Assembly (NCBI RefSeq): GCF_030547005.1 | Contig: NZ_JAUOPN010000009.1 | Coordinates: 62,001 to 126,000 of the forward strand | From: Maribacter sp. 1_MG-2023 | Lineage (GTDB): Bacteria > Bacteroidota > Bacteroidia > Flavobacteriales > Flavobacteriaceae | DNA: 64,000 bases | Reading direction: 5' to 3' | Shown here: positions 1 through 64,000 of the stretch, piece after piece | Position numbering within the stretch: position 1 is the stretch's first letter | Layout of the letters: every line of letters begins with the position of its first letter | Notes under the pieces: generated by a model | Database searches by the model: none | What the model saw: the letters and a program-made list of their open reading frames with translations, nothing else | Told to the model about the DNA's origin: nothing | Position numbers and translations under genes: made by a program

Positions 1-29
1 TAAAGAACTAAGCATTTATTTGTTTAAAA

Positions 30-641
30 TTACTTTTCTACAATAGTTCTAAAAGTCAAATTTACTCTAGGGTTTTTACTTTTAGTAGTTGGCGGCAATC
101 GATGTAACCAATTTGTTTGCGTTTCATCTTTCATAATCAATAAGCTGCCATGTTCTAAAACCAATTCTACTTTCTCTTTAGTTTCTTTATGTTTAAATGC
201 GAATTTGCGTTCATCGCCAAAACTAAGAGAAGCAATGGCTCCGTTCTTCTTTAGGTCTTTTTCTCCATCGCTGTGCCAAGCCATACCCTCGCTACCGTCG
301 TGATATAAGTTTAGTAGGCACGAGTTAAACGTTTCTCCTGTTTCTTGTTCTATTCTATCTTTTAATGCCAGTAATTCCATCGTCCACGGTAAAGCCTCTT
401 TTGTAGTATTAGAGTAAGTATATTCGAATGGTTTTTCGCCATACCAAGCTACTTTACGTTTGGTAATAATCTTTTTTCCAAAGATGATAGCTTCATCATT
501 TTTCCAAACAATGTTATTGAGTAGTTTATCTAGGTAATTCTCAGCTTCCTGTTGGGTAAGTATTTTTCCGTAGTAATTAACTGTTCCTCCCTGCGGAAGC
601 AAGTTTTTACTATGGTCAACCTTTATATCGAATAATTTCAT
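30..641 (-). CDS. AlkB-like 2-oxoglutarate/Fe(II) dioxygenase
   Basis: The 203-residue protein has the full iron and 2-oxoglutarate set of the AlkB family: H123-x-D125 in AWHSDGE, the distal H180 in WLHRLP, and the R192...R198 pair in RVNLTF followed by R. These enzymes oxidatively remove alkyl groups from bases. The short NLYHDGSEG lead-in is closer to the ALKBH2/3-like branch than to E. coli AlkB. The protein is cytosolic, with no signal peptide. It is transcribed alone; the gene to its right is separated by a hairpin. Family identity is firm, but the exact substrate (DNA, RNA or other) cannot be read from sequence. Confidence 0.9.
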   Translation of the reverse strand: MKLFDIKVDHSKNLLPQGGTVNYYGKILTQQEAENYLDKLLNNIVWKNDEAIIFGKKIITKRKVAWYGEKPFEYTYSNTTKEALPWTMELLALKDRIEQETGETFNSCLLNLYHDGSEGMAWHSDGEKDLKKNGAIASLSFGDERKFAFKHKETKEKVELVLEHGSLLIMKDETQTNWLHRLPPTTKSKNPRVNLTFRTIVEK

Positions 642-700
642 TTTCTAATTCATGCTCGTGTGCTTTTACAAGCTAATAAAATTTTAACGCTTTAAAAAAC

Positions 701-747
701 AAAAGCGAATAGCTAACCTTTTTTTATAAGATTATCTACTCGCTTTT
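701..747 (-). terminator. Possible terminator hairpin
   Basis: A 12-base left arm at 701-712 pairs with 736-747 with one mismatch across a 23-base loop. Read on the minus strand it is followed by GTTTTTTAAAG, so it could end transcription of the gene at 777-1256. The long loop keeps confidence modest. Confidence 0.45.
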
Positions 748-776
748 ATAATTAAAGAGAACTTTGTTGATATAGA

Positions 777-1256
777 CTATTTGCTTTTAAGCAAGTTTTT
801 AATCGTTTTGTTCCATTTTTCTATAGACTGAAACTCTCCGCTCAATTGATAGTTTACTTCAGCATTATAGAATTCAAAAACGGTATCGGGTTCATTTGCC
901 TTTTTAGAAAAAAGATTCAAAAGTAAACGCTCTGTTATTTTCTCTTTTCTAGCATACGATTTGCCGATATTGGCAATTTCAGAGGTCTTAATGGTAGATA
1001 AATCGGCGTATTGTTGATTTAAAACATCACCATTTTTAGAAATAAAGAATACGAATTTTTTCTGTGCATCAACACCTATGGCGTAGTGACCAAAAATTTC
1101 ATGTTCCGTTATTTGACAATTATGTTTACTGGCAACATCGTTAAGAGATGTCATCATTTGTTTTTCTTTCGTTTTTCTACTTCTGCTAGTTACAACAAAA
1201 GGCATTGCACAAAGTGCAACAGATGCTAAACCAATAGCGGCTATTCCTAATTCCAT
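777..1256 (-). CDS. Membrane-anchored protein of unknown function
   Basis: The 159-residue protein has one N-terminal hydrophobic helix (about residues 3-23) followed by a basic stretch (SRSRKTKEK), so the remaining 130 residues should lie in the cytoplasm. No catalytic motif was recognised. The body is mixed alpha/beta with many Lys and Asp residues. A hairpin lies downstream and no partner gene is on the same strand. It may be one of the small flavobacterial anchored proteins without a name; function unknown. Confidence 0.7.
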   Translation of the reverse strand: MELGIAAIGLASVALCAMPFVVTSRSRKTKEKQMMTSLNDVASKHNCQITEHEIFGHYAIGVDAQKKFVFFISKNGDVLNQQYADLSTIKTSEIANIGKSYARKEKITERLLLNLFSKKANEPDTVFEFYNAEVNYQLSGEFQSIEKWNKTIKNLLKSK

Positions 1257-1364
1257 TTTCTAATTTTTTAAATATGATATATTGTTTTCTGTATGATGTT
1301 TTAAATAACATCATATTAAATAGTTACATATGGTTACCAAAACGATAACCTTTAAAAAAATGGA

Positions 1365-1739
1365 TTACCAGAAACTATGGAAAGGGAAGATGTAATCAGA
1401 CTTTCTATGTCTTATCAATAACGTATTAGCGAACAGTTGGTACTGCTTTATTCTTGCTGCAAAGCGTAACTCACTATTATTTATATGTGAGATTAAACTT
1501 GTGAACGGTAATTTGTAATTCGGTGATGATACTTCCGCAACATCAGAAACTGAAATTTCAGATTGCTGTGCATGTGGAGATAATGTCTTTGTAGATTCTT
1601 TGAATAAGGATTGCTTATTATTGCTAAGGTTTATTACAACCTCATTAGAAAATGGTAACGTATTTGCAGAACTATATATCCCGAAACAATAAATTGTAAC
1701 GAGTAAAAGCACTTTAAATATGTTATTTATACTTTTCAT
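1365..1739 (-). CDS. Small exported protein of unknown function
   Basis: The ATG at 1739 starts one base after the stop of the antiporter gene (TAATATG read on the minus strand), so it is probably translationally coupled to it. A TTG three codons upstream is possible but less likely. The first 25 or so residues form a clear signal peptide ending near SSANTLP. The mature part of about 100 residues is Ser/Asn-rich with no recognised domain and ends in an aromatic stretch (FPFHSFW). Co-transcription with a K+/H+ antiporter suggests an accessory or envelope role, but this is only contextual. Confidence 0.65.
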   Translation of the reverse strand: MKSINNIFKVLLLVTIYCFGIYSSANTLPFSNEVVINLSNNKQSLFKESTKTLSPHAQQSEISVSDVAEVSSPNYKLPFTSLISHINNSELRFAARIKQYQLFANTLLIRHRKSDYIFPFHSFW

Positions 1740-1740
1740 A

Positions 1741-3213
1741 TTAAGCAATAACCGCTTGGTTTAGAATTACATTAACTTCTTTCAAACTTTCGTCATTATC
1801 TAGCAGCAATACTAGAGTATCATTAGCTTCTATAATGGTAGAACCTCCGGGTCTAACAAAAGTGCCATCTCGTTTGATCATTACAATGAATGCAGCTCTT
1901 GGTAAGTGCAAATCTATTATACGTTTATCTACCGCAAAACTATTTGGCAAAATTATAACTTCTTCCATAGCAGATTTCGGTAGATTGAGAATATATCTAT
2001 CATTTTCTGCTATAGGTTTCACTTCGTCAGGTAAAGCAACATTCAGCCATTTTGCAAAAATAGACAATGTAGTACCTTGAATTAGTACTGATGAAACCGA
2101 TATAAAGAATACAATGCTGAAAATGATATTCGCTTTGTCAATACCTGCAAGTAGGGGATAGGTAGCAAATACAATTGGTACGGCACCACGCAAACCCACC
2201 CAAGAGATATAGAATCTTCTACCCATTTTCATTTTAAAGAACATTAAGCTGAGAAAAACACTTACCGGTCTTGCTACTAGAATGAGAAATACTGAAATTA
2301 GTAATCCGATGCCTAAATATGGAATAATTTGCGATGGAAAAACTAATAATCCTAAGGTTAGGAACAATACAATTTGCATTAACCAAGCCATACCATCGAA
2401 CATCTTTAAAATGGTCGATTTATGTATTAAATCTTGATTACCTAAATATACGGCACAAATGTAAATGGCTAAGAATCCGTTACCACCAACAGCATCTGTA
2501 GCTGAAAAGGTGATGAACATTAGAGCGATTACCAATACTGGGTAAAGGCCTTCAAAACCAAGTTTGATTTTATTGATGATAATCTCACTCAATTTACCAA
2601 AAGCAAATCCACCTATAGCTCCCAGTATCATTTGTTGTAAAAATAGGGGTATGATGGAAAGAACACTTAAATCTTGATTAATGACCAAGGTTAAAAAAGC
2701 AAGTGTTAGTACATAGGCCATAGGGTCGTTACTACCACTTTCTAGTTCTAATGTAGGTCTAAGGTTGCTTTTTAACGCTAAGTTCTTTGAGCGTAATATG
2801 GAGAAGACAGCGGCGGCATCGGTAGATGAAACTATAGATCCCAAAAGCATACTCTCGTAAATGGTGAAGTCTGTAATGTAGTACACAAAAGTACCTAGTG
2901 TAAGTGCTGTAAGTAAAACTCCTAAGGTAGAAAGTACCAAACCTTCTTTTAAAATCGGTTTTACAGCTTTCCAGTTGGTATCTAATCCACCAGAAAAGAG
3001 AATAAAGTTCAAAGAAACGATACCTATAAATTGAGCAAGCTTGGGGTCGTCGAACTGAATGCCACCAATACCATCAGAACCTGCCAGCATACCAATAGCC
3101 AAGAAAAGGATTAATGTAGGTACCCCAAACTTGTAGGAGGTCTTACCTACTATAATGCTAATAAACAGCAGAATAGAACCTACAAGAAGTATGTTTTCAA
3201 TGGTAAGATTCAT
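1741..3213 (-). CDS. K+/H+ (CPA1-type) antiporter with C-terminal TrkA-C domain
   Basis: The 490-residue protein has about 12 hydrophobic segments over residues 5-390 and a soluble tail (about 400-485) resembling a TrkA-C/RCK-C ligand domain. The conserved antiporter segment GSNDPMA with its membrane Asp is present near residue 155. This layout matches the NhaP2/CvrA potassium:proton antiporters of the inner membrane, which export K+ or Na+ for osmotic and pH balance. Length fits the family. It heads a two-gene unit with the small exported protein at 1365-1739. Ion preference (K+ versus Na+) is inferred from family only. Confidence 0.88.
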   Translation of the reverse strand: MNLTIENILLVGSILLFISIIVGKTSYKFGVPTLILFLAIGMLAGSDGIGGIQFDDPKLAQFIGIVSLNFILFSGGLDTNWKAVKPILKEGLVLSTLGVLLTALTLGTFVYYITDFTIYESMLLGSIVSSTDAAAVFSILRSKNLALKSNLRPTLELESGSNDPMAYVLTLAFLTLVINQDLSVLSIIPLFLQQMILGAIGGFAFGKLSEIIINKIKLGFEGLYPVLVIALMFITFSATDAVGGNGFLAIYICAVYLGNQDLIHKSTILKMFDGMAWLMQIVLFLTLGLLVFPSQIIPYLGIGLLISVFLILVARPVSVFLSLMFFKMKMGRRFYISWVGLRGAVPIVFATYPLLAGIDKANIIFSIVFFISVSSVLIQGTTLSIFAKWLNVALPDEVKPIAENDRYILNLPKSAMEEVIILPNSFAVDKRIIDLHLPRAAFIVMIKRDGTFVRPGGSTIIEANDTLVLLLDNDESLKEVNVILNQAVIA

Positions 3214-3415
3214 TGGTGGTTATTAACTTAAATTTTGTAGCTGTAAAGTTAATTTATTTATCAAAAATTCAATGTAAATGTTAAGGTTTGGCACAATGTT
3301 AACATGTTGTATTAATACCGGAAGTTGCAAGAAAAATTATTGTCTTTTAATCTTAAGGTCAAGTTAATGATTATTAAGATCTTCCCAATTAATATTTTAC
3401 ATAGTTTATTATAAA

Positions 3416-3423
3416 TACATTTG
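3416..3423 (+). promoter_or_regulatory. Bacteroidota-type -7 element
   Basis: TACATTTG matches the TAnnTTTG -7 consensus of Bacteroidota sigma-A promoters. It ends just before an in-frame ATG at 3425, so transcription would begin downstream of that ATG. This argues for the later start at 3449 of the ArsR-type regulator. No clear -33 TTG was found at the ideal distance. Confidence 0.5.
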
Positions 3424-3448
3424 CATGTATCAATATATTAAATTCATC

Positions 3449-3718
3449 ATGGAGCTAAAACAAATAGAAAAAATATCTAAAGCATTAAGTGATGTCAATC
3501 GTCTAAAAATATTACAATACATGCAAAAGAATCAAGGTAAGGTAGAATGTACTAAAGCATGTGATTTATTAGATTTAGCACAACCTTCTATTAGTCATCA
3601 TATAAAGAAACTAGTAGAATCGGAATTAATAAGTCAACATAAAATTGGTCGTAATTATAACTATTCACTGAATCATGAAGTGTGGGATAATTATATGTTG
3701 AGGTTGCAAAATTTGTAA
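3449..3718 (+). CDS. ArsR-family winged-helix transcriptional regulator
   Basis: The roughly 89-residue protein is a minimal ArsR/SmtB-type winged helix. ALSDVNRLKILQYM forms helix 1-2, LAQPSISHHIKKL is the recognition helix, and LISQHKIGRNYNYSLN is the wing. It contains Cys residues just before the recognition helix (VECTKACDLL), at a place where some members bind metal or sense thiol/redox state, but sensing is not shown. The start at 3449 (MELKQ) is preferred over 3425 because a promoter element overlaps the latter. It lies 53 bases upstream of a flavin oxidoreductase gene on the same strand and probably controls it and itself. Confidence 0.88.
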   Translation: MELKQIEKISKALSDVNRLKILQYMQKNQGKVECTKACDLLDLAQPSISHHIKKLVESELISQHKIGRNYNYSLNHEVWDNYMLRLQNL

Positions 3719-3771
3719 TTTTTTAAAATAGATATATAGATACTTTTAAATATATAAATGAATTTAATAGT

Positions 3772-4788
3772 ATGAAAAAAATAAAATATTCCATATTAGA
3801 TTTAGCCATAGTATCGCAGGGGACTACATTGAAAGATACCTTTGATCATTCGGTAGCTTTGGCACGAGCTGCGGAAGAATCTGGCTATACCCGTTTTTGG
3901 TTGGCAGAGCATCATAATTCAGTAGCTATAGGTAGTAGTGCAACATCTATTTTAATAGGTAAAATTGCTGAAGAGACAAAAACAATACGAGTTGGTTCTG
4001 GCGGAATAATGTTACCTAACCATTCCCCGTTAATTATAGCGGAGCAGTTTGGTACCTTAGGCATATTATATCCTAAACGAATAGACTTAGGCTTGGGTCG
4101 CGCGCCGGGTACAGATCAGTTGACAGCACAAGCCATACGTTCAGATTTTTATCAAGCAGCTCAGTCATTTCCTTTAGAAGTTGAAAAAATACAACGCTAC
4201 TTTTCTCCTGAAAATGCCCATGCAAAAGTACGTGCTACTTTAGCCGAAGGGGTAGAGGTGCCTTTATACATTTTAGGTTCAAGTACTGATAGTGCACATT
4301 TAGCAGCTAAAAAAGGTTTGCCTTATGCTTTTGCGAGTCACTTCGCTACAACCCACTTAATGAATGCGTTGAAAATTTATCATAATGAATTTCAGCCTTC
4401 ACAAGAGTTGGAAAAACCTTATACGGCTGCTGGAGTAAACATCATTATTGCAGATACGGACGAAGAAGCAGAACGCATTTCTACATCGTTATATAAAATG
4501 ATAATTGCACTGTTGACGGGTAATAGAACCTTTATGCAACCACCAGTTGACATGACAGATGATTTGCGTGAGTTAAGTCAGAACCCTGCTGTGCAGCAAA
4601 TGTTGAAATACTCATTTATTGGAAGCAAAGAGACCGTTAAAAAACAAGTACAGCAGTTTATATCAGATACTCAGGTAGATGAATTGATTGCAGTGACCAA
4701 TATTTACGACGGTAAAGACCGTATAAAATCTTATCAACTGTTTGCGGAGATTATGAAAGAATTGAACGTTGAAACACCTTTGCTTTAA
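3772..4788 (+). CDS. LLM-class flavin-dependent oxidoreductase (MsnO8-like)
   Basis: The 338-residue protein is a bacterial luciferase-like monooxygenase of the F420-independent, FMN-using type. It shows the YTRFWLAEHHN segment near residue 42, the GSGGIMLPNHSPL strand near residue 77, and DLGLGRAPG near residue 108, all typical of the YhbW/MsnO8 subfamily. Such enzymes oxidise unknown small substrates with reduced flavin. It follows the ArsR-type regulator closely, which suggests an induced detoxification or redox response. It converges with the glycosyltransferase gene to its right with only 12 bases between stops. Confidence 0.88.
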   Translation: MKKIKYSILDLAIVSQGTTLKDTFDHSVALARAAEESGYTRFWLAEHHNSVAIGSSATSILIGKIAEETKTIRVGSGGIMLPNHSPLIIAEQFGTLGILYPKRIDLGLGRAPGTDQLTAQAIRSDFYQAAQSFPLEVEKIQRYFSPENAHAKVRATLAEGVEVPLYILGSSTDSAHLAAKKGLPYAFASHFATTHLMNALKIYHNEFQPSQELEKPYTAAGVNIIIADTDEEAERISTSLYKMIIALLTGNRTFMQPPVDMTDDLRELSQNPAVQQMLKYSFIGSKETVKKQVQQFISDTQVDELIAVTNIYDGKDRIKSYQLFAEIMKELNVETPLL

Positions 4789-4800
4789 GCTTATTTGTTA

Positions 4801-5553
4801 CTATTGATAGGTGTTTTTAATTATGTTTAAAATATGGTAGTATGCTGAATATTGAGCTTTAATTTTAGATCTTGGTCTTCTTTCTTTAGTGTAAGTTCCA
4901 TTATTTATTTTTGATTTTACCACCTTATAATTCAATTTAATGGCTACAAGTGGGAGCAGAAAATCTAGCCCCCACTTTAGGTTATATTCCTTTACAACTT
5001 GTTGTTGTAAAACTATTTTTAAAACATTCTTTCCATATAATAAAACCCCAGACGAAACAGGGTTGAAGTTCGTTATATTAAGGTTTTCGTTTAAATAAAG
5101 TTCCATTTTCGCTCGTTCTTGAATTTCTAGGGTAGATTGAGTAATTACATTTTCAATTTGCCTTTCACCAACTAAAATTTCATCAAAACTTGGTTGGCTC
5201 TCTTTGATGTAATTAATAAACGTATCAAGAAATATGGCATGAGGAAAATCACTATCCATATCACATTTTAAAATGAAATCTGCTTTTGATTTTAATGCTT
5301 CTTCAAACAGTTTTTTTGTACTTTTTACAATTCCTTTATTAATACTATTACTTATTATTTGAAGTTCATTGAAAGTATCATCCTTAAATTTATTTAATAC
5401 AAACAAAGATTCATCTGTACTAAAATCATCTAATACAATTAACTGAAAAGAATAATCTTTGTAATTAGAAATTTGTACTAGAATTGTTTTTAGCGTAGCA
5501 ATTATATTTTTTTCCTCGTTAAAAGAGGGAATTACAATTACTATTTTAATCAT
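4801..5553 (-). CDS. Family 2 glycosyltransferase
   Basis: The 250-residue protein begins with the GT-A signature IVIPSFNEEKNI and has LDDFSTDESL and KCDMDSDFPHA, the Asp-containing nucleotide-sugar/metal motif, near residue 98. C-terminal charged residues (KERRPRSK) lie where GT2 enzymes close over the donor. There is no membrane segment, so it is a cytosolic or peripheral transferase. It lies 34 bases downstream of the nitrilase gene on the same strand and may be co-transcribed, without an obvious joint pathway. Donor and acceptor are unknown. Confidence 0.85.
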   Translation of the reverse strand: MIKIVIVIPSFNEEKNIIATLKTILVQISNYKDYSFQLIVLDDFSTDESLFVLNKFKDDTFNELQIISNSINKGIVKSTKKLFEEALKSKADFILKCDMDSDFPHAIFLDTFINYIKESQPSFDEILVGERQIENVITQSTLEIQERAKMELYLNENLNITNFNPVSSGVLLYGKNVLKIVLQQQVVKEYNLKWGLDFLLPLVAIKLNYKVVKSKINNGTYTKERRPRSKIKAQYSAYYHILNIIKNTYQ

Positions 5554-5587
5554 TATTTTGTAATAAGTAAATCATATTTTTTTAGTG

Positions 5588-6562
5588 TTATTCATTGACA
5601 TCTATGATAGATTGTCGCTCTCTATTAACGGTGAGTTTTGTTACATCTGGACGTGAATAATGCCCAACAGGGTCAAAATTTTGTCGTTCTTCAAGTACTC
5701 TATTAAAATCTATTGTCGTTGTAATAAGACCTTCCTTGTCAATAACCGGTGGTAAGATCCATTCTCCATCCGGTCCGGCAATACAAGAGCCTCCGTTTGC
5801 CAGAGTATTTGGGCAGTTTTCAAGAATAGTATCTAAGTGTGGTGTGTCTTTAGGGAAATCGGTTTTGCTCATTAAACTAGAAACGGAAACTACAAAAGAT
5901 CTAGATTCCCTTGCGATAAATCGTGTAATATCAGCAGTGTTGTAATCGGAACCCGGCCATACGGCAATATGCAAATCTTCTCCCAAACCATATAAAGCGG
6001 TGCGCGGAAGAGGCATCCAGTTTTCCCAGCAATTTAGTCCGCCAACAGTAAAGTTTTTTAACTCGTGAACTCGTAAACCATTACCATCACCAGGTGCCCA
6101 TGTAAGTCGCTCTTCATAGGTGGGCTGTAATTTTCTGTGAACCGATTTAATTTCACCATCACTATTGATATAAACCAGCGAGCAGTAAATACTGTGTCCG
6201 CCTCTATTTTTTGCTCGTTCCATTAATCCTAAGTAGATGGCAATCTTATGTTGCTTTGCAAGAGCACAAATGTCATCTAATTCTCCCGCTTCAATTTGAA
6301 TGGAATTTTTAATATAATGGGCATGAATTTCTTTCTGAACTTTAGAGTCAAACTGAGCACCATCGGTCATGGAAACCCAAAAAGGATAGCCAGGTAATAG
6401 AGCTTCACCAAAAACTACAAGCTCACAATCATCTTCACCAGATTTAATGATATAATCCTTGATTTTATCAATAGTCTTCTCTTTATTTAGCCAAACAGGT
6501 GAGATTTGAGCCATACCTATTTTAAGGTTATTTTGTTCTGGGGTATCTATTATTTTAGCCAT
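5588..6562 (-). CDS. Nitrilase-superfamily carbon-nitrogen hydrolase
   Basis: The 324-residue protein has the Glu-Lys-Cys triad of the superfamily: E53 in FGEALLPGYPFW, K144 in HRKLQPTYEE, and C178 in GLNCWENWMPL. The sequence around Cys (CWENWMPLPR) and the PGYPFW segment are those of true nitrilases (branch 1), which turn nitriles into carboxylic acids plus ammonia, rather than amidases. Length (about 320-350 aa in the family) fits. It is cytosolic. The first gene of a likely two-gene unit with a glycosyltransferase; the spacer to the right is 137 bases and featureless. Confidence 0.9.
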   Translation of the reverse strand: MAKIIDTPEQNNLKIGMAQISPVWLNKEKTIDKIKDYIIKSGEDDCELVVFGEALLPGYPFWVSMTDGAQFDSKVQKEIHAHYIKNSIQIEAGELDDICALAKQHKIAIYLGLMERAKNRGGHSIYCSLVYINSDGEIKSVHRKLQPTYEERLTWAPGDGNGLRVHELKNFTVGGLNCWENWMPLPRTALYGLGEDLHIAVWPGSDYNTADITRFIARESRSFVVSVSSLMSKTDFPKDTPHLDTILENCPNTLANGGSCIAGPDGEWILPPVIDKEGLITTTIDFNRVLEERQNFDPVGHYSRPDVTKLTVNRERQSIIDVNE

Positions 6563-6699
6563 TGCTGAATACTATTTTTATATTATAATTTTGAAATTAT
6601 TTTTTATCAAGAGAATGTTGATTATTAAATGTATGATAAAGATCAACTTTAATATGAAATATGTAAATATCTAGTTTATAGTCTATTGTGGTTGATTAT

Positions 6700-7830
6700 T
6701 TATTCTTTTAAAATGCCGTTTTGGCTAACGCTATAAAAAGAAGTTCCGTCAAAACGGAACAAACCCATATAGCCTCCCAGCCAAATTCTCCCTTCATTAT
6801 CTTCAAATATACTTTGTATAGCGCCACTTTTAAGTCCGTCTTTTTCGTTGTAATTTGTTGCAATTGTACCGTTGTATCTGTAAACACCAAAACTTTCAAT
6901 GGGAAACCAAATTTTACCAGCTGTATCTTCAAATAAGCTCCAAACTTCAGTACTGTTTTCTCTTTCCTTTGTAGCAATTTTAGTGAAAGATTTTCCGTCC
7001 CAATAACATACTCCTCCGTAATGAGTGGCAAACCAAATGTTACCATTTTTATCCTCTAAAATGTCATTAACAGCGTTATTGCATAATCCGTCGGTTTCTG
7101 AAAGATTAAATAATGATTTTCCATCATAATAATAAGCACCTTCGTTAGTGCCGAACCACATAGTATTCTTACTGTCTTCCATTATACTATGTACTATTTT
7201 AGCACTTGTAATACCTCTGTTGTAATCTGGTTTGGATTCTGGTAAAGTAAACGAAGTAAATTTTTGACCATCAAATAAATTTATTCCCTCTAAAGTACCT
7301 ATCCAAATGATACCTTTACTGTCCACAAAAAGACTCCAAACGTTATTGTTGTTAAGTCCATCTTTTTCTGTAAAATTTATAAAAGAACTGCCATTAAATT
7401 TTGTTATACCGCGTTCGGTGCCAAACCAAATATTTCCGTCATTATCTTCAATGATTCCCCTAACAGCGACGCCACCAAAACCCTCATTGATAGAAAAATA
7501 ATCAAGAGATTTTCCATTATACCGTGCAACACCATCTCCATTGGTACCAAACCATAGATTTCCACTTTTATCTTGAAATATCCTCCGAACAAATTCGCTT
7601 ATGGGTACATCAATAGTCGGTTGCAAAAAAGGACTACTATATTCATTTTTAAGCGGTTGTGTTTTTTGTAATGGAATGTCTTTCAGAGAGGTTCTTGAAT
7701 CTGTATCGTTTGACTGCTGTTTATTTTCTGTTTGTTGACCGTTGCAAGAAATGATAAAGGCTGAAAACAGGAGTAGGAGTAAAGACGATACACCAGTAAT
7801 GCCATTATAGATATATGTCGTCTTTTTCAT
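6700..7830 (-). CDS. Lipoprotein with two-component-regulator-type beta-propeller repeats
   Basis: The 376-residue protein has a signal peptide with a lipobox-like IISCNG (Cys near residue 29), so it should be a membrane-anchored lipoprotein. The rest is a run of about six to seven repeats of the form D-x-x-G-x-I/L-W-F/I-G-T...G, the reg_prop repeat found in the sensor part of Bacteroidota hybrid two-component systems. Here no kinase follows, so it is a free propeller. It is the last gene of a four-gene minus-strand operon (with TPR, PIG-L and alpha/beta hydrolase genes), suggesting a shared envelope task. Ligand unknown. Confidence 0.85.
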   Translation of the reverse strand: MKKTTYIYNGITGVSSLLLLLFSAFIISCNGQQTENKQQSNDTDSRTSLKDIPLQKTQPLKNEYSSPFLQPTIDVPISEFVRRIFQDKSGNLWFGTNGDGVARYNGKSLDYFSINEGFGGVAVRGIIEDNDGNIWFGTERGITKFNGSSFINFTEKDGLNNNNVWSLFVDSKGIIWIGTLEGINLFDGQKFTSFTLPESKPDYNRGITSAKIVHSIMEDSKNTMWFGTNEGAYYYDGKSLFNLSETDGLCNNAVNDILEDKNGNIWFATHYGGVCYWDGKSFTKIATKERENSTEVWSLFEDTAGKIWFPIESFGVYRYNGTIATNYNEKDGLKSGAIQSIFEDNEGRIWLGGYMGLFRFDGTSFYSVSQNGILKE

Positions 7831-7873
7831 TTATACTGTTTTTAAAATGGTTTACTTGTTGTTGTCTATAATT

Positions 7874-8731
7874 TTAGTCATTACTGATATTGGTGTTTAA
7901 TTTAGTTTGAAGCTGTTTTTTAATTCGTTGTGCGAAAATATGATTAGGGTCTAATTCAAGAGCTTTATCAAGGTTTGAAGTTGCTAAAGACAAACTATCC
8001 ATTTTTAAATAAATACTACCGTATAACACATAAGGTTGAGGTATATTCGGGTCATTGATCTGGGTATTAAATTGGTCGGCAATAGCGAGTGCTTTTTTGA
8101 AATTCCCCAAATCAGATTCCAAGGTAGCTGCATAGCTAATAAAAAATAGTATTTTCTTTTGTTTAGGTGTGGTAAGAATGTGTAACGAATCTAAGGCTAA
8201 TTCAGGTCCGTAAATAGCATTCAATACCTCAATGTATTCTGCCTTTATATATGATTCGTTGGGGTATTTATGTATAAAAGTTCTATAGTTTTTCTCAGCT
8301 GTTGACAAGAAATTTGATATAAAATCTTTCTCTAGTTTTATTTGTTGTTCACGTGTATTAAACAGTTCTAGCGTAATCATGGTAACTTCTAAAATCAGTT
8401 GGTCGTCTTCACGAACTTTAATTTGAGAGTTATTTAGGTCGTTTAAAATTTGAATTCTTTCCTTGAGATTGGTCGTGTTTTTGCCAACCAACGCCTGCCC
8501 GACAATAAAAGTAGAATCGAATGCTACGGCTTTTCTAAATGCTTTTTCAGATAGCGTCCATTGACCATAATCTAGAATATGCTCCCAACCTTTATTAAAG
8601 TAAAAAACAGCAGAATCGTTTTTAGCGCCGTAAGTGTAAACGGCTGGTTGGTTAGATGATTTATTTTGTTTTTGCTGACATGAAGTAAACAATACAAAAG
8701 CTAGTACATAAAGGGAATACTTCAATGACAT
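7874..8731 (-). CDS. TPR-repeat lipoprotein
   Basis: The 285-residue protein has a lipoprotein signal (VLFTSCQQK, Cys near residue 18). The body is helical with tetratricopeptide-like repeats: one near residues 40-75 around a modified-TPR start and a clear C-terminal one (LATSNLDKALELDPNHIFA, about 248-268). TPR proteins usually hold partner proteins. It sits 11 bases downstream of the PIG-L gene and 43 bases upstream of the propeller lipoprotein, within the same operon. Confidence 0.8.
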   Translation of the reverse strand: MSLKYSLYVLAFVLFTSCQQKQNKSSNQPAVYTYGAKNDSAVFYFNKGWEHILDYGQWTLSEKAFRKAVAFDSTFIVGQALVGKNTTNLKERIQILNDLNNSQIKVREDDQLILEVTMITLELFNTREQQIKLEKDFISNFLSTAEKNYRTFIHKYPNESYIKAEYIEVLNAIYGPELALDSLHILTTPKQKKILFFISYAATLESDLGNFKKALAIADQFNTQINDPNIPQPYVLYGSIYLKMDSLSLATSNLDKALELDPNHIFAQRIKKQLQTKLNTNISND

Positions 8732-8742
8732 GGAAAATAGGT

Positions 8743-9573
8743 TTAATCGAAAATATTGTTTTTAATTTCATTCGAGCCATTCCAAGATCTAAAATATATT
8801 ACCGAATCGGCTTGACCTACAATTTTTATTAAATCATCAATAGCTTCTGGTATATATTGAGATTTGTGGCAATCTGATGCGGTATGCCCAAGCAATAAAT
8901 CTTCCTCATTGAATGGTATTCTATAGGTTAGAAATCTCTTTTGAGTTCTTTTTAAATTATCGTTTAACCATTGTACTAAATCAGTATTAAAGTTGACATT
9001 CGTGTTACTTATTTCTTTCGGATACCCGTAATACAAAAGGTTTTGTAAAGATTCTGATGTTTCTCGTTGAAAAACCTCGGTAACCACGTTACTAACAATT
9101 CTATGGTCTGGGTGACCGTATTGGCCACCAGGTCCAAAACTAATTACAGTATTGGGTCGGTATTTCGTAAAAAGGCTATCAATTTTTTCGTCTAAAGAAT
9201 TAATGTTCTCTTTTTGCGCTAAATCTCCGTCTATATAACTAAGAAATATCGGTGGATTAATTCCTAAGGTTTTTGTAACGCATAAGGCTTCTTCTGCACG
9301 TATTTCTGCCAATAATTCACCCGCAGGAATATTTGCATGAGGTGTAACTCCTTTTGAGCCATCGGTAACAATCACCAAGTGAATATTTACCCCTTCTTTT
9401 TGATACTTCGATAGAATAGGGGATATAACAATCTCATCATCTGGATGAGCAAATATCGCCATTAGGGTTTTGCCGTTATTGGAAGAGATTTTATTTTTAA
9501 TTGATTTCTTCTCATGATTACCACAGGAAGATAATAGAAGAATAGTTAAAAGAATCGGTAATAGGTTTCTCAT
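8743..9573 (-). CDS. PIG-L/LmbE-family N-deacetylase lipoprotein
   Basis: The 276-residue protein has a lipobox (LLSSCG, Cys17) and the PIG-L zinc motif AHPDDE (H43, D45, D46) plus the second motif GHPDHR near residue 153. The family removes acetyl groups from N-acetylglucosamine-type conjugates with zinc. An exported, lipid-anchored form is seen in Bacteroidota and probably acts on extracellular or cell-surface aminosugar compounds, but the substrate is unknown. It is second in the minus-strand operon, 28 bases after the alpha/beta hydrolase. Confidence 0.88.
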   Translation of the reverse strand: MRNLLPILLTILLLSSCGNHEKKSIKNKISSNNGKTLMAIFAHPDDEIVISPILSKYQKEGVNIHLVIVTDGSKGVTPHANIPAGELLAEIRAEEALCVTKTLGINPPIFLSYIDGDLAQKENINSLDEKIDSLFTKYRPNTVISFGPGGQYGHPDHRIVSNVVTEVFQRETSESLQNLLYYGYPKEISNTNVNFNTDLVQWLNDNLKRTQKRFLTYRIPFNEEDLLLGHTASDCHKSQYIPEAIDDLIKIVGQADSVIYFRSWNGSNEIKNNIFD

Positions 9574-9601
9574 TGTGTTGGTTAAGAATGATAACGTTCA
9601 A

Positions 9602-10471
9602 TTAACGAATTAATTCAATCAACTTCAAATTTAATTCCTCTGTCAATTCGGGTATGGTTCTTATATGATCCGTATTGGTTTCCCAAAATAGTTTTGGTTC
9701 TTTAGCAGCATTAAAAATGTTCTGTCCTCTTTCGAATGGAACAGCCCTGTCTTTAGCACTTTGTATAATAAGTTTAGGTATATTTTTAATTTCAGCTATG
9801 TCTCTAATGGCAACATAATCTTGATTATAGTCTTGGACGTTATTGGTAAATGATTTTAAATAAAACGCTCTAAAATTATCTGTAATAAAGCTATGAGCAG
9901 ATTCTAAAGATCCGTCGAGCACCAGAGCATCAATTTTGGTCTGGTTGTCTTTTGTCAGTTTAACAGCCAATTGACCACCTAAAGACATGCCATATACTAT
10001 GGTTTTAATACTGTCATTTTTTGTTCGATTCAAAAAATCAGCGAATGCTAACTCTGTATCTTTCATTAAACCTTTGTAAGTCGGTACTCCATTAGATTTT
10101 CCATAGCCTCTCCAGTCTGTAGAATAAACCTTAAAGCCATTATCTACAAGAGGTTTAATCAGTTCTTTACCTTGGCTGGTGTTTCCACTGTTGCCACGGA
10201 CTAAAAATATGTTTGCTTTTGCTTTAGTTGAGGGATGGAATAAATAAGTATGAATATTAATAGAATCTTCTACGGTAAGTATTTGTTCTGAAAAATTTAA
10301 ATCATCTAAAGTCTCAATTTCTGAAGAAGGTCTATAGAAAAGTTTAGTTTCATTGTTTTGTACCAATGCCTTTATATATTGGTCTGATATATAGATAAAT
10401 AGACCGTAGGAGGTTATTAAAATTACTAAAACTAAAATTGATCGGATGATAAATTTGATTGGTTTTTTCAT
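9602..10471 (-). CDS. Alpha/beta hydrolase with N-terminal membrane anchor
   Basis: The 289-residue protein has one N-terminal membrane helix (about residues 8-28) followed by an alpha/beta hydrolase fold. RGNSGNTSQG fills the oxyanion region, the nucleophile is S163 in GMSLGG, and an Asp (SAKDRAVP) and His (TDHIRT) near the C-terminus complete the triad. It resembles the Hydrolase_4/BAAT-type exported hydrolases. It heads the four-gene operon running to 6700. Substrate unknown. Confidence 0.85.
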   Translation of the reverse strand: MKKPIKFIIRSILVLVILITSYGLFIYISDQYIKALVQNNETKLFYRPSSEIETLDDLNFSEQILTVEDSINIHTYLFHPSTKAKANIFLVRGNSGNTSQGKELIKPLVDNGFKVYSTDWRGYGKSNGVPTYKGLMKDTELAFADFLNRTKNDSIKTIVYGMSLGGQLAVKLTKDNQTKIDALVLDGSLESAHSFITDNFRAFYLKSFTNNVQDYNQDYVAIRDIAEIKNIPKLIIQSAKDRAVPFERGQNIFNAAKEPKLFWETNTDHIRTIPELTEELNLKLIELIR

Positions 10472-10661
10472 ATTGGGTGCAACGTATTTGTAGATGTTTT
10501 GTTGTTGAAAGAAGCTTTTTAGATTCCTAATGGTCTTAGATATAGCGTATATTCAATTGTATTGTAGTTTGACCTTTTTTGATATCAATTTAGTCCTTCG
10601 GTAAGCATTAAATTTTTACATCAATTTTTACTACTTTAACCAACTACTAAATAATAGCTAC

Positions 10662-11231
10662 ATGAAGTGTTTAAAGTATTTAATGGTATTTGTGTTGTTT
10701 ACAGCATGTAAATCATATGAAATAGGTAAGATAGACACTCCAAAAGGAGAAATTTTGATATGGTTGCATGATGAGACTCCCAATCATAAAGCAAGTTTTA
10801 TAGCATTGGCAAATGAAGGTTATTGGGATTCGTTGACCTTTAATAGGGTAATTCCGGATTTTGTAGCACAAGGTGGTTGCCCAGATACTCCAGAAGGGTT
10901 TAATGACCCCGAATATTTGTTAGCGCCAGAATTTGATTCAAAACTAACACATACGTATGGCGCAGTAGGGGCAGGGCGAGATGGCAATGCCGAAAAATTA
11001 TCTGCCCGTTGTCAGTTTTATATTGTACAAAATAAAGATGGTCTACATCGCTTAGATGGTGATTATACTGTTTTTGGTAATGTTTTAAAAGGGATGAATG
11101 TTGTGGACCAATTAGTCAATGTTCCAAAAGATTCTACAGATAGGCCGTTTACACCGTTACCATTAGACATTTCAGTAGTGAAGGTATCCTCTAAAAGGTT
11201 AAAAGAACTACGGCATGATTATAAACAATAG
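10662..11231 (+). CDS. Cyclophilin-type peptidyl-prolyl isomerase lipoprotein
   Basis: The 189-residue protein has a lipobox (LFTACK, Cys16) and a cyclophilin domain: LTFNRVIPDFVAQGG, SARCQFYIVQ and DGDYTVFGNVLKGMNVVD correspond to the conserved isomerase core. It should catalyse proline cis-trans isomerisation on proteins folding in the periplasm. It is transcribed alone and divergently from the preceding operon across a 190-base spacer in which no other gene is visible. The start is the only ATG that keeps the lipoprotein signal. Confidence 0.9.
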   Translation: MKCLKYLMVFVLFTACKSYEIGKIDTPKGEILIWLHDETPNHKASFIALANEGYWDSLTFNRVIPDFVAQGGCPDTPEGFNDPEYLLAPEFDSKLTHTYGAVGAGRDGNAEKLSARCQFYIVQNKDGLHRLDGDYTVFGNVLKGMNVVDQLVNVPKDSTDRPFTPLPLDISVVKVSSKRLKELRHDYKQ

Positions 11232-11323
11232 AATGTTTATAGTTTAATTAATGTAATCCTAAAAAATACTTTTTTTAATATTAGGCTATTTTTTCTCCAG
11301 AAGTTGAAAGGGTTTGCAATAAA

Positions 11324-11357
11324 TAGCAGAAAGCAAATTGGTATTTGCTTTCTGCTA
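11324..11357. repeat. Perfect 15-bp inverted repeat (hairpin)
   Basis: TAGCAGAAAGCAAAT is repeated exactly in inverted orientation after the four-base loop TGGT. It sits in the 219-base spacer between two convergent genes (stops at 11231 and 11451). Neither strand shows a strong T-run right after the stem (the minus strand has TTTATTG), so it is not a textbook terminator although it may serve as one for both genes. Confidence 0.8.
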
Positions 11358-11450
11358 CGCAGGTAATGCTATCTTTTTGTAGTACTTTTTTTTCAATCCG
11401 ATTTGAAAATAACGCCTAATTTCATTCCAATAACTAGTTCTTAGTTTTAT

Positions 11451-11801
11451 TTAACTATCTCCTCTACCTAAATATGCACGAATTGAAGATATTTTACCTT
11501 CAGAATTAATGGTTATCACATCTACAACATAAAGTATCTCAGTGGAGTCTACTATGATTTTCAATTCAGCCGCTACGGTGTTTTTGTTTTCAAAAGTAGA
11601 TGGCACTTCAATTTCTATTTTATCTGCATTTTCAAAATTTTTACGTGTTTCTGCAAGAGCATTTTTTATTCCTTCAACACGAATTTTCCAGTCACGTAAT
11701 ACAATGTCTTCAGAAAACATTTTTTCGATATTGTTTAGATCCTTTTCCGCATATTTTTTCAAATATGAAAGACATACTTCCTTTTTTGATATCTTATTCA
11801 T
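11451..11801 (-). CDS. NTF2/SnoaL-like small protein
   Basis: The 116-residue protein shows the pattern of SnoaL-like NTF2-fold proteins: YLKKYAEKDLNNIEKMFSED at the N-terminus (helices, then the D-I-V-L-R-D strand), then alternating strands (AAELKIIVDS, VVDVITINSEGKI). Such folds are enzymes (isomerases, cyclases) or binding proteins. No active-site residue can be named with confidence. It follows the RidA gene on the same strand after 60 bases. Confidence 0.75.
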   Translation of the reverse strand: MNKISKKEVCLSYLKKYAEKDLNNIEKMFSEDIVLRDWKIRVEGIKNALAETRKNFENADKIEIEVPSTFENKNTVAAELKIIVDSTEILYVVDVITINSEGKISSIRAYLGRGDS

Positions 11802-11861
11802 AGGCAGGTTTTCTTATATTGACTTCGATTTAAAATTGAAAATTTACTTCCGTTGATTATG

Positions 11862-12350
11862 CTATTTTTTTTTAATGGTAAATGAAGCTGTTAGTCCTAC
11901 ACTAAAATTTCGAGGAAGCTTTTCAACTCCAAAAATTGCTCTAGAATGTTTACCTTTTTCTTTAAGCACCTTTACGAATAAGTCTGAAGCCCCATCAACT
12001 ACTTTGGGCGATTCATCCCAATCTTTACCCGATTGAAAGTAGGCGTCTATATGGTTTAGTCCAACAACTTTATCAAACCCTATTTTCTTGTTCACTTGAG
12101 CTAAAACGTTCAAGGCACATAATTCCATCGCCTTATAACCATCTTCGGTCGAAATTTCATTTCCTAAACGCCCTTGAAATTTAAATTCTTCATTTAAAAT
12201 TGGAAATTGAATAGCTATGTAGGCTATATTTTCTCTAACGTTTACAGAAACGTAACTTCCTCCTGGCGTTGATACATTAGGTAGTTGAAGTCCGTTAGTT
12301 TTTAATATTTCGATTGGGCTCATTTGTTTTATACACCTAGTTTTATACAA
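11862..12350 (-). CDS. RidA-family (YjgF-like) protein
   Basis: The 162-residue protein resembles the longer RidA-like branch: LPNVSTPGGSYVSV near the N-terminus, FKFQGRLG at the place of the family's substrate loop, and a C-terminal DGASDLFVKVLKEKGKHSRAI-type stretch typical of the fold. The family often hydrolyses reactive imines/enamines. A divergent member of 150-160 residues like this is common and not always a deaminase. It lies 3 bases after the gene at 12354-12815, so both are one unit. Confidence 0.8.
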   Translation of the reverse strand: MYKTRCIKQMSPIEILKTNGLQLPNVSTPGGSYVSVNVRENIAYIAIQFPILNEEFKFQGRLGNEISTEDGYKAMELCALNVLAQVNKKIGFDKVVGLNHIDAYFQSGKDWDESPKVVDGASDLFVKVLKEKGKHSRAIFGVEKLPRNFSVGLTASFTIKKK

Positions 12351-12353
12351 TTT

Positions 12354-12815
12354 TTATTTAAAAATCAGTTTTAACTTTCCGTTTTCAGGAATCAAATTCC
12401 ACTTTTCGCACAGTTGGTCAAATTCAGATTTCATTTTTTTAATATCTGTTAAATTCATATTCGGAACTCTAATTCCACTGATATTTTGAGCTTCCCAATT
12501 TATTAATTCAATGAATTGTTCAGTTTTCGCTGCTCCGGAACCAATAGATTGAAGATTTCTCGCCATAATTTCAGATAGCCAAGTTTCAGAGTCTAAACTT
12601 TTTATTATTTCTTTATCAGATAGTTCTTCTATGGTCATTCCAGATTTAACTTTTCCGTAAAAACCATTTTCTAATTTAAATACTTTTTCAACAACATAGT
12701 GAGCAATATCGTGATTCGGGATATCAGGTCCAAGATTTATACTTGTCAAGGTTCCATCTTTTCTTTTACAAGTTAAGGTGTTTCTATTTTTACCTTTTGT
12801 GATTATTATTTCCAT
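12354..12815 (-). CDS. Conserved protein of unknown function
   Basis: The 153-residue soluble protein begins with a short beta-rich part (EIIITKGKNRNTLTCKR) then DIPNHDIAHYVVEK, a His/Asp-containing helix, and ends with a helical part (MKSEFDQLCEKWNLI). I do not recognise a named family. It is directly coupled to the RidA-like gene (3 bases) and preceded by a sequence resembling the cassette edges seen at 41.9-42.7 kb, which suggests the pair could have been acquired. Function unknown. Confidence 0.7.
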   Translation of the reverse strand: MEIIITKGKNRNTLTCKRKDGTLTSINLGPDIPNHDIAHYVVEKVFKLENGFYGKVKSGMTIEELSDKEIIKSLDSETWLSEIMARNLQSIGSGAAKTEQFIELINWEAQNISGIRVPNMNLTDIKKMKSEFDQLCEKWNLIPENGKLKLIFK

Positions 12816-13119
12816 TTCTCAAATTGCATACAACAATAGTCTATATAAAAATAATGTTATTTGTACTTCCAATATATAACATATATCTTTTATAAATTTT
12901 TAATGATCGAGAAGATTCTATGAATTAGATAACAATAGTTTCAGCTAGCCTAAAATACAGTTCAGCTATCAGATAGTACAATTCAGAATATATTTTTTCT
13001 AAATGGTTAGAAAAGGCTTCATGTTTGCTTTTATCTAGGCATTTACAGAAAGAGGTATAGGTCTAAAATGAAATTCCTAATTTTAAAAATTAGAAACCAA
13101 TCAATTTAAGCTTACAAAC
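12816..13119. other. 304-base spacer between divergent genes
   Basis: No gene is visible. At 12825-12845 the minus strand reads GACTATTGTTGTATGCAATT immediately upstream of the gene at 12815; it resembles the segments before the accessory genes at 42.0 and 42.7 kb. The rest is A+T-rich and should hold the promoter of the kinase gene, but no convincing TAnnTTTG element was found. Confidence 0.5.
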
Positions 13120-14442
13120 ATGAGTAGTTTTTTAAAGGTAGTAAGAATAGCAATAATTATAGCCTTGGTTATGGAACTTGTTCGGTTGCTATTATCTGAT
13201 TGGGAAAGCATAACATTATATGGCGAATTACAATTTACTGGTATAGCCTTGCTGTATTCTTTTGTGCTATCTATGGTTAATATGTATTTCAGCGACTATA
13301 TCTCTCAAAAGTATACATGGGAGAATGAAACGCAAAAACGATTATGGTACGGTGCCGCGGGCTCTATTGTACTTACTGTATTGGCGTTTGGTGCTGTACG
13401 CGCGTTTACTGAAATCTATATATTTGGTAAAAGTTTTGAACAGTACGTAGCCGGGGAAAGGATACAATATTACTTCTATGCGCTGTTGGTAACCCTAGTA
13501 GTTTCATTGTTTTTACACGCTTTCTACTTCTATAAAGCCTTACAAGATACCAAGGTAAAAGAACAAAAAATTATTGCAGGTTCAGCATCTGCAAAGTTCG
13601 ATGCTCTGAAGAATCAGTTAGACCCTCACTTCCTTTTTAATAGCTTAAATGTATTGACCAGCCTTATAGAAGAAGATCCTATGCAGGCGCAAAAATTTAC
13701 TACTTCGCTATCTAAGGTGTACAGATATGTATTGGAGCAGAAGAGCAAAAATCTTATTTCTGTTGACGAAGAACTAAAGTTTGCAAGAACTTATGTGCGA
13801 CTTCTAAAAATGCGTTTTGAAGATAGTATCGTATTTGAAATTCCTGATGAGGCACTAGATCCTGAGGCGAAAATAGTACCATTATCCCTACAGTTGTTAT
13901 TAGAGAATGCAGTGAAGCATAATGTGGTAACTTCTTCAAAACCACTACACATTAGAATATATGAAGAAGACGGGTATTTGTACGTGGTCAACAATTTACA
14001 AGAAAAACAAGTAGTTAAAAAGAGTAGTGGTGTGGGGCTGCAGAACATTCGTCAACGTTATGCCATTCTTACTAAAAAGGAAATGCAGATTTTTAAGACC
14101 GCTAAAGAGTTTAAAGTGCGTTTACCTATGCTTACAAATGCAATTTCTTTTCGAGAAACACAAGATTCCCATATAAGCGCCAAGCGCTATGAGAAAGCAA
14201 AAGAAAGGGTAGAACTCATTAAAGGATTCTATGGTAACCTTACTTCTTATTGTATTGTTATACCATTTCTTGCCTATATAAATTTTAAGACTACCAGTTT
14301 TGTTTGGGTTATTTTCCCTGCTATTGGTTGGGGTATTGGTTTAATAGCCCATGGTTTAAAAGCATATGGTTATAATCCGCTGTTTGGTAAAGGCTGGGAA
14401 GAAAGAAAAATAAAACAGTATATGGAAGATGATAGATTCTGA
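13120..14442 (+). CDS. LytS-type sensor histidine kinase with C-terminal 2TM domain
   Basis: The 440-residue protein has four predicted membrane helices (about 5-25, 38-60, 78-100, 117-138), then a His_kinase-type dimer/phospho-acceptor part (DPHFLFN, H170), an N-box (LLENAVKHN, N263) and a G-box (SSGVGLQNIRQRY, 302-314). There is no large sensor domain. Residues 357-438 are an added 2TM domain (two helices between a Y-x-KAKERV start and a GWEERKIKQY end), very like the free protein at 15061-15342. It begins a cluster of a PNPOx-like gene, five 2TM genes and a LytTR regulator and should phosphorylate that regulator. Confidence 0.93.
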   Translation: MSSFLKVVRIAIIIALVMELVRLLLSDWESITLYGELQFTGIALLYSFVLSMVNMYFSDYISQKYTWENETQKRLWYGAAGSIVLTVLAFGAVRAFTEIYIFGKSFEQYVAGERIQYYFYALLVTLVVSLFLHAFYFYKALQDTKVKEQKIIAGSASAKFDALKNQLDPHFLFNSLNVLTSLIEEDPMQAQKFTTSLSKVYRYVLEQKSKNLISVDEELKFARTYVRLLKMRFEDSIVFEIPDEALDPEAKIVPLSLQLLLENAVKHNVVTSSKPLHIRIYEEDGYLYVVNNLQEKQVVKKSSGVGLQNIRQRYAILTKKEMQIFKTAKEFKVRLPMLTNAISFRETQDSHISAKRYEKAKERVELIKGFYGNLTSYCIVIPFLAYINFKTTSFVWVIFPAIGWGIGLIAHGLKAYGYNPLFGKGWEERKIKQYMEDDRF

Positions 14443-14464
14443 AGAAATTTTAAACGGAAGCACT

Positions 14465-14917
14465 ATGAAGCTAACAAAAAAGATAAAAGCTGCTATAAGC
14501 GATAGTGTATTATGCTGGTTGGCAACATCTTCTGCTGATAACATACCCAATGTGTCACCCAAAGAAATATTCAGTTGTTTTGGAGAGAATATGATTATAG
14601 TAGCAAATATAGCATCACCACAAACAGTAAAAAATATTCAACAAAATAAACACATCTGTATCAGCTTTATAGATATTTTAAAGCAGAAAGGCTTTCAATT
14701 GAAAGGAGAGGCTGAAATTATTACAGCAGCTAGTAAAGAGTACCCTAAGATGGAAAATGTATTGTTGGTGCTAACAGAAGGCAAATTCCCTTTTAATTCA
14801 ATAACCAAGATTAACGTTACCAGTGCTAAGCCTATAATTGCTCCTAAATACATACTGTTCCCCGAAACTACAGAAGAGGACCAGATTGCCAGCGCAAAGA
14901 AAAACTACGGATTTTAA
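14465..14917 (+). CDS. Pyridoxamine 5'-phosphate oxidase-like FMN-binding protein
   Basis: The approximately 150-residue protein has the split-barrel PNPOx pattern: LCWLATSSADNIPNVSPKE at residues 14-32 and ISFIDILKQKGFQLKGEA in the middle, as in the small flavin-binding family that reduces or oxidises unknown substrates. The ATG at 14465 is preferred; an earlier in-frame ATG at 14429 lies inside the end of the kinase gene. It starts 22 bases after the kinase stop, in the same unit, which is an unusual place for such a gene. Confidence 0.8.
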   Translation: MKLTKKIKAAISDSVLCWLATSSADNIPNVSPKEIFSCFGENMIIVANIASPQTVKNIQQNKHICISFIDILKQKGFQLKGEAEIITAASKEYPKMENVLLVLTEGKFPFNSITKINVTSAKPIIAPKYILFPETTEEDQIASAKKNYGF

Positions 14918-15060
14918 GGTCTCTCAATAGTCTAAGAACATGCTTTCTACAATTCAGTCGTAAAAAATTACAACTGGGTATTTCATTTTTTCAAAACCTG
15001 TACGATCTGCCGAAATTTGAAGTATAGAAATAAATTAGTAATCACTAAAACTTTAAAAAG

Positions 15061-15342
15061 ATGGAATCAAACTTCACAACAGACAGCAATTATAAGTATG
15101 AAAAGGCAAAAGAAAAAGTACAAGCTATAAAAGGCTTTTACGGTAATTTATTGGCCTACTGTATCGTCATACCATTTTTAGCATATATCAATTATAATAC
15201 AACAAGTTTTCTTTGGTTTATTTTTCCGGCACTTGGTTGGGGATTTGGTCTATTGATGAACGGACTTTATGCCTTTGACTATAACCCATTATTCGGTAAG
15301 AATTGGGAAGAAAGAAAGATCAAAGAATTCATGCAAGAATAA
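15061..15342 (+). CDS. 2TM-domain protein (copy 1)
   Basis: The 93-residue protein is a single 2TM domain (Pfam 2TM type): an amphipathic start (YEKAKEKVQAIKGFYGNL), two membrane helices joined by a short loop (NYNTTS), and a charged exit FGKNWEERKIKEFM. It is strikingly close to the C-terminus of the kinase at 13120-14442, including the shared IPFLAYIN and YNPLFGK. The family's molecular role is unknown; it is often next to LytS/LytTR genes. It begins the tandem array after a 143-base spacer. Confidence 0.9.
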   Translation: MESNFTTDSNYKYEKAKEKVQAIKGFYGNLLAYCIVIPFLAYINYNTTSFLWFIFPALGWGFGLLMNGLYAFDYNPLFGKNWEERKIKEFMQE

Positions 15343-15363
15343 TAACCTAAAAGACTAAAGATC

Positions 15364-15654
15364 ATGGAAAACACAAAATATACAAGAGCAAAAGCAAGAG
15401 TTGAAAAAATTAGAAAATTTTATAGAAAAGTAGCGTCGGCTATCGTAACCATTATAATTGTAGCGACAATCAATTATTATTTTAATGAATGGAGGAATGC
15501 CTGGTTTCTTTGGGTAGTATTCGGTTTAAGTATTAGCTTATTTTTTAAAGCAAATAAAATCTTTAACTTGAATCCGTTTACGGGCAGAGACTGGGAAGAA
15601 AGAAAATTACAAGAGTTTTTACAACAAGAGGAAAATACAAGAAGATGGAGCTAA
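15364..15654 (+). CDS. 2TM-domain protein (copy 2)
   Basis: The 96-residue protein has the 2TM arrangement: YTRAKARVEKIRKFYRK, helix (VASAIVTIIIVATI), short loop with WRNAW, second helix, and GRDWEERKLQEFL. It is more divergent than copy 1: the first loop is polar and the first helix begins with a Lys-rich stretch. The stop overlaps the start of copy 3 by ten bases, so the two are translationally coupled. Confidence 0.88.
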   Translation: MENTKYTRAKARVEKIRKFYRKVASAIVTIIIVATINYYFNEWRNAWFLWVVFGLSISLFFKANKIFNLNPFTGRDWEERKLQEFLQQEENTRRWS

Positions 15655-15983
15655 ACGAATTTGAACAATCGGATAAATTATTAAGAGCCCAAAAGAAGGT
15701 AAAAGAGATAAAGGGGTTTTATATTCACTTACTTGTTTACGTACTCGTAAATCTGTTTATTATGACAATTACCATTATGGGGATTATGTCTGGCGGAGCT
15801 TCGTTCACAGAGGCTTTATTTAACATCGGTACTTTAACTACTCCGTTTTTCTGGGGAATAGGGTTGGCATTTCATGCCGCTAAAGTATTTGGATATAGTC
15901 CTTTCTTTAGCAAAGATTGGGAGCAGCGCCAAATCAATAAATATGTAGAGCAAGATGAACGAGATGCTGAAAAATATAGATAA
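15645..15983 (+). CDS. 2TM-domain protein (copy 3)
   Basis: The 112-residue protein carries LRAQKKVKEIKGFYIHLLVYVLVN, a loop longer than in copies 1-2 (MSGGASFTEALFNIGT) and a second helix ending in FSKDWEQRQINKYVEQD. Copies 3 and 4 share the extended loop and the FWGIGLAFHAAKVF/FWGIGLVFHAVKVF second helix, so they arose from one another more recently. The start overlaps the end of copy 2; the stop abuts copy 4 (TAATATG). Confidence 0.88.
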   Translation: MELNEFEQSDKLLRAQKKVKEIKGFYIHLLVYVLVNLFIMTITIMGIMSGGASFTEALFNIGTLTTPFFWGIGLAFHAAKVFGYSPFFSKDWEQRQINKYVEQDERDAEKYR

Positions 15984-15984
15984 T

Positions 15985-16323
15985 ATGGAAATTTCAATGG
16001 TAGATAAGTCAGATGCATTAGCAAATGCAGAAAAGAAGGTTAAAGATTTAAAGGGTTTTTATTTGCATTTTTCCTTATACATTTTGGCAAACATTATTAT
16101 TGTTGCAATGAATGTGATGATAAGAATATATGAAGGGGAATCTTTATATGATGCATTGGTGAATTTTGGCACTTTTATAACGCCCTTTTTCTGGGGAATA
16201 GGCTTGGTTTTTCACGCAGTCAAAGTCTTTGATTACCATCCGTTTTTTGGTAAAGACTGGGAAGCTCGGCAAATAAGTAAATATATGGAGGAAGATAAAC
16301 GTGAATTTGAAAAATATAGATAA
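15985..16323 (+). CDS. 2TM-domain protein (copy 4)
   Basis: The start at 15985 (MEISMVDK) follows the stop of copy 3 with one base between (TAATATG); an earlier in-frame ATG lies inside copy 3. The 112-residue product has ALANAEKKVKDLKGFYLHF, a long acidic loop (YEGESLYDALVNFGT), a second helix closely matching copy 3 and FGKDWEARQISKYMEED. Its position and coupling point to equal production with its neighbours. Confidence 0.88.
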   Translation: MEISMVDKSDALANAEKKVKDLKGFYLHFSLYILANIIIVAMNVMIRIYEGESLYDALVNFGTFITPFFWGIGLVFHAVKVFDYHPFFGKDWEARQISKYMEEDKREFEKYR

Positions 16324-16324
16324 T

Positions 16325-16690
16325 ATGGAAACTGAACGAGCAAACAATTATCTTTTTAATGGAGAGGACAGTAGTTTTTCTAAGTATGAAAGAGCAAAAG
16401 AGAAAGTGGCAAGTATAAAGCGCTTCTATAATCATGTATTGGTTTTTCTGATCATAAATATCATGTTGTACTTCTTAAGACATAAGTTCGTTTTCATTTT
16501 GGTAAGTAAAGAAGCATTCGGTAATCCTGAGTTTTTAGAGTGGATAAACTGGAATGTCTACGGTACCACCATTGTTTGGGGGATAATACTGGCTATTCAT
16601 GGAATTATTGTTTATGGCAATATTTCAGGATATTTGAAGAGGTGGGAAGAACGTAAGATTCAGAAATACATAAATTCATATAACGATTAA
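16325..16690 (+). CDS. 2TM-domain protein (copy 5)
   Basis: The start at 16325 again follows the previous stop as TAATATG. The 121-residue protein has KYERAKEKVASIKRFYNHV, a first helix, a loop of about 25 residues (with FGNPEFLEWINWN), a second helix (IVWGIILAIHGIIV) and an exit RWEERKIQKYI. It lacks the FGK.W motif found in the others, having ISGYLKRW. It is followed after 34 bases by the LytTR regulator gene. Confidence 0.87.
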   Translation: METERANNYLFNGEDSSFSKYERAKEKVASIKRFYNHVLVFLIINIMLYFLRHKFVFILVSKEAFGNPEFLEWINWNVYGTTIVWGIILAIHGIIVYGNISGYLKRWEERKIQKYINSYND

Positions 16691-16724
16691 AGCATACAAT
16701 TCTAGTAAACCATAAAACCAGACC

Positions 16725-17489
16725 ATGAAGACCATTATAATAGAAGATGAAAAACCGGCAGCACGCAGGTTGGGTAGAATGTTAGATAGTTTAGATTTGA
16801 CCGTTTCTACGATGCTACATTCTGTAGAAGAGGCTATAGATTGGTTTCAGACCAATGAACACCCAGATTTAATCTTCTTGGATATTCAATTATCGGACGG
16901 ACTCTCATTCGAGATCTTCGATGTTATAGAAGTACACAGCGCCATTATATTCACTACTGCTTTTGATGAGTATGCCCTTAAGGCATTTAAGCTGAATAGT
17001 ATAGACTATTTATTGAAACCTATTGATGATGAAGATCTAGAGCAGGCGGTCAATAAATATAGAAAGCTGTTTAAATCTGCCAATGAGCCTAGTAAAATCG
17101 CTTTAGATTTTGAAGATATCAAAAAATTATTGGTAAATCCGCTCGAGCGCGAGTATAAAAAGCGATTTACAGCGAAGGTAGGTCAGCATTTAAAAATTAT
17201 AAATGCAGAAGATGTTGAGTCTTTTTATAGTGAAAACAAAGGTACATACGCGGCTACTAAAGATGGTCGCAATTATTTATTGGATACTACATTAGAACAG
17301 TTAGAAGAGGAACTAAAACCACAGATGTTCTTTAGGGTCAGTAGAAAGTTCTTTGTGAATATAGATCACATTAAGGACATTGTTTCATACACCAATTCTA
17401 GATTACAGATCAAGCTAAAGAACAATCCTGATCATGAAATTATAGTGAGTAGAGAAAAGGTGAAAGACTTTAAGCTTTGGTTAGAGTAG
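16725..17489 (+). CDS. LytTR-family response regulator
   Basis: The 254-residue protein has a receiver domain (acidic pair E7/D8, phospho-acceptor D53 in FLDIQLSDG, T/S site near FTTAFDEYALKAF, and K in LLKPI) followed by a LytTR DNA-binding domain (about 150-254; SFYSENKGTYA, LEEELKPQMFFRVSRKFFVNI). This pairs with the LytS-type kinase at 13120. Such AgrA/LytT regulators act on genes for cell-surface or stress responses. It closes the cluster, so kinase, 2TM proteins and regulator are most likely expressed together. Confidence 0.94.
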   Translation: MKTIIIEDEKPAARRLGRMLDSLDLTVSTMLHSVEEAIDWFQTNEHPDLIFLDIQLSDGLSFEIFDVIEVHSAIIFTTAFDEYALKAFKLNSIDYLLKPIDDEDLEQAVNKYRKLFKSANEPSKIALDFEDIKKLLVNPLEREYKKRFTAKVGQHLKIINAEDVESFYSENKGTYAATKDGRNYLLDTTLEQLEEELKPQMFFRVSRKFFVNIDHIKDIVSYTNSRLQIKLKNNPDHEIIVSREKVKDFKLWLE

Positions 17490-17513
17490 AATAATTAATA
17501 TTTTGATATTAAG

Positions 17514-18719
17514 TTATTTACGATACAAATCTTCTTCCTCGTCAATTCTATTTTCATCAAATGCCGATGGTAATAGTTTGGGAATCAGTTTAATGAATAT
17601 CGGAAGTAAAATAGCTCCGCCAGGTAGTATGAATATAGCCAAAGAAGGAATACTTTTAAAAATATCTAAAAGTTGATTCTGTACTTTTTTCTTTTCTTCA
17701 TTACTTAAATCCCTGACCGTAGATTTTGATAACAGACCTACTAGCTCTGCACTTTGGGAAAGCTCTTTAAGCAGGCGTTTACTATTGCGTAGAATCAGCT
17801 TCTTTACAATTTTACCCATACTGTCGTAAAACTGTTGTGCTAGGTTCTTTTCCTTTAAATAGGGTATGACATCAAAATTAAGTTTAAAGAACTCGGTAAC
17901 ATCGGTAATTGATGTAGAGATAACAGTTCTACCGAATCCTAAGTCTTTTCCTATTCCGAAAATAAAATCAGATTCGGTGTAATCTAAAGAGTGATCTTCC
18001 CAAACCGTAAGGCAAGCCATATCTAACAGATAGCGATTCTCCCAATTCTCTTTATTTAATAAAAGTCGTTCTCGGTAAGAACCATCAAAACTACTCTCTG
18101 CGCAATTAATATAGGTTAATGAAGAAGCCAATAACTGAGAAAGCTTATTGTCGTTTCTATCAATTTCTTTTGAGCTAAGCGCGTCGTAAGTAATATTGAT
18201 AGCTAAATATTCTATTTCTGCTGCCTTTTCTATTAAAGCAGAATGTTTATTTAAATAATGCTTAAAAAGCAAAACATCTATAAATAGGAGGGAGTTGGTA
18301 ATAAGGCTATTAAAAGTTTTACTGATAATATTGTCTTCAATATAAATTCTTGAAGTCATTAGTTTTTCAAGCTTGGCAGATGTTTTACTTCCAGTAAACC
18401 ATTTATCAAAAAAACCTGCACGGCTAATATTCAGTATTTCATAAAACTTAAATACCTCTTCTATAAAAGTGCTATAGTCATTACCACCCTTAATTCTATA
18501 GGTAAAGAACAATGCGTGTAGTAAATTTATTTTCGCCTTTTCATCTTCAGATAAGGTATGCTCCAATTCAATGAACTCTGGTATACTAGAATTTAGCCCA
18601 TATACGAACCCACTTTTTTTAAGCGTATCATACAAAGCTTCAAAGGTGGGGAAAGCGTCTTGGTGTTTTTGAACAACCGAACCATATTTCTCGATCCAAC
18701 CAGAGGAAGACGGGTTCAT
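17514..18719 (-). CDS. LETM1-related biofilm-associated protein
   Basis: The 401-residue protein is largely helical and has a C-terminal hydrophobic segment (SLAIFILPGGAILLPIFIKL, about 360-380) followed by an acidic tail; this piece resembles the membrane region of LETM1-type proteins and is the mark of the flavobacterial LETM1-related family. Its role (possibly cation handling or adhesion) is known only by name from the family. It converges with the response regulator at 17489 with a short 24-base gap. Confidence 0.8.
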   Translation of the reverse strand: MNPSSSGWIEKYGSVVQKHQDAFPTFEALYDTLKKSGFVYGLNSSIPEFIELEHTLSEDEKAKINLLHALFFTYRIKGGNDYSTFIEEVFKFYEILNISRAGFFDKWFTGSKTSAKLEKLMTSRIYIEDNIISKTFNSLITNSLLFIDVLLFKHYLNKHSALIEKAAEIEYLAINITYDALSSKEIDRNDNKLSQLLASSLTYINCAESSFDGSYRERLLLNKENWENRYLLDMACLTVWEDHSLDYTESDFIFGIGKDLGFGRTVISTSITDVTEFFKLNFDVIPYLKEKNLAQQFYDSMGKIVKKLILRNSKRLLKELSQSAELVGLLSKSTVRDLSNEEKKKVQNQLLDIFKSIPSLAIFILPGGAILLPIFIKLIPKLLPSAFDENRIDEEEDLYRK

Positions 18720-18922
18720 ATCTTAATTATTTAAGACTGCAAAGTTAGCTAATTATTACTTCATACTAATTTATAAATAGTTGCTACTGGTCTGTAATAC
18801 TGTTTTTATTGATAGTTCTCATTTTATCCTTAAAAATAAAATTTAATTTTTTTTAAGAAAAAATGAACCTTCTCTTTTTTGCTGCGTAAGTAGGGGTGAT
18901 TCTAATCTAAAAAAAAGAGATA

Positions 18923-19633
18923 ATGAAAAAATCAAAATTATTTATGGGACTTGGGGCATTAGCCTTAGTAGGAGTTCTTTTAGTGGCCGCAGATCATATT
19001 GATGCACCAGGTGCTATGGGAACCTCGGCAGATATTGCCGATTTTTATGCTTTTGAACCTACAGAAGGTTCAGACAATACTGTATTCGCAGTAGACCTTC
19101 AATCTAATGTATTGCCAGATTTGGCTTATGGTACATTTGATGAAAATGTATTATTAGAAATCAATATTGATACCAATAATGATTTGGTAGAAGATTTAGT
19201 AATACAGGCAATACCTAGAGATGGTAAAATGTATTTCTTTGGTCCGGTTGCACCAAGCGAAACAGGATTAAATGGTGCTATAATGGTAGACGCTCCATTA
19301 GGATCGGTAGACATTTCTGCTGAAACTGCTATTGTAGAAACTACGGCAAACGGAGTTTCTTTATTCGCAGGTCCAAGACAAGATGCTTTTTTCTTTGATT
19401 TTTTTCAATTCAATGAAGTAATTGGTGGTACGGCTCCTTTAGGTTTTAAACCAGCAGGTGATCCAAATACAACTGACGACGATGATGATACCGCTGTTGA
19501 TACTTTCGACGGGTCAAATACAATGTCTATTGTTGTAGAGCTTCCAAATAGTCTTTTAGGTAGTACAACAGGTCAGAATGCACTTGGTTTAGAAGTGTAC
19601 AAAACTTGGGTAACAACAAACGTTAAACAATAA
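18923..19633 (+). CDS. Exported DUF4331 N-terminal-half protein
   Basis: The 236-residue protein has a signal peptide ending near residue 22 (LLVAADH). The mature start ADHIDAPGAM followed by SADIADFYAFEPTEGSDNTVF is the DUF4331 beginning; FDENVLLEINIDTNND is the next conserved stretch. Family members elsewhere are longer (about 450-550 residues), and the C-terminal half seems to be in the next gene. Function is unknown. A low-complexity Asp/Thr stretch (NTTDDDDDTAVD) lies near residue 190. The first gene of a three-gene plus-strand unit. Confidence 0.83.
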   Translation: MKKSKLFMGLGALALVGVLLVAADHIDAPGAMGTSADIADFYAFEPTEGSDNTVFAVDLQSNVLPDLAYGTFDENVLLEINIDTNNDLVEDLVIQAIPRDGKMYFFGPVAPSETGLNGAIMVDAPLGSVDISAETAIVETTANGVSLFAGPRQDAFFFDFFQFNEVIGGTAPLGFKPAGDPNTTDDDDDTAVDTFDGSNTMSIVVELPNSLLGSTTGQNALGLEVYKTWVTTNVKQ

Positions 19634-19657
19634 TTATAACCTTATAAAAATATAACG

Positions 19658-20419
19658 ATGAAATATAAAAATATAAAATATACGTTTTTGTCTCTTTTAG
19701 CAGTGGTAGCCTTAGTTTCCTGTAGTGATGATGATGACAATACACCAATAGTTGTTACAGAAACATGTGACGATGGTATTATGAACGGAGATGAAACCGG
19801 AGTAGATTGTGGTGGCTCTTGTACACCATGTGAAGAGGCAATGGCGCCAGATTTCACAGGAACATATGCACAAGTTGATTTTATGGGTAGACCGGGTATC
19901 AACACCGTATTAAGTGCAGATGGTACTATTAAAGATGCTCATAACGTGTCTATTCCTTCAGAAATGGCAGCTACTTTTCAAGCAGATTTTGAAGCAAGGT
20001 TAGAGGCATACCATGATGTATATGCAAATATATTAGGAGCTGATATAGCTGCCGTAAATTATGAGAACAACATTTTAGGTTTAGATGCACCAACATTAAC
20101 AGGTTATTTAGCTGCCGATGTTTTAGAAGTAGCTCCAAACTTACCGACTACATATTTTAATCCAGGTACAGATGCAGATGATGATGGTAGAATTTTGGTT
20201 CCTGATGGTGATGAAGTTGCGTTGACAGGTAGAACTCCACAAGACGATGTTATCGATGTTTCTTTGATATTACTGTTCGGTGGTATGGAAGGTGATCGTT
20301 TTAGCGGTCAAGATACCGATGGTGATGGTGTTGCAGATTTACCAAGATTAACCTCAGATGGCGTTGGGCTAACCGCTACTGTAGGTACAACGTTCCCATA
20401 CTTGGGAGCACCAGAATAA
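19658..20419 (+). CDS. DUF4331-like C-terminal-half lipoprotein
   Basis: The 253-residue protein has a lipobox (ALVSCSDDDD) then the Cys-rich segment CDDGIMNGDETGVDCGG with CTPCE, a spacer often found after such signals in Bacteroidota. The rest (DFMGRPGINTVL, VAPNLPTTYFNPGTDADDD, GRTPQDDVIDVSLILLFGG) matches the C-terminal half of DUF4331. Only 24 bases separate it from the previous gene. I infer that two proteins jointly supply a domain that is one chain elsewhere. A strong hairpin follows. Confidence 0.75.
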   Translation: MKYKNIKYTFLSLLAVVALVSCSDDDDNTPIVVTETCDDGIMNGDETGVDCGGSCTPCEEAMAPDFTGTYAQVDFMGRPGINTVLSADGTIKDAHNVSIPSEMAATFQADFEARLEAYHDVYANILGADIAAVNYENNILGLDAPTLTGYLAADVLEVAPNLPTTYFNPGTDADDDGRILVPDGDEVALTGRTPQDDVIDVSLILLFGGMEGDRFSGQDTDGDGVADLPRLTSDGVGLTATVGTTFPYLGAPE

Positions 20420-20496
20420 GAAGTTGCTATCACCTTATCTATTGATAGGATAGATAAGACAGGCACAACCCTAAATTGTTTATGAAAGAAAAGGGG

Positions 20497-20525
20497 AAGG
20501 GGAGTTGAAAAACTCCCCTTATTTT
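20497..20525 (+). terminator. Rho-independent terminator
   Basis: AAGGGGAGTT, loop GAAA, AACTCCCCTT then ATTTT: a perfect 10-bp stem. It lies 77 bases after the DUF4331-like lipoprotein gene and 26 bases before the next gene. Confidence 0.85.
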
Positions 20526-20550
20526 AAACGATCCACAAAAAAACAACCTT

Positions 20551-21828
20551 ATGAAATTATTGAAGCTTTTAATAGTAGTGATACTGGTATCATCATGTGG
20601 TACCAAAAATCAAGACGCAATTGCACATAAAAAAGATTACAACAAATTTTTAGTCTCCAACGAGATTAAAACAACATCAAAATATTTTAATCTTTGGAAT
20701 TCTAAAATAAGACCAGATAGTATGCAGCTTAACAGTTTTGGCGTAGTAGGCGGGGAGTACAACAGATACTTTAAACAGACAGGCGATATTGAGTTTTTAA
20801 AGAAGGCAGAAAAAAGTTTAAAGAAAGCGGTTGATATAGCAAATATTGGAAAGCCTGGTTTTTACAGGTCTTTGGCTAGAAATTATATTTCTCAACATCG
20901 CTTTAAAGAAGCATTGAAATTAGCAGATTCTGCAGCTGCAATTGGCGGTGATAAAAGTGAAACACAAAGCTTGTACTTTGATGTGCATATGGAATTAGGT
21001 AATTACCAACTTGCAGAAAGCTATTTGGACAGTTTAAAGAATATGTCAGATTTCGGTTATATGATCCGTGTAGCTAAATGGAACGATTATAAAGGAGATT
21101 TAGATACGACCATAAACTTTATGGAGAAGGCTAGAACTAAAGCCGAGTTGGCGAAGAATAAAGATTTAATGCTGTGGAGCTATACTAATCTTGGAGATTA
21201 CTATGGGCATGCAGGTAGAATTGAAGATTCTTACCATCAATATATAAAGGCATTAGAGATTGATCATAACAATGCATATGCTAAAAAGGGAATTGCCTGG
21301 ATCGTATTTTCAAATGATAAAAATGCTGCTGAAGCAATCCGAATTCTAGATTCAGTGACCAAAACATATAATGCTCCAGATTATTTCTTGTTAAAAGCTG
21401 AAATAGCAGATTATATTGGCGATGATTTGGTAAGAACCAAAAACTTAGATGAGTACTTCACGAGAGTAAAAAATACAGCATATGGTGATATGTACAATGC
21501 ATATAACTTAGGCTTGTATATAGGCGAAACAAAACAGTATGATAGTGCTTTGATTTTGGCACAGAGAGAAGTTGACAATAGAACAACGCCAGAATCTTAT
21601 AGCTGGTTGGGTTATAGTCTTCTAAAGAACGGAGACAAAGAGAAAGCAATGGAAATTATGAACACCTACGTATATGGCAAAACATTTGAACCTGCATTAT
21701 TGTACCAAGCTGCTGAAGTATATAAAGCGAATGGAAAAGATGAAAGAGTTAAAGAATTAAAAGGAGAATTAATTGGGGCCATTTATGAATTAGGTCCTGG
21801 TATGGAAAAGCAAGTCCATGATTTGTAA
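20551..21828 (+). CDS. TPR-repeat lipoprotein
   Basis: The 425-residue protein has a lipobox (VSSCGT near residue 16) and many degenerate tetratricopeptide repeats from residue 75 to 400 (for example KEALKLADSAAAIGG, DSYHQYIKALEIDHNNAYA, DSALILAQREVDNR). It should be a helical periplasmic scaffold. It lies after the terminator of the DUF4331 pair, so its expression may be separate. No enzymatic motif. Confidence 0.82.
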   Translation: MKLLKLLIVVILVSSCGTKNQDAIAHKKDYNKFLVSNEIKTTSKYFNLWNSKIRPDSMQLNSFGVVGGEYNRYFKQTGDIEFLKKAEKSLKKAVDIANIGKPGFYRSLARNYISQHRFKEALKLADSAAAIGGDKSETQSLYFDVHMELGNYQLAESYLDSLKNMSDFGYMIRVAKWNDYKGDLDTTINFMEKARTKAELAKNKDLMLWSYTNLGDYYGHAGRIEDSYHQYIKALEIDHNNAYAKKGIAWIVFSNDKNAAEAIRILDSVTKTYNAPDYFLLKAEIADYIGDDLVRTKNLDEYFTRVKNTAYGDMYNAYNLGLYIGETKQYDSALILAQREVDNRTTPESYSWLGYSLLKNGDKEKAMEIMNTYVYGKTFEPALLYQAAEVYKANGKDERVKELKGELIGAIYELGPGMEKQVHDL

Positions 21829-21885
21829 TTGATTGCCCAATTATATTCATTTCATGTTTGTTTTAGGTTGGATTGTTTTTTTTTT

Positions 21886-21917
21886 CAACGTCACGATATA
21901 AAGTCGTGGCGTTGTTA
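21886..21917 (+). terminator. Probable terminator hairpin
   Basis: CAACGTCACGA pairs with TCGTGGCGTTG (one G-T pair) across a seven-base loop, followed by TTATTATTA on the plus strand. It lies 58 bases after the stop of the TPR lipoprotein gene. The minus strand has A-runs after the stem, so it is likely specific to the plus strand. Confidence 0.6.
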
Positions 21918-22062
21918 TTATTACGTATTTCATCGAAAATTTGGTTTTTTTTAACAGGCGCATAGATGAAATGCATATATTTATCGACCAAATGCATTTA
22001 AAATGCCCCAGCATCTTAAATAAGTGAACTAAAAATAGTAACCAAGTAAACCAATTAGTGTT

Positions 22063-22179
22063 ATGGAATACCTACTCTTTACATTATGGATTAGCTTAAT
22101 GATTTTAATGGTTGGCAAAACAATATTTGCCTACAGGTCTCTACAAAAAACATTGGACCGTACCAATAAGGCTAACTAA
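22063..22179 (+). CDS. Small membrane protein (38 residues)
   Basis: An ATG at 22063 opens 38 codons (MEYLLFTLWISLMILMVGKT first 20) ending in TAA at 22177. The product is one hydrophobic helix (about residues 3-25) followed by a short positive tail, a typical single-span small membrane protein. Its stop overlaps the stop of the convergent RND transporter gene by three bases. Nothing else about it can be recognised; coding status is likely but not certain. Confidence 0.45.
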   Translation: MEYLLFTLWISLMILMVGKTIFAYRSLQKTLDRTNKAN

Positions 22180-24419
22180 ATCAGTTTTCTAAGTAATACC
22201 GGTAGTAATAGCAGATCTAGTATCAATGCTGTTACCAAGGTTACACTTATAATCAACCCTATAGTTACACTAGGTTGATGTATAGAAAATAACATTACCA
22301 TAAATCCAAAGAAGAGGATAATGGTTGTAATAACCAGTGCTCTACCGGTTTGTGCAAATGTTTTTTCAAGTGCTGCCTCTTTATCCAATCCTTGGCTAAT
22401 ACCTAGTTTATATTTTCCTAAGAAGTGAATGGTATCATCAACGGCAATACCAAAGACGATAGCAAAAACTACGGAAAGTGAGGCTTCTAATGGTATGCCT
22501 AAGAAACCTAACATACCACCGGCAAATAATATTGGTAGCACATTTGGTACTAGTGATATTAGAAAGATTTTAATGTCACGAAAGACAAAAGCCATAATTA
22601 CTCCAATCAATAATAATCCGTAAAGGAGTCCTTCTAACAAACTACTTCTAATATATTCAGAGTTTTTATCGAGCAAAATACTTTTACCGGTCACCTTTAT
22701 GGCAACAAGAGAAGTGTCTAATTGCGTTTTAGTAAAGTTATCTATATCGCTGTAAACCACTTTAAGCTTATCGGTACCAATATCTTGCAGTCTACCATTG
22801 ATACGGGCAATACTTTCATCTGCATTTATAAACTTAGCAAGTTGTTTACGACCAAATTTACGAGCATCTTTTTGATACTTTAAAAACGTTTTCTCATCGC
22901 TAGGTAGGGTAAAATATGCAGCGCTATTTAAGTTGTTCGCTTTATTGAATATTTTATAAGGTAGATTGGCAGACTGCACATTACCAATACTTTTAAATGT
23001 TTTTAAATACGTAAGTAATTTTTCAATTTCTTGGGCAACTTTAAAATCCGTCACTTTGTTTCCTTCAGTACTCATAACGGCAATTTCTAAAGGTCTGAAT
23101 CCTGAAAAATTACTTTGAAAGTAATCGAAATCTTTTGCTATTTTACTTTCAGCAGGTAACGTGTTCTTTAATTCTTGATTGGTCTGTACCATGTAAATAC
23201 CTACAACACAAAGTGTGGTAAAAACAGCAGTGCCAAATATGATAGACTTAGGGTTGTTTTTGGTGAACGTATTTAATTTTAAAAGGTATTTTACCCAATT
23301 CTCAGAGATACTTTTGCGACCGATCAATGATTTTTCAGGTATACTTACCAGTAATGAACCCGTTAAGAAAATAACTGTTATATAAGCGACAAGTACGCCG
23401 ATAGCAGCGTTAATTCCAAATTCTTGAATACTAACCAATCGAGATGAAAGCAAGGTTACAAAACCAACTGCAGTAGTAATTGAGGTAAGCAAGGTAGTCA
23501 TGCCCACTTCTCTTAACGAAGATTTAATCGCTTTATATCGTGGTATACCTGTTTGTAGTTTTCTAATGTAACTATCCGTAAGATGTATAACGTCAGAAGT
23601 ACCCACAATAAGCATGAGTACTGGGTAGAATGCAGCCATGGCATTGAGTTCTTTACCTAGCCAACCCAATAGCCCCATAAACAGCAAGAGCGACATTGCT
23701 ATAGAAAAAACAGAAATTAAAACCACGGGCATACTTCTGTATACCAGCAAAAGAATTATAAAAACTAAAATAGAAGCTACTATAGTGGTTGTAAGTACTT
23801 CGCTCTTCTGCATTTCAACAATAGCTTCATAAAAGAAGGCTCTACCTAAAATATGGTAATCGGGTAAATTATGTTCTTTTAGAGAGGTTCTTATGCTGTT
23901 TAAAAGAAGCTCGGACTGCTTGTAATCTAAGTTGTCCTCGGTCTGTAGAGCCAACACCAAAGAGGTTCTTTTTTCATCAACAAGTACATTTATAAAAAGG
24001 GAATCCTCTTCAATTTTATTCCAATCTTTCTGGTATTGCGAAGGGTCGTCAATATGAATGATAGGTAAAGTGGTATAACCAAAAGAAGTTTTAAGCGGGT
24101 AAGAGAGTGAGGTTAAAGAACTACTTTCTAAAACATATTCAAAAGTTTTACTCTCTTCAGAAAATGCTTGAAAACTCTTTAGAAAATCTTGTTGTAATAC
24201 ATCTGGCTTGTTCTTTACGGCAATCAGTAGAAAATTGTCATCAGTACCAAACTCTTCTACATATTTGTCATAAAAGGCTAGATCAGGATCTTCTTCAGGG
24301 AAAAACTGACTAAAATCGAAAGAAAACTGTAGCTCATCCAACTTAGAAGCAGCTAATACGCCTAACAGGACAAACAGAACAATGAAAAGCTTTTTAAGAA
24401 AGCCAAAGTTAACTTTCAT
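22176..24419 (-). CDS. RND/MMPL-family transporter
   Basis: The roughly 747-residue protein has two repeats of a large periplasmic loop and about 5-6 membrane helices (SSD-like), e.g. FYPVLMLIVGTSDVIHLTDSY and VFGIAVDDTIHFLGKY, the MMPL signature. Such proteins export lipids, hopanoids or other hydrophobic compounds with the proton gradient. I prefer the start at 24419 (MKVNFGFLKK) over 24488 because a TAnnTTTG element lies at 24446-24453. It is the second gene of a possible unit after DUF547. Confidence 0.87.
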   Translation of the reverse strand: MKVNFGFLKKLFIVLFVLLGVLAASKLDELQFSFDFSQFFPEEDPDLAFYDKYVEEFGTDDNFLLIAVKNKPDVLQQDFLKSFQAFSEESKTFEYVLESSSLTSLSYPLKTSFGYTTLPIIHIDDPSQYQKDWNKIEEDSLFINVLVDEKRTSLVLALQTEDNLDYKQSELLLNSIRTSLKEHNLPDYHILGRAFFYEAIVEMQKSEVLTTTIVASILVFIILLLVYRSMPVVLISVFSIAMSLLLFMGLLGWLGKELNAMAAFYPVLMLIVGTSDVIHLTDSYIRKLQTGIPRYKAIKSSLREVGMTTLLTSITTAVGFVTLLSSRLVSIQEFGINAAIGVLVAYITVIFLTGSLLVSIPEKSLIGRKSISENWVKYLLKLNTFTKNNPKSIIFGTAVFTTLCVVGIYMVQTNQELKNTLPAESKIAKDFDYFQSNFSGFRPLEIAVMSTEGNKVTDFKVAQEIEKLLTYLKTFKSIGNVQSANLPYKIFNKANNLNSAAYFTLPSDEKTFLKYQKDARKFGRKQLAKFINADESIARINGRLQDIGTDKLKVVYSDIDNFTKTQLDTSLVAIKVTGKSILLDKNSEYIRSSLLEGLLYGLLLIGVIMAFVFRDIKIFLISLVPNVLPILFAGGMLGFLGIPLEASLSVVFAIVFGIAVDDTIHFLGKYKLGISQGLDKEAALEKTFAQTGRALVITTIILFFGFMVMLFSIHQPSVTIGLIISVTLVTALILDLLLLPVLLRKLI

Positions 24420-24445
24420 AGAATATATAAAATCTATTTCGGTTG

Positions 24446-24453
24446 CAAATTTA
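24446..24453 (-). promoter_or_regulatory. Bacteroidota-type -7 element
   Basis: On the minus strand TAAATTTG fits TAnnTTTG and lies 26 bases before the ATG at 24419, inside a longer reading frame that starts at 24488. It supports the shorter start of the RND transporter. A -33 TTG at ideal spacing was not found. Confidence 0.4.
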
Positions 24454-24547
24454 CCATTCTTCATGGTAACCTTGGTAAAAAGAAACAATTAAGAGCGAAG
24501 TAAATTTCAATAAAAAATGGCTTTCGCTCTCAAATGTACTATTCAAA

Positions 24548-25336
24548 CTATAGTTCTATAAAATTATCGAGATATAACGTCCAGTCGTAATTGGTATATT
24601 CAGCCTTTACACCTTTAGTAGAAGGTATAATTTCGTTTTCTTTAAGAATTTTCTTGATACCGCCTTTTCCACCAAAATCGCCTCTAAACCAACTGAAAAT
24701 CGAAGTAACTTTAACCACATTTAATTCGCTATTGTATTCACTAGTTTTCTCTAAAAGTCTTTTGGTACCTTTTTGCAATTGCTCTTGTAATCGTTCCCAT
24801 TCGTAAATAGCCACTGGCGGACAATCTTTAGCGCCGCAATTAAGGGCGAAATGTACATTAAAAACAGGCTTGTTTACTCTCAATTTACGTTCAAATTTGC
24901 CGGGGAACCACTTGCGTATATAGCCTAAGCCATATTCCCATTGCGATTTTCTAATAATACCATGTTCTATTTTAGCAAACGATACCATTTCACCTGCAAT
25001 TTTTATCTGCTCCAATTTAAAAAAGCTACTTCGTTCATCATATAACTCCGGATTCTTTTGAAGAATCACTTGTATGTAGGCATTGTAAATATTGAGCCAA
25101 AAAGCTAGCCTTTTATCATTGGTATCCAGAGCATTATCTAATTCTGAAATAGAAGTATTCGCTAATATGTCTTGTAGATTTTGCGTATCTTTCTTATCGA
25201 TAATACGTTTTAAGAAGGTCTCAGATAATTCATTGAAATCTGTTTCTGAATTGGTGTCAACCTGTGCTTGTACTTCGGTTTTCGCCAAAAATAATATAGC
25301 CAACATAGTTACAAGAAAAGATATTTTTAATTTCAT
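24548..25336 (-). CDS. DUF547 exported protein
   Basis: The 262-residue protein has a signal peptide (cleavage near VQAQ) and the DUF547 hallmarks: LAFWLNIYNAYIQVIL near residue 85 and NVHFALNCGAKDCPPVA near residue 165, with Cys residues that may form a disulfide or bind metal. Biochemical role unknown. It is on the same strand as the RND transporter, and next to the broken glycosyltransferase on the other side; in related genomes DUF547 genes often travel with such glycosyltransferases (recollection). Confidence 0.85.
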   Translation of the reverse strand: MKLKISFLVTMLAILFLAKTEVQAQVDTNSETDFNELSETFLKRIIDKKDTQNLQDILANTSISELDNALDTNDKRLAFWLNIYNAYIQVILQKNPELYDERSSFFKLEQIKIAGEMVSFAKIEHGIIRKSQWEYGLGYIRKWFPGKFERKLRVNKPVFNVHFALNCGAKDCPPVAIYEWERLQEQLQKGTKRLLEKTSEYNSELNVVKVTSIFSWFRGDFGGKGGIKKILKENEIIPSTKGVKAEYTNYDWTLYLDNFIEL

Positions 25337-25545
25337 GATATTGTTTTAGGTTACCTTAACTAAGTAATAGTAGCTAAAAGGTTCGTGAAAGCTTGGTCGT
25401 ATTTTTATTTAATCGATTACGATAATCTTTTCTATAATTTTAGGATAGTAATAAAACTATTAAACGGAATTTGCGTAGGTAAGGCGTAAACCTTTTTTAT
25501 GGGTGTTAGTTTTTACTTGATAACTACTGCGCCCTAGCTATTTCT

Positions 25546-26250
25546 ATGATAAGTATAATAATACCAGCACATAACTAATTTAATAACTTACAACGGCTCT
25601 TTAAGGTTGCTTGCTTTTTAGAGCATGAGCGGCTTTTGGAAATTATAGTGGCCGTATCTCCGGGTAATTCTGATACTATTGAAAATTTAAATAGTAGTAA
25701 GAAAGTCAAATTACTGCATTGTTAGAATAAAGGTAGGGCGGCACAAATGAATGAAGCTTCTCAAATTGCCTTAGGAAATACCTTTGTTTTTTTACATGCA
25801 GATGTGGTACCACCAACGGGATTCATTGATGATATTTTAAATAGTTTACAGAATGGATATGATGCCGGATTTTTCTCTTACCGATTTGATAAGGACACAT
25901 GGTATTTACGTGTAAATGCATGGTTTACGGCTAAAGACGGATTATTTACCAGTGGTGGTGACCAATGCCTTTTCATTAAAAAAAAAGCTTTTAACCAACT
26001 CGGTAAATTTAATGAAGAACAAGTTTTGATGGAAGATTTTGAGTTTTTCCGTCGGATGAAAAAAGCGAACTTATCCTATACCATCGTTAAAAATGACTTA
26101 ATAGTATCTGCACGTAAATATGAGTCGAATTCTTATTTACGCGTAAATCTTTCTAATTTTCTTTTGGTGGTACTGTTTAAATTCGGATATTCAGGTAGCA
26201 AATTAAAATCACTTCATAATAAATTGATACCCACTCCAAATAATGGTTGA
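25546..26250 (+). pseudogene. Family 2 glycosyltransferase (TIGR04283-like) with two in-frame stops
   Basis: One reading frame gives MISIIIPAHN, stop TAA (25576), then NLQRLFKV...LLEIIVAVSPGNSDT, stop TAG (25723), then KGRAAQMNEAS, FVFLHADVVPP and LMEDFEFFRRM. These are the expected strands, GRAxQMN and HAD (DxD-equivalent) motifs of the transferase annotated in arsenosugar-type clusters. Both stops lie in the same frame with no frameshift, 59 codons before the remaining ORF's first ATG region. The remainder from 25747 could yield only a C-terminal piece. The last eight bases overlap the VOC gene. Confidence 0.75.
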
Positions 26251-27289
26251 AACAATAAACGGAATTCAGCAAATCGGCATAGGCGTTCTGGATGTTAAAA
26301 ATGTATTTAATTGGTATAGAACACATTTAGGCTTCGATATACTACTGTTTGAAGATGAGGCTGTAGCAGCTTTAATGACCAGATATACCAATGGCAAAGA
26401 AGAAAGAAGAGAGGCTTACTTATCATTAAATATGACGGGTGGCGGTGGATTAGAAATTTGGCAGTTCAAAGATCGGACACCAACTGCTGCTATTAATCCA
26501 GTTCAATTAGGGGATTTAGGTATTTATGCAATGAAAATTAGATGTGAAAATCTAATTGATATGCATTCATATTTAAAAGATTTGAAAGTATCGAATCTCT
26601 CAGAAATCAGTCAGTCTTATCGTTCTAGTTTTTATTTCACCGATCCTTTTGGTAACCGGGTTCAAATGGTTGAAGATCATTATGTTTTTTGTGAGCAGTC
26701 ATCAAAAAATGGGGGAGTGCTAGGTGCTGTAATTGGCGTTAGTAATATGGAAAGCTCAATCGAATTTTATAGTTCAATGTTAGGGTATTCAGTAATAGCA
26801 TACGATACTATTGAAACACTTGAAAACGATAATGCCAAAAGAAAATATAGAAGAGTAATTATTTCTCAAGAACGAAAGTCCGTCGGCGGATTTGGAGATC
26901 TGCTAGGTCCCACACAACTAGAATTAATTCAGGTTTTTGATAGAGCTCCAGTAAAAATTTTTGAAAATAGATTGTGGGGAGACTTGGGGTATATACACCT
27001 ATGTTTTGACGTGTCGGGTATGAGCTCGATTAGAGAAAAAGCTAAAGCCAATGGTTATCCTTTTACCGTAGATAGTGCCAATAGTTTTGATATGGGCGAT
27101 GCCGCGGGTCATTTCAGTTATATGGAAGATCCCGATGGTACATTAATAGAGTTGGTAGAAACGCATAAAGTCCCTATTCTAAAATCATTAGGATTGTTCT
27201 TAAATCTTAAAAAAAGGAATCCGCATAAAACCTTACCAAAATGGTTGGTAAAAAGTCTAAGTTTTAGTCGGGTAAAGAAAGATAAGTAA
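26243..27289 (+). CDS. Two-domain VOC-family protein
   Basis: The 348-residue protein holds two glyoxalase/VOC modules (about 5-140 and 150-310), each starting with a D-V-x-x-F/S-x-x-W-Y or E-F-Y-S-x-M-L-G-type helix and ending in a DPFGNRVQMVED / DPDGTLIELVET strand with metal-ligand Glu. It resembles dioxygenase- or lyase-like VOC proteins. A basic C-terminus (LKKRNPHK) is extra. It overlaps the glycosyltransferase pseudogene by eight bases, so both formed one operon. Substrate unknown. Confidence 0.82.
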   Translation: MVETINGIQQIGIGVLDVKNVFNWYRTHLGFDILLFEDEAVAALMTRYTNGKEERREAYLSLNMTGGGGLEIWQFKDRTPTAAINPVQLGDLGIYAMKIRCENLIDMHSYLKDLKVSNLSEISQSYRSSFYFTDPFGNRVQMVEDHYVFCEQSSKNGGVLGAVIGVSNMESSIEFYSSMLGYSVIAYDTIETLENDNAKRKYRRVIISQERKSVGGFGDLLGPTQLELIQVFDRAPVKIFENRLWGDLGYIHLCFDVSGMSSIREKAKANGYPFTVDSANSFDMGDAAGHFSYMEDPDGTLIELVETHKVPILKSLGLFLNLKKRNPHKTLPKWLVKSLSFSRVKKDK

Positions 27290-27307
27290 TCTAAAACATC
27301 TGCAGTT

Positions 27308-27496
27308 TTAGTTCTTACTGGTATTTCTGATCAATCCTATTCCTGAGAAGAAAAATATAGCGCCTAATACGCCAAAAACGATTAGTTGTTTAGTTGTACC
27401 AGTGCTATTAGCAAATGAAATTGCAGTATAAACAAGCCCGCCAATACCTAATGAGGGTCAAACGTTTTCGATTTTTTTAAAATCCTTGTTAAATAA
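27308..27496 (-). pseudogene. Remnant of a small membrane protein gene
   Basis: Read on the minus strand, a continuous frame gives NKDFKKIENV, a TGA at 27458, then PSLGIGGLVYTAISFANSTG, more hydrophobic sequence ending LIRNTSKN and a stop at 27308. No start codon exists before the terminator hairpin at 27509. The TGA sits where Trp would fit. It looks like a decayed two-helix membrane protein gene. Alternatively it may be chance; confidence is low. Confidence 0.4.
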
Positions 27497-27508
27497 ATAG
27501 AATAAAAA

Positions 27509-27536
27509 AACGGGCAGTTTTTAAAAACTGCCCGTT
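27509..27536 (-). terminator. Rho-independent terminator
   Basis: A 28-base perfect palindrome, AACGGGCAGTTTTT and its complement, followed on the minus strand by seven T residues. It ends the sigma/anti-sigma operon 21 bases after the anti-sigma stop. Confidence 0.85.
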
Positions 27537-27556
27537 ATACTTTAAATTTTAATGTA

Positions 27557-28351
27557 TTATGAACTAGCTACAACACCTAGTGTATATAATTGCTCTAGGT
27601 TTGGCGATTCACTACCACCTGCCGGTTCTAGAGTAATACCGAATGCTTCAGACTCGTTTGGGTTGTTTAACACGAATACTTTGTTCTCATCCGTAGCAAA
27701 ATCTTCTAGCAGCCCCATACTAGTAGGGGTAAGCGGAGAAAGTTTTAAAGACCAAACTTGATATACAAAACCATCTGGTGGTTCAGGTAATCCTATTGCA
27801 TCTATAAAAACTTTTTGATCTTCTTTGTTCCAATATGCTTTGGCGTAAGAAGTTGGTGAGACTGCTTGACCACCTAATGCAATTACACTAATGTTTTGAT
27901 CACGTAACGTATTCAAAAGTTCTTGAGTTTGTTCTAAAGAAGAATCAGTATCTGCAATTTGCTGTTCCAAATCTACATTCTGTTTTTCTACAACTTCAAT
28001 ATTAGATTTTAAATCTTGGTTCTGCTGATACATCCAAAATAGACCAACAGCCAATAGAACAGATGCTGCCCAACCGATATATGATAAGAACGGTGAACTA
28101 CGTTTTTCATTAATATCAACTATCTTAACTTCACCATTAATTCTATTCATTAATGCTGCAAATGAATAGTTATAACCAGGTGATGCCTTTCTTGACAACT
28201 CTAATATTGAAGCTTCAATAGCTTCAATTTCTCTCTGAATTTGAGGATACTCTTTAGCGTAGTTGGCAATTTCCAGATTTTCCTTCTCTGAAAGTGTACC
28301 GGCTACGTAAAGCTCCAAAATTCCCGATGCTATGTATTTTTCTACATCCAT
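27557..28351 (-). CDS. Anti-sigma factor (RskA-type C-terminal domain)
   Basis: The 264-residue protein has a cytoplasmic N-terminus (about 1-85), one membrane helix (YIGWAASVLLAVGLFWMYQQ, about 92-111), a coiled-coil linker (about 112-145) and an anti-sigma-K-factor RskA-like C-terminal domain with PEPPDGFVYQVWSL and the typical FGITLEPAGGSE end. It should hold the ECF sigma factor inactive at the membrane until a signal is sensed. It begins one base after the sigma gene stop. Confidence 0.9.
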   Translation of the reverse strand: MDVEKYIASGILELYVAGTLSEKENLEIANYAKEYPQIQREIEAIEASILELSRKASPGYNYSFAALMNRINGEVKIVDINEKRSSPFLSYIGWAASVLLAVGLFWMYQQNQDLKSNIEVVEKQNVDLEQQIADTDSSLEQTQELLNTLRDQNISVIALGGQAVSPTSYAKAYWNKEDQKVFIDAIGLPEPPDGFVYQVWSLKLSPLTPTSMGLLEDFATDENKVFVLNNPNESEAFGITLEPAGGSESPNLEQLYTLGVVASS

Positions 28352-28352
28352 A

Positions 28353-28889
28353 CTATCTTACGGCCATATTTTCCCTTAGTTGGGAAATGCAACTTCTATT
28401 TCTTGTTTTTACAGTACCAATCGGAATTTCCAATTCTTCGGCAGCATCTTTTTGAGTGTATCCTCTAAAGTATAACAGTTCAATGATCTGAACACATTTT
28501 TCCTTTAAATTTTTAACGAGGTTTCTTACTCCCTTGGTGTCCACATTAGAAGTTTCTTCTTCTTCCTTGTGCTGTAAAATATTTACGAAGTAATCTGCAC
28601 TAAGGTTCTTTTTTTCATTTTTATACGACCTACTGCGTATTTCATCGATAGCAGCATTTCTTGCAATGTTCAATACCCAGGTAAAGAATCTTCCTTTAGA
28701 TGAGTTGTAACTTTCACAGTTGTTCCATATTTTAATGAATACATCTTGACAAATTTCTTGGGAACGTGCATCGTTTTTAACGATGGTGTTTATTACACCA
28801 CAAATATTTTCGCTATACATGCCATATAGCTTTTCGAAAGCCGATTGGTCTTTCTTTTTAAACTGATCAACCAAAAGGTCTAGTTGCAT
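28353..28889 (-). CDS. ECF-type RNA polymerase sigma factor
   Basis: The 178-residue protein has region 2 (FEKLYGMYSENICG, QDVFIKIWNN, GRFFTWVLNIARNAAIDEIR) and region 4 (LLYFRGYTQKDAAEELEIPI, GTVKTRNRSCISQL), so it should direct RNA polymerase to a small regulon. The linked anti-sigma gene begins one base downstream. A terminator hairpin upstream at 28920 separates it from the superoxide dismutase gene. Confidence 0.92.
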   Translation of the reverse strand: MQLDLLVDQFKKKDQSAFEKLYGMYSENICGVINTIVKNDARSQEICQDVFIKIWNNCESYNSSKGRFFTWVLNIARNAAIDEIRSRSYKNEKKNLSADYFVNILQHKEEEETSNVDTKGVRNLVKNLKEKCVQIIELLYFRGYTQKDAAEELEIPIGTVKTRNRSCISQLRENMAVR

Positions 28890-28919
28890 ACGTAATTTTT
28901 TAAAACGGTTAAAAATAGA

Positions 28920-28944
28920 AAAAGCTGTTCCAAGAACAGCTTTT
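28920..28944 (-). terminator. Rho-independent terminator
   Basis: AAAAGCTGTTC pairs with GAACAGCTTTT across a three-base loop, followed on the minus strand by TTTTTCTATTTT. It lies 20 bases after the superoxide dismutase stop and 31 bases before the sigma factor start. Confidence 0.8.
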
Positions 28945-28963
28945 ATTAAAAAAATTATTAACC

Positions 28964-29557
28964 CTATTCAATTATACCGGCACAACTTACACGTGCACCA
29001 GCTGCACCGCTTGGTTGAGAAGTGTAGTCATCTACACCTTGGTGTACAATAACACCTTTGCCCAAAATATTTTTGTTTTCATCATCACAGCCAATACACC
29101 ATTCTTCTGTTTCAAATTCAACTTTTGCATTACCATCGGCATCTGCGGTAAAGTTACCAATATCACCTTTGTGATACCCTTCAGAAGCTCCCCATTTACC
29201 ATGTGGTTCATTTGTTGGGTTCCAGTGTCCGCCAGCAGAAGAACCATCTGCAGCAGTGCAATCAGCCGTTTGGTGAATATGAATGGCATGCTCGCCTTCA
29301 GATAAGCCAGATAGCATGGCTACCATTTCTACCTCGTCATCATCTTGGGTAAAAGTTACTTCACCTTTTACATTACTATCGCTTTTCGGTTCCAACATAA
29401 ATTTCACGACTGTTTCCTCATCGTTCATTTCTTCTTTAGCCTCATCCATTAGTTCTTCAACTTCTTCTTTAGCTTCAGACGCCTCTTTTTTTACCTCTTT
29501 GCAGCTAAAGACAGCTAATAGTGCCAATAGTGCTAATTCAATTTTAAATATTTTCAT
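28964..29557 (-). CDS. sodC: Cu/Zn superoxide dismutase lipoprotein
   Basis: The 197-residue protein has a lipoprotein signal (AVFSCKE, Cys19), a charged EK/EE linker (about 20-48) and a SodC domain with ligand set H93 and H95 (HAIHIHQ), bridging H111 (GGHWNP), H119 (EPHG), H129 (GYHKGDIGN), D132 and H172 (VIVHQG). C100 and C192 can form the conserved disulfide. It removes superoxide in the periplasm. A CxxC (WCIGCDDENKN, about 153-157) is inserted before the last copper ligand, which is not usual in the family. Confidence 0.92.
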   Translation of the reverse strand: MKIFKIELALLALLAVFSCKEVKKEASEAKEEVEELMDEAKEEMNDEETVVKFMLEPKSDSNVKGEVTFTQDDDEVEMVAMLSGLSEGEHAIHIHQTADCTAADGSSAGGHWNPTNEPHGKWGASEGYHKGDIGNFTADADGNAKVEFETEEWCIGCDDENKNILGKGVIVHQGVDDYTSQPSGAAGARVSCAGIIE

Positions 29558-29655
29558 TTTGATAGTTTTTATTGTGAATAGTAAAATTATAATTTAAAAC
29601 ATTCAATATCAAATATTTACATGATATGAGCAATCCTTTTAATCTTTAGGGCAAA

Positions 29656-29687
29656 AAAAAAGAGGTGCTGAAAAGCACCTCTTTTTT
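29656..29687 (-). terminator. Rho-independent terminator
   Basis: A 14-bp stem (AGCACCTCTTTTTT and its complement) with loop GAAA-type and T-runs on both sides. It lies 22 bases beyond the YceI stop; it may also act for the plus strand. Confidence 0.85.
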
Positions 29688-29708
29688 AAATATGATAAAA
29701 TTGATTTT

Positions 29709-30344
29709 TTATTTTGTCAATAGCACTTCTGCTTTAACGGCAACCTCGCTCCATGTTTTACTAACACCATCCTTACCTGTGTGCAAAATTTCACAAGCTT
29801 TGTTGATAGAAGCAACGGCATCCATTGCATTCCAATTTGCCAAATCCATAGTACCCGTGAAGGTGATTTTATCATCACCGTTCATTTCGTATGCAAGGGG
29901 AATGTTTTGTGTTTCTCCGTTTAAAGTAACATCAATAGAACTTTTATCACCTTCAACTTTAAATACACCAGAAATTAATTCGGTATCCTTTAATACGCCA
30001 AAGAAAAACTCTAATAATTTAGGGTCTCTTGTTCCCGTTGGGTCGTTAGTAAATAAGCTACTAACAGGAATGCTAAACTCAGTTCCGTTTAAGGCTTCCA
30101 TAGCAGTTGCACCGCTATTTGTTTTTGTGAAGTTTATCTTTTTGAACATTCCGCCAACAGGTACTTTATCTGTTGTCTTGTAAGCAGTAAAACTTACTTT
30201 TGTTGAATCTTGTACTAAGCTGAACATTTCAGTTGCTTCGCTTGTTGCTTCAACGCTTTTAGACTCTTCACTTTTTTTAGCGTCTTTACAACTTGCAAAA
30301 ACGATTAAAAGTGCACTAGCGAATGTAAGTGCTATTTTTTTCAT
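29709..30344 (-). CDS. YceI-family lipoprotein
   Basis: The 211-residue protein has a lipobox (VFASCKD, Cys19) and a Glu/Ser-rich linker (about 24-40), then the YceI beta-barrel: VSFTAYKTTDKVPVGGMFKK, GTRDPKLLEFFFG and IPLAYEMNGDDKITFTGTMD. YceI domains hold isoprenoid-like lipids in a central pocket. Start fits the signal. It forms a probable series with the SodC gene downstream, but a terminator lies between them. Confidence 0.88.
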   Translation of the reverse strand: MKKIALTFASALLIVFASCKDAKKSEESKSVEATSEATEMFSLVQDSTKVSFTAYKTTDKVPVGGMFKKINFTKTNSGATAMEALNGTEFSIPVSSLFTNDPTGTRDPKLLEFFFGVLKDTELISGVFKVEGDKSSIDVTLNGETQNIPLAYEMNGDDKITFTGTMDLANWNAMDAVASINKACEILHTGKDGVSKTWSEVAVKAEVLLTK

Positions 30345-30372
30345 GATAATGTGTTTTAATTATAGTATAAAT

Positions 30373-31098
30373 TTACTTCTTCTTTTTAAAAATGCCACGT
30401 AAATCTGTGTTATAAAATAATCCTACTTGAAAACGATCAAAATTAGTCTCGCTAAAGTGATTTTTTAAATACCCAAATTGCATGCTTAAATCTTCGGTTA
30501 CATTAACGCCTAGGGCAGCATACGCACGGTTTTGACCAAAGGCATCGTCTTGTAGGTTGATAAAGATCTCATCATAGAAATTCAGGAAAAAAATATCGGT
30601 TAGGGGTAGGGTCATTTGAATTCTGTAGCGAGCTCTGTGTAATGTATTACTGATGCCGGTGGCGTTGTTTTGTACAAAGCGTTGCTCTAATCGATAGCGA
30701 TGCTCAAATTTAAATTCCCATACTTTGTTTTTTAGAATAAACTGCTCAAAAATGCGATGCTCTGAAATAGCATTATTTTCAAAAATGGCATCATCACCAA
30801 GAACATCAAATTCCCTAAAGGTAGGGTCGGTATCAATAAAACCGTACCCCAAAGTGGCAATAGCATTAGGATTAATATGATAATTTACTCCCGTACGCAG
30901 CAACAACTGATTAAAGTTAGATGCCATCTCATAATATCTAAACTGCGCTTCGGTATGTATACTCCATTTTTCGGCAATTTTATTGGTTCCAAAATACATG
31001 AACCAACTACCAAAATCATCTTCACCGGTTATTTCACTTTGCGCGTTTGTATACGTAATGGTTGCTAATAGTACCAGTGCGGTAATAACTTTCTTCAT
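30373..31098 (-). CDS. DUF2490 outer-membrane protein
   Basis: The 241-residue protein has a signal peptide (AITYTNAQ, cleavage near residue 19), then a beta-strand-rich sequence with alternating aromatic residues (SWFMYFGTNKIAEKWSIH, VWEFKFEHRYRLEQRF, YRIQMTLPLTDIFFLNFY) and ends in an aromatic strand. This is the DUF2490 pattern, an outer-membrane beta-barrel of unknown cargo, common in Bacteroidota. It lies 28 bases upstream of the YceI gene on the same strand and may be co-transcribed. Confidence 0.85.
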   Translation of the reverse strand: MKKVITALVLLATITYTNAQSEITGEDDFGSWFMYFGTNKIAEKWSIHTEAQFRYYEMASNFNQLLLRTGVNYHINPNAIATLGYGFIDTDPTFREFDVLGDDAIFENNAISEHRIFEQFILKNKVWEFKFEHRYRLEQRFVQNNATGISNTLHRARYRIQMTLPLTDIFFLNFYDEIFINLQDDAFGQNRAYAALGVNVTEDLSMQFGYLKNHFSETNFDRFQVGLFYNTDLRGIFKKKK

Positions 31099-31131
31099 TC
31101 TTTAATTTAAGGTGTAACTCTATTTTTAGAT

Positions 31132-33072
31132 TTATTCTTCACCCGCCTCAATTGGGGTGTCTTTATCTTTCTTTAAATACAAATCTAAAAAATCTAAAAC
31201 CCTACTGTAGGCTTCAATCTGATTTTCTTTTTTGACAAAACCATGTCCTTCATCTTCAAAAAGAACATATTCTACAGGAACTCCGTTCTTTTTTACCCCT
31301 GCAACAATCTCATCAGATTCAACTTGTAACACACGTGGATCTTGCGAACCTTGCAGTACAATTAAAGGTTTGGTTACCTTATCTGTATGAAACAAAGGTG
31401 AGATTTCTTTCAAACGAACAGAATCTGCACTGTAGGGGTCTCCCAATTCTAAATAAAGAGCATCTTTAAAAGATTCCCACCATGGTGGTATACTTTTTAG
31501 TGTTCTTATCCAATTGGTTACTCCGAACAAGTTAACACCAACTGCAAATTCTTCAGGAGTGTACGTCAATGCTGCCATGGTCATATAACCACCATAAGAA
31601 CCACCTATGATTCCTATTTTATCGGCATCGATTTCAGGTTGAGCCGCAAGCCAGTTTTTACCTTCAACACAATCTTTTAAATCTTTATCGCCATGGTTTA
31701 GATCATCCATTTGGTAAAACGTTTTTCCATAGCCGCTACTACCACGGTTGTTTACAGCAAGTACTGCATACCCATGATTGGTAAGGTATTGAATGAAAGA
31801 ACTAAAATTTTGTCGACTTTGTCCGCCTGGTCCTCCATGAACCCAAACCAAAGCGGGTACTTTTGCATCGGCATTTGCTTGGTGAGGCTTATAGTAAATG
31901 GCAGGTATTTCTACTCCGTCAAAAGACTTATAACGAACTACTTCAGCAGAAACAAGATCGTCTGCTTCAATTTCAGGATTTAGTACTTCCGTTAATTGTT
32001 TCTGTTCTTTCGTTTCTAGGTTATAGACATATAAATTACTTGGAGTATGCGAGCCACCTGCGTAAAAACGCATCCATTTTTCGTCTTTTGAGAAATCTAC
32101 ATTGGTTATTGCCATAGCATCAAACTCAGGTAAATCTATATTCTCCATAGTGGCTACATCCATCACTTCGATAGTGTTTTTTGCATCTTCATTGATATAG
32201 GTAACTAAATAACTGCCATTATCTGTAAAGTAACTACCTAAAATATCCCAATCACGGGTAATCACTTTTTCGGTCGCGCCAGATGCAATATTATACTTCA
32301 TTAAGTATGAAAACTCACTGCCTTCATCGGTGGTATAATAAAGTTCATCGCCAGAGGGAGAAAAATCTTGACTACTATTCGCACTCTGCGTTTTATTGAT
32401 CTTAATTTTCTTCTTTGTTGATAGGTCATAAAGGTATAAGTCTGAATCGTTGGTATTTAAAGATTTACCCAACGTCAAATATTTTTCATCTTTACTAAGG
32501 TTTCCAATTTCGTATCCTTCTTCATTCTTAAAAATTAATTTAGGCGAATAATTAAGAAAATCCATTTGATACAGATCCATGTATTTAGCATCTCGCTTGT
32601 TCGATGTAAAAAAGAAACTTTGGTCATCTTCAGCCCAACCTTGAAAACTAGCCCTAGCACCTTTGGCAGGCGTAAGATCTGTAAGACTACCATTTAGATT
32701 GCGGATGTAGATATGGTATATTTCATCACCATTACCATCCATACTAAAAAGCATTCGCTCATCTCTAGGAAAATAGGAAATCGCAAAAATAGAAGCACTG
32801 TCAGATTGTGTTATGGGCGTTAACTCACCACCTGTGGTAGGCACGGTATACATATTATATATACCAGACCTATTACTTGAAACCAATAATTTAGAATTAT
32901 CACGATAAAAACTACCTCCAGAAATAGCTTCATTATCCATCATTTGTTTAATGGAATATTGGTCGGGTATTTTGGTGATTTCTACTTCTTTTTGCTCTTC
33001 CTTTTGAACTTCTTTTTTTTCTGTACAACTCCAAATAAGAGCTATGGCAAAACAAGCGAATAGTTTTTTCAT
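31132..33072 (-). CDS. S9-family prolyl oligopeptidase-like lipoprotein
   Basis: The 646-residue protein has a lipobox (LIWSCTEKK, Cys16), an N-terminal WD40-like propeller (about 40-390) and an alpha/beta hydrolase end with the S9 triad: S492 in GGSYGGYM, D577 in SQDPRV and H609 in EDEGHGF. It should cut small peptides after proline or a similar residue at the cell surface. It is followed 33 bases downstream by the DUF2490 gene and preceded by the sortilin-like propeller gene. Confidence 0.92.
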   Translation of the reverse strand: MKKLFACFAIALIWSCTEKKEVQKEEQKEVEITKIPDQYSIKQMMDNEAISGGSFYRDNSKLLVSSNRSGIYNMYTVPTTGGELTPITQSDSASIFAISYFPRDERMLFSMDGNGDEIYHIYIRNLNGSLTDLTPAKGARASFQGWAEDDQSFFFTSNKRDAKYMDLYQMDFLNYSPKLIFKNEEGYEIGNLSKDEKYLTLGKSLNTNDSDLYLYDLSTKKKIKINKTQSANSSQDFSPSGDELYYTTDEGSEFSYLMKYNIASGATEKVITRDWDILGSYFTDNGSYLVTYINEDAKNTIEVMDVATMENIDLPEFDAMAITNVDFSKDEKWMRFYAGGSHTPSNLYVYNLETKEQKQLTEVLNPEIEADDLVSAEVVRYKSFDGVEIPAIYYKPHQANADAKVPALVWVHGGPGGQSRQNFSSFIQYLTNHGYAVLAVNNRGSSGYGKTFYQMDDLNHGDKDLKDCVEGKNWLAAQPEIDADKIGIIGGSYGGYMTMAALTYTPEEFAVGVNLFGVTNWIRTLKSIPPWWESFKDALYLELGDPYSADSVRLKEISPLFHTDKVTKPLIVLQGSQDPRVLQVESDEIVAGVKKNGVPVEYVLFEDEGHGFVKKENQIEAYSRVLDFLDLYLKKDKDTPIEAGEE

Positions 33073-33112
33073 AATTGATGGTTTTAAGTGAGTATGCCTA
33101 ATATTATGAGAA

Positions 33113-36100
33113 TTATTTTAAACTAAAGGTGTCTACTTCCTTGAACGGAGAAAGCTCTAAGCTTTCCATAGTTGATCTGTAAGCTTTCCATTTAGTAGAG
33201 AAAAATGAATTCGTTTTTTCTAGAGCCCCTTCTAGTTCCTCTTTTGCAAATTGCATAAGCTGCTTTTCTGTAGCAGTCATACCTGCTTGTCTAGAACCAA
33301 CATAACGTCTTGCAATTTGTAAACGCTGCATTACCGTCATCTCTTTGCTACGGGTAATACCTTGTCGCTTATCAACTTTGCCTAAATAGATTGCAGTTAC
33401 AGAATCTATTTGTTTGATGATATCTTTAGAAGCATCAATCTGCTCTTTGTATTTTTTATCATCTTCCTTCTTTAGTTCTTTTTGAAACTTTTCTGCTGTT
33501 TCTTTACTTTTTGCAAATTGCTGTACGGCATCCGCAGCTTTTTGCATGTATGATTCTAGAACTTTTCCGTTGTCATACGCTTCGTTGATAGCTACGGTAG
33601 AGACATTTAAACGGGGGTCAGAAGCTACTGTAATTTTAGTTTCTTCTACCATGTCACCATAAAGCATTTTGATAGTGTAAGTTCCTGGTTTTACATCTAA
33701 ACCGCCAGATTCTTTCTTTTTGGTAATTACTTTTCTGGAAGGTCTGTCTGCACCTTTTTCATCCATTCTCCAGTAAATTCTATGGAAACCTGCTTTTTCT
33801 GGAGTCTTGTATTTTAAGGTACGAATTAATCTATCACCATCGTAAAAATCGAATTGGACCGAATCTTTCTTTTGAACGCCTGTTAATTCTACTTTCTCTG
33901 TTTTTTCTTCGGATGTCTCTTCAGATTCTTCATCCTTTTTATCTATTGATTTTGTTGGCTTTTTAACAGCTTTCTTACCTTCTTTTAAATAGTAGGTAAT
34001 CATAGCGCCAGACTTCTTGTTTTCACCTTGATACAATCCGTCACCACCAAAACGACTTCCTGTTGGTTGTTGGTATGCTGCTTGATATGCTGTTGGAGGA
34101 GTAAATAATTCGATGTCTTTGCTTAGTATAGATGCATCAGCTGCCAATGCGCGTAACGGACGAATATCGTCTAATACCCATGCAGCTCTACCGAACGTAC
34201 CAATCACCAAATCATGCTCTCTTGGGTGAATAGCTAAATCTTTTGTAGATACCGTAGGGAAACCTTCGGTCCATTTTTGCCATTTTTCACCTGCATTGAA
34301 AGAAACATATAATCCGTCATCAGTACCTAAAAATAATAAATTAGAGTTCTCAGGATCTTCGATAATGGAAAGAGCATAGCTTTCTACATCAGTAGCGTCC
34401 ACAATTCTTGTCCATGATTTACCATAATCTTTAGTACGGTATGCATACGGTGTGTAATTAAACCTTCTATAATCATTAGCGATTAAAAGTGCTTCCCCTT
34501 TATTACGGGTAGATGCTTTTATTTGCGGAATCCAGCTTCCTTTTGGTAAACCTTTTATGTTGGCTGTTACGTCTACCCAAGTCTCACCACCATTTTGTGT
34601 ATAATGAACTCGACCGTCATCAGAACCCGTCCAAAGCATATCTTTCTCAACTTTAGAAGGTTCAATTACTAAGATTGTAGTATGATTTTCAGCTCCGGTT
34701 GCATCCATGGATAATCCGCCACTTTCGCTTTGCTTTTGCTTTTCAGGATCGTTGGTAGTTAAATCTGGAGAAATAACCTTCCACGTCAATGCCTTATCTG
34801 TACTCTTGTGTACAAACTGACTACCAAAATAAAGGGTGCTATTATCAAAAGGGTCTTGGCTAATAGCCGAATTCCAGTTAAAACGAAGTTCAGTTTCAGC
34901 ATCTGGTGGAGTAGGGCGTACGATGTAATTATTACCCGTAACATGATCAAAACGTTGTACGTTACCTTGCTGACTCATTGTATAACCATATCTAGAATCT
35001 ACAGGATCGGGTACCACATCAAAACCATCACCAAAACTTATTTCTTGCCAATAGCTATTACGAATTCCTTGAGCTTTCCAAACATAAGCAGGTCCTCTCC
35101 ATGAACCATTATCTTGCATACCACCGTATACATTATAAGGATATTCATTATCCGTTGCTATATGGTAAAATTGCGCAACCGGTAGGTTACCAACAAAACG
35201 CCATGTTTTTCCACCATCTTTTGAAATGTTTAATCCGCCATCATTACCGTCCATCATAAACTGTCCGTTTTCTGGGTGAATCCAGAATGCGTGGTGATCA
35301 GGGTGCACGCCGTTATCAGCGCGATATGCAGGCATTAATTGTGTAAAGTTCTTTCCACCATCTTGCGAAACGTTCACGTATGTAAATACTGAGAAAACTC
35401 TATTTTCATTTTCAGGATCTACATAAATTTCAGAGTAGTAAAAAGGTCTATTACCGATATCATCTTTATCATTAATTTTTTTCCATTTAAATCCGCCATC
35501 TTCAGATTTGTACAGCGCATTCTTTTTAGCTTCCACTAAAGCGTAAATAACATCGGGCTTGCCAGGAGCAATGGCAACACCTATTCTACCTAGATCACCT
35601 GCAGGTAGACCATCTTCTTCACTTAGCTTTTTCCAATTCTTACCACCATCGTGGGTAATGTATAATCCACTACCAGAACCGCCAGAGTTAAAGAACCAAG
35701 GGTCACGCTTGTGTTCCCACATCGCAGCGATTAGCTTGTTCGGGTTTGTTGGGTCCATAATAAGATCAGCAACCCCTGTTTTATTATTTATAAAAAGAAC
35801 CTTCTCCCAAGTCTCACCACCATCGGTAGTTTTAAAAACTCCACGTTCAGGGTGCTCGCCCCAAGGAGAGCCGATTGCACCTACATAAACCGTATTCGGA
35901 TTCATTGGGTCGATCTTAATTCTATGAATATGTCTCGTTTTTTCAAGACCCTTAGATTTCCAGGTCTTACCGCCATCGAGAGATTTATAAACCCCGTAGC
36001 CACCATTCAAACTATTTCTAGGATTACCTTCTCCGGTACCAGCCCAAATTACAGCAGGGTTACTTTGCTGAATGGCAACGGCACCAATAGAAGCGGTTAC

Positions 36101-36349
36101 TTCCTTATCAAAAATGGGATCCCATTTAATACCGCCAGAGGTAGATTTCCATAACCCGCCAGAAGCGGTACCTATATACATAATATCAGGATTGGAATTC
36201 ACGACATCAATACTGGTAACACGACCGCTCATACCACCAGGACCGATGTTACGTGGTTTCAGGTCTTGTACTAGGTCCATTTTAAAATCTTGAGCAGAAA
36301 CGAAAAAAGATGCAAAAAGCACCAGCAAGGATAGTAATCTTGAAGTCAT
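33113..36349 (-). CDS. Sortilin-like (VPS10-type) beta-propeller exported protein
   Basis: The 1078-residue protein has a signal peptide (FFVSAQDF, cleavage near residue 20) and a run of at least ten BNR/YVTN-like blades, each with (S/T)xDGGxxW, up to about residue 730: for example YKSLDGGKTWKS, FKTTDGGETWEK, ISKDGGKTWRF. A Lys/Glu-rich insertion (about 805-830) and a C-terminal mixed region follow. Annotated glycoside hydrolase-like in Bacteroidota, but the catalytic residues are not evident. It heads the minus-strand run through 31132. Confidence 0.85.
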   Translation of the reverse strand: MTSRLLSLLVLFASFFVSAQDFKMDLVQDLKPRNIGPGGMSGRVTSIDVVNSNPDIMYIGTASGGLWKSTSGGIKWDPIFDKEVTASIGAVAIQQSNPAVIWAGTGEGNPRNSLNGGYGVYKSLDGGKTWKSKGLEKTRHIHRIKIDPMNPNTVYVGAIGSPWGEHPERGVFKTTDGGETWEKVLFINNKTGVADLIMDPTNPNKLIAAMWEHKRDPWFFNSGGSGSGLYITHDGGKNWKKLSEEDGLPAGDLGRIGVAIAPGKPDVIYALVEAKKNALYKSEDGGFKWKKINDKDDIGNRPFYYSEIYVDPENENRVFSVFTYVNVSQDGGKNFTQLMPAYRADNGVHPDHHAFWIHPENGQFMMDGNDGGLNISKDGGKTWRFVGNLPVAQFYHIATDNEYPYNVYGGMQDNGSWRGPAYVWKAQGIRNSYWQEISFGDGFDVVPDPVDSRYGYTMSQQGNVQRFDHVTGNNYIVRPTPPDAETELRFNWNSAISQDPFDNSTLYFGSQFVHKSTDKALTWKVISPDLTTNDPEKQKQSESGGLSMDATGAENHTTILVIEPSKVEKDMLWTGSDDGRVHYTQNGGETWVDVTANIKGLPKGSWIPQIKASTRNKGEALLIANDYRRFNYTPYAYRTKDYGKSWTRIVDATDVESYALSIIEDPENSNLLFLGTDDGLYVSFNAGEKWQKWTEGFPTVSTKDLAIHPREHDLVIGTFGRAAWVLDDIRPLRALAADASILSKDIELFTPPTAYQAAYQQPTGSRFGGDGLYQGENKKSGAMITYYLKEGKKAVKKPTKSIDKKDEESEETSEEKTEKVELTGVQKKDSVQFDFYDGDRLIRTLKYKTPEKAGFHRIYWRMDEKGADRPSRKVITKKKESGGLDVKPGTYTIKMLYGDMVEETKITVASDPRLNVSTVAINEAYDNGKVLESYMQKAADAVQQFAKSKETAEKFQKELKKEDDKKYKEQIDASKDIIKQIDSVTAIYLGKVDKRQGITRSKEMTVMQRLQIARRYVGSRQAGMTATEKQLMQFAKEELEGALEKTNSFFSTKWKAYRSTMESLELSPFKEVDTFSLK

Positions 36350-36910
36350 TTGAGTGGTTTGTTAGTTATGTGCTTAAAAATAGCGGAAAAGAAAGGGAAG
36401 TATTCTTAAAAGGATGTTAACAGTGGGCAGTTTTATAGAATCGGTAATCCTTTAACAGTTTTGATTCTCAGTTGGCAGTGTCAGTTTTCAGTCTCCAGTA
36501 TCAATGATCTGTGGTCAGTGGGCAGTTAAACTATGAGATTCTCGCGAACGTCATTGCGAGGCACGAAGCAATCTGATAGTTTGGAACACCTATAATTTTC
36601 GACTGCGCTCGAACGGATAGGAATTGTAGCTAGGTCACTGAGCGAAAGCGAAGTGATAATACGGCTTGTTGTGAGTGTTCAGTTTACAGTAACAGTTGGC
36701 GGTTATAAAGACGTCTTTGCGAGGAGCTTTTCGTGACGTGGCAATCTGTTTAATTAATGTTTCTATGATTATTAGTTACAACATTGTCTAGGTCACTGAG
36801 CGTAGCCGAAGTGAGCGTGCTCCATTCCCTTCGACTGCGCTCAGGATGACACTATGTATTTAAGTCAATGAGCGAAAGCGAAGTGACAACTAACAATTAA
36901 CAACTAACAA
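36350..36910. repeat. 561-base spacer with several dispersed repeats
   Basis: No gene is visible. It holds three copies of a partly palindromic 22-base unit TCACTGAGC...GAAGTGA (36635-36656, 36793-36814, 36865-36886), two copies of TTCGACTGCGCTC (about 36598 and 36829), two copies of a TTGCGAGG...GCAATCTG unit (about 36554 and 36717), degenerate CAGT runs at 36420-36530 and an ACAACTAAC run at 36886-36912. A short version of the first unit plus the CAAC run recurs at 52460-52490. These look like flavobacterial intergenic repeats. Confidence 0.8.
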
Positions 36911-37504
36911 CTAAATTTTCACAAAAATCCCAAACAACTCATTGCCCTGCCTAGGCTTAATAGAGTTATAACAGGGATCGAAAGTGATCGTTTTAAAATA
37001 GGGTGATAAATAATTGGTGTACAGATATTTGTTTCCTCCAAATGGGCGCTTTTCCATGTTGTCGGTTAAGGGAATATTAAACCAGAGTCCCACTAATTTT
37101 CCAGTTGGTTTTAGTAGTTCGGCCATGTGTTTGGCATAGGCATTTCTATTCTCGTCGGTGGGCACAAAAGAGCAGAAAAAAGTCTGTTCTAGTATGAGGT
37201 CGTAGAGCCCTTTGAACTTAAAAAAATCTGCTTGATGCATATTCTCGTCTGGGAAATCGGGATTCCTTTTTTTGAATTCTTTTAGCGGAATTTCAGAGAT
37301 ATCTAGAATGTGAACATTTTTGAATCCTGCTTTCCACAGGTATTCCGCTTCATACGCATTTCCGGCTCCCGGTATTAAAATCGGAATGGTCTTGTCGGTT
37401 AATTGATGAACATATTCTTTAATGGGTGTAGAGGGGTAGCCAATATCCCAGCCCGTCTGATGTTCTTGGTAGCGCTGCGTCCAGTAATCTTGTTCTTCTT
37501 TCAA
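36911..37504 (-). CDS. SAM-dependent methyltransferase, TPMT-like
   Basis: The 197-residue protein has W-D-I-G-Y-P near residue 20, the SAM-binding loop IPGAGNAYEAEYLW near residue 44, HILDISEIP (acidic end of strand 2), and LILEQTFFCSFVPTDENRN near residue 104, which match the thiopurine S-methyltransferase branch (tellurite/selenium-type methylation in some bacteria). Substrate here is unknown. Read divergently from the tricorn gene. It is surrounded by dispersed repeats at its 3' side. Confidence 0.87.
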   Translation of the reverse strand: MKEEQDYWTQRYQEHQTGWDIGYPSTPIKEYVHQLTDKTIPILIPGAGNAYEAEYLWKAGFKNVHILDISEIPLKEFKKRNPDFPDENMHQADFFKFKGLYDLILEQTFFCSFVPTDENRNAYAKHMAELLKPTGKLVGLWFNIPLTDNMEKRPFGGNKYLYTNYLSPYFKTITFDPCYNSIKPRQGNELFGIFVKI

Positions 37505-37601
37505 TATGGTATCTTAATGATTATCTGCGATAGTAAATTTATAAACATTTGGTGAGTTTTAGCAAAGTATGTAGAATTCAATACCATTGATCATAGATTG
37601 A

Positions 37602-37632
37602 TTGTAGTAAACGAACCAATTTGCTATCTTTC
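37602..37632 (+). promoter_or_regulatory. Possible promoter of the tricorn gene
   Basis: TTG at 37602-37604 and TATCTTTC at 37625-37632 (one base off TAnnTTTG) are 20 bases apart, as for Bacteroidota sigma-A promoters. It would start transcription near 37638, favouring the ATG at 37663. Confidence 0.45.
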
Positions 37633-37662
37633 GAACGGACTAACTACCAACAAAGTAAACAC

Positions 37663-40600
37663 ATGAAATACTCTTTTTTAACTGCAATTGCGGTATGCTT
37701 AACTTTTGTCTGCACGGCACAAACTAATCCGCAATGGGCACGTTACCCATCTATTTCTCCAGATGGTACTACTATAGCATTTACCTATAAAGGCAACCTA
37801 TTTTCGGTTCCTGTAGATGGTGGTGTGGCAAAGCAGTTAACCTATCATTCAGCACATGATTATAAAGCAATTTGGAGTAAAGACGGAAAAAAGATAGCTT
37901 TTGCCTCTAATAGATATGGGAATTTCGATATTTATGTTATGGATGCCCAAGGAGGTGAGGCAACACGATTAACTTACCATAGTAATGACGAAAAACCTTT
38001 TAGTTTTTCTGCCGATGATTCAGATGTACTATTTGGTGCAGATCGGTTAGATATTGCCCTGCATCGCCAATACCCAACAGATGACCAACCAGAACTATAT
38101 AACGTACCTGTAGTTGGTGGGCGTGTAGGTCAAGTGCTGACAGTGCCTGCAGAAGACGTACAAGTAAATGCAGACGGTACAAAAATGGTGTATCATGATA
38201 AAAAGGGATACGAAGACGAATTTAGAAAGCATCACACATCTTCCGTAACTAGAGATATTTGGTCGTATGACCCATCCACCGGAAAACATAAACAACTTAC
38301 TACTTTTAAAGGGGAAGATCGTAATCCGGTATTTTCTAAAGATGGTAATGTAGTGTTTTATTTAAGTGAGCAAGAAGGTGCGTTTAATGTCTTTTCAATG
38401 GCTGTAGAAAGTGCTTCTCAATCTAAGAAATTGACCGATTTCAAAACGCATCCGGTACGTTCATTAAGTATTGGTAATAATAAATTGGCATTTGGTTACG
38501 ATGGTGAGATTTATACACTAACAGAAGGAGAAACAGCCAAGAAAGTTGATATTATCGTTAGAACACAAGAAGACAGTAATCCTCTAAAATATGTATCTGT
38601 AAACGGTGGTGTTCAAGAAATGGATGTTGCACCTAATGGTAAAGAAATCGCTTTTATAAGTAGGGGAGAAGTCTTTGTAACATCGGTAGATGGTTCGTTG
38701 ACAAAACGTATCACCAATACCCCAGAACAAGAACGTTTTGTGAAGTTTATGCCCGATGGTAAATCTGTCGCATACTCCAGTGAACGCAACGGTAAATGGA
38801 GTGTTTTCAAATCTTCTAAAGTGCGAAAAGAAGAACCTTATTTCTTTGCAGCAACGTTATTCAAAGAAGATACATTAGTCACTTCAAAAGAAGATATTTA
38901 TCTGTCAGAATTCTCACCAGATAGCACCTCTGTCGCCTATGTAGAAGGTAGAAGAACGATAAAGGTGAAGAATTTGAAAACGAAAGAAATTACCACCTTA
39001 ATGACGCCCGACAATGTAATTCACATGAGAGATGGTGATCAGTATTTTCAGTGGAGTCCGGATAGTAATTGGCTGTTGGTAGATTGGAGTGTTTCGTTGA
39101 ATAATACCGAGTTGCTTTTGGTTTCTAAAGACGGAAAACGGCGCAAAAATTTGACCCAAAGCGGCTATTACGATTTTTCACCTAAATGGGTGAATGATGG
39201 TAGCCAGATTATCTATTTCTCGAATCGTGACGGACTCAAAAGTTACGCGACCAGTGGTTCTTTTGAAACAGATGTGTATACCATGTTCTTGAACCAAGAG
39301 ACTTGGGATAAGTTCAATAATACAAAAGAGGAATACGATTTGTTGAAAATGATAGAAGAGGCTGCCAAAGAAAAAAAGGACGAAGCCAAATCTGAAGATA
39401 AAAAGAAGAAAGACGATAAAAAGGAAGCAGCAGTAAAAACCTTAAAATTCGATTTGGAAGATGTAGAGCGTAGAAAAGCGCGTTTAACCATACACTCCTC
39501 AAAACTGTCGGATGCCGTACTTTCTAAAGATGGAGAAAAACTGTATTACCTAACTAGGTTTGAAAAAGGATTGAATCTTTGGGAAACCGAAATACGTACT
39601 AAAAGCACCAAAATGCTTATAGCCTTAGATGCGAAATCAGGAAGTTTACAGTGGGATGCCAAGAAAGAGCATCTGTTCTTATTATCCGACGGTAGTATAT
39701 CTAAAGTTGATGTAGCTACTAGTAAGACAGAACCGGTAAAAGTAAAGGCAGAAATGGTTTTAGATGCCGATGCAGAGCGTAAGTATATGTTCGATCATAT
39801 TTGGTTGCGTACCAACGGTATTTTCTACACTTCAAATTTTCACGGTATAGCTTGGAAAGCTATGCATACCGAATACGAGAAGTATTTACCGCATATTGGT
39901 AATGGTTTTGAATTTTCTGAAATGGTTTCAGAAATGTTAGGCGAGCTGAATGTGAGTCACGCCGGAGGTCGTTTCTCTGACAATATCGAAAACGGAGACC
40001 AAACAGCTTCTCTAGGTGTTTTTATAGATTACAAGCACAAAGGTGTCGGATTAAAAATTACGGAAGTTATTAAAGGCGGACCGCTAGATAAAGCAGGATT
40101 CGATATACAACCAGGTACAATAATCGAGAAAATTAACGGTGTTACTATAGCCGAATCTACCGATGCGGCTTTCTACTTAAACCGTATTGCGGGCAATTTT
40201 ACCTTGTTAGATATTGTCGATGAAAAAGGTAAGAGAAAACAGCTAACCGTTAAACCTATTTCTTTGCGTGTAGAAAACGGATTGCTATATGACCGTTGGG
40301 TGAAAAATAATGAAAAAGAAGTATTGGCAAAAAGTAACGGCACATTGGGTTATGTACACATACCAGGCATGAGCGACGGACCATACCGTACCATTTATGA
40401 AGAAATGCTGGGTAAATTCAATGATAAAAAAGCAGTTATCGTAGATACTCGCTTTAATGGCGGTGGCGACTTGGTAGCCGATCTGGCAATGTTCTTTACC
40501 GGAATTCCATTTCTATCCTATGAAACCGAGGCTAGGGTAGTAGGTGGCGAACCAACCTCTAGATGGACAAAACCGACCTTGGCAATGTTCAACGAATCTA

Positions 40601-40890
40601 TGTACAGTGATGGTTCTTGTTTTGCAAGCGGCTATGTAGATCTAAAGATTGGCAAAACCGTAGGTATGCCGGTACCGGGCACCTGTAGCTTTGCTGGTTG
40701 GGAACGTTTACCCAATGGAGGTGTTTGGGGTGTTGTACCCGTAAGTGCTAAAAACAAAGCAGGCGAATGGATGGAAAACAATGAAACCGACCCAGAAATT
40801 ATTGTGAAAAATCAGCCGGAAGTAATTGCCAAAGGTATTGATGAGCAATTGGATAAATCTATTGAGGTGTTGATGAAGGAGGTGGAGTAG
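37663..40890 (+). CDS. Tricorn-type S41 peptidase with PD40 propellers and PDZ
   Basis: The 1075-residue protein (start at 37663; a TTG 14 codons earlier is less likely) has a signal peptide, propeller blades of WD40/PD40 type up to about residue 560, a Lys/Glu-rich linker (about 575-600), the tricorn core with S765-H766 (LNVSHAG), a PDZ-like part (about 780-870), and the S41 domain with the nucleophile S982 in YSDGS. The last residues (PEIIVKNQPEV) complete the fold. Tricorn peptidases degrade oligopeptides; the exported form likely acts in the periplasm. A late Glu of the tetrad lies near ENNETDPE. Confidence 0.92.
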   Translation: MKYSFLTAIAVCLTFVCTAQTNPQWARYPSISPDGTTIAFTYKGNLFSVPVDGGVAKQLTYHSAHDYKAIWSKDGKKIAFASNRYGNFDIYVMDAQGGEATRLTYHSNDEKPFSFSADDSDVLFGADRLDIALHRQYPTDDQPELYNVPVVGGRVGQVLTVPAEDVQVNADGTKMVYHDKKGYEDEFRKHHTSSVTRDIWSYDPSTGKHKQLTTFKGEDRNPVFSKDGNVVFYLSEQEGAFNVFSMAVESASQSKKLTDFKTHPVRSLSIGNNKLAFGYDGEIYTLTEGETAKKVDIIVRTQEDSNPLKYVSVNGGVQEMDVAPNGKEIAFISRGEVFVTSVDGSLTKRITNTPEQERFVKFMPDGKSVAYSSERNGKWSVFKSSKVRKEEPYFFAATLFKEDTLVTSKEDIYLSEFSPDSTSVAYVEGRRTIKVKNLKTKEITTLMTPDNVIHMRDGDQYFQWSPDSNWLLVDWSVSLNNTELLLVSKDGKRRKNLTQSGYYDFSPKWVNDGSQIIYFSNRDGLKSYATSGSFETDVYTMFLNQETWDKFNNTKEEYDLLKMIEEAAKEKKDEAKSEDKKKKDDKKEAAVKTLKFDLEDVERRKARLTIHSSKLSDAVLSKDGEKLYYLTRFEKGLNLWETEIRTKSTKMLIALDAKSGSLQWDAKKEHLFLLSDGSISKVDVATSKTEPVKVKAEMVLDADAERKYMFDHIWLRTNGIFYTSNFHGIAWKAMHTEYEKYLPHIGNGFEFSEMVSEMLGELNVSHAGGRFSDNIENGDQTASLGVFIDYKHKGVGLKITEVIKGGPLDKAGFDIQPGTIIEKINGVTIAESTDAAFYLNRIAGNFTLLDIVDEKGKRKQLTVKPISLRVENGLLYDRWVKNNEKEVLAKSNGTLGYVHIPGMSDGPYRTIYEEMLGKFNDKKAVIVDTRFNGGGDLVADLAMFFTGIPFLSYETEARVVGGEPTSRWTKPTLAMFNESMYSDGSCFASGYVDLKIGKTVGMPVPGTCSFAGWERLPNGGVWGVVPVSAKNKAGEWMENNETDPEIIVKNQPEVIAKGIDEQLDKSIEVLMKEVE

Positions 40891-40996
40891 CCTTAGAATT
40901 TATTAAATAAGAGACGATTACTATTGTCCATATATATTTATATTTAGGGATATGTACAATTGTGTGCATATATAATAGTTGTGGATAATTTGAGAA

Positions 40997-41506
40997 ATGA
41001 AATTAATTGAACACAGAAGAATAATAAATAAGAATCCTAAAGCATACGAAACGGATTTAGAATCTGACCGATTAGTAAAATCAATTATTAATCATATTAG
41101 GAATGATTTTTCAAATGTTAGATTTGACCAGCAGAAAAGAGGAATTTTAAGAGAAATAGTAATTCTACTTTTTGAAGCTCAAGAACACAGACCTTTTTTT
41201 CACGTTGAAGGAACTGAATTACCTCTTTGCTGGAATAGACCTTCAGATTGGAATATTGATTATATAAAATATGAATGGGGACATCTACTATCTCAAAATC
41301 AAATGCCTGAAAAAAGTAGTTCAATAGAAAATATTGGACTTTACTCTGCAAGATGTAATCAACATATTCAAAGTAGTATGAACATCCAAGAACTTATGGT
41401 TTACGGAGGACTTTTAGCTCAAAGAATATCCAATGTTTTGACTAACAGAAGAATATTATTTGATTCAGAGAAGTGGAAGAACTTAATAAGTAATCTTTAT
41501 GAATAA
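40997..41506 (+). CDS. HNH-like protein of unknown function
   Basis: The 169-residue protein is not firmly recognised. Its region 85-125 has WNIDYIKYEWGHLLSQNQ, then ENIGLYSARCNQHIQSSM, which mimics an HNH layout (aromatic-Gly-His, Asn, Cys-Asn-x-His) without the paired zinc Cys residues. The gene is followed after only five bases by a classical HNH nuclease gene, so the pair probably acts together. It begins the accessory zone and is A+T-rich. It could be a nuclease, inhibitor or structural partner. Confidence 0.6.
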   Translation: MKLIEHRRIINKNPKAYETDLESDRLVKSIINHIRNDFSNVRFDQQKRGILREIVILLFEAQEHRPFFHVEGTELPLCWNRPSDWNIDYIKYEWGHLLSQNQMPEKSSSIENIGLYSARCNQHIQSSMNIQELMVYGGLLAQRISNVLTNRRILFDSEKWKNLISNLYE

Positions 41507-41511
41507 TTAAT

Positions 41512-41835
41512 ATGGCTAATAAATGGGGAATTCCAATTGAAGTGGAAAATTTAGTATTATCAAGAGATAAAGCCTGTGTTTATTGTGGAGTAACTTTTAC
41601 TAAAAATGATAATTCAAGAAAAACAAGGCAATCTTGGGAACATATAGTTAATGATATAAGAATTAATGGAGCTGATAATATTACACTTTGTTGTATGTCT
41701 TGTAATGCAAGTAAAGGAGCTAAATTGTTAGAAATTTGGCTTGAAAGTAAATATTGTAAAAATAAAGGAATTACAAAAGAAACTGTTGCTTCAATAGTAA
41801 AAGAAGCGATTGAAAATACGCCTAAACTGAAATAA
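41512..41835 (+). CDS. HNH endonuclease
   Basis: The 107-residue protein has the HNH (WHH-like) core: CVYCG near residue 22, SWEHI, N-I-T-L-C-C-M-S-C-N-A-S-K-G near residues 61-75. Paired Cys residues bind structural zinc and the His/Asn form the metal-dependent nuclease site. It is small, as in phage and mobile-element nucleases. It is coupled to the previous gene (5-base gap) and lies in the cassette-like zone; target unknown. Start is ATG at 41512; a TAATTAATATGG context fits. Confidence 0.8.
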   Translation: MANKWGIPIEVENLVLSRDKACVYCGVTFTKNDNSRKTRQSWEHIVNDIRINGADNITLCCMSCNASKGAKLLEIWLESKYCKNKGITKETVASIVKEAIENTPKLK

Positions 41836-42010
41836 AAAATTATGCACAACAATGGCTATAAGTTATTGCTTGTTCTCGCCTACTTTGGAAATTCCTGCGG
41901 AATTTCCAAGTTTATGTGTACTTGCAATGTTAAGTGCTAAATCACGCAACTACTCATACACAAGACCGTTTGGTGTTGTTTGAAAAATCCGATAAGAATA
42001 TAAAATCAGA
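41836..42010. repeat. Cassette-like spacer with internal palindrome
   Basis: The segment has ends in inverted orientation (ACAACAATGGC near 41848 against GACCGTTTGGTGTTGT near 41964), a near-perfect 11-bp hairpin at 41885-41909 (GGAAATTCC TGC GGAATTTCC core) and the 11-mer ACACAAGACCG at 41958. The same 11-mer recurs before the gene at 42689. It looks like a recombination or folding site between genes, similar in spirit to attC, but it lacks the canonical GTTRRRY core. Confidence 0.55.
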
Positions 42011-42481
42011 ATGAAAAAACACAATTACGAAATAAAAGTTGAATGGACTGGAAACGAGGGAAACGGAACTCTTAATTACAAGTCTTATAACAGAAACCAT
42101 ACTATCATAGCTGATGAAAAGAATAACGTTATTAATGGTTCGTCTGACCCTTCATTTTTAGGAGATAAGACAAGATACAATCCAGAAGACCTTTTTTTAT
42201 CTTCCTTGTCTGCCTGCCATATGCTTTGGTATTTGCATTTATGTTCCGTACATAAAATTATAGTAACTGAATATATAGACAACGCTACAGGAATAATGGA
42301 AGAAACAAAAAATGGAAGCGGAAAATTTGCTGAAGTTACACTTAACCCGAAGGTAAAAGTTACAGAAGAAAATATGATTGCAAAAGCAAATGAATTACAC
42401 GAAGAAGCTAATAAAATGTGCTTCATCGCAAATTCTTGTAACTTTAAAATTGGACATATACCGAATACAACAATTGAATAA
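42011..42481 (+). CDS. OsmC-family protein
   Basis: The 156-residue protein has the OsmC arrangement with NPEDLFLSSLSACHMLWYLH (first redox Cys C69) and ANKMCFIANSCNF (second, C137), as in peroxidases that reduce organic hydroperoxides. Extra Cys at 78 and 143 are unusual. It sits alone between cassette-like spacers. Probably cytosolic. Confidence 0.85.
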   Translation: MKKHNYEIKVEWTGNEGNGTLNYKSYNRNHTIIADEKNNVINGSSDPSFLGDKTRYNPEDLFLSSLSACHMLWYLHLCSVHKIIVTEYIDNATGIMEETKNGSGKFAEVTLNPKVKVTEENMIAKANELHEEANKMCFIANSCNFKIGHIPNTTIE

Positions 42482-42688
42482 AAACGGCATAAAGTAAGTT
42501 GTTTAGATTATAGCTAATTTGTGATAAACCAAAAGATTATAGCCTATTTAAAAAGAGAAAATTAAGAACAAAGTATAATTACTCGGAACTGTGTTAATTT
42601 GGAAAGTTAGTGTCCTTATACACGCTGTGTTACACACACAAGACCGCTAGCAGTAATAAGAAAAAATCATAGAACTAATTAAGAGCAT
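42482..42688. repeat. Cassette-like spacer with shared 11-mer
   Basis: No gene. It contains ACACAAGACCG at 42636-42646, immediately followed by CTAGCAGTAATAA. The same 11-mer lies before the OsmC gene; the following part resembles GACGTTAGCAATAATAG at 43872-43888 before the gene at 43902. Confidence 0.5.
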
Positions 42689-43798
42689 ATGAAAATAGTA
42701 AAGAAAATAGGGAAGTGGATTTTGATTTTACTGGGAGCAATTGTTATGTTAATTTTAGTTGTATTGCTAATAATTAGAATCAATAGTTATGGAGAAGAAG
42801 AACCTTTTTTAGACGAAAAGGGAGATGTACTACCAAATAGTATTGCCATGCACGAGGACATGACAATAAATGGAGTACCTCAAAGGATTACAATTAGGGG
42901 AAAAGACAAGAATAATCCCGTGCTATTAATAGTTCATGGAGGACCAGGTGCGCCAATTTTACCAGTCATATATAAACTGGCAGGGGTTGATTTGGAAGAT
43001 TTATTTACGGTGTGTTATTGGGATCAAAGAGGATCTGGATTAGCTTATAATGATAGTATACCTGATTCTTCCATTACCTTAAACCATATAGTGGATGATG
43101 GTTTGCAATTATCAGAACATTTAACAAAGACTTTTAAAAAGGATAAGATTTACATTGAAGGTTTATCGTGGGGAACTGCTGTAGCTGCTTATATGGTTCA
43201 AAAACAGCCTGAGTTATATTACGCCTATATTGGTAGTGGTCTCATGGCGAATCAATCGCTTTCTGAAGAACTATCTTATGATTTTGCAATGTCAGAAGCT
43301 GAGAAATATAATGACACTCTTTCTATTACTCAATTAAAACAAATAGGACGACCACCTTATGTTGAAAACTCAAAAAATTCAGTAACTGAAGCCTTTGAAA
43401 TAGAACGTCAAATTGTTATGAAGTATGCACCGATAAAATTAGAAACCGATTTTAATTTTATTAAAAGTATGTTTTTAGATAATGGATTAACGTTTAGCGA
43501 AAAATTTACGGATATGCTGAATAGTCCTGAATCCTACTATCCTGCAGCTATGATTTTACAACCTACCGCAATAGATATGAATTTAATGCGTGATATCCCA
43601 GAATTTAAAGTACCCGTTTATATATTACAAGGAGACAATGATCATTTTACCGAAACATCTGTGGCAAAGACTTATTTTGATTCCATTGTTGCACCATCTA
43701 AAAAGTGGTTTTTATTTGAAAATGGAACACACGGTGTGCAGATTGAATATCCAGAAAAATATCGTTCAATTTATATTAATGAAATATTGAAAAAATAA
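42689..43798 (+). CDS. Alpha/beta hydrolase (proline-iminopeptidase-like)
   Basis: The 369-residue protein has an N-terminal membrane helix (about 8-30), then a hydrolase fold: VHGGPGAPI and WDQRGSGLA near residues 83 and 110, the nucleophile in GLSWGTAVA near residue 160, an acidic residue in QGDNDHF and His in ENGTHGV. GGPG and DQRGSG are the proline iminopeptidase/epoxide hydrolase signature. It is likely a membrane-tethered peptidase or esterase, part of the accessory zone. Confidence 0.85.
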   Translation: MKIVKKIGKWILILLGAIVMLILVVLLIIRINSYGEEEPFLDEKGDVLPNSIAMHEDMTINGVPQRITIRGKDKNNPVLLIVHGGPGAPILPVIYKLAGVDLEDLFTVCYWDQRGSGLAYNDSIPDSSITLNHIVDDGLQLSEHLTKTFKKDKIYIEGLSWGTAVAAYMVQKQPELYYAYIGSGLMANQSLSEELSYDFAMSEAEKYNDTLSITQLKQIGRPPYVENSKNSVTEAFEIERQIVMKYAPIKLETDFNFIKSMFLDNGLTFSEKFTDMLNSPESYYPAAMILQPTAIDMNLMRDIPEFKVPVYILQGDNDHFTETSVAKTYFDSIVAPSKKWFLFENGTHGVQIEYPEKYRSIYINEILKK

Positions 43799-43901
43799 CT
43801 GCTTGGAGATGAAAATGAAAGGTTTGCTTACTTTTACATTAAGCCCACAATTACCCTACTTATCTTACGGAGACGTTAGCAATAATAGAATTTGAACACA
43901 A

Positions 43902-44324
43902 ATGGAAAAGAAAAAGATACATTTTGACAATATGAAAAGTTGGATTTGGATTTCTATTCTAATCCTTTCTCTGGTTCTCATTTTGACAGGAGGTTTAGAG
44001 TTATTCGAGTTTGAAAACCCAAAATTGAATAAAGGATTAAGTGTTATCGGATTTTTTCTTCAAGTCATTTATTACAGTAAAATGTTTTGGCATAAAAATT
44101 ATGTTCAATGGAACAAAAAAGGAGCTGTTATAAGAATTAACTCTTGGAGTGGAAAATCATTGAGTTTTGACCAAATCAAAAAAACTGAACTGACTGAAAA
44201 AAAGTTAATAATAACTAAAGACAACGGAAAAACAGTCACGTTTGACTTGAATGAAATAGCGGAATCTGACACACAAAAACTGAACGAAATAATAATAAAA
44301 AATACTATTGCCAATAACGTATAA
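43902..44324 (+). CDS. Membrane protein with PH-like tail (unrecognised)
   Basis: The 140-residue protein has two membrane helices (about 14-33 and 45-60) and a soluble half of alternating strands (VQWNKKGAVIRINS, SLSFDQIKKTEL, KKLIITKDNGKTVTFDL), a pattern seen in bacterial PH-like domains. No specific family named. The gene is framed by short inverted repeats (GACGTTAGCAATAATAG before and TATTGCCAATAACGT at its end), so it may be a single mobile cassette. Confidence 0.65.
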   Translation: MEKKKIHFDNMKSWIWISILILSLVLILTGGLELFEFENPKLNKGLSVIGFFLQVIYYSKMFWHKNYVQWNKKGAVIRINSWSGKSLSFDQIKKTELTEKKLIITKDNGKTVTFDLNEIAESDTQKLNEIIIKNTIANNV

Positions 44325-44402
44325 CGCAAGTAACACAAATTGGACAATGTTTGAATCTGCTCGGAATGACTAACATTAGTTCTTTACCTAATCCACCACA
44401 AA

Positions 44403-44570
44403 ATGAAAAACTTATTCACCCTTCAAAATTTAAAATTCGTATTAGGTTTCGCTACCGGTTTTATAATTTATGATGCCTTTGCAAAAGATGAAATCGACTG
44501 GATTAAAGCAATTGTAGTGGCTATTCTGTCAGTGGTTATCATGTTTGTAATTGATAGGCTTAAAAAATAG
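44403..44570 (+). CDS. Small membrane protein (55 residues)
   Basis: ATG at 44403 opens 55 codons (MKNLFTLQNLKFVLGFATGF first 20) ending in TAG. It has a hydrophobic start, a short polar middle (DAFAKDEIDWIK) and a second hydrophobic helix ending in IDRLKK, so two membrane helices in a hairpin. It lies 78 bases after the previous gene and 107 bases before the CstA gene. Coding status is plausible, function unknown. Confidence 0.55.
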   Translation: MKNLFTLQNLKFVLGFATGFIIYDAFAKDEIDWIKAIVVAILSVVIMFVIDRLKK

Positions 44571-44677
44571 AATTAAATTTGCTTGGACCTTAGGTTTGAA
44601 AATTCTTCTAACTCCCATACTGGTCACTAGTTAATGCAAATATTCAATTCATTTTATACCAAGTTTAAAACACCCTC

Positions 44678-46090
44678 ATGATTACATTTATTACCTCCAT
44701 GGTCTTATTGGTATTGGGTTATATCATCTACGGTAGATTTGTGGACAAAACATTTCAACCAAATGAAACAGAGGAAACTCCCGCACATACTATGGAAGAT
44801 GGGGTGGACTTTGTACCCATGAACAGTAATAGAAATGCTTTTATTCAAATTTTGAATATTGCAGGTGTAGGTCCCATTTTTGGTCCAATACTAGGTGCTC
44901 TATATGGTCCCATCGCATTTATTTGGATTGTGCTTGGGTCTATCTTTGCAGGTGCAGTGCATGATTACCTAACCGGTATGATCTCGTTACGTTTTGGTGG
45001 TGCACACTTACCGGCATTGGCATCTCGTTTTTTAGGGAAATCGTTTAGTCACGTTGTAAACTTCTTTGCGCTATTACTGCTAATTTTAGTAGGGACGGTT
45101 TTTGTAACTGCTCCAGCAAATATGATTAATGATGTTATAGGTTCAGAAACAAGCTATTTGACCATAGTACTTTTTGCCATATTCCTCTATTACATAGTTG
45201 CAACCTTATTACCAATAGATAAAATCATAGGTAAAATTTATCCTGTGCTTGGTTTGTTGCTCATATTAAGTGCCATTGGTATTTGCATAGGCATGTTCGT
45301 TGTAGGCAATCCTATTCCAGAGCTTACATTTCAAAATATGCATCCGCAGAACATACCTTATTTTCCGGTAATTTTCTTGACCATTTCATGTGGTGCCCTG
45401 TCAGGTTTTCATGCTACGCAATCTCCCATAATTTCACGTACCATCAATAATGAAAAAGATGGTAGAAAAGTGTTTTATGGTATGATGATACTTGAAGCCG
45501 CTATTGCCATGGTCTGGGCAGCGGCGTCTATGAGTATTTTAGATGGAGATTCTTTAAATGAGCTTTTGCAAAATGGCGGACCAACCGCTGTGGTGAATAA
45601 AATAGCTACCATTTCTTTAGGAACCATTGGTGGTACCATTGCCGTTTTAGGTGTAATCGTATTACCTATTACATCAGGAGACACTTCATTTAGAGCGGCA
45701 CGCATGATTATTGCAGATTATTTGAATATAGACCAGAAAGTATTGAAGAATAGATTTATGGTGGCTATTCCGCTCTTTATCGTTTCATTTATACTTACAA
45801 ATATGGATTTTCAACTATTATGGAGGTACTTTTCATGGGCAAATCAAGTAACTGCTGCCATTGCTCTTTGGATCGGTGCTGTATATTTATATCAAAAGAA
45901 AACGCATTATATCATTGCATTAGTTCCGGCATTTTTTATTACGTCCGTGGTTGGTTCTTATATTTTTTATGACCCTAATGTTGGTTTAGGATTGGACATT
46001 GAAATTTCTAATTGGATAGGTGTTGGAATTTCTACTGTACTAACAGTGTTATTTTTTAGAAAGTTGAAAGATGAAAAAAGTGCGACGTAA
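44678..46090 (+). CDS. cstA: Carbon starvation protein CstA (short form)
   Basis: The 470-residue protein has about 13 membrane helices with the CstA signatures IAGVGPIFGPILGALYG and FAGAVHDYLTGMISLR near residues 58-100, and CGALSGFHATQSPIISRTI near residue 240. CstA moves pyruvate or peptides under carbon shortage. At 470 residues it is of the short form (E. coli CstA is about 700). It stands alone after the accessory zone. Confidence 0.9.
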   Translation: MITFITSMVLLVLGYIIYGRFVDKTFQPNETEETPAHTMEDGVDFVPMNSNRNAFIQILNIAGVGPIFGPILGALYGPIAFIWIVLGSIFAGAVHDYLTGMISLRFGGAHLPALASRFLGKSFSHVVNFFALLLLILVGTVFVTAPANMINDVIGSETSYLTIVLFAIFLYYIVATLLPIDKIIGKIYPVLGLLLILSAIGICIGMFVVGNPIPELTFQNMHPQNIPYFPVIFLTISCGALSGFHATQSPIISRTINNEKDGRKVFYGMMILEAAIAMVWAAASMSILDGDSLNELLQNGGPTAVVNKIATISLGTIGGTIAVLGVIVLPITSGDTSFRAARMIIADYLNIDQKVLKNRFMVAIPLFIVSFILTNMDFQLLWRYFSWANQVTAAIALWIGAVYLYQKKTHYIIALVPAFFITSVVGSYIFYDPNVGLGLDIEISNWIGVGISTVLTVLFFRKLKDEKSAT

Positions 46091-46125
46091 TTACATGATA
46101 TTTTAATACCAACTAAACTTACAAT

Positions 46126-46668
46126 ATGAATAAAACTATTTTAGAATTTTTCAAAGAGATACTTACAATTATTGTTGGTATTTTGATAGCACTTTTTATC
46201 AATAATTGGAATGAAGATCAAAAAGATACAAAGTATATGAATAAAATCTTTGAATCAATGGAAAAGGAACTGAAGGAAACCAACGAAGACATTAAGAAAA
46301 AAATACCTCAACAGCAGACACTTATTGACACTTTAGGTTTTTACAAAAAGAATGATACAATTTCTATTTTCGATGTCATGATGAAAGTCAATGGGGTTCA
46401 AATTCCCCAAATTAGAATTAGTTCATGGAAAGCTATTTCTAGTTCAAAAATTGAATTGTTGGAATACGATAGAGTTTCTGCTTTGGTAAATATTGAAGAG
46501 CAAAAAGAGTTAATACTATCGAAAACGCAATATTTAATAAATTTCCTTTATCCAAATATAAAAGACACCAGTACTGACAAAAAAGAACTTGTAATGTTAA
46601 TGATGCAAGATATTATGGTTTCAGAAAAAGATTTACGAGAGGAAATTGAGATGGTCATTCAAGAGTAA
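46126..46668 (+). CDS. DUF6090-like membrane-anchored protein
   Basis: The 180-residue protein has an N-terminal membrane helix with ILTIIVGILIALFINNWNE, the mark of the DUF6090 group in flavobacteria, then a long alpha-helical periplasmic part (KELKETNEDIKKKIPQQQ and on). Function unknown. It follows CstA closely (35 bases) and precedes another small membrane gene, so they could be one unit. Confidence 0.7.
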   Translation: MNKTILEFFKEILTIIVGILIALFINNWNEDQKDTKYMNKIFESMEKELKETNEDIKKKIPQQQTLIDTLGFYKKNDTISIFDVMMKVNGVQIPQIRISSWKAISSSKIELLEYDRVSALVNIEEQKELILSKTQYLINFLYPNIKDTSTDKKELVMLMMQDIMVSEKDLREEIEMVIQE

Positions 46669-46697
46669 TGATCAAGTAAGCATACTCTCCGTAACAC

Positions 46698-47120
46698 TTG
46701 AACTTAAGATTTAAAGAGCATAAATTGATTAAAATACTTAAAAAGCTATCCTGGTTCATACTTTATATCCTGTTCAATGCAGTGCTATTTTTTATTGAAA
46801 TAAGTGTTTTATTTAAACGAAGTAATCAAAACTACCGTGGCAACAGTGGGTTAAATTCCGTAGATGATATTTTAGAAGCCTTTAATGCAATTTTTAGTGT
46901 CTTAGAAAGCATGGCAATGGTATTCTATTTATATTCAGCCATAGGTTTGGCAATTGTTGCTTTTATATTATTTATTCCTGTTCAGGTGTATTATATAAAT
47001 CGGAAATTTAAAAACAATAGTAAGAAGTATTGGTACAGTTTATTGGCATCCTTCGGTGTAGTAGTGCTATTGAAATTGTTGATGTATTCTTGGATGTATA
47101 TTGATATGAATTATTTGTAA
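46698..47120 (+). CDS. Three-helix membrane protein of unknown function
   Basis: The frame uses a TTG start at 46698 (no ATG until residue 73); the 140-residue product has three membrane helices (about 18-40, 75-97, 112-133) with a polar loop (SNQNYRGNSGLNSV). No family recognised. Starts 29 bases after the DUF6090-like gene. The start codon choice is uncertain; GC and codon use match the neighbours. Confidence 0.6.
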   Translation: MNLRFKEHKLIKILKKLSWFILYILFNAVLFFIEISVLFKRSNQNYRGNSGLNSVDDILEAFNAIFSVLESMAMVFYLYSAIGLAIVAFILFIPVQVYYINRKFKNNSKKYWYSLLASFGVVVLLKLLMYSWMYIDMNYL

Positions 47121-47165
47121 ACTTTTAAAGCAGACAGTTATAATAGCAACTTAAATAATTTAAGA

Positions 47166-47651
47166 ATGGACATCACTCAAGACTGGAAAAAGATACGAAC
47201 GCATTTCAATAAGAGTTTCAGTTCTAATTTTCATATTTCTGTTGCATCTGTAGACGCAGAGAATAACCCTACGGTTACTCCCATCGGGTCCTTGTTTTTA
47301 AACGATAATTAAACAGGATTTTATTTTGAAAAGTTCCCTAAGAAATTACCGTTACACGCAAAAACGAATAATAATGTATGTCTACTTGGGGTCAATAGTA
47401 GTCGGTTCTTTTGGCTTGGTGCATTGTTCAAAGAAAAGTTTTCAGACTATCCGGGTGTAAAATTATACGGAGAGCTTGGCGAAAGAAGATTAGCGACCGA
47501 AAAAGAAACAAAACGACTGAACAGAAGAATGCGGATGACTAAAGGCTTAAAAGGAAACACCTATCTATGGGGTAAGATGGAATATGTACGTGATATCATC
47601 TTTGTAAAGGCTGAGATGATAAATCTTGGTAAAATGACATCAGAATTATAA
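47166..47651 (+). pseudogene. PNPOx-like gene with one in-frame stop
   Basis: The frame starts with ATG at 47166 (MDITQDWKKIRTHFNKSF), shows the PNPOx-like HISVASVDAENNPTVTPIGS, and hits TAA at codon 49 (47310). It then continues in the same frame TGFYFEKFPKKLPLHAK, GVNSSRFFWLG, up to TAA at 47649. A one-base change from CAA (Gln) to TAA would restore a continuous 161-residue protein. The stretch from 47424 onwards has its own ATG but lacks the N-terminal part. Confidence 0.75.
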
Positions 47652-47733
47652 AACAATAATATAATAACCATTTGAATGGCTTTAACACCAATATGATTAC
47701 GGATTAAAACATTCAACTAAAACAAAAATAATA

Positions 47734-48156
47734 TTGAAACAAAGCATAGCACGTATAGCACTAGTAGTAGAGGACTACGATAAAGCCATTAATTTTTATA
47801 CCAATAAACTTGATTTTTTACTTGTAGAAGATACGGACTTGGGCGATGGTAAACGTTGGGTTATTGTGGCACCACAAGGATCAAGAGATTGTTCTTTGGT
47901 ACTGTCAAAGGCAGATGATGAAAAACAGCTGGCAAGTGTTGGAAATCAAACAGGTGGTCGCGTATTCTTGTTTTTGTATACTGATGACTTTTGGAGGGAC
48001 TATTACAAAATGATGGAACGTAAAATTAAATTTGTGCGTTCACCAGAAAAAATGCCTTATGGTATGGTAGCAGTTTTTGAGGATTTATACGGCAACATGT
48101 GGGATTTACTTCAGCCTATTGAAAATCTAAAACAACAGCAGCAACAGCAACAATAA
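47734..48156 (+). CDS. VOC-family protein with poly-Gln C-terminus
   Basis: The 140-residue protein has a TTG start and one glyoxalase/VOC module: IARIALVVEDYDKAINFYTNK, LVEDTDLGDGKRWVIVAPQG, and FEDLYGNMWDLLQP with the final metal-type residue. The last eight residues are KQQQQQQQ from CAA/CAG codons, a repeat-like tail that may have grown by slippage. The product is cytosolic. Typical activities include isomerase, lyase or resistance functions; none can be chosen. Confidence 0.8.
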   Translation: MKQSIARIALVVEDYDKAINFYTNKLDFLLVEDTDLGDGKRWVIVAPQGSRDCSLVLSKADDEKQLASVGNQTGGRVFLFLYTDDFWRDYYKMMERKIKFVRSPEKMPYGMVAVFEDLYGNMWDLLQPIENLKQQQQQQQ

Positions 48157-48393
48157 GTTGGTCATTTTATCACTGCGAAAAGATGTGGAAATCTTTTAAA
48201 AAATACTCAATTTCAAGTATAAAAAACCCTTATCGGATTCTAGTAGTTCATTGAATCTTTTTAATGCTAAAACTTATTATGCGGTATAGGGAAATCTGAA
48301 ATACGAGAAAGTGAAATTGTAATTACCGACTATCCTTTTGAGCCATCGATAGCCTATTCTAAAACACTGATTTCTGAAAGTGATATCGAAGGT

Positions 48394-48807
48394 ATGTCGG
48401 TTGATTTCGGAGTGTGTAAAGTCTATATCGAAAGCGATATCATATTTGTTTCGTCAGAACATAAAGAACGATTGAAGCAGTTTGCTGAAAGTAACAATAT
48501 TAGACTTATACCTCAAAGTTGGAACTGGGATTGGATTCTAGAGCCTTATCTAGATACCGAATTTACCAAGGAAAACGAAGAACGTTGTTTAGCAAGACTC
48601 ATAGAAAATGGTTTCTCACTAACCGAAATCGATGACATTAGAAACGAAGTAAAAGAACAGATGTATACCTATAATTTTGACACCATGTTGTGGGATTGGT
48701 GCAGTCTAGGTTTATCTGATGTTCTTTCTGCTATGCGAGCTAAGTATTCTCAAGATGAGTTTAAAGAGTTTTACAAAAGAGCATTGGAGATTGAAAAGCG
48801 TACATGA
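48394..48807 (+). CDS. Unrecognised protein, probably N-terminally incomplete
   Basis: The 137-residue frame starts at the first ATG but the same frame is open and protein-like 41 codons upstream (to 48271, after TAA at 48268): SEIVITDYPFEPSIAYSKTL fits a globular protein and leads without a break into the annotated part (WNWDWILEPYLDTEFT, YNFDTMLWDWCSLG). No ATG, GTG or TTG is in that extension, suggesting that the true start has been lost. I do not recognise the family; Trp-rich helical C-terminus. Confidence 0.55.
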   Translation: MSVDFGVCKVYIESDIIFVSSEHKERLKQFAESNNIRLIPQSWNWDWILEPYLDTEFTKENEERCLARLIENGFSLTEIDDIRNEVKEQMYTYNFDTMLWDWCSLGLSDVLSAMRAKYSQDEFKEFYKRALEIEKRT

Positions 48808-48842
48808 ATCAGTACAGTATTTCAACTCAAATAAATTCAAAT

Positions 48843-48878
48843 AAAAAGGCAAAAGTCTACATCGGTTTTTGCCTTTTT
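48843..48878. terminator. Bidirectional terminator
   Basis: A 12-bp stem (AAAAAGGCAAAA against TTTTGCCTTTTT) with a 12-base loop lies between convergent genes with stops at 48807 and 48901. T-runs follow on both strands. Confidence 0.8.
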
Positions 48879-48900
48879 TACTCGTATATAAATATATGAT

Positions 48901-49377
48901 TTAGCGTAGACAAGATTTTAGCATCCAAATTAATTTTTCTTGACCAGATATTAAATCACTTACTAAAGAAGCAGTTCCTTCATCATTGTTATCAGAAGAC
49001 AAAGCTATAATTTCTCTTTCTTGAATTAATAACTCGTTCAGGTTATCTATAATTAAAGAAACACCAGTAGCACCGTCAGTTACTCCTATAATACCTCTAA
49101 TAGTCTTATGTTCTAAATAATCTTCGAATGTATGTAAAGGTTGTTGTTCTAAGGTTAAAATACGTTCGGCTATTTCATCAATTGTTTCATTTGCCTCTGT
49201 ATATAATTCTTCAAATTTCTCATGTAGTAGAAAGAAGTTACTACCTTTTACATTCCAATGCATTCCTCTCAAGTTCATATAATGAATTTGATAATCTGCT
49301 AAAAGAATGTTCAGTTTGGTACTGATAGCTATTTTATAATCTTGGTCTAATCCTAATTTAAGTTCTAAAGTTTCCAT
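48901..49377 (-). CDS. dps: Dps-type DNA-binding ferritin
   Basis: The 158-residue protein has the Dps ferroxidase set: H40 (MHWNVKG), H52 (LHEKFEEL), D67 and E71 (TIDEIAERI), on neighbouring subunits of a dodecamer that oxidises iron with peroxide and protects DNA. Length fits. Upstream, within 195 bases, two palindromes (49415-49427 and 49434-49447) may be operators for a stress regulator. Confidence 0.9.
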   Translation of the reverse strand: METLELKLGLDQDYKIAISTKLNILLADYQIHYMNLRGMHWNVKGSNFFLLHEKFEELYTEANETIDEIAERILTLEQQPLHTFEDYLEHKTIRGIIGVTDGATGVSLIIDNLNELLIQEREIIALSSDNNDEGTASLVSDLISGQEKLIWMLKSCLR

Positions 49378-49414
49378 AAGTCTATTGTTTTAATTTCTTG
49401 ATGTAAAATTACGC

Positions 49415-49447
49415 ACAAAGCCTTTGTATAAGGGTAACAAAGGTTAC
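49415..49447. promoter_or_regulatory. Palindrome pair upstream of dps
   Basis: ACAAAG-C-CTTTGT (49415-49427) is followed six bases on by GTAAC-AAAG-GTTAC (49434-49447). Both lie 38-70 bases before the Dps start on the minus strand, a place where OxyR, PerR or Fur-like repressors bind. No regulator can be named. Confidence 0.4.
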
Positions 49448-49572
49448 ACAAGCAATACGTTTTACCTATGCAACTATTGAATTTAAATAATGATAATACT
49501 TGCCTTTTAGGGTAATTGTAGTTCACGAAATAGATTCGTAAATTAGGAAGGCAAAAATGACAACTTATACGT

Positions 49573-50472
49573 ATGCAAATTCCTGAAATCCCCAATCTTA
49601 TACACTACGCCATTCCGTTTTTTACGGTGACCGTAATTCTAGAAGTTATTCTATCGGTTAAAGTGAAACTCCATGATTATGAGTTTAAAGACGCCGGTAC
49701 TTCTATTCTTATGGGTTTGGGCAATGTGGCAATTGGTTTGGTAACCAAAGGCATTGCGCTAGGCTTCTTTTATCTATTGTATAATTTTTATCATCTTTTT
49801 GAAATTCCCTTTGCCTGGTGGTCTTGGTTGATTTTACTTTTTGCAGAAGATTTATGCTATTACTGGTTTCATAGAACTAGCCATGTCAGCCGTTTTTTTT
49901 GGGCGAGCCATGTGGTGCATCATTCCTCTAAAAATTATAATTTAAGCACTGCATTACGACAGTCATGGTCTGGTGGATTTTATACCTTCATATTTTGGAC
50001 TCCGTTAGTGCTTATCGGTTTTCATCCTGTAATGATTTTGGTACAGATGTCAGTCAGTCTAATCTATCAATATTGGATACATACAGAAATGATCAAGAAA
50101 ATGCCCAAGTGGTTCGAAGCCATTTTTAATACACCCAGTCACCACAGGGTACACCATGCTACTAATCCGCAGTATTTAGATAGAAATCATGCTGGAGTAT
50201 TTATTATTTGGGATAGGTTGTTCGGCACCTTCGAACCAGAAGTTGAAAAGCCTGTTTATGGTTTAGTAGCGAACATAAATACCTATAACCCTATTAAAAT
50301 TGCCTTTGCAGAATGGTACAAGATGTTAGGCGATTTCTTCACATCAAAAACCTCATTGGTAAATAGGTTCAAATACCTAACAAAACCACCAGGCTGGAAA
50401 CATGATGGTACAAGTATTCTTTCTACAGATTTAAGAAGAGAGTGGGAAGAGCAGAGGAACATTGACAGTTAA
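49573..50472 (+). CDS. Sterol desaturase/fatty-acid hydroxylase-family protein
   Basis: The 299-residue protein has three membrane segments or more (about 13-30, 45-75, 83-97, 135-155) and all His motifs of the di-iron hydroxylases: HRTSH (100-104), HVVHH (113-117) and HHRVHH (190-195). These enzymes use O2 to hydroxylate lipids or sterol-like molecules. Divergent to Dps, with a 195-base spacer; independent of the DUF998 gene that follows. Confidence 0.9.
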   Translation: MQIPEIPNLIHYAIPFFTVTVILEVILSVKVKLHDYEFKDAGTSILMGLGNVAIGLVTKGIALGFFYLLYNFYHLFEIPFAWWSWLILLFAEDLCYYWFHRTSHVSRFFWASHVVHHSSKNYNLSTALRQSWSGGFYTFIFWTPLVLIGFHPVMILVQMSVSLIYQYWIHTEMIKKMPKWFEAIFNTPSHHRVHHATNPQYLDRNHAGVFIIWDRLFGTFEPEVEKPVYGLVANINTYNPIKIAFAEWYKMLGDFFTSKTSLVNRFKYLTKPPGWKHDGTSILSTDLRREWEEQRNIDS

Positions 50473-50562
50473 TTTTTTTGAATACTTTTTTTCTCGGTTT
50501 TTTATTCCTTGGTGATGTAACAATCGTGTTGATTAGTCGTCATACCATCAACCACCAGAAGA

Positions 50563-51195
50563 ATGACCAATAAATTAGTAGCATACTTAGGAATTTTAGG
50601 AGTAAGTTTATTTGCGATAGCCGCCATCGTTGGTCCATTATTAATAGAAGACTACAGTGTAGTAAGTCAGTACATAAGTGAATCTTTTGCGTCTAATACT
50701 GAATTTGGTCAGTATTTGCAGTACTTCGGATATGTGCCTAGCGGAATTCTCATTACCATTTTCTGTTTTAGTGCCCCCAAAAAACTACCAAGTTCCAAAT
50801 TGATAGTAGCCGGTTTTTTCGGATTGGCATTATTCTACGGATTGGGTACTGTATTAGTCGGATTTTTTCCGTGTGATGCAGGCTGCCCAACAGATGTCAT
50901 AGATTCTAGCCTATCGCAATTAATACATAATGCCATGGGATCGCTAACCTATATTTTTCTACCGATTTGTATTATCGCAATCGGACTCGGATTAAAGAAA
51001 ATGGAAGGCTATAATAGATTGTCGCAAATAGCAATGGCTACGGCTATCATCAGCGGAATTTTTATATTCATATTATTCTCCAATCCAGAATCAGATTACC
51101 GCGGCGTTTTACAACGAATTATAGAAACCTCGTTTATTACTTTTATGGTGTCAATTGCTATGGCTATTAAAAATGGTACGATAGCAGAAAAATAG
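50563..51195 (+). CDS. DUF998 membrane protein
   Basis: The 210-residue protein has six membrane helices and the DUF998 start (YSVVSQYISES, near residue 28) and GFFPCDAGCPTD between helices 3 and 4, with paired Cys. Function unknown. It lies 90 bases after the sterol-desaturase-like gene on the same strand. Confidence 0.85.
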   Translation: MTNKLVAYLGILGVSLFAIAAIVGPLLIEDYSVVSQYISESFASNTEFGQYLQYFGYVPSGILITIFCFSAPKKLPSSKLIVAGFFGLALFYGLGTVLVGFFPCDAGCPTDVIDSSLSQLIHNAMGSLTYIFLPICIIAIGLGLKKMEGYNRLSQIAMATAIISGIFIFILFSNPESDYRGVLQRIIETSFITFMVSIAMAIKNGTIAEK

Positions 51196-51242
51196 TATCT
51201 CTTTTAGTTTTAAGCCATTAGCGCTATTAATCTTAAATTATT

Positions 51243-51250
51243 TATTTTTG
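51243..51250 (+). promoter_or_regulatory. Bacteroidota-type -7 element
   Basis: TATTTTTG matches TAnnTTTG and is 24 bases before the ATG of the OmpA-type lipoprotein. No -33 TTG at the ideal distance. Confidence 0.4.
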
Positions 51251-51273
51251 AGTACCATTAACGATACTTAAAT

Positions 51274-52341
51274 ATGAAAAAATTAAGCTTCTTACTAGTC
51301 ATTATTGTGTTTACAATTTCATGTAAATCTGATAAAAAGGTTGAAGAGAAAAATGAGGAGGTAATAGCACCTACAACAGAAGATGTTGAAATAAAACAAG
51401 AAGCTAAAGAACCAAATACTGATAAGCCAAAGGACGAATTATTTACAGATAATTTCGATTGGACTGTAATACCTGTATCGTCTGTTCATATAGGCGAGTT
51501 TCCTTACATGTCACCACCTAAAGGTTTCTTTGTAAAAACAAAACAAGGGAAACCGGCAAAAGACGGAATGACCAAGTTTTCTGAATTTGGTAAGTTAATG
51601 ATGTATACAGGCGAAGCGTTTTATAATGCCGAAGGAAAAATGGCAAAAATGCTTTATGGAATGGCAGAAAAAGGTAAAGCTTTCAACAAATTGATATTTG
51701 ATAAGAGTGTGGATGATTATTTGGAAAGTATAGGTGCAGAATTGATATTTAAAGGAAGTGTACCTAGAAAAAAAATGTATGCACTTGATAAAATAGACCC
51801 AATGGCACAGAGCGATTATATTGTTGGTCGTGCCTATAATAGTGATCCAATTAGGCATTACGCATTAAATCACAAAAGCGGTAAAATAATGTTTCAGGTT
51901 TGGTCTAACAAGTATGGGGCAGAGGTAGGAGTTGTTGAATTAGAAGACTTTGTGCAAACAATTAAAGCACCTACGGCATCTGAAATGAAAGAGGATATAG
52001 ATACAAATGGTAAAGCTATTTTAAATATAAATTTTGATACGGACAAGGCATCTTTAAAACCAGATGCTCTAGAAATTATAGATAATATATTTATTCTACT
52101 GGATACCAACCCAGATTTAAAATTATCTATAGAAGGACATACGGATAACACGGGAACAGATGAAAGAAATAAGGAGTTATCCAAACAAAGAGCAAATACG
52201 GTAATGTATGCTTTAGCGGGTAAGGGAATTGATATTTCACGATTAAAAGCAGAAGGTTTTGGGTCCGAAAAACAAATGGTCGTAAATGATAGTGATGAAA
52301 ACAAGGCTAAAAATAGACGAGTAGAATTAGTGAAGATGTAA
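51274..52341 (+). CDS. OmpA-family lipoprotein
   Basis: The 355-residue protein has a lipobox (VFTISCKS, Cys17), a Lys/Glu/Asn linker (about 20-55), an N-terminal beta-rich part of unknown nature (about 60-240) and a C-terminal OmpA-like peptidoglycan-binding domain: LNINFDTDKASLKPDA, IEGHTDNTGTDERN, LSKQRANTV and NRRVELV, with the Asp and Arg that hold diaminopimelate. It probably anchors the outer membrane to the wall. Confidence 0.9.
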   Translation: MKKLSFLLVIIVFTISCKSDKKVEEKNEEVIAPTTEDVEIKQEAKEPNTDKPKDELFTDNFDWTVIPVSSVHIGEFPYMSPPKGFFVKTKQGKPAKDGMTKFSEFGKLMMYTGEAFYNAEGKMAKMLYGMAEKGKAFNKLIFDKSVDDYLESIGAELIFKGSVPRKKMYALDKIDPMAQSDYIVGRAYNSDPIRHYALNHKSGKIMFQVWSNKYGAEVGVVELEDFVQTIKAPTASEMKEDIDTNGKAILNINFDTDKASLKPDALEIIDNIFILLDTNPDLKLSIEGHTDNTGTDERNKELSKQRANTVMYALAGKGIDISRLKAEGFGSEKQMVVNDSDENKAKNRRVELVKM

Positions 52342-52441
52342 TTTATACTGAATAAAATACAAAGTAATAAGTACAAAGTTCAAAGCGCTCTAAGCTTAGT
52401 TGAATTGAACTTGTTCCAAAAGAACAGATAGCCATGCTGGC

Positions 52442-52492
52442 TATGACATTCTAAAATGGTCACTGAGCGAAGTGACAACCAACAACCAACAA
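52442..52492. repeat. Short copy of the dispersed intergenic repeat
   Basis: TCACTGAGCGAAGTGA at 52460-52475, with a CAACCAACAACCAACAAC run directly after it, ends at the stop of the amidohydrolase gene at 52493. The same order is seen at 36865-36912 before the stop of the methyltransferase gene. Confidence 0.7.
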
Positions 52493-53737
52493 CTACTCCT
52501 TATAAACCAAACCATCTTTCATTACAAAAGACACATTTTTCACAGAAGAGATATCTTTTACGGGATTCCCTTTTACTGCAATAATATCAGCTAAAAATCC
52601 CTCTTTTAAACTTCCTAATTGATCTAAATGAAACATACTGGCATTACCAGAGGTAGCAGATTTTAAGACCGCTAAAGGCTTCATTCCGTAATCTACCATC
52701 AATTCCATTTCACGATAATTTTCTCCGTGGGTAAAAACACCTACATCACCGCCAAAAACAATTTGTACACCAGAATCTAACGCCATTTTAAAAGACTTGC
52801 GTTTCTGTTTAATACGCTCAGGTTCTGGGTCTGTAGCTTTGTTCCAACCTCGGTATTGTGTAATGGCATCGCCAGCAGCAAGAGTAGGGCATAGACCGAT
52901 ACCTTTATCCTTCATCATCTTAAAAATTTCAGGTGTACCGCCATCACCATGTTCAATAGTTTCAACGCCACCGAGAATGGCTCTTTTCATTCCTTCGGGA
53001 GTACCGGCATGGGCGACTACATATTTTCCTGCTGTAGTAGCGGTCGCAACCATGGCATTAATTTCTTCCTGTAAAAATGTCGCCTTAGAATCGGCACCTG
53101 GTGTCCAACGATAATCCGCATAAATTTTTATTAAATCGGCACCGTTACCCATTTGTCTACGAACGGTTTCGATACACTGGTCAACTCCGCTTGCAGCTTC
53201 GGCACCTAAGGGTACAGTTACACCGTCATGAAATCCTTTTGGTCCGTATGCTCCTGTAGCTACAATTGCAGGTCCGGCAACCAATAAACGTGGTCCGTCT
53301 ATAATCCCCTTATCAATAGTTTTCTTTAAATAAACATCCGTATAACCGGCACCTTCAGCACCCAAATCTCGCATGGTGGTTACACCGGCCATTAAAGAAT
53401 TCTTTACATGAACGGTACCTCTAACTGCACGTTCAACAGGTGATTCTTTTAATACCTGATCATTCCAATCGGTTTCATTGTATGGGTGTAATAAAACATG
53501 GGAGTGACCTTCAATAATACCGGGCATAAGGGTAGTGCCGTCCAAATCTATTTCTGTGGTGTTATCTGGTAGTGTTATTCCGTTTGTATTTCCTGCATAC
53601 GTAATTTGATTTCCTTCGACTAATACCACCCAATTGGTATGTAATTCACTACCGTCGAATACCTGGTCTGGTTTTAAGAGTGTTTGAGCAAAACATAGGC
53701 TTACAGAGAATAGAAAGAAAAATAGTATTGATTTCAT
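52493..53737 (-). CDS. Exported amidohydrolase-family enzyme
   Basis: Start at 53737 (MKSILFFF) is preferred over 53761, as it begins the signal peptide. The about 414-residue protein has the metal-dependent amidohydrolase set: GHSHVLLHP (near residue 75), VVAHAG, TIEHGDGG, and GGDVGVFTHG. This branch resembles imidazolonepropionase/prolidase-like enzymes. It lies 13 bases after another amidohydrolase gene and is probably co-transcribed. Substrate unknown. Confidence 0.88.
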   Translation of the reverse strand: MKSILFFFLFSVSLCFAQTLLKPDQVFDGSELHTNWVVLVEGNQITYAGNTNGITLPDNTTEIDLDGTTLMPGIIEGHSHVLLHPYNETDWNDQVLKESPVERAVRGTVHVKNSLMAGVTTMRDLGAEGAGYTDVYLKKTIDKGIIDGPRLLVAGPAIVATGAYGPKGFHDGVTVPLGAEAASGVDQCIETVRRQMGNGADLIKIYADYRWTPGADSKATFLQEEINAMVATATTAGKYVVAHAGTPEGMKRAILGGVETIEHGDGGTPEIFKMMKDKGIGLCPTLAAGDAITQYRGWNKATDPEPERIKQKRKSFKMALDSGVQIVFGGDVGVFTHGENYREMELMVDYGMKPLAVLKSATSGNASMFHLDQLGSLKEGFLADIIAVKGNPVKDISSVKNVSFVMKDGLVYKE

Positions 53738-53750
53738 AAAGGTAGTTTGA

Positions 53751-55181
53751 TTAGTTGGCAATAGCAGAGGTTAATAAGTTGTCTAAGTCAGTTTTGGTAT
53801 GTTGATTTCCGTTAGAAATTACCATAAAGATGTCTTTGGTACTTTTAATATCTTCTAACGGGTTGCTGTTCAGTAAAACGATATCAGCAATTTTACCTTC
53901 AGAAATAGTTCCGTAATCAGCATCTAGTTTTAAAAATTTAGCACCATTATAAGCAGATGATTTAAGTGCATCTAAAGGAGAAATTCCGGTAGCGACCATG
54001 GCTTCCATTTCTTTATGTAATGAAATACCAGGATACGTATAACTGTTATATGCGCCACTATCAGAGCCTGCCAAAAGAGATACTCCGTTTTTATTCAATT
54101 TATAAGCAAGTTTACCGAAAAAAGTATCTAGTGCTTTACGGTCTGTCACTTGCTTTTCGGTTGCATTTTTTACACGGTCAATTCTACCTTTATAGGTTTG
54201 CTGTATTCCGTCGCTCATATACTTTAAATAGGCATCATTCGTGTGATCAACTTTATCTAAATAGCTAAGCACTCCGCCAATATGTAGTGTAGGTACTACA
54301 AATACGTCATTCGATTTTAAATGTTCGAAAGTTTTTAAAGCGGTCGAGTCAGAAAATGAAGATTGGAGTAGGGGCATGGCATCCCAAAACCCTATTTCTT
54401 TATCTATCAGTTTTATGGTGATTTCTTTTTCACTGTTAGAACACCCTTTCATGATGTAATATAAATGTTCAACAGCATCAATACCTGCATCAATAGTGGC
54501 GTCAAGTTCCACTGTAAAGGGCATGTGACCCGATGTAATTAAATTTCGTTTTTCAGCTTCTTGTATCACCTTTAAGTAATCTTTACCCGAAATACGGCTA
54601 TCATAAATTTTTACAAAATCAGATGGTATAGATTGCAAAGAATCTAAAGCTTTAGTAATAGTTTCATCAGTATCTACTTCTAAAGAACCGGCCCAAGTAC
54701 CACCTGGTCCATCAATTTTGGGTCCTGATGTAAAAATGGTAGGCCCAACAAGTTCATTTTTTGCAATAGCTTTTCGCCATTCTAAAACAGACGAGGTAAG
54801 ATCGCCTCCGGCATCACGAACTGTAGTAATTCCATTTGCCATAAAGAGTTTCAAGAAGTTCTTATTTGCATTAATTAATGAATCTCCACCTCTAAAATGT
54901 GTGTGGTTGTCCCAAAAGCCTGGTACTATAAATTTACCTTTTGCATCAATTATAGTTTCGGCTTGAATGTTGGCTAAGTCAGAATCAGATATGATTTTAG
55001 TGATTCTATTGTCATTAATAAGAATATTTGAAATTGAAACAGAACCATCTTCTAGATGAATAAGATTACCATTTTTTATGATTACATCGTAGGTTGTTTG
55101 CGGTTCAGATTTACATGATAAAAGAATTGTTAAGCAGCATAAGACTAGACAAGACTGTTTTAATATAATTGAAATATTCAT
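53751..55181 (-). CDS. Amidohydrolase-family lipoprotein
   Basis: The 476-residue protein has a lipobox (TILLSCKSE, Cys23) and the amidohydrolase set: DNHTHFRGG, SGHMPF, AVEHLYY and LLAGSDSGAY. It resembles its downstream neighbour in fold and order but shares only motif-level similarity. Tandem exported amidohydrolases suggest digestion of dipeptide- or lactone-like compounds outside the cell. The start is the only one giving the lipoprotein signal. Confidence 0.88.
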   Translation of the reverse strand: MNISIILKQSCLVLCCLTILLSCKSEPQTTYDVIIKNGNLIHLEDGSVSISNILINDNRITKIISDSDLANIQAETIIDAKGKFIVPGFWDNHTHFRGGDSLINANKNFLKLFMANGITTVRDAGGDLTSSVLEWRKAIAKNELVGPTIFTSGPKIDGPGGTWAGSLEVDTDETITKALDSLQSIPSDFVKIYDSRISGKDYLKVIQEAEKRNLITSGHMPFTVELDATIDAGIDAVEHLYYIMKGCSNSEKEITIKLIDKEIGFWDAMPLLQSSFSDSTALKTFEHLKSNDVFVVPTLHIGGVLSYLDKVDHTNDAYLKYMSDGIQQTYKGRIDRVKNATEKQVTDRKALDTFFGKLAYKLNKNGVSLLAGSDSGAYNSYTYPGISLHKEMEAMVATGISPLDALKSSAYNGAKFLKLDADYGTISEGKIADIVLLNSNPLEDIKSTKDIFMVISNGNQHTKTDLDNLLTSAIAN

Positions 55182-55215
55182 GTTGCTTTTGGTTGATTCA
55201 GAAAGGTAAAAATAA

Positions 55216-55983
55216 TTACTTGTTTAATAATTGTCTGGTCAAGATAAAAACAAAAATTAATAGACTATAACCTATAAAAAAGGGGATGATATAGGCTTTT
55301 AAGCCCGATACTAAAAAGAGCCCAATGAGTAATAATTGAAAACCAAGCCCAAATGTTGATACCGCTGTCATTAACCATTTGGGTTGATACTTTCCTTTTA
55401 TGGCATTCTTATCAAGGCTATAGATGATTCGGTCATATGGTCCATAGCAATAGCTATAAATTTTATATAGTATGTTGACAGTTTGTTGATTTTCACCATG
55501 TAATGCAGTCGGCGTTTTATTCTCAAATACTCTACTTGTGCTATCGCCATCATGTCTATTTCTTAAAATTACATAATAGTAATTGTAGAGCGTTCCTTGT
55601 AATTCAAGTCCCACAAATGCAAGCAATACTAAGTAAATACTAACATTAGTAACATACCAAATAGAAAGCATTAAAAGAAGATTTAGTATAAAATCTGAAA
55701 TTGAATCAAAGTACCGACCAATATGAGACGGGGTATTCTTTAATCGTGCAAGTTCACCATCTGCGGCATCAAGAATAGATTTTAAAACTAGAAAAAGTAA
55801 GGCTGACCAATAAAATCCGTTCAAAATAGAAACAATGGCCAAAAGTCCGCAGAACGTAAATGCTAGCGTGACGTGTATTGGTGTAAATATGGTTGTTTTT
55901 AAGCGGTTGGCAATTACAAAGGCAACAGGTCTACCATAATCAGATAGATCTAAGAACTGATGTTCTTTAGGTAATTTAGACAT
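55216..55983 (-). CDS. CDP-alcohol phosphatidyltransferase-family protein
   Basis: Start at 55983 (MSKLPKEHQF) is preferred; an earlier ATG at 56037 adds a hydrophobic but unusual piece. The roughly 255-residue protein has the motif D-x2-D-G-x2-A-R-x8-G-x3-D-x3-D (DAADGELARL to GRYFDSISD) with all four Asp residues and about five membrane helices. It should couple CDP-alcohol with an acceptor in phospholipid synthesis; the specific product cannot be fixed. Confidence 0.88.
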   Translation of the reverse strand: MSKLPKEHQFLDLSDYGRPVAFVIANRLKTTIFTPIHVTLAFTFCGLLAIVSILNGFYWSALLFLVLKSILDAADGELARLKNTPSHIGRYFDSISDFILNLLLMLSIWYVTNVSIYLVLLAFVGLELQGTLYNYYYVILRNRHDGDSTSRVFENKTPTALHGENQQTVNILYKIYSYCYGPYDRIIYSLDKNAIKGKYQPKWLMTAVSTFGLGFQLLLIGLFLVSGLKAYIIPFFIGYSLLIFVFILTRQLLNK

Positions 55984-56112
55984 GTAATACATCTTCGGGA
56001 AAACCAATAACGGAAACACGTTGGCTTGGTACACCACAAAAGGAAATGTAAAAATAAGGTATAATTAACAATCAGTAAAGTATCATTGAATGGGATGCTA
56101 CAAATATTTTAC

Positions 56113-56706
56113 TTACTTCTTAATTTGCCATCCGCCACCATTTCTATATTTAATATTTTCAGCGGCGTGCTGTATAATTTCTTTGATTCTTTTAGACCTA
56201 GTTTCTTGGCGTTTTGCTTGGTTTAAAAAGTACAAAAAGCTTTTACGTTGGCTATGGGTAAAGTTTTTAAAGTTGCTAAATGCATCAGGGTTTTTATCGA
56301 ATGCTAATTGTAGTTCTTCAGGTATAACTCCGTTTTCCACATCATCCAAAGAAGTCCAAGAACCATTTTCTTTCGCCACTTTTATAGAGGCTAATCCTGC
56401 AGCATGCATTCTGCCATTAACTTTTAACTCTTTTATATAGTTCTTATTGACTTTGCTCCAAACGCTTTTAGGTTTTCGTGGACAAAAGTATTGTCTTCGT
56501 TTTCCGTTACCCAAGCTTTTTACGGTACTATCAATCCACCCATAGCAAAGTGCAACTTGTACAGCTTCTTCCCATCGCATACTTTCGTTTTCATGGGCTA
56601 CAGCATAGAAAATGAGATGAACTCCCGAGTGTTCAGAATGGTTATTGTGCAACCAATTTTTGAATTCATTATCATTTGTAAAATATAACTCGGGTATATT
56701 TAGCAT
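56113..56706 (-). CDS. YdeI/OmpD-associated-family protein
   Basis: The 197-residue protein shows the YdeI pattern: YFTNDNEFKNWLHNNH at the start, WEEAVQVALCYGWIDST near residue 45, and RRQYFCPRKPKSVWSKVNK. A C-terminal part (FSNFKNFTHSQRKSFLYFLNQAKRQETRSKRI) belongs to the same family. Named for links with bacteriocin or antimicrobial resistance; mechanism unknown. Cytosolic. Confidence 0.87.
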   Translation of the reverse strand: MLNIPELYFTNDNEFKNWLHNNHSEHSGVHLIFYAVAHENESMRWEEAVQVALCYGWIDSTVKSLGNGKRRQYFCPRKPKSVWSKVNKNYIKELKVNGRMHAAGLASIKVAKENGSWTSLDDVENGVIPEELQLAFDKNPDAFSNFKNFTHSQRKSFLYFLNQAKRQETRSKRIKEIIQHAAENIKYRNGGGWQIKK

Positions 56707-56762
56707 AATTGTACTAAATGGTTAATAATCTATCATAAATGTACAATGATTAAAATAAAGTA

Positions 56763-56793
56763 TTGGTTAATACAAACGTGCGCCCTATTTTTA
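56763..56793 (+). promoter_or_regulatory. Possible promoter of the ThuA/sugar-dehydrogenase gene
   Basis: TTG at 56763-56765 and TATTTTTA at 56786-56793 (one base off TAnnTTTG) are 20 bases apart. Transcription would begin near 56800, matching the start at 56829. Confidence 0.4.
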
Positions 56794-56828
56794 TGCTTTC
56801 TAAAATCAACAACAACAACAATTTACGT

Positions 56829-59800
56829 ATGAAAAAAATCTTCATTGCGCTGCTTTTGGGCTTTGCGCTTATTATTGTCTCATGTGGTGGCAATAAACGA
56901 GAAGGAGAACCTAAGGTTTTGGTTTTCTCAAAAACAATGGGTTTTAAACATGGATCCATACCTGCAGGAGTTGCAGCCATTCAAAAGTTAGGAACAGAAA
57001 ACGGATTTGCAATCGATACTACCAAAAATGCAGAGCTATTTACAGATGAAAACCTAAAACAATATTCGGCTGTTATCTTTTTAAGTACAACGGGTAATGT
57101 TTTAGATCAATTTCAAGAAGCTGCTTTTGAGCGCTATATTCAAGCAGGTGGTGGTTATGTAGGTATACATGCTGCTGCAGATACCGAATATGACTGGGGT
57201 TGGTACAATGACTTGGCAGGAGCTCAGTTTTTGAGTCACCCAAGGGGAATGCCAACGGCAGATTTTATTATTAAAGACAAGAATTTTGTTGCTACACAGT
57301 TTTTTACCGACTCTGTGTGGAACAGAACTGATGAATTGTATAATTACAAAAACATCAATCCTGATATAAACGTCCTTATGACTTTAGATGAATCTACCTA
57401 TGAAGGCGGAAAAAATGGCGATTTTCACCCTATAGCTTGGTATCATGATTTTGATGGCGGACGCGCATTTTACACAGGTGGTGGGCACGCTGATGCTAGT
57501 TTTTCTGAAGATTTATTTTTAAAGCATTTGTTAGGCGGAATTCAATATGCCATAGGTGAAAACCTAAATCTTGACTATTCGAAAGTAACTTCTCAAATAC
57601 CACCAGATGCTGATCGTTTTGCAAAAGTAACATTGAGCGAAGGTCAGTTTTTTGAGCCTACAGAAATGACTGTTCTACCAAACGGTAATGTATTAGTAGC
57701 GCAACGTAGGGGAGAAGTAATGTTATACAATGATGAGACAAAAGAACTTAGTGAAGTGCTTAAGCTTGATGTTTATAGCAAAACATTGAACACACCAGGT
57801 GTAAATGCAGAAGAAGGATTGATGGGATTGCAAAAAGATCCAGATTATGCCAATAACCATTGGATCTATTTATTCTATTCACCAACTGGTGACGAATGGG
57901 TAAACCGTTTGTCAAGATTCAAATTTGAAGATGGTAAGTTTGATGTTGCGTCAGAACAAGTAATTATGGATGTGGATAGCCAGAGAGAAATTTGTTGTCA
58001 TACCGGTGGTTCTATAGCATTTGGTCCTGATGGTTTACTATACCTATCTACAGGTGATAATTCTACGCCGTTTAATGAGAAAGGTGTTAAGTATGTAAAT
58101 AACGGATTTGCACCTCTAAACGATATTCCTGGGCATGAGCAGTACGATGCGCGTCGTTCTTCAGGAAATACGAATGATTTACGTGGTAAGATCCTAAGAA
58201 TAAAGGTAAAAGAAGATGGTACATATGATATACCTGAAGGAAACTTATTTCCGGTAGGTACAGATAAAACGAGACCAGAGATTTATACTATGGGTCATAG
58301 AAATCCGTATAGAATATCAGTAGATATGAAGAGAGGATATGTGTACTGGGGCGATGTTGGTCCTGATGCAAGAGCAGATAGTTTAGGTACTAGAGGCCCT
58401 AGAGGATATGATGAAATGAACCAGGCTAAAAAAGCGGGTAATTTTGGTTGGCCACTATTTATAGGAAATAACTTCGCCTATAATGCATACGACTATGAAA
58501 CAGGAAAAACAGGTGCGGCATTTGATCCTGAAAAACCTATAAATAACTCTCGTAATAATACAGGGTTAACAGAATTGCCACCTGCAATGCCGGCGTATGT
58601 GTATTATCCATATGTAGATTCACAAGATTTTCCGCAAACAGCTACAGGTGGTAGAAATGCAATGGCAGGTCCTACATATTATTCAGATATGTATCAAGGC
58701 GATGAGAAGCTACCAAGTTATTACGACGGTAAGGTGATTATTTATGATTGGATGCGTGGTTGGATGTTTGCCGTTCATTTAGATGAAAACGGAGATTTCA
58801 GTAAAATGGAACCTTTTGCACCCGAGGTTAAGGTCAATAGTTTAATTGATATGGAAGTAGGGCCTAATGGTAAAATCTACCTGTTAGAATACGGTAGCGG
58901 TTGGTTCTCGCAAAATGCGAATTCTTCTTTAGGATATATCGAATTCAATGGCGGTAACAGACCACCGTTAATCAATGAGGTAACTGTTAGTGAAACAGCA
59001 GGCAAAACTCCGTTGACAGTCAACGCAACGGTAGAAGCAAGTGATCGCGAAGATGATTCCATAAAGTATCTATGGGATTTTGGTAACGGCGACACTAAAG
59101 AAACTACAGAACCAAATGTAAGCTACAATTATGCAGATGCCGGCGTTTATAAGTTAAAAGTAACCGTTGCAGATGATAAAGGTGAAGAGGCAATTAGTGA
59201 AAGCACCAGTATTGTAGCTGGTAACTCAAGACCAGCAGTTGCTATCTTATTAGGTGATAGTGCACCGGCATTTTATTTGCCAGGTCAGAAAATTGCCTAT
59301 GAGGTATCGGTAACAGATCCTGATGGTACTAAAATCGACGCAAGCAATATATTTGTAAGTGTCGATTATTTAGAAGGGATGGATAAGGTTGCTATGAATA
59401 TGGGGCACCAACAAGTATCTGCAACAGTTACAGGTAAAGCTTTGACTCAAGCAATGGACTGTAAAACATGTCATAAAGAAGCAGAAGCTTCTATAGGACC
59501 AAATTACAAAGATGTTGCTGCGAAGTACAAAGAGCGTAAAGATGCCTTAAAATACTTGCAAGGTAAAATTAAAACAGGTGGAGCAGGAGTGTGGGGCGAG
59601 GTAACAATGCCAGCTCACCCGAATATTACATCAGATGAATCTAGACAGATCGCATTATATATTCTTTCTTTAAATGGAAATGATAAAAAAGTAATATCGT
59701 TACCAGCTAAAGGGACAATTACAGCAGAATCTTCTGCACCAGGTAATATGTTGGTGTTAACTGCTAGTTATACAGATGCAGGTGCAGAAGATACTATTCC

Positions 59801-60224
59801 ACTAACAGGTTCTAAATCTGTTGTTATACCAAGTAGCACGGTCAAGTTCAATGACCAAATGAAGGTGGACGGAATGCAAGCAATGCAATTCGGAGGAATG
59901 GACATTCTATTAGTAGGGAAATCTAAAGGATGGTTCATGTTAGAAAACATGTCTTTAAAAGGAGTGAAATCTGTTTCGCTTACCGCAGGATGGCAAGCAC
60001 CACCTACCATGTACTTTGATTTCGAAATACATGAAAATACGGCAGACGGACCAGTAATCGGTACAGGTAAATTAACAGCCCAACTAGAAGGTTCTCAAGG
60101 AACAATGATTACTATTCCAATAACCGGGACAGTTTCAGGTGACGGACCGTATTATGTAACGTTTAAAGGAGAAGAAGGTAAAGAACTTGCTCAAGTAGCT
60201 TTGACAGGCGCTATCTTTAAATAA
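56829..60224 (+). CDS. ThuA-GSDH-PKD-cytochrome c lipoprotein
   Basis: The 1131-residue protein (start at 56829) has a lipobox (LIIVSCGG) and, in order, a ThuA-like domain (about 25-245, with FSKTMGFKHGSIPAG and GGGYVGIHAAADTEYDW), a PQQ-dependent sugar-dehydrogenase-type propeller (about 260-655; HTGGSIAFGPDGLLYLSTGD and MGHRNPYRISVD), a PKD domain (about 710-790; YLWDFGNGD), a class I cytochrome c-type segment with the haem motif C878-K-T-C-H and a possible distal Met near VTMPAHP, and a C-terminal CBM-like domain (about 990-1131). It is probably an exported oxidase of sugars. Length fits flavobacterial fusions. Confidence 0.88.
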   Translation: MKKIFIALLLGFALIIVSCGGNKREGEPKVLVFSKTMGFKHGSIPAGVAAIQKLGTENGFAIDTTKNAELFTDENLKQYSAVIFLSTTGNVLDQFQEAAFERYIQAGGGYVGIHAAADTEYDWGWYNDLAGAQFLSHPRGMPTADFIIKDKNFVATQFFTDSVWNRTDELYNYKNINPDINVLMTLDESTYEGGKNGDFHPIAWYHDFDGGRAFYTGGGHADASFSEDLFLKHLLGGIQYAIGENLNLDYSKVTSQIPPDADRFAKVTLSEGQFFEPTEMTVLPNGNVLVAQRRGEVMLYNDETKELSEVLKLDVYSKTLNTPGVNAEEGLMGLQKDPDYANNHWIYLFYSPTGDEWVNRLSRFKFEDGKFDVASEQVIMDVDSQREICCHTGGSIAFGPDGLLYLSTGDNSTPFNEKGVKYVNNGFAPLNDIPGHEQYDARRSSGNTNDLRGKILRIKVKEDGTYDIPEGNLFPVGTDKTRPEIYTMGHRNPYRISVDMKRGYVYWGDVGPDARADSLGTRGPRGYDEMNQAKKAGNFGWPLFIGNNFAYNAYDYETGKTGAAFDPEKPINNSRNNTGLTELPPAMPAYVYYPYVDSQDFPQTATGGRNAMAGPTYYSDMYQGDEKLPSYYDGKVIIYDWMRGWMFAVHLDENGDFSKMEPFAPEVKVNSLIDMEVGPNGKIYLLEYGSGWFSQNANSSLGYIEFNGGNRPPLINEVTVSETAGKTPLTVNATVEASDREDDSIKYLWDFGNGDTKETTEPNVSYNYADAGVYKLKVTVADDKGEEAISESTSIVAGNSRPAVAILLGDSAPAFYLPGQKIAYEVSVTDPDGTKIDASNIFVSVDYLEGMDKVAMNMGHQQVSATVTGKALTQAMDCKTCHKEAEASIGPNYKDVAAKYKERKDALKYLQGKIKTGGAGVWGEVTMPAHPNITSDESRQIALYILSLNGNDKKVISLPAKGTITAESSAPGNMLVLTASYTDAGAEDTIPLTGSKSVVIPSSTVKFNDQMKVDGMQAMQFGGMDILLVGKSKGWFMLENMSLKGVKSVSLTAGWQAPPTMYFDFEIHENTADGPVIGTGKLTAQLEGSQGTMITIPITGTVSGDGPYYVTFKGEEGKELAQVALTGAIFK

Positions 60225-60243
60225 ACTCAAATACATTGAATTG

Positions 60244-60272
60244 AAAAGCCCGCTATAAAGCGGGCTTTTTTT
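60244..60272 (+). terminator. Rho-independent terminator
   Basis: AAAAGCCCGCT, loop ATAA, AGCGGGCTTTT then more T residues: an 11-bp stem. It ends the ThuA/sugar-dehydrogenase gene 20 bases after its stop; it may also stop the gene at 60292 on the other strand. Confidence 0.88.
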
Positions 60273-60291
60273 ATTTACATAAGCTAAATAA

Positions 60292-60759
60292 TTAGCTCAA
60301 TTTTTTGCTTATCAATTCACCAATTTCCATTAATAAATCCATTTCAGTTTCTTTAAAGTCATAAGGTACAGGTTTAGCGATACCTATAGTTCCAAAAAGC
60401 TTTTCATTGAATAGTAATGGTGCCGCTAGTGAACCTTCTACTTTAGTATCTTTTGCTGAAGGTCTAGCTACGCCAGAATCATCTGTTTGTAGATTGCACA
60501 TTTCTACAGGTTTTCTACGTTCTGCAGCAATACCCGCCATACCTTTACCGATAGGAATAGTAGATAATTTCGGAATCAAAAACTCAGGAATACCTACTTG
60601 CGATTGAAGCTGTAATAAAGCGTTTTTATCTAAAAAGTGTAAGGTGCCGGTAGAGCAATCAAAATGTTCTAAAGTTATTTTTAAAAGGGCATCCCAATTA
60701 GGAGAATCCTTTGATAATTGAGTATGTATAGCTGCTATAATTTCTTTAGAGTTGTTCAT
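60292..60759 (-). CDS. GAF-domain protein
   Basis: The 155-residue protein is one GAF domain: LLKITLEHFDCSTGTLHFLD, GIPEFLIPKLSTIPIGKGMA-type region, VARPSAKDTKVEGSLAAPLL, and GTIGIAKPVPYDF. GAF domains bind small molecules or sense redox/nitric oxide; no effector is attached, so it may work with a partner. It lies 11 bases after the alpha/beta hydrolase gene and should be co-transcribed with it. Confidence 0.85.
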   Translation of the reverse strand: MNNSKEIIAAIHTQLSKDSPNWDALLKITLEHFDCSTGTLHFLDKNALLQLQSQVGIPEFLIPKLSTIPIGKGMAGIAAERRKPVEMCNLQTDDSGVARPSAKDTKVEGSLAAPLLFNEKLFGTIGIAKPVPYDFKETEMDLLMEIGELISKKLS

Positions 60760-60770
60760 TTTATTTTTAT

Positions 60771-61406
60771 CTAAGAATTTTTCAATTCAAAATTAATGAT
60801 TTCGCTGATTTCATTTGCTCGGTCAACTAGCATAAAGTGTTCTCCACCCTCAATTAGTTTCATTTTTGTAGTCCTTCTAGGGGGAATCAATTTATCTTTT
60901 GTGCCATTAATCTTAATAACGTTTGCTGATTGCTTTAAATTCTGCCAAGTAGTAAATTCTTGTAAAGCCCATTTCACAAAGTTTAAATCGGTATCATCTA
61001 ATATCTCATAAAATAGTTTAGCGTTATTGGCTCCGATGATATCCCTCGCAAGAAACCTTGGTGGATTGAAAAGAGAAGCAGGTATAAGCTTTAAAATTCT
61101 TGATTTGCCTACCCATTTATAAATGGGTCTTAATTCACGTTTTGTTTGTGCAGAAGAAATAAGAATTACTTTTTTCGGATGAAGTATTTGATTGATTTCT
61201 GTGGCAATTAATCCGCCGAAACTAACTCCGATTAAGCAGAACTCTTCATTGGTGTCTATAACTGCGCTAAGCCTTCTCGAATATTCTTTAATAGATTCGT
61301 TGTGGTAAGGAGTAATCCAATCTATAGCTATTAGCTCAAAATCTAGAGTTAAATGATTAAAAACTCTTTGGTCGGCACCTAATCCACTAATAGCGTATAT
61401 TTTCAA
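60771..61406 (-). CDS. Small alpha/beta hydrolase
   Basis: The 211-residue protein has the start of a hydrolase fold (YAISGLGADQRVF), nucleophile in GVSFGGLIA (Ser near residue 63), Asp in NGTKDKLIPP and His in GGEHFMLV. No lid or signal peptide is seen, so it is a small cytosolic esterase or lipase. First gene of a two-gene unit with the GAF protein. Confidence 0.85.
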   Translation of the reverse strand: MKIYAISGLGADQRVFNHLTLDFELIAIDWITPYHNESIKEYSRRLSAVIDTNEEFCLIGVSFGGLIATEINQILHPKKVILISSAQTKRELRPIYKWVGKSRILKLIPASLFNPPRFLARDIIGANNAKLFYEILDDTDLNFVKWALQEFTTWQNLKQSANVIKINGTKDKLIPPRRTTKMKLIEGGEHFMLVDRANEISEIINFELKNS

Positions 61407-61512
61407 AACAAACTTTTATAGAAATGACTATAAATCTCCCAAAGCAATAATTTGGAAGATGAAAAATCTAATGATAAAGATACGTTTAATCTCTTTTTTA
61501 AAGCAATCTACA

Positions 61513-62118
61513 TTATACTACATTGTCTTTACCTGGTAGTTCTCTATAGGCATAATATGCCAGAACAGCATAGATAGCTTTTTCTATGGCAATTCTTATC
61601 GGAAACAATTCTTCTCCTAAAGATTCATCTATGGAGCGCAGTTGCATGTAGTAATTACTAATAAGCGGATATTTTTTATTAGCTGCAATATGAGCATTGG
61701 CATTATTAAAAGCTTCTGTCTTTTGTTCCTTAATAGGTTTACAGGTAACCAGAGTAGGAGTTTTGTTCTTGTGTAGCATGGCAGAAAACCCAAATAGTCT
61801 ACAAATAAGGCCACGGTGTGCATATTCTGAGCAAAAGCCTTTAGAACCCGGAGCAATAACTTTGTTCAAAACAGGACAGTGTTTATCCTCAGTATTATTT
61901 TGCAATTGCGCTAACCATTGTTCTGTTTCGTCATTTAGTAAAAGATGATAGGCTAGTGGTAAAAATTCTAATGCAGTAGCGTTGATGTCCGGTTTTAAAC
62001 AACATAGTCCGCAATTGGCAACACAGCTAAGTCCTGTAGATTGTTGAAAGGAGCCTAACTCCTTATCCAATTGGTTGAAAATACGATCTACCGCTTGAAC
62101 TTTTTGATATATGGTCAC
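61513..62118 (-). CDS. YkgJ-family cysteine-cluster protein
   Basis: The 201-residue protein has the Cys cluster CVANCGLCC (near residue 32), CPVLN (near residue 82) and GFCSEYAHRGLICRLFGF (near residues 93-110), which should bind zinc or an Fe-S cluster as in the YkgJ/CxxCxxCC family. Function is unknown. It stands alone. Confidence 0.82.
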   Translation of the reverse strand: MTIYQKVQAVDRIFNQLDKELGSFQQSTGLSCVANCGLCCLKPDINATALEFLPLAYHLLLNDETEQWLAQLQNNTEDKHCPVLNKVIAPGSKGFCSEYAHRGLICRLFGFSAMLHKNKTPTLVTCKPIKEQKTEAFNNANAHIAANKKYPLISNYYMQLRSIDESLGEELFPIRIAIEKAIYAVLAYYAYRELPGKDNVV

Positions 62119-62263
62119 TTATGTATTTAAGGTCGTACGAAGGTAGGCTATGTTTTAATATACTAAACAATTTAAAAAATTAAATAACTAGTGATGATTA
62201 TTGATTCTAATTCAGAAGTTAACGTTTTGAAATTGAATAATTTAAGATGTTGTTGTTATCAAC

Positions 62264-63379
62264 TTAAAACTTTAAGGTCTTCAGGCGCAATGGTTCTTGG
62301 TCTGTTTTAAGGTAAATATGAAAACCAATGACACCTAGTACCTGTTCTTCTTCAGTAAGAACTTGCACTTCCCATTCACCTGGCGTTACATTGCTTTTAT
62401 AGGTGTAGCCTCTAAAGCCGCCATCTCTACCACCTGTAATATCATAACCGATATCATCTACGGTGACCCATTCTTTGGTTTTGTCATTATATTTTCTCCA
62501 CCGATGAAAAATGGACTTTTTTAAATCTGTAGGTGCAAAAATTGAAGAAAAAATATACACCCTTTGGTCTGGAGTATAGTTATAATCTAGTTTGTATTTC
62601 CTCCAAAAAATGAACGATTCTTCAGATTCGTAGGTTACCTCATATTTACCATTCTTTAGTACAACATCATGGGCGACAATACCTTTATCTAGTGCTAATG
62701 GAACTGGTGGTATTAATCTTAGAAAATAGAACAGATTAATTATGCCATAAATGGCTAAAATTATGGCAATCATTTTACCCAGTTTAATTTCTTTACGGGT
62801 ACTCGGACTTTTTCCATAGATAAAAGTGAGAAGCACCAAGGTACTTACTAAACTAACCGCACCAGAGATTAAGAATATAGATGTGTTTAATTCCTTCAAG
62901 AAAACAGGAATCATAAACGTGAAAAAAGTGAAACTAATAAAGTAATAGACTCCGAATTGTAGATATTTGTTAGAGATTCTTTTTTTAAGAAACTCATTGG
63001 CAATCAACAATAGCACAAGAATTATAAAGAATGATGCTGTTTTAGATAAAGAAACACTTCTAGAGAAGTAGATTACATAGGCACTTGATAATCCGCCGAA
63101 AAAGAACTGAATAGCTAAAGGAAAATATTCTTCATACCGTGCTAAAAACGTATTTTTCCATTTGCCATCATCAGCTAAATTATAGAGGTATAGCGCAATA
63201 GATAAAGAGGTCATGTGTAGACATAAAACCGTAAGGTCATACGTACGGTCAATACGACCTAAAGTTAAGGTATCAAAAATGAATCCTCCAATAAAGAACA
63301 GTATTGGCGCATATTTAGAATGTCTTCGTATAAAACTTCTGAAGGCACTATTTCTATATCTGGCAAGCGTTTTTTTCAT
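62264..63379 (-). CDS. DUF2914-domain membrane protein
   Basis: The 371-residue protein has seven or so membrane helices (about 25-230) and a C-terminal soluble DUF2914 domain (about 270-371): RVYIFSSIFAPTDLKKSI, FHRWRKYNDKTKEWVTV, RDGGFRGYTYKSNVTPGEW. It may face the periplasm with this domain. Function unknown; stands alone between the YkgJ-like gene and the M1 peptidase gene. Confidence 0.85.
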   Translation of the reverse strand: MKKTLARYRNSAFRSFIRRHSKYAPILFFIGGFIFDTLTLGRIDRTYDLTVLCLHMTSLSIALYLYNLADDGKWKNTFLARYEEYFPLAIQFFFGGLSSAYVIYFSRSVSLSKTASFFIILVLLLIANEFLKKRISNKYLQFGVYYFISFTFFTFMIPVFLKELNTSIFLISGAVSLVSTLVLLTFIYGKSPSTRKEIKLGKMIAIILAIYGIINLFYFLRLIPPVPLALDKGIVAHDVVLKNGKYEVTYESEESFIFWRKYKLDYNYTPDQRVYIFSSIFAPTDLKKSIFHRWRKYNDKTKEWVTVDDIGYDITGGRDGGFRGYTYKSNVTPGEWEVQVLTEEEQVLGVIGFHIYLKTDQEPLRLKTLKF

Positions 63380-63485
63380 GGAGACCTATCAAATAGATGC
63401 GGTAAAAATACCATAAATTAAAAAGGAAATTAATCCTATTTAATTTATGATGAACGCTAAAAATTAATATGTTGTAAAGTGAATT

Positions 63486-64000
63486 TTAAGGGTTAGTCTT
63501 AATATAGAAATTTGGATCTACATGTAAGTTTTCAAAGCTGCCTTTCATTTTTTCCGATTGCCATTCGTTACTAGGTTCTAGCCAAACAGGGGTGTCATCA
63601 ATATATACTTTTATAGGTAGTGTGAATTTCTCGACAGTATTTGTAAAACGATATGATAGCTTTTTACCTTTCACCTTATACTCGAAAACCGGAATCTTGG
63701 TCGTTCTTAAGTACTGGTCAAAAAAGGGTTTTAAATCGCGATTCATTTCTATACCGATTACTTTCTCAATTTCGTCAGTAGTTACTGTTTTATGATAGAA
63801 TTCTGAATTTAGACCACGTAAAATAGTTCTCCATTTTATATCATCATTTACTACTTGGCGTAAGGTGTGAAGAATATTAGAGCCTTTATAATACATATCG
63901 CTACTACCTTCATGATTTACATTGTAGATCCCGATAATGGGTTTGTCGTTTTTAATATTATTTCGAATGCCTTGTACATATGCATTTGCCGCCTCTGTAC
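63486..64000 (-). CDS. M1-family aminopeptidase, C-terminal part (truncated by window)
   Basis: The frame is open to the right edge: TEAANAYVQGIRNNIKNDKP, then NHEGSSDMYYKGSNILHTLRQ, followed by KPFFDQYLRTTKIPVFEYKV and a beta-rich end (VEKFTLPIKVYIDDTPVWLE). MYYKGSNILHTLRQ is the tail end of the M1 catalytic domain (GAxVLHML-like) and the beta-sandwich belongs to this family. The HExxH motif must lie beyond 64000. About 171 residues are visible. The ATG at 63896 is internal. Confidence 0.8.
   Translation of the reverse strand, partial: TEAANAYVQGIRNNIKNDKPIIGIYNVNHEGSSDMYYKGSNILHTLRQVVNDDIKWRTILRGLNSEFYHKTVTTDEIEKVIGIEMNRDLKPFFDQYLRTTKIPVFEYKVKGKKLSYRFTNTVEKFTLPIKVYIDDTPVWLEPSNEWQSEKMKGSFENLHVDPNFYIKTNP

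Follow-up and report, generated by a model that had tools for sequence, protein, structure and literature searches.

The window, a stretch of 64,000 nucleotides from a Maribacter genome, raises the question of what separates the small unrelated genes lying one after the other between 41836 and 44402. The sequence-only reading had proposed that the intervening segments are mobile cassette boundaries unlike canonical attC, and it had placed similar segments around orphan genes in other marine flavobacteria. Our comparisons of sequences and predicted structures indicate that the segment is very probably an attC-like site of a gene cassette, belonging to an integron-like system of Bacteroidia whose recombinase is not IntI. 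The features of the locus are as follows.

40949..40980, + strand: attI-like site, an imperfect palindrome ATATGTACAATTGTGTGCATAT followed by ATAATA|GTT
40979..41968, + strand: cassette 1, intact, with two ORFs and its own attC
40997..41506, + strand: ORF a of cassette 1, 169 aa
41512..41835, + strand: ORF b of cassette 1, 107 aa, with a weak HNH match under the Pfam cut-off
41838..41980, - strand (bottom strand modelled): attC-like site, 118.4 bits and E 2.5e-25 with the covariance model; R'' AAC at 41848-41850, R' GTT at 41968-41970
41969..42646, + strand: cassette 2, carrying an OsmC-like gene at 42011-42481
42557..42658, - strand: degraded attC-like site, 25.8 bits and E 4.8e-4, with GTT changed to GCT at 42646
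42689..43798, + strand: alpha/beta hydrolase gene, common to genomes G011 and G003 at the same locus
43870..43888, + strand: candidate remnant of an attC right end, GAGACGTTAGCAATAATAG, missed by the covariance model
43902..44324, + strand: distal gene at the far end of the array, common to genomes G011 and G021

The 11-mer ACACAAGACCG that had been noticed at 41958-41968 and 42636-42646 was found at both positions and nowhere else in the window, where dinucleotide shuffling predicted a mean of 0.00 matches over 100 shuffles. It ends 42 bases 5' of each of two unrelated ORFs, those starting at 42011 and 42689. The likeness of CTAGCAGTAATAA to GTTAGCAATAATAG is likewise present, with GTT at 43875 and GCT instead at 42646, as is the perfect 11-bp hairpin inside the spacer. 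The array does not begin at 41836, as had been supposed, but earlier, at 40978/40979, 3' of a tricorn-protease-like gene. No Rfam family reached its threshold in a scan of the whole window, and ORF a of cassette 1 gave no match in the Pfam search (E up to 0.01).

With BLAST, the spacer was matched three times within its own genome and also in 36 of 60 relatives. From 51 copies, the window copy itself being one, we built a covariance model; it returned 20 matches across the genome as a whole and at least 870 matches (E up to 1e-5) summed over 36 genomes of the genus, so that the segment does exist in many copies, as expected for cassette boundaries. An attC-like match was present in at least 35 of these 36 genomes. 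Since these same genomes supplied the sequences for building and re-training the attC profiles, sites that differ from them would be missed.

Analysis of the aligned copies revealed a conserved fold, which had also been anticipated for mobile boundaries, in the form of a covarying L stem of 15 pairs between the GTT and AAC ends; 12 of the 15 pairs showed compensatory change. In the stem 93.0% of the cells were paired, where shuffles gave 75.5%; the covariation score was 0.446 against 0.139, and neither value was equalled in any of 500 shuffles (0/500 for each), although these statistics are favoured because the structure came from the same alignment. The window site at 41838-41980 is non-standard in 3 of the 15 pairs. 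Two stem positions are G.T on the bottom strand, each in 46 of the 51 sequences, and would therefore be A.C mismatches on the top strand. Of 234 sites folded with DNA parameters, 195 had the stabler bottom strand and 7 showed no difference between the strands; among 80 shuffled sequences the bottom strand was the stabler one in 43. In silico, the sites fold as bottom-strand hairpins with a strand bias, as in integron architecture; for integron attC, the available text of PMC8946536 describes use of the bottom strand, a central spacer that stays unpaired and a terminal part that varies.

The sequence-only reading had regarded the inverted ends of the spacer as the functional pair. Inspection by eye of the array on contig C1 (locus L050) indicated a different arrangement, in which the cassettes open with GTT and a variable stretch and close with the reverse complement of that stretch. 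In 98 cassettes from 20 loci, 18 of the genus and two from another genus of the family, the 7 bases after GTT agreed with the closing end of their own cassette at 5.70 of 7 positions, while mismatched pairs reached 2.40; adjacent sites were left out of this set if GTT or AAC was missing around its expected position or if their spacing was too small or too large. The two ends of the same spacer matched at 2.53 of 7 positions, near the value for mismatched pairs, and the spacer as an inverted-repeat pair was consequently dropped: the start of a cassette pairs with the end of that same cassette. Similar values were obtained from a set of named loci (80 loci from at least 543 confirmed relatives of the recombinase described below, 48 of which have at least 1.5 kb downstream and three of these 48 being Maribacter; attC was called with a profile re-trained on those loci). 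Here 134 cassettes from 36 loci, 6 of 140 neighbouring pairs having been left out, gave 6.25 of 7 for own ends against 2.54 for mismatched ones, and the 127 cassettes from 34 loci outside Maribacter gave 6.24 against 2.55. The observed pairing sum was reached in 0 of 10000 permutations in every set. Pairing was 5 of 7 or lower in 28 of the 98 and 14 of the 134 cassettes. The variable bases hence pair across the gene and not across the spacer, as they would in a circularised integron cassette. The R box seldom conforms to GTTRRRY, the R-box motif of canonical attC, which fits 13 of 275 sites (4 of 98 and 9 of 177). Tandem cassettes in a single orientation, complementary ends and G|TT junctions were all found, as in integron architecture.

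The earlier statement that no integrase is visible holds for the window, where phmmer (E up to 1e-20) related no ORF of at least 150 aa to the recombinase, but it does not hold for the genome, which carries recombinase genes at C1:7594-8721 (L050) and C7:3876-5003 (L082). A tyrosine recombinase of 375 aa lies directly 5' of the C1 array, and recombinases of this family adjoin many arrays, supplying the shared recombinase that mobile cassettes would be expected to have. At the loci of the genus and family, for which a subset of the high-scoring recombinase loci was fetched, the common type is about 375 aa long and lies in an orientation co-transcribed with the array; a second type of 272-355 aa is divergent from the array, and locus L100 carries a diverged recombinase of 252 aa with attC on both sides. 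Within each type the arrays run one way relative to the recombinase, the exception being the diverged L100.

There were 42 distinct genus and family loci, 6 of which have a contig edge within 300 bp on their array side. In 33 of the remaining 36, attC was found in the fetched stretch; the fetched stretches of L085, L087 and L095, which carry related recombinases, had none. In 30 of the 33 array loci, a GTT start lying no more than 600 bp from the recombinase paired at 5 or more of 7 positions with the end of the first cassette. At the majority of loci the start of the first cassette is preceded by a palindrome, with CAATT|GTT often coming next, and this palindromic site is what we term attI; it lies exactly 44 bp from the recombinase stop in 11 of the 30 loci whose start is paired. 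Loci L064, L094 and L078 have their start 321-491 bp from the recombinase with no palindrome there, the divergent type has another sequence in place of the palindrome, and L100 and L101 have attC with no clear attI start. An attI adjoining the recombinase, the presumptive point of cassette insertion, is again a trait of integron architecture.

Among the named loci, 42 of 48 had attC-like sites downstream of the recombinase, with 177 sites in the orientation of the recombinase, 0 in the opposite one and 9 upstream. Outside these 42, loci L193, L205 and L210 gave covariance-model matches of 30-42 bits, L228 carried a chain of five cassettes with equal layout and an unrelated attC sequence, and L162 and L230 showed no attC by profile or covariance model. 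The recombinase hosts, among the matches listed, included Arenibacter, Aquimarina, Winogradskyella, Psychroflexus, Gillisia and Aequorivita, as well as MAGs of Saprospiraceae and Prolixibacteraceae. The attC sites were mainly from Flavobacteriaceae and also from one Crocinitomicaceae MAG (L194) and a few MAGs named to class or phylum only; the sites at the named Flavobacteriaceae loci bear out the earlier statement that other marine flavobacteria have similar segments.

At E up to 1e-60, wider relatives of the recombinase were found in 127 of 247 Bacteroidia genomes. De novo searches at 20 loci of such relatives gave a chain of at least three cassettes in one (L282) and chains of two in L274, L279, L281, L283 and L288, shuffles also reaching two in four. 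The de novo test demands exact 7/7 pairing and is insensitive, locus L229, with five covariance-model matches, giving a chain of one; the wider recombinase family is accordingly not claimed as a cassette system. For the 80 relatives listed from viral contigs, the match ran mostly from residue ~94 on, with 36-50% identity. The recombinase of a Persicobacter plasmid was 42.6% identical, and the de novo test gave no chain of two on that plasmid.

Analyses of the cassette contents indicated varied genes, the different neighbours expected of mobile boundaries. Among 324 distinct cassettes, the longest ORF points along the array in 278 and against it in 28; the other 18 have no ORF of 60 aa, and the 278 are therefore counted among 306. 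The median cassette length is 915 bp, and the ORF starts at a median of 28 bases from the cassette start. In 90 cassette proteins, drawn from a shuffled list of 253, 65 Pfam families were identified, 53 of them seen in one protein only. Defence families were few and included Shedu, AbiGi and KAP NTPase. Some arrays contain transposase-like genes, which may be IS1182-like and IS110-like.

Comparison of the window locus with its relatives revealed signs of movement. Homology to G022, G021 and G011 runs to ATAATAGTT or ACAATAGTT and is followed by three other cassettes, the three relatives having different first cassettes at the same GTT as the window. The distance to the next shared stretch is 3.4 kb in the window, 4.9 kb in G011 and 9.8 kb in G021. 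The genes near attI are not common to the relatives, while the distal 43902-44324 is common to G011 and G021, as would be predicted if new cassettes were added at attI. Elsewhere, in G032, two widely separated arrays of a single contig share a cassette of 868 bp at 100% identity; in one array it occupies the first position, directly at attI, and the identity breaks off 1 base beyond the left end of the cassette and 4 bases beyond its right end. In total 35 of 334 compared cassettes were found nearly whole in another locus, a figure that partly reflects overlapping fetches of one place.

The attI-like site of the window shares 26 of 31 bases with the attI of L091, which adjoins the G021 recombinase, and the copy of the window locus in G021 itself agrees with that attI at 28 of 31 positions; the layout of the window site recurs at many recombinase-adjoining attI sites in the genus. 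We infer a crossover between 40978 (G) and 40979 (T), since cassette 1 is inserted at G|TT within the palindromic site. The start of this cassette, GTTGTGGATAATTT, matches the reverse complement of its end, GTTGTGCATAATTT, at 13 of 14 positions. It is the single cassette of the window (40979-41968) whose ends still pair: the later ones have lost their pairing ends, and in cassette 2 the best end-to-start pairing is 3 of 7. Judged by its ends, the window array is intact in the first cassette and decayed further along. The alpha/beta hydrolase gene at 42689..43798 may be either an old cassette or a resident gene, 43870..43888 is possibly a remnant of an attC right end, and the gene at 43902..44324 is read as a probable old cassette. 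No recombinase lies beside the attI-like site, and any present activity would accordingly have to come in trans; the recombinases of contigs C1 and C7 could act on the window array in this manner.

The array recombinase was compared with IntI by profile, by insert and by phylogeny. It scored 237.3 bits against NF040815 (XerA; the NCBI title also names integron integrase; cut-off 220) and 210.8 bits against TIGR02249 (integron integrase), under the cut-off of 265. The IntI insert was gauged as the number of residues between the motifs KGxxxR and HxLRH. This gap is 58 aa in all 13 type A and all 6 type B recombinases and in 13 of the 16 named ones, the remaining three comprising one that reads 21 and two not measurable. 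In IntI it is 100 aa in 15 of 18 (one has 65, two were not measurable), and in XerC/D it is 66 aa in 4 of 4; the additional domain specific to IntI was thus absent from the array recombinase. In a phylogenetic tree of 65 proteins, the 18 IntI rows formed one clade (support 100/99) and 41 recombinases of the family, some without a shown array, formed a separate clade (90/91), the array recombinases lying outside the IntI clade and L100 outside both; the tree contains seven long-branch rows, and its clades do not bear on a separate origin of the two kinds of integron. As judged by these comparisons the array recombinase is not IntI, and the R boxes also depart from the GTTRRRY of IntI-type integrons. 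Canonical IntI was sought in the genus and rejected there, 0 of 36 genomes passing the TIGR02249 cut-off. Across the wider GTDB phylum, 84 of 296 genomes had true IntI, over that cut-off, with one genome (G095) in the class of the window among the matches listed. The many related marine bacteria that share the arrangement described here belong to a group with hardly any known classical integrons.

Most members of the recombinase family carry an N-terminal domain of roughly 100 aa. The best fold matches of the recombinase were XerA (5hxy, Z 23.8) and IntI4 (2a3v, Z 20.1). The N-terminal domain gave no Pfam match over the cut-off in the five members scanned, nothing convincing against PDB sequences (best E 0.25) and no Foldseek match of its model at E up to 0.001. 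The model came closest to the damage-recognition N-terminal domain of archaeal XPB (Z 6.2, rmsd 2.2 A over 57 residues), a predicted likeness below the level of trust. A HARP-like fold was considered and rejected as too weak, the HARP domain of SMARCAL1 standing at Foldseek ranks 5 and 7 (E 0.60 and 0.74) with a Z of 3.9. Two members of 272 aa, those of L039, which has an array, and L095, which has none, are without the N-terminal domain, and it therefore cannot be needed in all members.

Taken at the level of sequence, the data establish a cassette system with the layout of an integron and a non-IntI recombinase adjoining many of the arrays. Cassettes start at G|TT and finish in their own attC, and the 7-10 bases after GTT complement those preceding AAC where that cassette ends, so that a complete R''-L''...L'-R' hairpin would form only once the cassette is excised as a circle. 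We infer that the tyrosine recombinase, adjoining many arrays mostly with a palindromic attI, would bind the folded bottom strand of attC, cut at G|TT and insert the cassette at attI, as IntI does. Such a course would accord with the recurrence of whole cassettes in unrelated contexts, with homology ending at G|TT in the one pair compared base by base, and the window would be an array at an attI-like site served, if at all, by the C1 and C7 enzymes in trans.

Some of the same observations could be accommodated otherwise. The arrays might be remnants of a canonical integron (CALIN), their cassettes moved by an ordinary IntI since lost from the genome; the layout is equal and the wider phylum does hold true IntI (84 of 296), but with no genus genome of 36 over the IntI cut-off while 35 have attC sites, a different recombinase at the arrays and GTTRRRY in only 13 of 275 sites, we consider such an origin highly improbable. 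Likewise, short palindromic repeats in many copies per genome, in arrays that sometimes include transposase-like genes, are what a MITE or other non-autonomous transposon inserted between genes would leave, the cassette appearance being a by-product. Against this, the recurring unit is the repeat together with a gene and has G|TT ends, the variable 7-mers pair across the gene and not across the repeat, and the 177 downstream sites all share the orientation of the recombinase with 0 opposed, so that a MITE has hardly any claim to be the explanation.

A further possibility concerns the enzyme and leaves the integron-like cassettes in place: the adjacent recombinase would only maintain or resolve the arrays, and another enzyme, for instance XerC/D, would insert the cassettes. 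XerC/D-like genes are present in the genus and some arrays, that of the window included, have no adjoining recombinase, but the adjacency and fixed orientation elsewhere, with a palindromic attI 44 bp from the stop in 11 of 30 loci, make this division of labour unlikely. Insertion by the adjoining recombinase is the reading that we retain. We advance more tentatively, at somewhat less than even confidence, the broader proposal that this is a second kind of integron which arose from a XerA-like recombinase independently of IntI, in which the added N-terminal domain reads the folded attC, and which is usual in Flavobacteria and other Bacteroidia.

Surveys of integrons seek IntI and canonical attC. 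If our interpretation is true, cassette platforms that may escape such searches exist in many marine Flavobacteria and in some other Bacteroidia, and the system would offer a comparison case for the use of a folded single strand by a tyrosine recombinase that has no IntI insert. Varied accessory genes are carried on the cassettes, defence families such as Shedu and AbiGi included. Our literature search listed no paper with a title or opening of the abstract that describes this system; an earlier description is possible, the search having covered few subscription papers and no preprints. The IntI insert is held essential for integron function in the available text of PMC8138268, where the insert of the 'integron-like' subgroup of Smyshlyaev et al. 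2021 is given as not fully conserved; relatives without the insert have thus been seen before, and that text describes no cassette arrays or attC for the insert-less members.

Compared with IntI integrons, whether sedentary chromosomal integrons or CALINs, the system shares tandem cassettes in one orientation with G|TT junctions, the R''/L''/L'/R' hairpin with bottom-strand bias and unpaired spacers, an attI adjoining the recombinase and the greatest variability in the attI-proximal cassettes. It differs in that the recombinase has no IntI insert and falls outside the IntI clade, the R box is GTT followed by variable bases and not GTTRRRY, G.T wobbles are conserved on the bottom strand, attI is mostly a palindrome and the main type of recombinase is transcribed with the array. 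With XerA, XerC and XerD the recombinase has the catalytic and core-binding domains in common, whereas most array recombinases carry in addition the N-terminal domain of about 100 aa and adjoin cassette arrays. The IntI integrons of the wider phylum, such as that of Salinibacter ruber M1 in the accessible part of PMC9024848, belong to the same phylum and have the same general architecture, but they possess an IntI over the TIGR02249 cut-off.

Fewer than 1.5 kb of contig lay beyond the recombinase in 32 of the 80 recombinase loci from the wider search for relatives, and draft genomes therefore probably under-count the cassette system. Another of these 80 loci, L228 from a lake MAG, carried at 11366-16514 a chain of five cassettes with the same end pairing as in Maribacter-type cassettes; its sites were about 121 bases long, their attC sequence was unrelated to the Maribacter model, and the recombinase ORF encoded 544 aa.

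Analysis of the attC sites indicated two main length classes, of about 120-129 and 185-194 bases, both of which occurred within one array in L050, on another contig of the Maribacter sp. 1_MG-2023 genome. The array of locus L088 contained at 7701-10120 several copies of one short cassette, which were 91-94% identical to a cassette of another genome.

Transposase-like genes adjoined attC sites in loci L041 and L034, where the left half of those sites was replaced by one common short end, TTGTGCAACAGGCACA. A second element, with the terminus TCAAACTTAAGCCGT, was identified in L034 and L046.

Possible insertion sequences at attC sites
L041, 2663, 7120 and 13820 (minus-strand coordinates): putative insertion sequences beside attC, also in L034 and L038

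The elements at attC in these loci resemble insertion sequences with attC as their target, a preference that some insertion sequences show in classical integrons.
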